Positions 1 through 38,331 of a stretch of DNA of 38,331 nucleotides are shown piece after piece. The translations under genes and the position numbers were made by a program. The notes under the pieces are model-generated. The model was not told where the DNA came from. It made no database searches and worked only from the letters and a program-made list of their open reading frames with translations. This DNA comes from Scenedesmus sp. ARA3 (Eukaryota > Chlorophyta > Chlorophyceae > Sphaeropleales > Scenedesmaceae), in NCBI GenBank assembly GCA_004335835.1, contig RWJK01001545.1, positions 248,867 through 287,197 on the forward strand, read 5' to 3'. Each line of letters starts with the position of its first letter. Position 1 is the first letter of the stretch.

Positions 1-795
1 AACCTGAACACAAAAATGGCCTAGGTGCCTTGAAACGCATAGAATCAACATGAGTTTTATGCAAGTGAGTGACATAAGTATCAAAAGTCGATTTCTTGCT
101 GGCAGCTTCAAACCATGTTTGACGCGACAATGACCTACAACTGCTGCACTGCTGTACAAAACTGCTGCACCATGTACAAGATGTTGCGCAGCTACATGGC
201 AACACACATCTCTGTCACTCAATCGAATGCCAGCCACAACTCTGCAAAGCATCACCAACTGCAACCTGCTTGCTCCTCAAAGGGACACGCTGAAAGCAGC
301 CAACGTAAGCGGAAGCAAGAGCACAAGCAAATGCCCGAGACTGTAGCACACACTGGCTGGCGGTGCCGCCCAACAGCAGCTAACACATCGCTACAGCCCA
401 CTTCATAACTGTACACACACAGATGGTGACAAGCCAGCACGAGGCTCTCGCCCTGTTGCAATGCAGCAAGGTATGTACCTGCAGAGCAGAAGCCTACATG
501 CAACTAACAAGACTGCCATTAGTGAAGCAAGCACGCTACATACGTCCCTCAGCCAGCTCCCTCGGCCCCAGTGCTTATACTGTCCAGCCCGGCCGTGCAC
601 ACAGCGCAGCTGCCAGTTGAATGCAGACACCAGCAGCAACACACGCCCGGCTTCAAGCACAGAAGCTCGTCAATGTGACACCGCACCCGGCTGCACGGGC
701 CCTGAGGGCAAGCACCCCAGCAAGTGTACAGTCAGTGTTCAAGACCGACAAATCAACGCACAGCGCTTCACGCCGCCAAGTTCACGCCTGGAACT
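1..795. other. 3' flank of the SET gene, no gene seen
   Basis: I see no gene in this stretch. Open frames here are short, rich in Cys, Thr and His and have no recognisable domain. It probably holds the 3' UTR of the minus-strand SET gene that ends at 796. A 14-base direct repeat (TTCACGCCTGGAAC) occupies 781-794 and 795-808, so the SET gene's stop codon lies inside the repeat. Confidence 0.5.
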
Positions 796-3700
796 TCACG
801 CCTGGAACTTCACGATTGCATTCAGCTCGGGCTTGTGCTCAGCAGCTGCTTCCACCTCATCTGCTGGCACGCGCCCTTCGGCAGCAGCTGCGCGCAGCAG
901 CCGCAGCAGCTTCTCCTGCTGCTGCAGCGCTGCTTTTGCGTGCTTCATCTGAAGCACCTGCAGCAGGAGGCACATGCACATGTGTCCAGTAGGCAAGCTG
1001 CAACACGCATAATCTGCTGGTGAAACACGTCACTTGGCGCCGTATAGCAAGTTGTACACAAGCATTGGAACGGAACACGTTTCGGTCAAAGGTGAAGCGT
1101 ACACAAAAGGTCATGAGCAGGACGCAGGATGGAGTATCATCGGCCCTACACCAGCAGCGGCAGCAGCATGAAGCCTGATGCACAGCACTTGATGCAAGCT
1201 GCCAGGCTTTTAGCTGGGGGCAGATGATGCTGAGCACGCCCCACACTGCACTATACCCATGCCCAGGCAACACACAGCAGCTGACGCCGAGTTTCACTAC
1301 GGAAGTGTGCGATTTGTGTTGCTCAGCCTTGCGCTGTGGAGCTTGCTCATCTGCTTGTGCATGCTCACCTGAAGGGAGCGGCACATCGCCACCCAGTTGA
1401 CTGCTTTCTGCACTGCTCACTCTTAAGGCTGAACGGGTGCTGCTCAACCCGAATCCAAAAAGTTGCACACATGCTAATGCTTGCGCATGCTCACCTGCAG
1501 GGAGCGGCCCATGGCCACCCAGTAGGGGTCCCCATAGTGAGCTACAAGCTCCTCGCCCTCCTCAATGCGCCTGCAGAACAGCCAGAACAAGCACCCACAA
1601 CAGATGAGACGATCAAGGCATGCACAACACATGAGATGAGCAGGAGCACCAAAAATGCGTAGACACATGTGCAGCGCCACCTCTCACTAGCTGTCTTGCA
1701 CATCACATGTCAACGTATCACTTGATGCAGGCATACCAGATACGGTGTACATGGCAAGGCATATTATACCCCACGGCTTGCTTGTCAAAAAATCATGCCA
1801 TGCAGCGTGCAAGGCAGTACACACATGCAACATGGGGCATGCACTCCCACCATCAACTTAATGGGAGTAATGCTGCTCCCAGTGGCTGACGGCCCGTTTA
1901 AACATGGAGGAGCATATATGTAATCAAACGTAACTGTGCAGAAGCAGCATCGATGCTAGCAGCAGTGATCACAGCCGCAGGGCTCGCATGCCCAGGGCAT
2001 CAACTGTTCACCTGTTTTGGCGGCCAAACGCCTCCAAGGTCCTATCAGCACGTGCGTGCACGCTAACCATCAGCGGAAGCTCGTGGATGGCTTGCTACCT
2101 CAGTAGCTTGTGCGCTGCGCTCTGCGCGCACACACCTGTCTGCAAACAGGCGCACAGCCGGCCGCTTCAGTGACTTGACCCACACCACGCGCGCGCTGCA
2201 GTTGCGGTGAGGCTTGCCGTCTGGCCGCTTCTCGCGCGCCCACGCGCAGTTGATGAAGCGGGACTCGTTGCCCACCTGAGAGAATGATTCAACGGGAGTG
2301 TTACTATGTTACCACTCGTGCAAATGAGGCGGGAAGATCACAGCATGCATGTTTGAGTCATTGCCGATTGCGCAGAGTGTGGTTTTGACAAGCAGCTAGC
2401 AGGCCGCAGCAGCACCACGACATCCACGCTAGTTTGAAAGCTGTAGGTGGAGCACCTGCTGTTGTATCACCACATATCAGGTTGACTGCAGGATGGCCAG
2501 TTGGTACAGCCGCGTACTACAGCATTGTGCCACACTCCACACACAACAGCAGTGCTTGCGGTGCTAGCGCTGTTGTCGTCTTCAGCAAAGCGACACTTAG
2601 GTTTTCTGCTCACCTCACGCGCGTCAATGACCAGGTCCTTGATGCGGGTCTCTGAGAGAGTCGGGCACGCTTGCAGCAGGTCCTTCGCATGTATGGTGAA
2701 GCAGTTTGCCTGCAGCAGCAGCACATGGCAGCCAGTAAGCACACAGACAGCACCGTACTCATGCATGTCAGCAGAGACAAAAAGCTGCCCCTGCCATGAG
2801 CCTAGCGAAACTGCACATCTGCAATTCATTGAGTGAGAATGCACAACTCTTAGCCCTCCGCATGAAGTCATGCTCAGGGTGTGTGCAAGGTGGTTGTTGG
2901 TGGGAATCCCACAATGGCGGCGGTGCCACAGTACCTGTGCCACTTTGCTGTTGTCGTCGTGGCGATGGCTCGTGCTACAACTGCCACCACTGCTGCTGCT
3001 CTCACCTGGTCCAGCACATCGTCTGCGCTGCTTTTGCTGCTCAAGTCGGCTTCTGTGTGCACCACTCCCACGTAGTCAGTGATGGCCTCCCCGCGCTCAA
3101 TGACTGTGGCTGCGACAGCGCCGCGCGCAGCCACATTGGGCGGCGTGCACCACCTGCATACCCAATCAAGCAGCACAATGTGTCCCTTGAGTTCATGCCA
3201 AATTAAAGTATATGCAGCCCATGATACGAAGCAACTGCTGCACGCTGGGCTGAGACTTTAAGGCAGCACCAGAGCAGCTGCTGTTCCAACCAAAAGCAAC
3301 AGACATGGCAATCGCCGCACGGTCTCGTGATTTTCTGGTACTGTCAACCCTGCTGAACGTTGGGACAGTGCATGGAAGTCTGCTATTCAGCGTGTACAGC
3401 AGTGAAGCTACTGGGCAGGCTACCAGCAACAGTCTGCTGCCAGCCTGTAGTTATGGTGGCCTACGCCAAGGCGTGAATGCACCTTGCCAGGTGGTGCAGA
3501 GACGCCACATCAACCACCCGCAGCTTGGGTGCACCCTCCAGCGGCCCTGAAGCACAGCACGGCACGGCATACAGCAGCACAGCACAGCGCATTGCAGAGC
3601 AGCACAGCAGATGGCAAGTCACACACATTTGCCCATGGATGCAATCACTATGTCTGACACAAGCAACTGTTGTGCTGACAGCTGAGAGGTCCTCACGCAA

Positions 3701-6517
3701 AGCACCAAACACGATCAGCGGTTGGTGAACTTGTGTGTGATCACGATTGTGCAACAGGAGTGACACTTGCAAGCCAGCAATTTGACGCATCCTCTGCAGC
3801 GCACACCCTGCAGGCACATGCTTGGCCCAGGCCTGGCGTCTGCTCAATGCTGGTGCACAACTGCACTATAGATGAGCACCATGTGCAGAATTAGGAACAG
3901 CACTGGGTGTGCCTGACCCTGCCAGAAACTGAGTAAGGTCCCCTTGAGAACCAGATGGTACAGATGGTATCTTTTGCGAGTTGCAAGTGTGTGCCGTCTC
4001 TGCCTTCAGTGCACTCACCCTCCACAATGAGGCGCCCGATGCGATTGCCCAGCGCTGCTCCAGCTGCTTCATAGTCTGCCAGCAAGCCATGTGGCAGCTG
4101 CCAGACGCACTGCTGCTGCAGCTGCAAGCCTGCCACCGGCACAAATGCATCCTGCGGCAGCGGCGCTGCTGGCACTGGCAGCTGCTCCCCTGACCCGCTC
4201 TCCTCGCTCTCCACAGCTGCCTCTGCTCCTGCAATCCTGACACTGAAGTGCTCCTCCCCACTTTCTTCCTCTTCTGCTTCACTGCTCCCTTCTTCTTCGC
4301 TGCTCCCATCATCTTCACTACTGCTGCTGCTGCTGCCTGCCTGTATCTGCTGCATCTTAAATTCCTCTGTATCAGGGTCAAACACCACAATGCAGCGCAC
4401 TCCATCTGCGTTCCCGCCGCTGCTACCAGCTGCTTGCTGATCTGATGTGGTGCCGGTCCCAGTGCCAGCATCAGGAGCTGGGTCACTGGCGTGCTGCTGC
4501 TGCTGCTGCTGCTGCTCCTGCTGCTGCTGCTGCTGCCGCACATGGCCACAGGCCCCCGCGACCACCTGTAGCTTTGCTGCACGGCTGCTGCTGGCTTCCC
4601 CAGAGGCAGGCCGCTTTGCTCCTGCTGCTGATGCTGATGCTGTCAACCCCTCTGTCATTGCTCCCCCTGGCGCGGCCGCTGCTGCCACTGGCGTGGCAGG
4701 CAGTGCTGCTGCTGTGAAGTCGAGTCTGCCGCTTTGGTGCAGCCAGGTGTGTGCTGTGGGTATGTTATACTGTGCTGCCAGCTGCTGCACACGCGCCAGC
4801 TTCAAGTGCAGCCGGTGCATGGCAGCTCCTTGCTTCACCACCTGCTTGCAGGAAGCACACAGCACAATAGCAGGCAGCACCACAGGCATGATGCAACCTA
4901 CAAATTGCAAGCACAACGATGCATAGTCAGAATCAACTCTGCAGGTGCACAGCTGGCACCAGGTGACTGCTGATGCAGCGCGTCACGCAGCGCAACACAA
5001 ACATGAGGCGCAAGTTTGTGAGTGCACACAGGGCAGCGGATAGACACTGCGCGGCAGCAAAGCAGACCCCTCCTGCAACTCTGGAACATGTAGCTACAGT
5101 GCTGCGACAGCGGCACGGCAACCGTGTAGTACCAGTGTGCAATGCACAATTACCTGCGCCTGGTGGTAGGCGCCCCAGCACTCATCGCCCCAGTCCAGCA
5201 GCAGCTCTACACCCTTTCTGATCTGCCTTGTCTGTGCATGGCAGAAGATGTGTGGAATGGGTAGGCTGCTGCCATCAGCCAGCTGCATGGGCAGCACCCA
5301 CAGCACTGCTGCGATGTTGTTGTCCCCGTTTGGGTTGTGCCACTTGGCGTCCTGTGTGAAGCGCAGCTCTGAACCCCTGCAGGTGGCATGCAACATGTTG
5401 TGCAGCAAAAGACATGTGTTTCTAAGATTTGTGGATCTCAGGTCTCAGATGCAGGGGAAGTCAAACATGTGTTGCCAGCCCACACAAGGTATGTTGTAGC
5501 GTAAGATCGCAGCTGCACAGGACGACTGCGTGCAAGCTGTGCACACAACTGATCCTGCTGCTGCAATTGACAAGGCACATGTGCAGGCTGCACCTGTGCG
5601 GGTGAAGCACAGTGTTTGAACCCATGGCGGCAAGGCTATGCTAAATGGGTTTGCCCGCTGTTATTCAAACACGCACCTGTCCAGCATGTTTAGCACCAGA
5701 TCTGGCCCTGTGTAGCCATAGCCAGCCAGCGCAGAGGCTGGGATGTCATAGAACCACAGGTGACGCGAGTCGTCCAGCTGCCGCAGCGCACGGTCTGCCT
5801 TGTCCTGCAGGCGATAATGTCAATACAGTAGCAGCAACAACTGGTGACATTTGCAGGACCTTGATCATGTGCGGGTGGCATGCCACCTGTGACAGCTGTG
5901 CACCAATCCAAACCATTGATAATCATCATGGACTTCCAGCAATCACATCAGGTTGGGTGAGGTAAGAGTATTGTAGCGCTTCATAGTCGTTCTTAGCAGG
6001 GATTGTCATATACTGTTCATGCTGCAGCAAGTGCATCTCCAACTCTCACCTGCTCCTGCAGGATGCCTGAGAAGAAGCCCACAGGCTGGCCGCGCCTGAA
6101 GCTCTCTGCTGCTGTTGGCACGAAGCAGTTCCTGCCCGACTCCTTGCTCATCTGAATCTGCTGTGGCGTGCTGGCATCCATCAGCTTGACCACCTCCACT
6201 GTTGCTGCTGCTGGGTCACAGCGCATGCCAGACAGTGCCTGCAGTGTGGTTGCCTCAAGATCTAGCACAACAGATGAGCAGGGTTCTATGTTCACGCGTG
6301 CGCAGGCCTCCTGCATGGTGCAGCGCTGCAGTGTATCATACTTCGGGTCCACTTCGTCCTGTGGGTCTTCGTACGAGCAATGCAGCGCAGCAGGCCGCGC
6401 TTTCTGTTTCGACCACTTTCTGCCTCTCCCCTTTGTCCGTTTTGCCAGTTTCTTGGGGGAGCTTATCGGTCCAGTAGACTTCCTAGCAGTTTGTTTGAAC
6501 CTATTAAACCTAACCAT
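796..6517 (-). CDS. Double SET-domain protein with an H3-tail-like N-terminus
   Basis: Ten exons are proposed: 6517-6050, 5804-5677, 5376-5154, 4841-4019, 3546-3483, 3153-3006, 2709-2614, 2275-2136, 1570-1495 and 957-796. All phases join and the total is 2328 nt, giving 775 aa. Residues 8-16 read KQTARKSTG, identical to histone H3 residues 4-12, within a basic N-terminus. SET1 covers about residues 128-270 (RGQPVGFFSG, RFTQDA, GVELLLDWG). A linker follows with poly-Gln at about 376-389 and a Ser/Glu acidic stretch at about 449-470. SET2 covers about 575-715 (RGEAITDYVG, GNESRFINCA, GEELVAHYGDPYW). SET domains usually transfer methyl groups from SAM to lysine. SET2 keeps the RFIN and YG motifs. 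SET1 has FTQD and DWG in their place and may be inactive. A Gln/Ala-rich helix ends the protein. A nuclear histone methyltransferase role is inferred; the substrate is unknown. Confidence 0.85.
1358..1397 (-). repeat. Degenerate copy of SET gene exon 9 3' end plus donor
   Basis: About 39 bases match the segment at 1484-1523, which is the end of exon 9 and its GTGAGC donor. The copy lies 126 bases further into the intron. It keeps the GTGAGCATGC donor context but has several substitutions. It could act as a decoy donor or be a decaying tandem duplication. Confidence 0.75.
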
Positions 6518-7103
6518 CTTGGTCTTGGTCTGCTGGGCTCGGAAGCCAATGGCACAGCACTAGAGGGGGCCGGGGTAGTCCAGGGTAGGGTGTTTAAAAG
6601 TGATCTTACAAACAGGTGAACATACTATGTATACGACCAATAGAACACACTCCCTCATTATCGTGCACACAGGCGTACCAAGGGGTGCAATGAAACATCC
6701 ACACTAAAAAGGGCAGAACCCGCCATGGCCAGAACCACAGGTAACATCAAGTAGCACCAGCAGATGCCAACATGGTGGCTTGCCAGCCTGCAGATGTACC
6801 AGTCACAGCTGTGCAAAGCCACCGCAGAGGCTGATCTGGCGCAAACTTGAGTGATGCCACCTCAACATTGATCAAGAATGGCATGCGACAGCGGCACCTG
6901 CCATGTGTTCACTTCATGATTGCCCCACGCGCGGCATCGTGGTTTTAAGCATACCACCTAAAAGGTATGCCACAGCGCCACCTGCCACGTCACACTCACT
7001 GAGCAGCCCCACACGCTGCCTCACGGACATCACGGTCCTAAGCTTGCCACCTCGCAACATCTGCCATTGCAGTCACACACCAGCCACCTCTGCCACGTCA
7101 CAC
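6518..7103. other. Region between the SET and DTW genes (3' UTR, promoter)
   Basis: No gene is seen between the start of the SET gene and the stop of the DTW gene, both on the minus strand. On the minus strand a TGTAA, the usual chlorophyte polyadenylation signal, lies at 6610-6606, about 500 bases beyond the DTW stop. The SET promoter must then fit into the short stretch just above 6517. Positions 6868-7131 hold imperfect repeats described separately. Confidence 0.45.
6606..6610 (-). terminator. Possible TGTAA polyadenylation signal of the DTW gene
   Basis: TGTAA on the minus strand is the common poly(A) signal in green algae. Its distance from the DTW stop suits a 3' UTR of about 500 bases. 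A five-base motif can occur by chance, so this is only a suggestion. Confidence 0.3.
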
Positions 7104-7131
7104 TCACTGAGCAGCCCCACAAGCTGCCTCG
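6868..7131. repeat. Imperfect tandem repeats including a copy of the DTW gene 3' end
   Basis: The last codons and stop of the DTW gene (about 7088-7130) recur almost exactly at 6981-7022, sharing the run TGCCACGTCACACTCACTGA. A second pair, about 6880-6908 and 6961-6990, shares the pattern GGYATGC-ACAGCG-CACCTGCCA. Together they look like roughly 100-base units duplicated across the coding end and 3' UTR. Confidence 0.7.
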
Positions 7132-7682
7132 TAGTTCTGCTGCATCTCCTGCCGCGTCTGCCGAGACCCCCGCTGCTGCACCAGCTGCCGCTGATACACC
7201 CACAGCCACAGCAGATCATCCCAGTAGCCCCGCGGCTGCGGCTGCAGCTGCCGGCACAGCAGATACAGCGCCTCTATTGTGCACACACCACAGTCCACTG
7301 CAGCTCTGAAGCTGCCAGTGCCTCTGCGCCAGAACAAGCTGCGCACATTTTGAGGCAGCTGCAGGCGTGGTAGTGAGGCCAGCTTAGGGTGCTTCAGAAG
7401 TGTTCGCGCCTTGGCCCAGTTGCCCTCCAAAATGACAACTGCCTTGTAGGGAAAGGGACTAGTCTGCTGGCCACTGGTGCTGCTGCTGCTGCTGTCTGTG
7501 AGGGTACCAGAGCTTTCTGCAGAAGCCTCAGAGCCTCTGTGCACTGATGCTGCTGCTGATGCTGATGCGGCATCTGCAGGGCTGCAGGACAGCTGCTGCA
7601 GCGCTGTTAACAGCTGCTGCTGCTGCTCAGCTGCCTGCTCAGCCCCTGCACTGTCTACCTCTTCATCATGCTGACTCTGTTC

Positions 7683-7773
<91 letters not shown>

Positions 7774-8357
7774 ATGCTGTTGCCATGCAGCTCCAGCCGG
7801 CCCCACAGCCCCACAACAGGTGTCCCTGGGCTCTCAGGGTACAGCACTGCTGTTGTCGCCGGGTCCCAATCCGGCAGCAGCAACTTACTAGCAGGCTGCC
7901 TCCGGTGATGACTCGTGCCGTCGTTATGACGCCACAAAGTAACACACTGCGGCGCCAGCACGGCCGCATGCGTGCCGGTGGCTTGCGCATTGCTCTCGCC
8001 GTGCATTACAATGTGAACTTCAACAGGCAGGGCTGTGAAGTTCGGCATGCCTTGCATTAGCGGGATGAGGCAATCATAGCAGAAAAAGGCTCGGAACTTG
8101 TTGCAGCTTGGGCAGGGGCAGCGCGTGGCAGTCTGCAGCGGAGCGTGACTGCTGAGCTGCAGCTGGTGCAGAGGGACTGTGTTTGTTGTTGTTGCTGCTG
8201 CTGCTGCTGCAGGAGGTGGGGTGCTGGGTGACACACCTGCAGCTGCTGCTGCTGCTTGGGTGCTCTTGCTTGCATGCAGGGAGCATGCTGTATCAGCAGC
8301 AGGTGCTGCTTGACATGCTGCTGCTGCTGCCTGACACACCGCTGCTGCTGGCGCCAT
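7104..8357 (-). CDS. DTW-domain protein (DTWD1/TapT-like tRNA aminocarboxypropyltransferase homologue)
   Basis: This is a single uninterrupted 417-aa frame. DTW-domain enzymes transfer the 3-amino-3-carboxypropyl group of SAM to uridine in tRNA. The family Cys cluster is at residues 80-96 (CPCPSC then FFCYDC). The VEVHIVMHGES strand at about 112-122 matches the family's I-x-x-H-x-E segment. The signature segment is at about 307-318, but it reads LEGNWAKAR where the family has D-x-T-W. FWRRG and TIEAL near residues 342-364 match the C-terminal FWR and TxEA motifs. About 29 CAG codons place poly-Gln at about residues 196-224, between the two halves of the domain, followed by an acidic and Ser-rich insert. 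The Ala-rich N-terminus may target an organelle. The family call is firm; catalytic competence is uncertain because the DTW motif is altered. Confidence 0.85.
7687..7773. repeat. (CTG)29 microsatellite encoding poly-Gln in the DTW gene
   Basis: This is an uninterrupted run of 29 CTG units on the plus strand, read as CAG (Gln) in the minus-strand gene. Pure long runs like this are prone to length change, so alleles may differ. Confidence 0.95.
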
Positions 8358-8556
8358 ATTGCCTGCAGCACTAGCTGCGAGAGCACAGACAACCCGCTAC
8401 GCCCGCTTTTGCTGGCGCCTTTGCTAGCGCCTTTCGTGTGACTGTATGCCGCACACGCTGCTGCTAGTGGCAGTCCTGAGGCTGAGGGTGGCTGCAGGCA
8501 GCAGCTGCTGTGTACTGCCTGAATGTTGTGCTGTACTGCCTGTTGAGTTGTACTGC

Positions 8557-9378
8557 CTAGAAGATCATGTCCTTGGCCATTGGCTTGCCGTAGAAGCGTT
8601 TGTAATGCTCGCGGTTCTTTTGCTGCGCAGCTTCCATCGTCATGGTGCCATCAGCAACCCTGCAGCAATAACAGCAGCAGCAGATAGACAAACCAGCAGC
8701 ACAGCAGCAGCACAGCAGAGCTTGCAGGACGAGCGCCAATTGACAAAGAAAGCCTTCATGCAACAAGTGAGTTTCAGTCATATGCATCGCCTCAACAGCA
8801 ACCGCATTGCCTCCTACCTGCTGCATGGCAGTGAATCAATCCCAAATCCCAAATGGCAGAGGCTGTGCTGTTGCACAAAAGCGTTGCGCCCACTCGTCGC
8901 CGTGAACTTCATGCAGCGCTGCTGGGTGTCAGCATGCAGAGCACGCCGAGGGCAACTTCTGAAAGCTGCTGCCATCATTACTAGTGCTCCATGAGCTTGC
9001 ATAGCTGTATGTGTTTAAGCCATGCACTAGTTTTGGTGTGCTGTGTGCCGCTGCTGCCGCCATTGCTCTAGCCAGCACCCACCTGGTGCCTTTCTGTTCG
9101 CCGCTGCCTTTCACCAGCTGCCCATCACGCAGAACAAAGCTGCCAGAGTCAAGCGCCTCCCCAGGTCTCCTGGGAGTTGTTATGCGCAGGAAACCAATCT
9201 TCGCAGCGAGCTCTTTCAAGTGCTGCAGCTGCTGCTCTGGGTCTGCCTCGTGCTGCCGCTGCCTGATGGTTTGCTGGGCTTCTGCTCGAGCTGCTGCTGC
9301 CTTGGAAGATGGCAGGCGCTGAATGAGCCTCAGCAGCTCCCTGTATCGGGACAGCACTTGCGGCTTGTGGGCTTGCAT
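8557..9378 (-). CDS. LYR/complex1_LYR-type small protein
   Basis: Two exons, 9378-9083 and 8659-8557, join in phase 2 to give 132 aa. The ATG at 9378 is the first after an in-frame TAG. Residues 9-16 read LSRYRELL, the helix-1 motif of LYR proteins, but with Arg in place of the Leu of L-Y-R. A Gln/Glu-rich helical region follows (about 30-60), then FLRITTPRR and a C-terminus ending HYKRFYGKPMAKDMIF. LYR proteins bind acyl carrier protein in mitochondria and assist respiratory-complex assembly or iron-sulfur supply. The layout resembles plant LYR proteins linked to complex I assembly, but I cannot assign an orthologue. It shares a 288-bp upstream region with the divergent DUF1802 gene. Confidence 0.7.
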
Positions 9379-9666
9379 GGGCCGCAGCAGGAGCTGCTGC
9401 TAAGTGCAGAAGTAGCAGCAATCGATAAAACAGCTGTTATTTGGATGTCGAGATGAGCAATTAGTACCTAGAGAGGACATACGGCGATTGTTGAGCTGCT
9501 TGTGAAGCCAAAGAGTGCCAGAAGCTGATCAGGCGGGTTAGTCACTCGCAAGGGTTTGGCTCCGCTGACGTGCCTCGTAGTCCATCTGCCTGATAGTAGA
9601 GCCCGATCACCTCAACTTTGATGGTTTCAACTTCAGTTTCGTTGTATCTATAGCGTCTTGGTCGCC
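9379..9666. promoter_or_regulatory. Divergent promoter region between the LYR and DUF1802 genes
   Basis: The two start codons face away from each other across 288 bases with no other gene. An AACAGCTGTT palindrome lies near 9429-9438. I see no clear TATA box for either gene. Shared control is inferred from spacing only. Confidence 0.5.
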
Positions 9667-11711
9667 ATGACTATGCACAGTGCTGCTTCTGCTGCCAACA
9701 GCACCAGCAGGCCCAGCAGCTTGCATCATCAGCACCATGGGCACTGCCCCAGCTCCCACCAGCTATTTCATCAACAACTCAGAAATGCATCAGCCATCAA
9801 GCCCAGGGCAGCAGCTGCAGACGCAGCAGTGACCACCATCAGACCAGCAGATATCCAGCCAGTGCAGTGCCTCAAGGAATGGGCGCCCGTGTGTGCAGCA
9901 CTAGGGGACGGCTTGCAAACGGTGAGCAAACTTATGTTTGACTTGGACTTCTCGAGAGTATGGTCAGCGACAGCTGACTTGTTGTACTGGTGGTCAGCAA
10001 GACACATGCCGCATCTCTCTGCCCAGCTGTTATCAACACAAGTCGGCAGGCCTGCTGCAAACTGCTGCAGACCTACAACGCCCCACAACAGCAGAAATGC
10101 AAGTGCTGGACAGCTGTGCAGGTGATGGAAGCTTGTCCTGTGTGTGGATATTGCTGGCTGCAGGTGCTGCTGCGAAAGGGCGGCATCCGTGAGCCCACCT
10201 TCACGCCCAAGGCCCAGCAGTTCCTGCTCTTCCCAACCGCTTTCCACAGCGAGGCGCAGCTGCTGAAGCCAGGCATTGCAGAGCGCTACCAGCAGGTCTG
10301 TGGGCATGAACGTCATTTTGTCACATCACTCAGTACCGCCTAACCAGCCTGTCATGCGGTTTCATGGCTGAACAATGATGGACAGCTGGTGTGCCGACAA
10401 GCAGCACAGCTGAGAGTTGTGCTGGCCACCAAAGTCACCTTTACCTGGCTCAAGCTGCTTCACCTGCACCAAGTACAGCTGTCACTGCTGCTGGTGCTGC
10501 CACTGCTGCCAATGTTGCCAAAACTCTATGCTTTTCACAGGAGATGCAGCTCGAGCCTCGCCAGCTGCAGCACATACCCTTGGCCTACTTTGCGGCCATC
10601 ACAGGGGCATGGACCACAAAGGATGAGCGGGTTCTGCAGCAGCTGGACCCGCTGCACGTGCACAGTGAAGGCTTCCTGGAAACAAGGTGCGTGCTGGCAT
10701 GATCTGCTTGTTGGATTGTGGCAAAAGAGCTTGCTAGTGATGTGATGTGGCACTTTCAGGCACTTATCGAGGTGCCCATGCAGCACAGCGCAGCCAGACC
10801 TGCTGTGACATCCATCCTGAAGGTGGCTTTCACACCTACGCAGCTCAGCAGCCGAAACTGCAGCTCAGCTGCTAGTAAGCTGTCGCACTGCACAGCTCAT
10901 ACATTCTTGGCAGAGTCAGCCCAGTCACCATCAGCAGCACGCGCCCCTGCCGCCGCGTTAATAGTGTCTCAACAGCGCGCTTCAGCTGTTCCTTACTTGC
11001 TCATCATGCCTGGCAGGGGTCACATTTGTGTGTGTGCTGCTGTTGTGCCAGGCTCAAGTGGCGCAGCAAGGACCCTCTGACGCTGCTGGAGCTGCGGGCA
11101 TGGGTGCTGCAGCAGCCGCTGCAGCTGCCAGCCCGCGAGCAGTACTTTGGGTGAGGCTCTGCTGCTTTGCATGGGTGATTCGAGCTGCGGCTGTGTTGTT
11201 TGTCGAAGGTGCAGGCTGCGGCTTTGGTGTCCGCATCCGGCACCGGTGCCGCCAGTCCTAGCACGTGGTGGATGCAAGATGACTCAGCTAGCATCTGAAG
11301 GGAGGTTTGTGTGTTTGCAGTATGTTTGACTTATACCTGGTAGCCAGTGCAGCAGCAGGTGCAGTGGCTGCATCCTCTCGACAGGTACCTTTTCCATGTC
11401 AGCCTGACATGGAACATGTACCTGCGGTCCTGCTGTGTTATTGCCACGTCACCTGGCACAGCGAACCCGCTGCAAACATGCTGTTGCTGCTGTTGCCATG
11501 ATCCTGCAGGTGCTTTTCGTTCGTGGAGCTGCTGCCAGAGGACATGGGGCTTGCAGGAAGCACAGCAGCAGCTGCAGATGCTGGGGGCGTTGCAGCAGCA
11601 GGTGCAGCCTGGCAGGCGGTTCCTGCCCTGAGTGATGCAGCATTTGCTGAAAAGCAGGCGTTGCTGCGGCAGCGACTGCAACAGCTTGACGTCCAAGAGC
11701 TAGTGATGTAA
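9667..11711 (+). CDS. DUF1802 family protein
   Basis: Five exons, 9667-9921, 10164-10295, 10541-10686, 11052-11150 and 11510-11711, total 834 nt and give 277 aa. Residues 70-85 (LKEWAPVCAALGDGLQ), the LLRKGGI segment across the first junction, FLLFPTAFHSE, the LHVHSEGFLETRLKWR stretch and the LLELRAWVL segment, ending in YFGCFSFVEL, match the DUF1802 pattern known from cyanobacteria and plants. The function of the family is unknown. The Ser/Ala/His-rich N-terminus may be an organelle transit sequence. The Ala/Gln-rich tail after residue 225 is not conserved in kind. A TGTAA at 11999-12003 could be its poly(A) signal, which would overlap the 5' region of the next gene. Intron 4 holds a perfect hairpin. 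Confidence 0.82.
11392..11414. repeat. Perfect 10-bp hairpin in intron 4 of the DUF1802 gene
   Basis: TTCCATGTCA and its exact complement TGACATGGAA are separated by only GCC. Weaker pairing continues outward to GTAC on both sides (11385-11388 and 11417-11420). The stem lies within the intron and would be transcribed. Confidence 0.85.
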
Positions 11712-12026
11712 TGTATTGAGCGTGGCCTCCAGCAGTGAAGACTTTGACTTGAAGCAGTGTGCTGATGTGGCTTGACATGTTATGCTGGGACATGGACCCT
11801 ACTAGTTGGGGGTGGAAGTCTAGACCCCCGCGTGCATGCTATCCTCGTAAAGCACTGTCTTGAACATCCGTTTGGTTGCGTGTGTGTGCTGCACAAACTA
11901 GCACCCCACTCGACTGCAGGAGCTACAGCAAGGACAAGCTGCCACGTCGTGCCGCTCATTGGCAGTCCCGCCGCTTTCAGTGCAAGATCGATAACTACTG
12001 TAACAGTAGGCAGCAGCATACGCAGC

Positions 12027-13196
12027 ATGCAGTGCGCTTTCGGTCGTGCACCGGTGGCCACCGTGCAGCCATGCCGCAGGTGAGGACTGATGATCAAGCA
12101 AACATAAATCTTAGACTGTAGCACGTGTTTTGAATGGCGAATTACTCACGAGACAACTTGTGCACAGATCTAGTACCTGCTGCGGACTAGGAGCCAGCAG
12201 CTTGCAGCCACGCACCAAGGTGAGGCAAGAGCATGAAATGATTGCCTCCCACCTGTAGTAGTGTCTCAGTGCTGCTGCTGTGGCAAAAGTGCTGCATGCT
12301 CTGGCCTGGCATCTGTGCTGCTGCTGGCATGCCAGTCTTCCAGTCAGGTCTTCTCCTGTCCTGCCAGCACTTATGCACTGCGTGCCACGCCTAGCTTAGT
12401 GTGCCACATGCATGCTTACAACCGCAGGTGCTGCAGCAGGCTGCAAAGCAGAGTAGCAGCAGCAGCAGGCCAGCTGCGTGCAGCAGCAGCGTGCGCAGCC
12501 GGCAGACAGCAGTAACATGCAGAGCAGCAGATGACAGGCAGCAGCCAGGCGCTGCAAAGGCGGGCAGCAGCATCAGCACAAGGTTCAACCCTGTGTACCT
12601 GGCCATCTTTGGTGAGTGCTGGCCTGACTGACGCTGCTGCCTGCAGCTGCTACGTTGAATGCATGAAGGTACAATGTCCCGATGTGTGTCACAAGACAAA
12701 CATGATCGCAGTGCGCCACATGCACATAATCATCAAGTGACCGGTTGGATGCTATTAGGTACACACAGCTGTCATTGGCAGTCAGTTACTCTGGGCGCCC
12801 AGTCTGTCACGTCAGGGACGATTGCTGTGCGGGACAGCCTCAGCAGGCTGACCAGCTCTTTGCAGCATGTTGTTTTCATTACGCAGCAGAACAGTGGACT
12901 TGGAGCCTCACCCCTGCGCTGCCGCCGCCGCTGCTGCTGCTGCCGCTGCTGCTGCTGCTGCTGCTGCAGGCGCCTTCTCAGCGCTGCTGGTGTTCAAGAA
13001 CCCCTACATCTACGCAGTGCTCACCATCCTGACCATCCTGCCGCAGAACAGCAACGTGACAAGCCTTAACAACCTGGTGCTGCTGTTCTACGAATCCGGC
13101 CTATTCATGAACTTTGCAGAGGCTGTGACATGTGTGAGGCTTGTTACATGGCTGTCAATGGGATTCATGGTTGCCAGCTTTGCGCTGTTCAAGTAG
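12027..13196 (+). CDS. Small multi-span membrane protein, probably plastid-targeted, unknown function
   Basis: Four exons, 12027-12079, 12168-12219, 12428-12611 and 12970-13196, total 516 nt and give 171 aa. The first 75 or so residues are rich in Ser, Arg, Ala and Cys and have almost no acid, as in chloroplast transit peptides. From about residue 93 there are hydrophobic segments: VYLAIFGAFSALLVF, IYAVLTILTILP, LVLLFYESGLF and a final one ending FMVASFALFK. I do not recognise the family. Joining exon 3 directly to the exon at 12970 makes one continuous helix across the junction, which supports the model. The 3' end is uncertain: a donor at about 13132 could instead splice to an acceptor before 13613, giving a different final helix. 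Confidence 0.6.
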
Positions 13197-14782
13197 GCGG
13201 GTAGCTGCTGCACAGCAAGGTGATATGCTGCATGTCAGCTGGTGTTTTGCGTGTGGTTGGACGGATCATGAGGCCAGATGTTTGAAGGCTGGAGCTTGCG
13301 TCATCTGCTGGTTCAGCAGCTGAGGAATCAGACAGGCACACCAGTGTTGCGCACACGGCAAACTGTGGATGAGCTCGGCAGGTTCTGCTGGTCAGCATAG
13401 TACGCAGCTGCATGTGTGGGTATCACCATAAGCTGGCAAGATGAGTTGTTGTGATCAGTGCCAGCAACACATACACACATGTACACCTGCTTCAACAGGC
13501 TGTTGCGTCCACCTGGTGGCACTGAGCACTGTTTGATGGGTGGTACTCTGAATACAGCCGCCACGAGCTGCACGATGAGTCTGTAGTGTGCCGCGGGCTA
13601 TCAGACATTCAGTTTGGATAAATATGGCGGTTGCCGCGCTCATCATATTGAAGGTTGTCCTGGTGGTATCTGGGTTGTTTATGTGCTGGTCCTCCGCTGG
13701 CTCTGAGCTTCAACCGATGCTGCAGCTGCCCATGCACTCACTGATGCACCTGCACATATGGACCCGCAGCGCATGCATCTGGAGAGGCCTTGTGCTGCAC
13801 GTCCTCTTCTGCTGCAGCTGTTGGTGCGCTGGATGTGCCATTGGCAAGAGTCTCGCCATGCCTGACTGTGACAGTACAGTAACACAGTACAGTCCAAGGC
13901 TGCGTGTTGTGTGCGTGTGCCCCGTCATTGTGAACATCAGGCGATGGTCTGGCCAGGCTACATTTATACTAATTCATGATGCAGTGCCCATCATGCGCAT
14001 TGACTTGACTTGGTAACATGTTTATATTGGATTCTCAGGCACTTCTGGAAAAAATCAACTGGTGCTTGTGGCTTTAGGGTTTGGGCTCAACCCTAAAACA
14101 TCTAAACCTTACGTGAGTCTAATCTGTATCACACACCCCACACACACGATCATGCTGCTTTTGGCAACCATCAACTGGCTGACACATCAAGACGGTAGGA
14201 CACAAGCCGTTCTTTTGCATTGACCACATGTACACGACATACCAAAATTAGAAACAGATATGTTCGGCCGTGCACAGACAAGCTGAACCGACAGCTTGTC
14301 ACTTTGCAAGCTGCACTGGCAGTAGTGCAGATGCTGCAAGGTCAAGGATAGCGACAGGGCGCACAGGCCAACCGCTAAGACGTGCCATGGCTAGATGCAA
14401 GCAAGGCCTTAGCCCAAACCATTGCGGGCAGCAAATGCAGCACTGGCAATGGACTTGAAGTCTGCCAGCATTCTGCATGCAAACTGTAGCAAAAGAGCTC
14501 TAAACTGGCACAGCATTGGCCTGTGCTGCACCTTCCCTGACAGTTCAGATCAGTGGTGCGCTCAGATATAGCAAATACTGCTTCCATGTACTTCCATTTG
14601 TTGCGGTACCCAACCCAAATATCTGAACACACAATTAGATCTGGCTGAGTCACAGCTGGATATGGGCAAAAACTGCCCAGGATTCTTCCTCCACCTGACG
14701 CTCATCGTCACAGCTGCTACCCCAACAACAGATAAACGTGCTTCGCATTTTTGCAGCGACATCACGTCCTAAACACTGCTGT
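13197..14782. other. Intergenic region, no confident gene
   Basis: Two genes converge here, so it should hold both 3' UTRs. A plus-strand frame from ATG 13624 to 14016 starts with a strong hydrophobic helix and may be an alternative last exon of the upstream membrane-protein gene. Minus-strand frames at 14375-14653 and 14562-14765 have no recognisable domain. A telomere-like inverted repeat lies at 14073-14097. Confidence 0.45.
14073..14097. repeat. Inverted repeat of plant-telomere/telobox-like sequence
   Basis: TTTAGGGTT (14073-14081) and its exact complement AACCCTAAA (14089-14097) flank a 7-base loop. TTTAGGG is the plant and common green-algal telomere unit, and AACCCTAA is the core of telobox elements bound by Myb-type telobox proteins in plants. 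Confidence 0.7.
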
Positions 14783-17700
14783 TCACCAGTGGCACTGTGT
14801 GTGATACAAGTACAGCGGGTGGCTGGCCTTCAGCCTTGATGCCATCTTTCCCCCAAAGCCATTTGTTTTGCCAGCCTTGAACATGCAGGGCTCTGACGTA
14901 ACAGACTGCCAGAACCAGGTGTTCACAAATGGCACCTCATGTTTGCCATAAGTTGCAAAGACGGGCCGAACGCCCGCGAGGCCAGCCGCTGCAATGCCAA
15001 AGGAGGATGCAGGAGTCGCTACAATTGCTTTGCACTTTGACAAGAGGAACATATCAAGAAATGCACTGAGCTCTGTGCCAGGGTTCCCAGCATCGTTGCG
15101 CGTGCTTCCAACACTTGTGCTGGTCAAGTTGCTCCACCACACACCTGGCCCCAATATCTGCTGTATCTGCTTGAACACATCAGCATCACTGGCCAGGAAG
15201 ATGCTGCCAACTGTTGGCCTTAAAAGCATGCGTGCAATGCCTGCAAAGTGCTCTGCCTGCACTGTTTGACCGTTCCCATAGGTTTTCTTGTGACGCATAT
15301 GCATGCCAACAGCACATTCAGTTGCATTCTGCAAGTATGGCTGCATTGCTTGCGTCAGTACTGGTGCTGGCTTGAAGATATGCCTAGCCACAGTATGAAA
15401 CACCTCACCGTCTGGGAAAAACTTGACGAATAAATCACCCAACTGACGGTTGATCTGAAGAAGAGGCATGTCATAATCATTGGACCTGTACTTCAGCACA
15501 ACAGCATTCCATAGAGGAAATTCTGTGCTGTTGCCAGCAGGAGTGCTGTTGCCCTGTGAAACAGAGCCTTGGCTTCCACATGGATGCAGCTCCACAACTG
15601 ACCGGACAGGTGGGACGCCGTCCTCGTGTTTGCTGTACCTGTGCTTGTGCTGGTGCCAGTCCACAGGGAATGGCAGTTCCATATGGTGCATCACCGCCTT
15701 TGAATCAATGAGCAGCAGCCTCTTCGTGTATAGAGCCATGACATATGCCGTAGCAATGGATGGCAGCCGGTTGCCCAGACCCACGCGCTCACTAGCGGTG
15801 ACGAGAATAGCTGGCGAGGAAGAGATGGTGCTGTCTCCTGATAGCACCTCAGTTTGATACGTGCTGTGAGCTCTGACGAGGCTCTCCAGGTCAGCCTGTT
15901 GCAGTACTGCATATGGGACACCTGCACAGAAAGCAGTAAAACAGCATCGTGTTCATGGCAGCGTGCATCGCCATCACTCACACAAACACTCGCTACCTGC
16001 ACCGGTACCGTTCCCTGCATGCGCATGGCCCTTTATATGACAACACCAGCATGATGACCTGCTGACATGTGCATAACTCGTTCATGATTGGCACAGCTGA
16101 TCTGCTATAAAGTTTAGCTGCTCGCGCACTCAGCCATGTGTTCAACAGATATTCTGCTGAGCTGATTCATTTTGAAGCAAATTTGCCTGACTCCTCAATG
16201 CCGTCGCAGCACCTGAGTCATGTTCAGGAAGCAGCTCAACATCAGCCAGGAGGTAGTCTGTGTGTGCAGGGCGGCACACGGCAGCTCCTGCAGGGCTGAA
16301 GGTGCCAGCTGGGCAGGGCTCGGCCCCAATCACATGCTTTTTGCTGTCATACAGAGCCCGGTAGCCAGCCAGGGTGACTGAGCAAGCAGCAGCAGAGGTA
16401 CCGCCTTTATCCTTGGTGGTCAGCCCAACAGGGCACGCCTGTCATAATGGCAGACAGCAACAAGGCGTATCAGTCCACACGCATTGTAAGTGTTACGGCC
16501 GGCATGCTTTGAGAACTTGTTTGGCCGGCTACACACCGACAACAACCTGTGAGAAAATGTGTGCACAGCGCACACTGCTGTTGCCATGAAAGCCCACAAG
16601 GCGCACTGCTGTGGGACATGGCTAGGACTCATAGCCGAGTCCAATCAACAGTGAGCGTCCACCTTGCAGCTGGCGTTCTTGGTGATGCCGTCCTGGTAGG
16701 TGCCCACAGAGCATTGCACGGCATGCTGGTCCTGCAGGCATTCGCACAACACACGTGTACACACTGTGCATGGAGTGCTGTTGGAAGCTGAGCAAGCCCC
16801 GCCACAGTCGTAGCTACAGGGCATGCATAGCCTGTGTAGCAGGCACAAGTGATGTTGTCAGAACATGTGGGGCCCGGCAAGGCTTCCTGCAGGGATGAAG
16901 ATGCTGCGTTTTGCCCAGCACAGCGACTTGCTTGAGTTGAGCTGCAGCTTCCTGCAAGACCCAGAACCTTGCAAGCCAGCACAAGGATAGCATCACCTGC
17001 ATTGCTCACCTTGCAGAAATGCCCAGGTGGAGCAGCACATGCCTCCACACTTCCAGAAGCCACGCCTTTTGTCACCAGGCCACCAGGGCACTCTGCAGGA
17101 AGAGCGTGATACAAGAGAGCAAGCAAAACACAGCAAAGCCTTTCATGTTTGACGTGCAGTTGCAGGATGACCTGTGCAGTATCACTTGCTGCAGCTGGAT
17201 CTCAAGAAGGGCATCCCTGCACATTGGTGCTTGCAGGACACTCTATCAGCAGCTGAGATGCTGCATGCATGATGGAGCTGGGGTGCTACAAAGCTTGCAG
17301 TGGCTGAGAAAGGCTTGACAGCAGGCTGCTGCACCACATGGCAGTGGCACCAAGCAGGATGCTGCTTGCAGGAAAGTGCAGAGCTGCGTACTGCACGCCC
17401 TAGTAGCACAGCTGCGCTAGTAGGCATGCAAGCAGAGGGCTGTTCAATCTGCAGAAGCAGCGCCGTGACTATTTGCAGTCCTGCTAGCAGTATAGCAGCA
17501 TAAACTGGTGACCAGCAACGGTGCCCTGGCAGGATGCTCCTGCACAGACTACGCTGCACTCAACCCACCAGTGCACTTGCTGCTCTTGCCGCCTGCGCTG
17601 TAACTGTCTTTGTCGCACGGTTTGCAGGAGGCGTTTTCAATGTAATATCCAGGGGAGCACTCTGCAAACAAGACAATTTGGTGGCAGTGCGGCGCAGCCC

Positions 17701-18061
17701 TGAGTGAGGCAGCAAGCTGGTAGCAAATCTGCTGCTGCTATGTGCCTCAGGCCAGGCTGGATGCTGCTGCCCAGGTAAGCCATTTGTGGACGTGATAAGG
17801 CCTCGATACGTCTATCTTACCGCATGACTCCGCGTCTGCTGTCACACTGTAGCCTGGAGAGGTGCAGGAGAGGCACATAATTGAAGCATCGCTGTTGCTG
17901 CTGTTGTTGCTTTGCACTGCGCAGCTGAGGCATTCTTGGTGTAGGTCCTTGCAACTAGTAGTAGATCGCTGCAGCAGCTTGCGGTTTACTCCTGTATCAG
18001 AGCTGCAGGCACTGACGAACAGTCCCAGCACGCCGAGCAGCAAACCGACACGTCGATCCAT
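14783..18061 (-). CDS. Secreted Cys-rich (GCC2/GCC3-like) protein fused to a fucosyltransferase-like domain
   Basis: Seven exons, 18061-17821, 17661-17569, 17092-17010, 16886-16818, 16731-16663, 16438-16213 and 15921-14783, total 1920 nt and give 639 aa. Residues 1-20 are a signal peptide or anchor. Residues 25-250 hold Cys-rich repeats (CSPGYY, CPGGLVTKG, CPAGTFSPAGAAVC) of the GCC2/GCC3 or ephrin-receptor-like kind. Residues 300-639 match the plant xyloglucan-type fucosyltransferase fold: GLGNRL at 308-313, VGMHMRHK at about 465, and SSFGIAAAGLAGVRPVF at about 566. It would transfer fucose (GDP-fucose donor) in the secretory pathway; this is inferred. The alternative is two genes: the Cys-rich frame can run on to a stop at 16142, and the transferase could start at ATG 16026 (exon 16026-15997 joined to 15895). 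The fused model is preferred because the phase fits and the transferase alone has no targeting signal. Confidence 0.65.
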
Positions 18062-18094
18062 GTTGCTGCCCAGGAGTGCTGTCAAACGCCCATT

Positions 18095-18112
18095 TATTGC
18101 ATAAATATGCGC
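18095..18112 (-). promoter_or_regulatory. Possible TATA-like element before the Cys-rich/fucosyltransferase gene
   Basis: An A/T-rich stretch reading GCATATTTATGC on the minus strand lies about 40-50 bases before the ATG at 18061. Spacing allows a short 5' UTR. There is no further support. Confidence 0.3.
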
Positions 18113-18844
18113 AAATAATCCACACTATCCGGGTGCGTGAGATGCGTTCTTGCCACCAGCCAGTGAGCCGGGCTGAGCCGGGCTCAGCCGGTGATCGTGG
18201 AGTAACACAGCGTAAGAAATGGCGGGAACCGTGTTGTGCCTTGTGATGATGGCTGAGAACGTGTTATGATGAAACCAGAATGCATTATGTTGAGCTGAAC
18301 ATGTTTTTCTTTGTGCTGTGTCCACATGCAAGGCCATGCTGAGTCCTGCAAGTGACTCATCATCAGCACTGGCAAGTAGCAGGGCAGAAACTATGCCAGT
18401 GCTAGCACTGCTGCCACCTGCTGCTGGAGTGCGGTGTTGTAAAAGATAGCGTTGCGCTTGAAGTGCAAGCAGTGTTGTGTGTTGACAGGGTATAGGGTGT
18501 GATCTGCAATGAATCAGGCCCGCTGCCTGCAACTGTGCGCACACCTCTGCTGTCATCTGCTTCTGCTTTCAATCATACTCTGCTGCTGCTTGGCTATGCT
18601 TGAGCTACTTATTTTTGCGAAGGAAAATTTGACTGCAACCTCATTGGGGCTGATCTGGCATGCTGCTGTGGTGGCTGAGCCCTACTGATGCCTGCTGTGC
18701 TGCCAGCACCAAGTTGGCCACCCTAGAGTGGCAACATGAGCAGCGGTTGATGCTATGGATTGATGGGCAACATGATGATGATGAGCAGTGGCTGTGCTGG
18801 CACGACTTGTGCCACATGCGTTGGTGGCGCTGGTCGACGATGGC

Positions 18845-18875
18845 GTGTCCGGGACACAGGGACACGGTGTCCCTG
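18845..18875. repeat. Two abutting GTGTCC/GGACAC palindromes
   Basis: GTGTCC-G-GGACAC (18845-18857) abuts CAGGGACAC-G-GTGTCCCTG (18857-18875), giving four alternating half-sites in 31 bases. Both are perfect apart from the single central base. This could be a dimeric protein-binding site or a cruciform-forming sequence. Confidence 0.75.
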
Positions 18876-20250
18876 CCGCAGGCTCTGTGGCAGTTCGTGA
18901 TGCGGCCTGTTTGACAAGCAGTTCGTGCTGCTTGGTGTTTGCAATCTATGCTCGACATTCGACTGTGCTGGATTTGCCAACCTGGCCAACTTGAAGTTTT
19001 CAGCCAACCCTTCTTCAGCGCCTACTATCCACTTGATAGGTAGTTTCTGATCATGTTGCACACACCATCTGTAACAAAGGCTGCATACCAGCCATGAGCC
19101 CACTCGTTCTTGAGTTGCTGCCATCAGTCAGTGTGCGCACATGGTGGGATCAAGCGGCCGCTGCCAGCAGGCCATACGGCAAGCTGCGACAGCAGCAGCC
19201 GCACACTACACGTGCACTGTGGTGGAGGCCACTGCCTGCTAGGTTGCCCAATCGGCTGCTGTGCTTTCAGGGCACACGCAGCCTGAGCTATGACTTGAAC
19301 CACACCACAACGTGTAAGCAATCACGACACATTGAACCTCGAAATGCCTTTCAACGGGCCTCTGATACAAGGCAATGGGTAAGTGGAGCTGTGCAGTGCA
19401 GTGGCATCCTATCAAACCCCCAGCTACCGGCCGCAAACCAGACAGAGTCCCACACATCTCCGAAGTCAAAGCTATTACACCCACAGCTACTGCGCAAATG
19501 ACTGCATATGCCCTGCAGCCGCTGCGGCTAAAACCTGTTCTGTGCTTGCAGCCACAACCATCATCCCTAATTCAAAACCTGCTGTTGCTTGGCACAGCCC
19601 ACGACTAGCAGTCCCGCAGCCTGTAACTGCTGCGAGAGCAGCAGCTACAAATCCCATACCCAGTGCAGGCGCCGCACACACATGCATTGCAGCATTGAAG
19701 CATAGCCGGCTGCTGCTGAAGGTGCACAGCAGCAGCCCATGCCGCAGGCGGCAGCATGCCAGCCCGCGGCCCAACGTCAGTGCTTTGAAACTGAGCAAGG
19801 ACATACTCAATCCCCCTACGAACTTCTCAGCGGTATGCGTGTGTCAGCCGGGCTCTATGTACATGCCCACTTGCATAGGTCAGGGCGGGCAGCTCTTCGG
19901 CCCTTGATGGTAGGAGGCGTGGAGGCGCAAGGTATCCTCATCGCCACACACGTCCCCTTCCTCAACTTACGCGGGTGTTCAGTGTGAACACCACGCGTAG
20001 CTCACTCACTCACTCAGCCCTTGCCACAGACACCGCATACACACAGCACAGTGCAGCACCAGCCGCACCGCGCTAGCCGCATCTGCAGGGTAGCGTGCGG
20101 CGGCAGCTACAAGCGAACAGAAAACGCCAGCTGGTACAAACATGGAGCTCTGCTATCATGCTTGTGCCCTTTGGCCTGCCCTCACGCCCCATCACACCAA
20201 CATGCTTTCAAGGTCACACTTGTTGCCACGATGTGTAGAGCTGGTGCTGG

Positions 20251-20349
20251 TAGCGACACGCACAGAATAACTCGCACAGCTAGCGTAGTAACACGCACAG
20301 GGTAACACCCACAGCTGGTAGTAACACACGCAGGGTAACATGCACGGCA
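20251..20349. repeat. Short minisatellite, about three imperfect units
   Basis: Three units of about 30-35 bases share the core GTAACACGCACAG-GGTAACA with internal sub-repeats of AACACRCAC and CAGCT. No coding frame benefits from it. Confidence 0.7.
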
Positions 20350-22799
20350 GCACCCCAGCATGTGCGGATCTTTCTGCACTCCTTGACTGTTGAATTTCCA
20401 CCCTCATTGTGTGTTCCTGTCTAGACAAAGCACCGGCATCAGTGCTTTGGTGTCTGCAGGTGCAGCTTGTGCCACCTGCAGCTGACGCGCCAGTTTGCCA
20501 ATGCGTAAAACTTTAGCGATGTTGCCAACAGGCAGCAGCAGACAGCAGAAGGTGCCATCAGGCTGGGCACAGCAGCTGTGCACAAGCTGCACACCACACT
20601 ATCCGGCTGTGCAACACCACTGTAACAGCAGCAACCAAGCTGCAGGCGTTCAAAGTGAGTAGACCACATCGCATGCAGTAACAACCAAGGTTGGTGTGAA
20701 CTGCAATGCCCGATGCCGGGCCGTGCGTTGACATGAGATTTGACACTTGCTTCTGCCGTTTCTGCCGTCTGGGAGCAACCACAGCACACACCCTGAACAC
20801 CAACACACAGGTTTACACAGATAACTGCAACTTTACGCAAGCATCAAGGCAGAGCTGTTTCCACCTGTCATATGCAACGCATATCAGCAACGCTAATCGC
20901 AGTGCAAACAGCAACCAAACGTGCAGGCAAGCCAACAATGCAGCTGGCAGTGCTGACTATGCAGCCAGCACGCCTCCTGGCAGTGTGGCACACGGCTGCA
21001 ACACACTGCAGCACACACAACAGTCTTGGCGCAGCTGCCACAACAGCTGAGCGGCGCTGCTGCTGCTGCTGCATGCAGGACACACTGCCGCAGCGACAGC
21101 ATCAGCCCAGCGTACTGCAATGCACAGCGCAACTGGTGAGCCACTCATGCTGCACTGGCACAAGCGCAGCACACATGCTGCACTAAACAAGTGCTGTGAG
21201 AGGTGCACTGGTGGCAAGTGATCATGTCGAGTCGCCTGCCCAGCACAATGAAATGAAAAGATCTCAGGACCTCCTCCCTCCCTAGCCGCATGCATTGATC
21301 GAATCAAGGAGCAAAGCTCGCAGCAGTGCTGCAGGTGCATATTGACAGCCAGCACGATGCTGCTGCATGCTAGCACCTGCATATGGTTGTGATGCAAGCC
21401 CCCGGCCAAACACCTTCAGTGCGTGCAGCCCAAACATTGCACGCCACAAATGCAACCATACCCGCAGCTTGTGCCTGCGCTGTACAGTGAAACATGCAGA
21501 GGATGGCTGACAAGCAACCCTGTACACACTCTCCCTGCTTGCTTGTCATCTGTTGCTGCCAACATGACAACATGTGTTGCTGTCGACACAGCCGTGCCGC
21601 CTTGTGACTTACTTTGCTGCCCTGCGTGGCAGCAGCCCTGATAAGGCCGAGCACAACACTGCAAACATGGCACGGACATGCAAAACAACAGGTACAGCCA
21701 CAAACAGACTGCAGATGCTCCTCCACACAACAGCTGTCCAGCGCAGCCAACGATTCAAGCAGGAACAATGCTGAGTATGCCAGCTTTCAGGGTTGGCAAT
21801 TGGGGCACACGCCAAGCACATTTCAGCATGGCACTTGCAGCAGATGCACCACACAACACCTACAGCCCAACTCAAGGCACAACACAACTGCTGTAAGTGC
21901 AGAACGAAGCGTATGTATGGCCAAATACTGCCTCCCTCGGAAGTGCGGCAGCAGCTATCAGTGGCAACAACACCTGCTCCCTCACACAGGCAGCTGAAGC
22001 TGACAGATATGAGCTCAAAAGCAACTGCCGGCAAGAGACACAGCACAAGGATGCAGCACACCCGCAGCCACCGCTGCAGCCGCCACAGCTGCGGCCGCAA
22101 ATGCAGGCAGCAGCAGTGCAGTGCGGCACCCCCGACTAGATTGTGGCGAAGTGCAATACTAGCAGCGGTTCAGCCCTCAGTGTGTCTGCAGTAGTCCACT
22201 CACTCTGCGCTCTGGTAGCGCCGGTGGCCGGTATCAACATAAGCAAGTAACGATGTACACGGAGCAACACACAAAAAGTACATGGCCAAAAACATGTGCT
22301 GAGCCACACTACAAACACTCATATACTGCATGCATTACCAAGTGCCAGCAACGCCCAGTAGCAAAGCAGTGCAGGCACTGCAAATTCAACCATGTGTAAA
22401 AAGCGCAGGCCATGCTGTGCCTGCTAACTGCAGCGCACTGGCTCGACAGGCTTGCAGCCTGTGCAAAGAAATATAACCAGCAGGTGCAATGAGGGCCTGC
22501 ACCTCATGTTCACTTCCCAGCAATGCATCATCATCATGTTCACCACCAAGCCATAGCATCAAAGCCATCGGCCCCGCGCCCCAATGGAGCGGCAACAGGA
22601 AGGAGCACGACACCATAATGTTTGCAAGCATTTCCAGCAATGCATATTGCACGCCGAAACAAAGCACGATGCTTGCAAATGACAACAGCACAGCAAGCAT
22701 GGCACAGCCCGAATCAGCACCACAAAACCAGCTGTGGCGTCAGGTGCAGCACACATGCGACAAACAACGCGGCAAACAACGCCTAAAGCCAAATGCAGA

Positions 22800-23201
22800 T
22801 TAGTGCTGCCTGCCGGCCTCAGCTTCTGCTGCTGCTGCTGCAGCCGCAGCAGCAGCCGCTGCATGCTGTTGATGCATGGGTGCAGATGCCCGCCGCCATT
22901 TTTGTCGCTCGCTGTCGCGACTGTCAGACATCTCGACACCAGCCGCCGATGACTGCGCATGCTGCAGCTGCTGAGGTTGCTGTTGGTGAAGGGGTGCGGA
23001 GGCCCTACGTGCTTTTGGCTGGCCTGCAGAGCGCAGCAGCTCCTGAAGCGGCGGCAGTGGCAAGTGCCCAAAGCCCTGCAACACGCTGCCAGCACCAGCA
23101 GCGCCTGCAGGGCTGTCAGCCGGATCAGCCCTTGCATTGGCATGTCCTGAAGCTGCCGTTGCTGGTGCTGCTGCAGGTTGATGGCTGCTGCTTGGCACTG
23201 C

Positions 23202-23237
<36 letters not shown>

Positions 23238-25035
23238 CTGCTGCTGCACACCCTGTGCAGGAAGAGGTGGTGTCTGCTGCGCTGGCTGCCGGCTTGGCAG
23301 CGGCAGCTGCAAGCTGTGCCGCTGCTGCTGCTGCCGCGCTGCTGCAGAGTCTCCCTCTGGCACCTGCTGCAGCTGCACCCCTCCTGCTGTAGGGCTTGGC
23401 TGCGCCAGCAGCCCTGGAGAGAACCCTGCCGTGGCTGCTGCTGCTGCTGCTGCTGGCGCAAGCAGGGCGCTGCTGCTGCTGCTGCTACTGCTGCGGCCAG
23501 GCCTTGCCAACCCCGCCACCGGCAGCGTCACCTGCGCCTTTGCTGCGTCAGCGATCTGCGCCAGCAGCTGCAGCTGGTCCCAGTTTAAGCTCGATAGCTC
23601 ATCCATTGCTGCAGCATCAGGAGGTCCGCTACTGCCAGCACCACCCACCCCTGCAGAAGCAGCCCGTGCAAGCATCTCCGGAAGCTGCGCCAACTGCTGC
23701 TGCCCGCTGGCCACGCTGCCCCTGCCACCAATTGATGCCGCGCTGCAGATGCTGCCTAAGGGGTCGCTTGGAGCACGCCCTGCTGACTCAGGGTGCCAGG
23801 TCATCGCTGCTGCTGCTGCTGCCGTGCTGCCCAGCTGCGACGCACTGACAGCTTTTCGCACAGCCGGGTGGTAGCTGCTACGGCCCCTAAAGCCTGCAGA
23901 TGGCGAGGCCGGGGGCGATCGAGCCTGCGTGTGTGCTCCAACCTCACTTATGCCGACAGTTAGGCCAGCAAAGCCTCCATGTACACTTGCAGCGCGAACT
24001 CCTGGCCGGTGCAGCTGCGTGGTGCGGCCGTCAAGGGAGAAGCGCGCAGCTGCTGCTGCCGCTGCTGCTGACTCAGCGCCAGGGGCAAAAGTGACCTGGC
24101 GATCCCGTACCGGCGCCAGATGCTGCTGCTGCTGCTGCTGGCCGGGGCTGTCCAAGGTTAAAGCAGTAGCCCTGGGGTCAAATGCATGCCGGCCGCTGAT
24201 GTCAATGCCAGGCGGCCACGCGCCTGCTGCTGCTGCCTGCGCCTGCGCTGCTGTTGTGAAGGCCACTTTCGGCATGCCTGCTGCCCCAGCAGACCACGGC
24301 ACTGCTGCTGCTGCTGCTGCTGCCGATGAGAATGGTGCTCGAATATCCAGCGATGGCCTACTGGTAGTATCCACACCCCGCGGCCATGCACCAGCAGCAG
24401 CTGCTGCTGCCTGCCGCGCATCTAGAGAGTACCTGCCAGCTGCTGCTGCCGCATGCCGTCGCGCCGCCGCCGCTGCCTCGGCAGCCGCTGCCGCAGCGAC
24501 TGCAGCGGGCGAGCCTACTGCTGATGCAGCATGCATTGGCAGCGGCTGTGAGTGGCTGCGGTGGTCTGGCACCTCACCGGCAACTGCTGCAAAGCCAGAT
24601 GGGTGGCGCAGAGGGCTTAATCGAGATGCATGCGCCGCATGGGGCTGCAGCGCAACAGATGTGCTAGGCCCCGCAGCACGCCCCGTACCTGCTGCTCTAT
24701 GGCCTGCTGCTGCTGCTGCTGCTGCTGAGCTGGCTGCGTCGAAGCTCGGCCGGCCAGCAGCAGCAGCATTTGACAGCGCACGCTTTGCCAGTGACGCTTT
24801 CAGGGACATGACTGCTGCAAGGGCTGCCATAGAGCCCGAGTGTGCATTGGCGCGCGTGGTGCTGCTGTTGATGCTGTCCGAGTTTGGCGACAGTGCAGCA
24901 GACGAGCTTGAGGAGTGGCACAGCGCATCGTTGCTCTGAGATAAGTCGGTGTCCTCGTCAGCAGCTGTGGAAGAGGATGCGTCTGCGGACGCGCGCTGCT
25001 GCTGCTGCTGCTGCTGCTGTCGCTGCTGCTGTTGC

Positions 25036-25094
<59 letters not shown>

Positions 25095-25255
25095 CCCTGC
25101 CGAATGTGGTGACGAGAGGGCCTGCCCTACAGGGGCGTCAGCTTGCTGCTGATGTACCAGCTGCTGCTGCTGCTGCTGCCCTGTTGGCCGCACAATCAGC
25201 TGCTGCTGTTGCCCAGCAGCAGGCAGCAGCTGTACCTGTGCGTCCTGGAGCTCCC

Positions 25256-25296
<41 letters not shown>

Positions 25297-28200
25297 GTGC
25301 TGGTTGTATGCAAGCCTGCAGCAGCAGTGCTGCTAGCCGCTGTAGGCACGACATCACTCAGCTGCAGCAGCGCACTGCCAGCAACTAGCGCCTGCTCCTG
25401 CTGTAACGCCTGTGCAACGCCAGTGCTGCCAGTACTGCCCGTTGGGGCGCTGTGCACTGCGAGCACTTCACTAGGCAGGAGGGTCTGCTGCGAGGCAGCA
25501 GCAGCGGATGGCGGCAGTTCGTCTGCGGCAGCTGCTGCAGGGTCCGGACCGCCAGCCTGCTGCTGCTGCTGCGGCGGCCCACTCAACGCTCCAGCTGCTG
25601 CTGCTGTTGCTGCTGTGCTCTGGCCAGGTGTGGTAGTCAGCATCGTTTCGCTGTCTGTGGATGCTTTGTACTGGTAGGCTGCTGCTGCGAGGTTTAGCCC
25701 TCCGTAAACCCTCACACCGGGCTCATCATCGGTTGAGCTATAAGGGTCTTTGAAGTCGACACTTTTGCCTGCAGTGCCCGACTTGCTGATGCTGGCAGCA
25801 GCAATGCAACTCTCAGAGTCAGGCTCTACATCCTCAACAGCAGCAGCAGCAGCAGCAGCTGCCGCTGCTGCAGTGGCTGCGGAGGATGGCCGCACGGCGG
25901 CAGCAGCGGCAGCAGCAGCGTCTGCAGCAGCCACAGCTTCCAAGGCGCCTTCTGTTCGCAGCCAATGCTCGTCGCAGCTGACAGTGATGCTCATCTGCTG
26001 CAGCAGATGCTCCGGGATAGCCACGCTGTCCCTGCTAGGCTCACATTCCTCCTGCTGCTGCTGCTGCTGCTGCTGCTCCAGCAGTGTCGAAAGCAGCGGG
26101 TGCTGCTGCAGGCGTCCTGACACCTCGAGCCCATTCGCAGATAAGCCTTTTGCAGCTGGCTCGCCGGCACCAGCTGCCTGTGCTTTGGCCGCGGCTGCTG
26201 CCGCAGCGGCGGCTGCAGGGCTTGCTGAAACAGGGATGGCGCCAGCACCAGCAGCAGCGAGTGTTAGCTGCTGCTGGCTGCGCGACCTCACAACACCACC
26301 TTGCTGCTGGTGCTGTTCAGCAATCACCTCATGCTGCTGCTGCTGCTGCTGCCGCTCTGCATGAGCAGGACCACCATCTACTACTGCAGCAGCAGTAGCT
26401 GCTGCTGCTGCTGCCGGCAGCGCCTCTGGCAGCTGAGGGCAGCCTCCACCCGCCGCCGCTGCTGCTGCTGCTGGTGCTGGTGCTGCTGTGAGGCTCGCAC
26501 TCGGGTTAGTGATGGCGTCTGCTGACGTGGCTGCTGAGCTGCTGGCTGCTGCTGCTGCGATGCGCTCCCGCATGCGCTGCAGCTCCGCCAGAATCTCCTG
26601 GAAGGAGGGCCTGATGGATGCATCGCTCTCCCAGCACCTGCGGGACACATTGCACATATGTCAGAATATCTGCTTATAATGCCGCAAGATACTCTGCCAG
26701 GATTTCCTGGAAGGAGGGCCGGATGGATGCGTCACTCTCCCAACACCTGCAGCACCATTATCAAATAGTTTAGGCGATGCAGGTATTCTGTGTCAGATGT
26801 TTCAGCCAGAATCTCCTGGAAAGAACGCTCTCCCAGCACCTGCAGGACAGATTGCACATACTTCAGACGATCCACACATTATCCAGATACAATACTGCAA
26901 GCGGCTCTGCCAGGATCTCCTGGAAGGATGGCCTGATGGATGCATCGCTCTCCCAGCACCTGCCGGACATATTGCATACAGTTCAGAAACAGGTCAGAGA
27001 CAGTTTAGGTATCATGCTTCAAGACACTCTGCCAGGGCCTCCTGGAAGGAGGGTCGGATTGATGCGCCACTCTCCCAGCACTTGCGGGACGCATTACACA
27101 TGTCAGACTATTCGCATACAATGCCGTAAGATACTCTGCCGAGATCCTTGCGCCAGCCCCATTGCGCTGCAGGTGCTGGGATCGCGTGATGCATGCGACT
27201 GTCCATACTAGGCCCACAACCTCCGACAGCTGCGCGTCATACCGCACGCAACAGGTGCCAGCCGCCGCACCTGCAGCAGCTGTCAGGCGCGTCCGCGGAG
27301 CTGCATACTTTGCTAGATACTGCACACAGGCACCATTTACAAGCACCAACCACACCTGCAGGCCAGCAGCTGGTAGTCGAAAGGGCTGCCCTCAGGAAAC
27401 TGCGGCCGCTGCTGCCGGTGCGCCACCTCATGCCCGAGCAGCGCGCGCGGGATGCCCTTGAAAGCGTGAGCAGCCGTGAACAGCTCCCACAGCAGCACAC
27501 CAAAGGCGTACACGTCGCTGCCGCGGCTGAGCTTGCCTAACAGCATGACCTCCGGGGCCATGTGCGTCATGGTGCCCTGCAGCACAAGCATGGCAGTACA
27601 TAAGGGAGGCTGTGACCGTTGAAGTTTCACCCATCAAAAGGGAGCTGCTGAGCTTGCCCAGCAGCATCACCTCGAGGGCCACACGGGACTTAGAGGGCAG
27701 CACTAGAAGCTGGCCTGAACACACTGCGCGGAACACAATGGCTTGCCACACGGATTGCCGCAAAAGGCTGTACGCACCTGGAACACGTTGGACACGTGCG
27801 TGGCGGCGGGGTCGATGCACAGTATGTGCCACACAGTGCACATCTCACACACAATTGCAGCGCTGGGTGTTACGCACCTGGAACACATTGGACACGTGCG
27901 TGGCCGAGGGGTCGATGCACAACAGGTCAGGCACACAGTGCACATCTCACACCCACACAGTGCACATCTCACACGCACACAGTGCACAACTCACAGCAAA
28001 TGCAGCAGACTCACCTGGAACACGTTGGACACGTGCGTGGCGGCGGGGTCGATGCACAATAGGTGTCACACACAGTGCACGTCTCACACACAAGTGCAGC
28101 GCTGGGTGTCACGCACCTGGAACACGTTGGACACGTGCGTGGCGGCGGGGTCGATGCGCATGCTGAGCCCAAAGTCGGCCACCTTGGCCACATACTTGCG

Positions 28201-31200
28201 GCCGTCAGCGCCGCCGCTGCTCTTCAGCAAGATGTTGCGCGCCTGCAGCATGTAATACAGCACATTGCAAGTGTGGCTGAGAGTTCATGATACAGGCGAG
28301 CCTAGTGATTGGTTTCTGTAACCTCGTGCTTGCGGCCGTCAGCGCCGCCGCTGCTCTTCAGCAGGGTGTTGCACCCCTGCAGAGGCAGCAGCAACAGCAC
28401 ACGCATCTTGCATCACGGCTGAGCCAGTCTCTTTCTGTTGGACAACGCATGCAGGTAACGCAAGTCCCCAGAAGTCCACCCAAGTAACAACCGAATACCC
28501 TGGCAGATCGTGCGTACCTTGAGGTCCGAGTGGATGATGTTTTCGCTGTGCAGGTGCACCATAGCACGCGCCACGTCCAGCGCAGTGTCCAGGATCAGCA
28601 GCATGTCGCGCCCGCCGTCTGCAGCAGCAGCAGCAATTACACATACAGATGCATCACAGCCTCGCATAGGTCAGGAGAATCGATTAAAGGCCACGGCCAA
28701 GCTGCAGGACATGACACACTTGTATTTACACATATAGCACACTCTAGTTGATCAATTGAACCCCTCGTTGCATTTGACAAAAAGCGCTGGCAGCTGTTGC
28801 TGTTCACAGTGCAACATGGCCTTGTCAGCGCAGTGAAATGTAGGTTGTTGTGTCCACTCGTCTGCGCAGGAGGTTAGAAGGCTCACCTGGCGTCTTGAAG
28901 GGCCCCGACTTGTTCAGCAGCTGCCGCAGGCTGCCCTGGTCGCAGTACTCCAGCACCAGCTGCACCTCCCAGCTGCAGGGCAGTGTAGTATGACATCAGC
29001 CCGAGCACAGCAGGCAGCAGCACACATCAGCATGTGAGCGAGTTGAGCGACGCTGTCGACAGAATTGCGCACTCCACAGACAACGCATCATATGAGGGTG
29101 TCGCCTCTTGAGGATGTGAATTGGTACAATGCAGCAGCCAAACGGCGCCAGCAGCGCTGCCAGAATGCGGCAGCTGTCACTTCACTGGCAGCACCGCAAC
29201 CCTGCAGTACAAGACACGCGGCTGCTCAGATAATGCACACTGCACAAGCACCGATGTCATGCTGCGCACACAACATCACACGCGCTGCCAGAATGCGGCA
29301 GCTGTCACTTCACTGGCAGCACCACAACCCTGCCGTACAACACACGAGCTGCATGCAACAAAGCACGCAGGCGTCCGCACAGCATATATTTCTGACACCT
29401 CCTCACGCACCTGTGCACCGCATCCCCTTGGCCCTGCTCCAGGAACGCAGCGTTGAGGATGCTGTCGCCCACGCTGCTGCCCGCCACGCTNNNAAAAAAA
29501 CATAACACAGTATGCAGCAACTGCTCTAGCCGCACCTGTGCACGGCATCGCCTTGGCCCTCCTCCAAAAATGCCGCGTTGAGCGTGCTGTCGCCCACGCT
29601 GCTGCCCTCCAGCCGGTGCTGCGCCCCTGCCTGCTGGGTGAGCTGCGCCTCGTGGCCCACCAGCACCGGGCGCAGGTAGTAGGTGTACATCTGCGTGCGC
29701 AGCAGTTGATAGTAAAAACACAGCAGTCCACGTTAGGCTCTGCAAAGACCTACACAGGGCAGCTTGCGCGGCACCCAACGGATGGGAGAGTGGCGCAGGT
29801 GGTAGGTGCACATCTGCGGCTGGGGACAGCCGTGGCACTTCAGAACATGGCAAAGGTTGACAACACACTGAGCCATGCAATGCCTGCAGGTGGTATATGT
29901 GCATCTGCAAGTAAGCAGGAGACACACAGGTCAGCACGCTCAGCACTGCAATGGGCGACCGCATGAGCCTTAGGTGTGGCCTTGTGGCCGTTAGCACCAG
30001 CCGCAGGTAGTAGGTGTCAATCTGCGGTCGGGGGCAGCACTTCAAAAGGTTACAGCAGGTGAGACCGAAACACCAGGTTAGTGCCCCGCCCTGTTGCATG
30101 CCATCAACGCGTCTGCTGTCCTTGATCTGTTGGTGTGGCTCTGTCTGGCGCTGATTGTTCAATATGATCATTCTCCTTTGTACTTCCTGTAGCACTAAAA
30201 GTAACACACAACTAAACACTACGCCCACCTGCACGATGTTGGGGTGGGAGAGGCCTGCAGAAATGGCTGTCTCCATGATGGCCATCTTCCCTGTATCAAA
30301 TCCCTGTGGTGACAGTAATAACAGCAATAACAAAAAACGAACACCATGCCCACCTGCACGATGTTGGGGTGGCTGAGGCTTGCGGAAATGGCCGTCTCCA
30401 TGATGGCCATCTTCTCGCGCTTCTCTCTGCCGCTCATGGCGGCAGGGAACATCATCGTCTTCACAGCAACCAGCGTGCCCTTCCAGTAGCCTGCAACACA
30501 CCACAGACACAAAATCTTTATCGATATCAATGTTGTCATTGTGGAGACAGGTTGCCGCTCATGGCGGCCGGGAACATCATTGTCTTAACGGCAACCGGCA
30601 TGCCCTTCCAGTAGCCTGCCTAGAAAGCATACAACCGGCAGGCATGTCACAGAGGTTGTCAGTCTTCTCGCGCTTCTCCTTGCCGCTCATGGCAGCCGGG
30701 AACATCATCGTCTTCACAGCCACCAGCGTGCCCTTCCAGTAGCCTGTTGTGATACATGAAAGACGCGTGGCACACGCAGAGCAGTTGATGAGCAGCACAC
30801 AAATATACAGCACACAGCATGCTCGATGTCAGCAGGCCAGTCCATGGTCTGCAAAGGTTTGCCATGCAGGCGTGCAGCATGAGTTGCACCGCTGCAGTAG
30901 CCGTCGGATTGATCATTGACAAGACGCTACACTTGACCAGATCCTCAGCACAATCTGCCTGCAAATGGCTCTCTGAGAGGGACCAATGCCGCACAATAAA
31001 CCCTCGTGCTGCCTCACACTCACCTTGGAACACCTTGCCAAAAGTGCCTTCCCCAAGAACCGCCTCCAGCACCAACGCATCGCTACGTGCCAGGTCACCC
31101 GCCTTGGTGCCTAGCCGCTTGCGCGCATCCTCAAACACCTGCTGCTTATGGTGGCCCCGCAGCGCGCCCAACCCAGCATCCCCTGCTGCTGCTGCTGCTG

Positions 31201-33289
31201 CTGCTGCGCCTTGCTGCTGCTGCGTGCCGTCTTCTGTGGTGTGGCCTAACCCCTCATTGTGCCCGAGGCCAGCAGCAGCACCTGCAATCGCCCCATGCAG
31301 CCGCTGCAGCGAGCTGTTGTTGTTGATGTTGTTGCCCTTGCTGCTGACCTCGCAGTTGCCAGACGCCTGCCGGGCATAGATCTCTGCTGCCGTCGCATCC
31401 GCCAGCTGCTGGAGCTGCTGCGGGTGCATCGCAGCATCCATATCCCATGTGCCGCGCCCCGTCATGCTCGCACCAGCAGCAAATGCAGCAGCCAGCTGCT
31501 GCCGCCCGACATCAGACACACAGCGCACAGGCAATGCTGCAGCCAAGCTGCTCGCGTTGCGGCCGCCAGCAGACATGAAAGATCGCATCAGAGAGTCCCG
31601 CGCACCAGCAGCTAATGGACCGCCTCCTTCGCCAGACTCTGCATAGCTTGCTGCTGTTGCAACCAGCGCCATATGCGGATCAGAGCCGCCGCCGCCGCAG
31701 TCAAATTCCAAGCCTGCTGCTGCGCCACCTGCTGCTGCGCCACGAGCATGCCACACATCACCATCCCGACCGCGCCGCCGCCGCTGCCGCTGCCAGCACC
31801 AGCCGCCAGCGCCAGCAGCAGCAGCAGCCTTGCCGGCTGCTGCACTGCCGCTGCGATGCGGCCGCTTGCGCGATGCCAGCAGCAGCAAGCCTGCCACAAG
31901 GCCCAGCAGCAGCACTCCAAGCAATGTGCCCAGAATTACTGCTGCCATGCTGCCGGGCGACATCCCGCGCGGCGCTGCTGCTGTTGCTGCTGCTGGCAGT
32001 GAAGGATCCCACTGCAGGTGCGTGTTGATGTATCCATAGAAGCTGCTGCTGCTGGCCGGCTGCTGCTGCTGCTGCTGCGAGCTCGAGTCAAACCCAGGAA
32101 ACAGCTGCGCTGCCCGTGACCTGCAAATGCATGACAGCATCAGCAGGGCACGCCCATCATACCCAGGACCTTTTTTCTGCACGAGATCTCAGCACCTCCA
32201 CAGCATGCAGAGGGGCACAACATGTTCCAACAGCAGCAGCACACGCCAAAGCATTACATTGCCAATGCGACATCAGTACGCCAGCCCGGTCGATGCTTCG
32301 ATACAGCTGCAGCTGCCAGCTGCTCACCGTGGCAGCAGCAGTCTGTGCACGTCCACCACGCGGCTGCTTTCTGCTGTCATGCTGTTTGTCTCCCCAGGTT
32401 GCGTCCACACGGCATTGCCAGCATCCATCAGCAGGGACTGTGTCCTGCCTTTCAGCAGCACATCCTGCAAGTGCAAGGACAATGCGCAGAGCGGATGCAG
32501 TCTCACTCAGCAGCAGTGCTAGTGTCAGGACACGACATGACATAACAGGCCAGGAAGTTGTGCTAAACGGCACATTGCAGGCCAACAGTACTAACTAGAA
32601 ATGGTCCTGCCTGGCATGCAGACCGCGCCCACACCCGCAGACAAAAGATCCACCACCTTCACCGCAAAGGTTGCATCCAAGCATCGATTGCATCACACGC
32701 CGCACCACGCTGCGCGAGCTACACACGTGCACGTGAAGCTGCGCCACCTGCACACCCATCAACACGCAACACCATTGCACCCACCTGGAATTCCAAGTAG
32801 CCATCGCCAACCAGGTTGGCTACTGGCAGCAGCGGCCAGCTGCCAGGCACGCCTGGCCTGTCCAGCACGCCGTACAGTGTGAGGTCGCCAGAGAAGCGCA
32901 GCATGGAGTGCACACTGATCAAGGCAGCGCCCTGCAGCAGCAGCAGCAGCACCAACACCAGAGTGAAGTGGTGAAAACAGGAGAGAAGGCAGCAACAGCA
33001 GCAGCACAAGCATGGGCTGGCACTTGCATTGTGTGGGCGTGTCGAAAGTCTATAGAGCGCATGGTGCTGCCCTAGGCTACAGCCGTGTTGGCCTCCTAAC
33101 ACTGCCTCCACTGCTGCTTCTGCTGCTGCTGCTGCAGCTACTGGAGCACAGTTTGGTTGCATGTGTGTCATTGCTACAGCTGCACAGTGAGCATGAGCAA
33201 GCCCTGCCCTGCATGTCCTGCTGCTGCTGCTGCTGCTGCTGCAATATGCTGCCACCGCTACAGAATAGCCTAAGCATATTTCGTCGCGA

Positions 33290-33338
<49 letters not shown>

Positions 33339-35570
33339 GCTGCGCCGCACACACCTGCAGCTGTGAGAAGTCAAGTGTGTATGTGGCGCCCTGTGCTGCA
33401 TCCGGGTGGCAGCCGCGCAGCTCCAGCGGCCGCTGCAGCTCAAACACATCATTGCCAGACGCCTGGCAGCAGCAGCAGCAGCAGCCAATAAGCCAGCCTT
33501 GAGGCAAGAACGACAGCGCATATGCATGAGCAGTGGTAACTAGAAAGGGGGGTTCTGCCACTGGGCAGCTGTGCAGCAACACGTCCATGATCTGCGGCGA
33601 AAAGGCTGAGCAGCTGCACGCGCGTGCATGCCGCGGCGCACTCGTATCTACATGCACATGCCACCCCACCAACACACATACGCACATTAGCGGCGGTCCT
33701 CTGCACACTTGGGGTGATCCAATGCTCCGGTGCAACTGCTGTAGCTGCAACAGCAGCAAAGCTCACCTGCCAGCGCTCAGCGTACAGCTTGATGTCGCCT
33801 GCAACTTGTATCATGCTGACGGCGTTGTTGACAAGCAGCCTGCTGAGCTGTGTGTCGTCAGTGGCCACTGCGATACTGCTGTTGCTGCTGCTGACGCTGC
33901 TGGGAAAGCACGGCTGCGCTGGCACCTGCAGCAGCGTCACACTGTCCAGCACAAGCCGTGAACCTGCAGCAGCATGCACACCAGCAGCACATTGACGTCA
34001 GTATAAACGCATCATGTAAACAAGCTGCTACAAAGGCAACCTACATTCCGGTCACTGCGCTGCCAATCAGGCTGTGGAGTCAAGTACTATCACAACGTGC
34101 AGCTCAGCCCCTTAGCATGCACGACCCTGCTGGTGACACATCAACAATCTGCTATTGCTGATGTTGCTGGTGTGAGTCGGGCTCATGATAATAATCACCT
34201 GTAGCTGCTGCAGCAGCACCCTCGTGCAGCTCCTTCCCTGCCAAGTCAACGCTCCAAGAGTTGACCAGCAGGGCAGGCCCGCTGCTGCCTGGTACTGCTG
34301 CCGCTGCTGCCTCTGCTGCTGACAGCTGCTGTATGCTAGGTGCGCTGCTGCTTGCTGGCTGCTGCTGCGCCACGCCCTGCATCGCCTGCTGCACGCTGCT
34401 GCTGTTTGACACTGCAACCACCACATCTTGAAGCAGCAGCTCCGCGCCTGCGGACACGTCTATTGACCCCAGCAGCAGCAGCGCAGAGGTATCAATGCCG
34501 CGGCTGCTGCGCACTTCATCCAGCGGTGCTGCTTGCAACAGCCGCAGCCCTCCTCCAAGCACCATGCGTGCCCCTTGCTGCAGCGTCACCGCCTGTGCCA
34601 GCCTGTTGAAGTTGAGGCTGGCAGGACTGCTGCTGCAGCCGCTGACATTCACACTGGAGATCGGCACTCCGCGCAGCTGCGTGAAGAATGCTGGATCCAG
34701 TGCAATGTCTGTGAACACAAGCACGCTGCTGCTGCTGCTGCTGCTGTTTCCTGCAAGGCTTCCTGCAAAACTTCCTGCAGCATCACCCTGCAGTGCTGCC
34801 AGCAAGCTGGGGCTGTTCCAGGCAAGTGCGCTACTGCCATCGTAGCAGCTGCTGGGGTCCAGTGCTATGATACTGTCCTGCAAGCTGGTGCTGCTGTTGC
34901 CGCCGTAAAAGCTGCGCTGCATGGAAGGCAGCTCCACCACCCGCTGCTGTGCATCTGCAGCACTGCCTACAAGGCTGCGCTCCGCTGCCGATACTCCTGC
35001 CCCGCTTCCACTGCTGGCTACTGCTGTGGCCTGCTGCTGCTGCTGCTGTGCCCTGGTGCTGCTTCCTGCAAGGCTGATCTCTTGCCAGGCCAGCTGCCAA
35101 AAGGGCATGGTTGCTGTGAACTTTGCTGCTGCCCCAACCGCCAGAAACGTGCAGCTGGTCACTGACAAGGAGGCTCCGCTGCTGCTTACGTTGACAGCTG
35201 AGAGTGGCATCATGCTGGTAGCTGTTGTGTAAGGCAACGGTTCAGCAGGGTAGAAGCCTGCGAGCGTTAGGCCTTGCAAAATCAGCTTGCCGCCTGCTGC
35301 CACGTTGATGAGCGGCTCACTTGCGCTGCCAAAGCCCAGAATGGTGTGTCCATTGCTGGATGTGATTGTGACAGGCCGAGCAACTGCCAAAGGCTCGAAC
35401 TGCTGAGGGTCAAGCAGCAGCTGCCTGCTCAGCACGACAGTAGACACGCCTGGCGCAAGCAGTGCCTGCCTCAGCTGTGCTGACGTGCTCACAAAAGTAG
35501 CATCTGGCGGTGGCGCGCATCGTGCGCTGCTGCAGAGCACAAGAAACCACAGCAGGCACCAGAAGGCCAT
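22800..35570 (-). CDS. Receptor-like protein kinase with beta-helix-like ectodomain and very long low-complexity tail
   Basis: Thirteen exons: 35570-34199, 33963-33767, 33462-33355, 32931-32785, 32464-32328, 32120-31024, 30490-30354, 29690-29536, 28972-28887, 28618-28518, 28242-28117, 27576-27356 and 26637-22800. They total 7722 nt, giving 2573 aa. Residues 1-18 are a signal peptide. An ectodomain of about 690 residues of Val/Ser/Leu-rich strands resembles parallel beta-helix proteins. A transmembrane helix lies at about 712-735, followed by Arg/Lys. The kinase domain spans about 1005-1315: LGEGTFGKVF, VAVK (K1030), HSDLK (D1177), DFG (D1202), APE (1228-1230) and CWESDASIRPSF. The essential residues are present, so it should be active; the class is TKL-like, as in other green-algal receptor kinases. 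The last 1250 residues are Ala-, Gln- and Ser-rich, with several poly-Gln runs. Exon 3 could extend in frame to about 33592. Ligand and target are unknown. Confidence 0.85.
24995..25095. repeat. CTG/TTG-type tract encoding poly-Gln in the kinase tail
   Basis: About 100 bases of CTG units interrupted by TTG and TCG read as a near-pure Gln run on the minus strand. It is the longest of several in the last exon; another lies at about 25258-25295. Interruptions suggest it is older and more stable than the pure run in the DTW gene. Confidence 0.9.
26690..27150 (-). repeat. Four to five tandem copies of the kinase exon 13 start, with acceptors
   Basis: The true exon 13 start (26594-26643: acceptor, then CWESDASIRPSFQEILAE) is repeated at about 26695-26752, 26809-26856, 26904-26980 and 27025-27100, with a remnant at 27123-27150. 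Spacing is about 100-120 bases. Most copies keep the CAG|GTG(T)TGGGAGAG acceptor junction; the 27025-27100 copy has AAG instead. Each diverges after about 20 codons and soon meets a stop. The copy at 26809-26856 has an internal deletion. Confidence 0.9.
27641..27680 (-). repeat. Partial copy of kinase exon 12 (EVMLLGKLS segment)
   Basis: About 35 bases match the real exon 12 at 27525-27562 (GAGGTxATGCTGxTxGGCAAGCTCAGC) with scattered changes. The copy lies upstream in the same intron and lacks the exon's own acceptor. Confidence 0.65.
27774..28062 (-). repeat. Three tandem copies of the kinase exon 11 3' end, each with a donor
   Basis: The exon 11 end (real copy 28117-28160, encoding IDPAATHVSNVFQ) recurs at about 27777-27821, 27877-27920 and 28013-28058. 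Each is followed by GTGCGT or GTGAGT. The intervening intron sequence (ACAGTGCAC-TCTCACACAC, GCAGCGCTGGGTG) is repeated too, so the unit of about 100-140 bases spans exon end plus intron start. Confidence 0.9.
28327..28381 (-). repeat. Copy of the kinase exon 11 5' end with acceptor
   Basis: About 53 bases match the real exon 11 start at 28194-28246, including the CTGCAG acceptor, 134 bases upstream in the intron. The encoded N-I-L codons are changed to N-T-L, with few other differences. Confidence 0.85.
29159..29345. repeat. Direct repeat of about 59 bases inside kinase intron 8
   Basis: The segments 29159-29218 and 29287-29345 (CCAGAATGCGGCAGCTGTCA onward) are nearly identical and lie 128 bases apart. 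This is intronic sequence, so the duplication process is not limited to exon edges. Confidence 0.85.
29411..29490 (-). repeat. Copy of the kinase exon 8 3' end plus donor, ending at an N gap
   Basis: This matches the real exon 8 end at 29533-29606 (GSSVGDSxLNAAFLExGQGDAVHR) and is followed by a GTGCGT donor. It is cut short by three N bases at 29491-29493, so the full length of the copy is unknown. The exon at 29690-29536 was chosen as real because it is complete, with acceptor and donor. Confidence 0.85.
29491..29493. other. Assembly gap (NNN)
   Basis: Three N bases mark an unresolved join within the repeated exon 8 region, next to a run of A. The true gap size is not known, and repeat collapse or expansion here is possible. 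Confidence 0.95.
29795..30037 (-). repeat. Three degenerate copies of the kinase exon 8 start
   Basis: The real start (29690 downward, QMYTYYLRPV) is echoed at about 29797-29818 (QMCTYHLRHS), 29888-29912 (QMHIYHLQAL) and 29985-30033 (QIDTYYLRLV). Each sits behind a CAG acceptor. Repeat spacing is about 95-110 bases, and adjoining intron sequence is shared between the outer two copies. Confidence 0.8.
30228..30302 (-). repeat. Copy of the kinase exon 7 3' half with its own acceptor and donor
   Basis: It encodes KMAIMETAISAGLSHPNIVQ, against SASLSHPNIVQ in the real exon (30490-30354), and ends at a GTGGGC donor. Upstream a CACAG acceptor precedes GFDTG, so this copy looks like a small complete exon carrying the C-helix Glu segment. 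It lies 125 bases downstream of the real one. Confidence 0.85.
30553..30748 (-). repeat. Two upstream copies of the kinase exon 7 5' half with acceptors
   Basis: Copies at about 30661-30748 and 30553-30618 encode GYWKGTLVAVKTMMFPAAMSG, or with M-P for T-L in the second. They include the ATP-binding Lys, and both follow an AG acceptor. Neither continues to the exon's HPNIVQ end, so only the copy at 30490-30354 is complete. Confidence 0.88.
33289..33340. repeat. CTG microsatellite in kinase intron 3
   Basis: About 17 CTG units lie just inside the intron after exon 3. A shorter CTG run (about 33220-33241) lies 50 bases away. On the minus-strand transcript this is a CAG run in intron RNA. Confidence 0.9.
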
Positions 35571-36070
35571 GGCACTCTTGGCTTACATGCAGCCCGGAGG
35601 GGCCGTTGCTTGCACAATAGCCATAGCCTCAGTCCGTGTGTTACACCATCAACCAATCAGGTCTGGTAATAGCAATCTCTTCTGATCAAGCCCGTGTGTG
35701 TGAACTTCGGTCGTCACGCATACAAGCCTCATTGCCCACTTATACCCCATGAAGTATCCAAAGACACACATGGGCGGTCTTGATGCAACAGTATGTTCAT
35801 CAGGGGCGCACAATGTTATTTGGCTTGCTTCAGGTCGGTGACGAACAGGCTCGTTCAATGTTCAGCGTGAAGAGTTGTGCTTTTGTTAAATCGTTTGTTT
35901 TAAATGCTCAGGCGACCGTTCGGCCGGGTGACAGAGTGTGTGTATTTGCGTGAGTGGGTGCGTGTCTTGCCGATAGGTCTCCTCTCCTTGCGGTGTTGAC
36001 GTATCTGACTCGGATAAAGTGTTATAACGTCTCAGTGGAGTGATTACATATACTGTGAGGCCAGCTGAAA
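35571..36070. promoter_or_regulatory. Divergent promoter region between the receptor kinase and ABC1K genes
   Basis: The 500 bases separate two start codons that face away from each other and contain no gene. The sequence is notably less CTG-rich and more A/T-rich than its surroundings (35640-36060), as expected of a promoter. No firm TATA box is identified. Confidence 0.55.
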
Positions 36071-38274
36071 ATGGTAGCGCTTCACCTCAAGTGAGTGGGC
36101 CAATCCCAGCATGCAGGCGATCACCAGTGGTTCGGATGACAAATAGTAAGAACTAACGTACACGGGTGGCTACATGACTTGCAGGCCGGGCCTTCATGGC
36201 TTGGCGGGGTCAAAGCGTGTGGTGAAAACATCAGCAGCATCAACAGACAGTGAGTTGCAGCAATTGTGTGCTGACAGCAAGCCAAAGCTATCTCAAGCAC
36301 CGCGGATACTAAGAGCTTCGAATCAGCGCGTTGCATGTGCTTCAAGCTGGCAGCAGTTGTACATCAGCGCTTGGGATGCCGTCACTGTCTCAGCCACAGC
36401 GTGTGAGGCCTGTCAGGGCCTGCAAGACCTTTCAACTGGGGGCGTTTTCTGGTTTCCTGGACAGCAAGTTACTGGAACAATTAATTCAGATTTTCACACA
36501 TCGCTGCCGTCATGGTGCAAGCTTACTGACCAGCAATGCAGTGCATGGCACACAGACTGCGGTATGGTGCGGCCTCTCTGCTGCTACGTCCTGCTTGAGC
36601 AGCTGCACATCTAACATCGTGCTGTGTTGCTGCTGCTCCTGCTGGTGCTGCTGGTGTTGCTGCAGGCCCACCCAGGGGACCCAGGCCAGTAGTAATGCGG
36701 CCGCTGGGGGCACCTTCAACAGTAAACAGTCCACTCAGCAGCACAGACGGCAGCAGCAGCAGCAGGAATGGCACAACAAGCACGCGTGACAGCCGATTTG
36801 ATGCGGAAAGCAGAAGCAGCGGCAACATCAGCACTTCATACAGCAGCAGCAATGGCAGCAGCAGCAGCACTGGTTTGGTGGTGGCTCGGCGCAACGTACC
36901 AACACTGACCGTTGTGCAGACAGCAGCAGCAGGCGCCGCAAGCAGCCTATCTTCTGCTTCTTCTAGGGACCGGCTAGCAACCATGATGGCTGAGAGCAGC
37001 CAGGTGAGCAGCTGACTTCCCTCGTCAGCGATTGCACAGGAACAAACACTGGCTGACACGTCAGAGTTCAAAGCTGCAGCAGCCCCATCTCAGCTATCGC
37101 ATTTATATGTCACGTGCACGTGTGCAACTTGAGCAGCGTCAGCATGTGGGCAGTTGGGTACATATCGCTTTCTGCATCCCACCTTTCCCTCCATGCCTGC
37201 CCACTTACTCACACACCTGCCGCACTGCGTGCTGTGGCTGCTGCCTGCCGTGCTTTGCTGCTCTGTTGCTTGTCATTGTTGTCACCTGCCTGCAGCAAGA
37301 CTTCCCCACGGACGTAGATTTCAAGTGGGCGCAGGACAGTTACAACGTGACGCAGCGCAACACCGACACATGGGTGTTCTTTGCAGTGTTCAGGACGCGC
37401 CTGTGGCTGCTGGAGCAGAAGTGGAGCTACCCAGGCGGCTTCACAGGTTCGAGGATGTTATTTGTTGAATATATCATGTTATATGTGTTACTTAGCCGTG
37501 GTGCTACTGTTTTGGTGCATAATCACCTGGCTTGTTGTGCAAGCGGCTGGTGACGCTGGTTGCAACTATGACTGCAAGCTGCTGCATGGTGTCATGGATT
37601 GTATAGCCTTGCACACGCTTGCCAGCGGTTTGTCACACTGACATACTGAGTGCCGTTTGCTTGCAGATGAGAAGCGCTCAGCGCGTGCACGCAGCCTTGC
37701 CAGCTACCTGCTGGACTCCATCCTCAACCTGGGGCCCACCTTCATCAAGGTTGGGCAGCTCTGCAGCACGCGCTCTGACCTGTTCCCAGCAGAGGTGAGC
37801 ACAGCAATGCTTTGTGACCCGAGGTGGCACTGAGATGTGGCGCCTTGCCTGAGTTGAGCAGCTCTGCAGCACGCGCTTAGGTCTGTTTCCAGCAGAGGTA
37901 GCCACAGTCTTCATGTAGTATGGTTGCCATGTACATAGGACGATTCTAAGCATGGTAAAAGCATAACTGCGCACCTTCAAGCAATGCTGGTCCATGTTTC
38001 ATTACTTGGGTTGGCATGAGGCCCACATTCATCAAGGTCAGGCAGCTGTGCAGCACGCGCTCAGCCCTGTTCCCAGCGCTGTTCCCAGCAGAGGTGAGGG
38101 GTGTAGCAAGCAGCAGCCGCATGTGACTGGGGCGTCGACTGCTATTTGGAGCAGCAGCGAGCGGCGACCCCAGGTTGCATTTTAACCTACTCTGGGTCAA
38201 GATAGGCCTGGCCCCTGCCTTGATCACTTTGGCCAGCATCGGCTTTGTAACGATGCATGGCTGACGCCGCTGTG

Positions 38275-38331
<57 letters not shown>
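36071..38331 (+). CDS. ABC1K-family (aarF/ADCK-like) atypical kinase, plastid-type, 5' part only
   Basis: Five exons, 36071-36090, 36185-36249, 36666-37003, 37296-37446 and 37667-37794, give 234 codons in phase. The coding part stops at 37794 because the next exon lies beyond the window or is not seen. Residues 1-140 are rich in Ser, Arg and Thr with few acidic residues, like a chloroplast transit peptide. Residues 142-191 (DFPTDVDFKWAQDSYN, then WVFFAVFRTRLWLLEQKWSY) match the conserved lead-in of plastid ABC1K proteins. Residues 214-234 (GPTFIKVGQLCSTRSDLFP) contain the diagnostic KxGQ motif. These atypical kinases regulate prenylquinone and lipid metabolism in plastoglobules or mitochondria. 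The family call is firm; the member is not identified. The first exon (7 codons) is the least certain part. Confidence 0.8.
37845..38095 (+). repeat. Two downstream copies of the ABC1K exon 5 3' end, each with a donor
   Basis: The exon end GCAGCTCTGCAGCACGCGCT...CCAGCAGAG|GT is repeated at about 37857-37896 and, with more of the exon, at 38015-38094. The second copy also holds a small internal repeat (CCCAGCGCTGTT). Both are followed by GT (GTAGCC and GTGAGG). Confidence 0.88.
38276..38331. repeat. Pure CTG microsatellite at the window edge
   Basis: At least 18 uninterrupted CTG units run to the end of the window, so the full length is not seen. It lies in what should be the intron after ABC1K exon 5. 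Confidence 0.95.

Follow-up and report, generated by a model that had tools for sequence, protein, structure and literature searches.

How do the introns of Scenedesmus sp. ARA3 come to hold many short copies of the ends of their neighbouring exons, each with its splice signal and lying about 125 bases away from the original? The question is raised by a stretch of 38,331 nucleotides (contig RWJK01001545.1, positions 248,867-287,197; hereafter the window) that forms part of an 87.3-Mb genome in 1567 contigs. A preliminary description of the window had pointed to such copies in a kinase, an ABC1K-like, a SET and a DTW gene, and had connected them with the origin of new introns and alternative exons. 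Here we confirm that the copying of exon edges into introns is real, dense, nearly fixed in size and patchy, and we read the copies as tandem duplications of nearly constant length across splice junctions that have been left in the introns. The copying looks like a habit of duplication throughout the genome, by which introns have been lengthened and no new exons made, and part of it could be an assembly effect; a role of the copies in the birth of introns or exons is not supported. Among the papers listed by our searches of one open-access library, none was seen to report exon-edge copies of this kind.

Copied exon edges in the window

Self-BLAST of the window returned direct repeats in all four genes (Table 1), those of the kinase gene spanning 26579-30746. 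The kinase exon chain (A to H, minus strand) was set from splice signals and is confirmed by a Monoraphidium protein of 62% identity whose alignment starts in the kinase-domain part of exon A and runs into exon H. From exon A to exon H there are 14 splice edges, of which eight are copied, namely both edges of B, C and F and the acceptor edges of G and H; the count of five copied exons given earlier stands, while their numbering as exons 7, 8, 11, 12 and 13 has no match in the present chain. The introns around these exons contain 14 copies that can be aligned and one that is broken, every copy in gene orientation, with acceptor copies upstream and donor copies downstream of their source. Eleven of the 14 start at the first base of the exon or end at its last base, two start from base 5 and one from base 17. 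A 22-base minisatellite at 27932-27995 in the intron between F and G belongs to the fast turnover of the spacers between copies, and CTG/CAG runs are abundant both in long low-complexity coding exons (23204-26077) and at the end of the window (38276-38331).

Two kinase paralogues at other loci (L002 and L007) carry edge copies of their own; the exon G acceptor edge, for example, occurs in three versions in L002. No internal repeat was detected at E <= 0.01 among the 43 kinase homologues listed, a search of viral contigs for the kinase returned none, and a reading frame through copies and introns, sought in an independent assembly, was found in 0 of 7992 candidates at E <= 0.001. The fragment at the end of the window, without a Pfam match, we take to be ABC1K-like from its motif and the preliminary description. 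Between two of its edge copies the intron contains a dispersed element, about 65-80 bases long (37930-37994, and 2288-2368 of stretch L028) that had no Rfam match in the window. From 40 scored of 228 first-look candidates, 41 matches to the element are listed, including the window itself and one match of 31 bases, the others being 90-98% identical and in both orientations.

Table 1 Exon edges in the window and their intronic copies (nt, position in the source exon; fractions, identical bases)
Feature	Position	Strand	Evidence or remark
SET-gene exon 3' edge; copy at 1352-1397 (91%)	1478..1523	-	SET domain match; self-BLAST 1352-1523
DTW-like gene 3' end; copy at 6977-7022 (94%)	7083..7130	-	DTW match under curated cut-off; self-BLAST 6977-7130
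Kinase exon H 5' part (real), acceptor edge copied as array	26451..26637	-	Exon chain
Exon H acceptor edge copy, 48/55	26692..26746	-	7 synonymous, 0 missense codons
Exon H acceptor edge copy, broken	26802..26839	-	With deletion
Exon H acceptor edge copy, 55/59	26901..26959	-	
Exon H acceptor edge copy, 45/55	27027..27081	-	Splice AG lost
Kinase exon G (real)	27356..27576	-	Exon chain; protein alignment
Copy from near exon G acceptor edge, nt 17-54, 32/38	27644..27681	-	
Exon F donor edge copy	27778..27821	-	44 bases identical to copy at 28015, introns different
Exon F donor edge copy, 40/44	27878..27921	-	Intron side 53/58 like real one
Exon F donor edge copy, 43/44	28015..28058	-	
Kinase exon F (real), both edges copied	28117..28242	-	Exon chain; protein alignment
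Exon F acceptor edge copy, 42/44 from nt 5	28329..28372	-	
Intronic direct repeat without exon sequence; partner 29282-29346	29154..29218	.	95%
Exon C donor edge copy, 66/76	29411..29486	-	3-N assembly gap 29491-29493 adjoins
Kinase exon C (real), both edges copied	29536..29690	-	Exon chain; protein alignment
Exon C acceptor edge copy, short, decayed, 20/22	29792..29813	-	
Exon C acceptor edge copy, decayed, 33/39	29979..30017	-	One indel
Exon B donor edge copy, nt 77-137, 56/61	30229..30289	-	
Kinase exon B (real), both edges copied	30354..30490	-	Exon chain; Monoraphidium protein aligns over junctions
Exon B acceptor edge copy, nt 1-63, 57/63	30553..30615	-	
Exon B acceptor edge copy, nt 1-81, 76/81	30663..30743	-	
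ABC1K-like exon edge; copies at 37853-37907 and 38017-38077	37730..37794	+	Self-BLAST 37730-38077

Abundance and distribution of the copies

The window was joined by 20 stretches taken at even steps of contig number (L009-L028), giving 220,537 bp, and then by six further stretches from contigs sampled before (L029-L034), giving a full sample of 27 stretches and 276,537 bp. Two genes, the kinase and a biotin synthase in stretch L010, have exon chains fixed by homology to public proteins; all other exons come from a gene finder self-trained on the sample, which recovered the splice edges of the kinase. Read without its intron copies, the biotin synthase is 100% identical over 283 residues to A0A383W910 of Tetradesmus obliquus, and the alga is therefore this species or a near-identical relative. 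Its exons b, d and e have given rise to eight copies, one of which encodes VLEMVRRIRGLGME unchanged.

The 220,537-bp sample holds 174 local direct pairs (offset 40-700), compared with no direct pair in two third-order Markov replicates, and no inverted pair at a centre distance of 40-700; under a looser rule that includes hairpins, 19 inverted matches were counted against 12 in the two replicates together. Copies thus lie next to their source and in direct orientation, as tandem duplication leaves them. The full sample contains 236 such pairs. A genome-wide process, as had been surmised from the window, is borne out by copied edges in 17 of the 27 stretches and by comparison with shuffled positions: 120 of 700 predicted exon edges (a total inflated by copies that the gene finder itself called as exons) fall within copies, as against 57.4 (SD 7.8, maximum 80 in 300 rounds) when the repeats are rotated within each stretch.

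In the 220,537-bp sample, copies cover 16.9% of exon sequence at most 50 bases from a splice edge, 5.4% at 51-100 bases and 0.7% deeper in exons; noncoding DNA is covered to 8.8% away from exons and to 10.5% within 60 bases of one. Exon edges are favoured by the copying without being its exclusive target, and 55 pairs include no exon at all. Copied edges are missing from ten of the 27 stretches, and five lack pairs altogether, so the copying is patchy. Some of the copy-free stretches contain genes that, judged from their peptides, seem to be conserved ones, such as those of a putative ETF-ubiquinone oxidoreductase, RlmN and a WD40 protein.

Size, spacing and age

Pairs at offsets of 20-700 in the 27 stretches, L002 and L007 were classed as junction-spanning (152), noncoding (55) and exonic-interior or other (48). 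Sizes were counted on the 112 junction-spanning pairs whose second copy lies on the intron side, the other 40 being dropped. First-order offsets, found in 46 of the 112, range from 95 to 169 bases with a mean of 125 (SD 17; 41 of 46 at or below 145), and second-order offsets cluster at about 200-260, with an intermediate copy present in 26 of 35. The match in a junction pair has a median of 48 exon and 8.5 intron bases. Across the first-order junction pairs the length of the match is anticorrelated with that of the spacer (rho -0.71), and shows little relation to the offset (rho 0.22, p 0.14); the anticorrelation was taken on this natural first peak, its equivalent in a wider set being partly forced by the offset limits. 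The noncoding pairs form a broader offset peak (34 of 55 at 60-159), so that copying is not limited to exon edges.

Duplication units of 100-140 bases had been proposed from the window, and the spacing agrees with them, while the intron half of the supposed unit often does not: in 44 of 65 spaced pairs it is no more alike than chance allows (p <= 0.05). The picture of a recurrent and dense process with copies of differing ages is upheld. As for its being ongoing, junction copies at 95-98% identity speak in favour, whereas among pairs of offset 40-170 there is no full-unit duplication near 100%, a class that short-read assembly might collapse.

Origin of the copies

The differences between copies and their exons are of an unexpected kind. 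Among codons with a single difference in 95 unique copies, 256 of 413 changes are synonymous where 166 are expected (p 3e-19), a share of 62% as against the roughly 40% expected of neutral copies. The excess recurs in every identity bin, in the 24 of the 95 copies that carry an indel (67 synonymous, 40 missense, 3 stop) and in the homology-fixed genes (15:4 in biotin synthase, 32 of 47 in the kinase); by hand arithmetic with missense changes as the decay clock, it corresponds very roughly to 6-13% of excess synonymous divergence per identity bin. CpG hypermutability was rejected as its source within the single-difference codon count. A three-way branch count (38 synonymous, 29 missense, 1 stop) had suggested constraint on the copies and was dropped, since copying from the exon on separate occasions produces that pattern as well.

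The second misfit lies in the intron halves. Among 65 pairs the spacer is like the expected flank in 21, where 3.25 are expected, and even at identities of at least 90% only 10 of 24 spacers do so above chance while 14 do not. In exon F, identical exon halves are joined to unrelated introns, and the most similar intron goes with the least similar exon half; the exon and intron halves of copies can differ in history, as exons F and H illustrate. Taken together, the synonymous excess and the unrelated-looking intron halves do not fit simple neutral decay. They suggest a diverged homologous chromosome as the template or, less likely, mixing during assembly.

We therefore favour, with a probability of about one half, recurring tandem duplications of about 125 bases that are often templated on the diverged homologous chromosome and survive at exon-intron borders. 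Short duplications of this nearly fixed size would arise repeatedly in this genome, each one probably a step of repair or replication in which roughly 125 bases of DNA are newly synthesized, and the template would often be the allele on the homologue and not the sister. A copy made in this way would from birth carry synonymous differences and a dissimilar intron half, and a birth from a diverged allele would explain the synonymous excess, the unlike spacers and the differing histories of the two halves alike. Duplications that span a border would survive because splicing still takes the real edge and the extra one stays in the intron, and their later decay would amount to intron growth. One relative is described as likely diploid with alternate-haplotype contigs (PMC7955037), and the DOE0152z assembly is about twice that of UTEX 393 (PMC5552973). 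Against this reading stand the 44 spacers at chance level, the mismatched halves of the exon F copies, the pairs away from exons and the copy-free stretches; searches for a second-haplotype contig of two copy-rich regions, in which the best candidates were scored, also found none, which leaves the allelic template a hypothesis.

Diverged alleles might also have entered through the assembly, if reads of a second haplotype or strain, or short-read gap filling, had been strung together so that a copy is simply the exon edge of the other allele. Mostly synonymous differences and differing introns are what alleles would show, both gaps in the sample (three N each; window 29491-29493 and L028 2567-2569) lie 5 bases from a copy edge, and the published T. 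obliquus UTEX 393 assembly was built from 101-base reads with merging and GapFiller (PMC5255914). We nevertheless consider this unlikely. A copy requires a join from intron to mid-exon that presumably exists in neither intact allele; such abrupt joins, arrays of four or five copies, which exceed two haplotypes, and decayed older copies with frameshifts and some stops argue for real DNA. Moreover, 231 of the 236 pairs are free of gaps, both internally and for 50 bases around, and no allelic, second-haplotype contig was found for two copy-rich regions among the best candidates scored.

Plain tandem duplication on the same chromosome, followed by neutral decay of the copy, would account for the fixed offset, the arrays, the frameshift indels within copies and the homologous introns that some arrays retain (as in the 53/58 match of exon F in Table 1). 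It is disfavoured, and we regard it as improbable, since it predicts the neutral synonymous share and not the observed one, and since so few spacers of the most similar pairs rise above chance.

Splice sites and the fate of the copies

A further possibility is that the copies are kept as functional elements, either alternative exon ends or splicing decoys, and the synonymous-rich differences and the scarcity of stops (4 of 413 codons, 6.7 expected) might be cited in its support. We judge it very unlikely. The exon-side end of a copy is less often accompanied by a partner splice site than are nearby control positions, which led us to reject the copies as cassette exons, and frameshifts are present. 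Among junction pairs, 38 of 42 at 90% identity or more still have the splice dinucleotide, as do 38 of 51 at 80-90% and 12 of 19 below 80%, a loss that is about what general decay gives. In the public T. obliquus biotin synthase protein each edge occurs once and the copies are absent. The proposed route to new introns and alternative exons is consequently supported on neither count: neither partner sites nor this protein gives any sign of a new spliced intron, and the copies, which contain a median of 48 exon bases and are not enriched in second sites, do not resemble duplicated or mutually exclusive exons.

An introner, a mobile intron-like element inserted together with duplication of a long target, scarcely merits consideration: a spacer does separate the two copies, and in other parts of the sample one spacer in L028 has five weak matches and one in L020 is matched over 43 bases at 95%, but 36 of 44 spacers have no such match, most of the 103 far matches come from a single CTG-rich spacer, and the spacers with matches, mainly low-complexity, form no clear family across loci.

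Relation to known systems and significance

Short tandem duplications arise in plants via adjacent nicks or patch repair, and rad27/FEN1 duplications are known from yeast. Like the algal copies these are direct and in tandem, reach about a hundred bases or more and are made by repair or lagging-strand synthesis; to our knowledge they have no tie to exon edges, to a narrow size of 125 bases or to allele-diverged copies. Introners are repeated elements that make new introns, and share with the present case a genome-wide gain of intron-linked sequence; unlike them, each copy here derives from its own local exon.

In the potato RdRp gene, as here, DNA across an intron-exon border has been duplicated in tandem; there the outcome was a new spliced intron, and a further 83-bp tandem duplication lies within an intron (PMC4974935). 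The alga differs from it in that no new intron or exon is evident, the copies are intron filler, and duplications occur densely and at a nearly constant size. Novel intron positions in Drosophila have been attributed to tandem duplication or sliding, with 25 cases in 31 genes (PMC2891723). These too involve duplicated exonic sequence adjoining introns; in contrast to the alga, coding sequence with proto-splice sites turns into intron there, and the cases do not amount to a genome-wide habit of forming arrays.

Intron growth and turnover have mostly been inferred from rare cases. With 236 local pairs in 276.5 kb, a tight size and a known source, the size, template and age of such events become measurable. 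The edge copies would put gene annotators on guard against false exons and, if they prove to be alleles, call for caution over published Scenedesmaceae assemblies. The introns of T. obliquus average 462 bases, compared with 230-302 in the four other algae tabulated with it (PMC5966456), and edge copying may help to account for this length. We would venture, tentatively and as a possibility on the doubtful side, that T. obliquus has a standing process of roughly 125-base synthesis on the diverged homologue, by which allelic versions of exon edges are copied into introns; the introns would then accumulate a record of alternative alleles, and the process would drive the large introns of the lineage.
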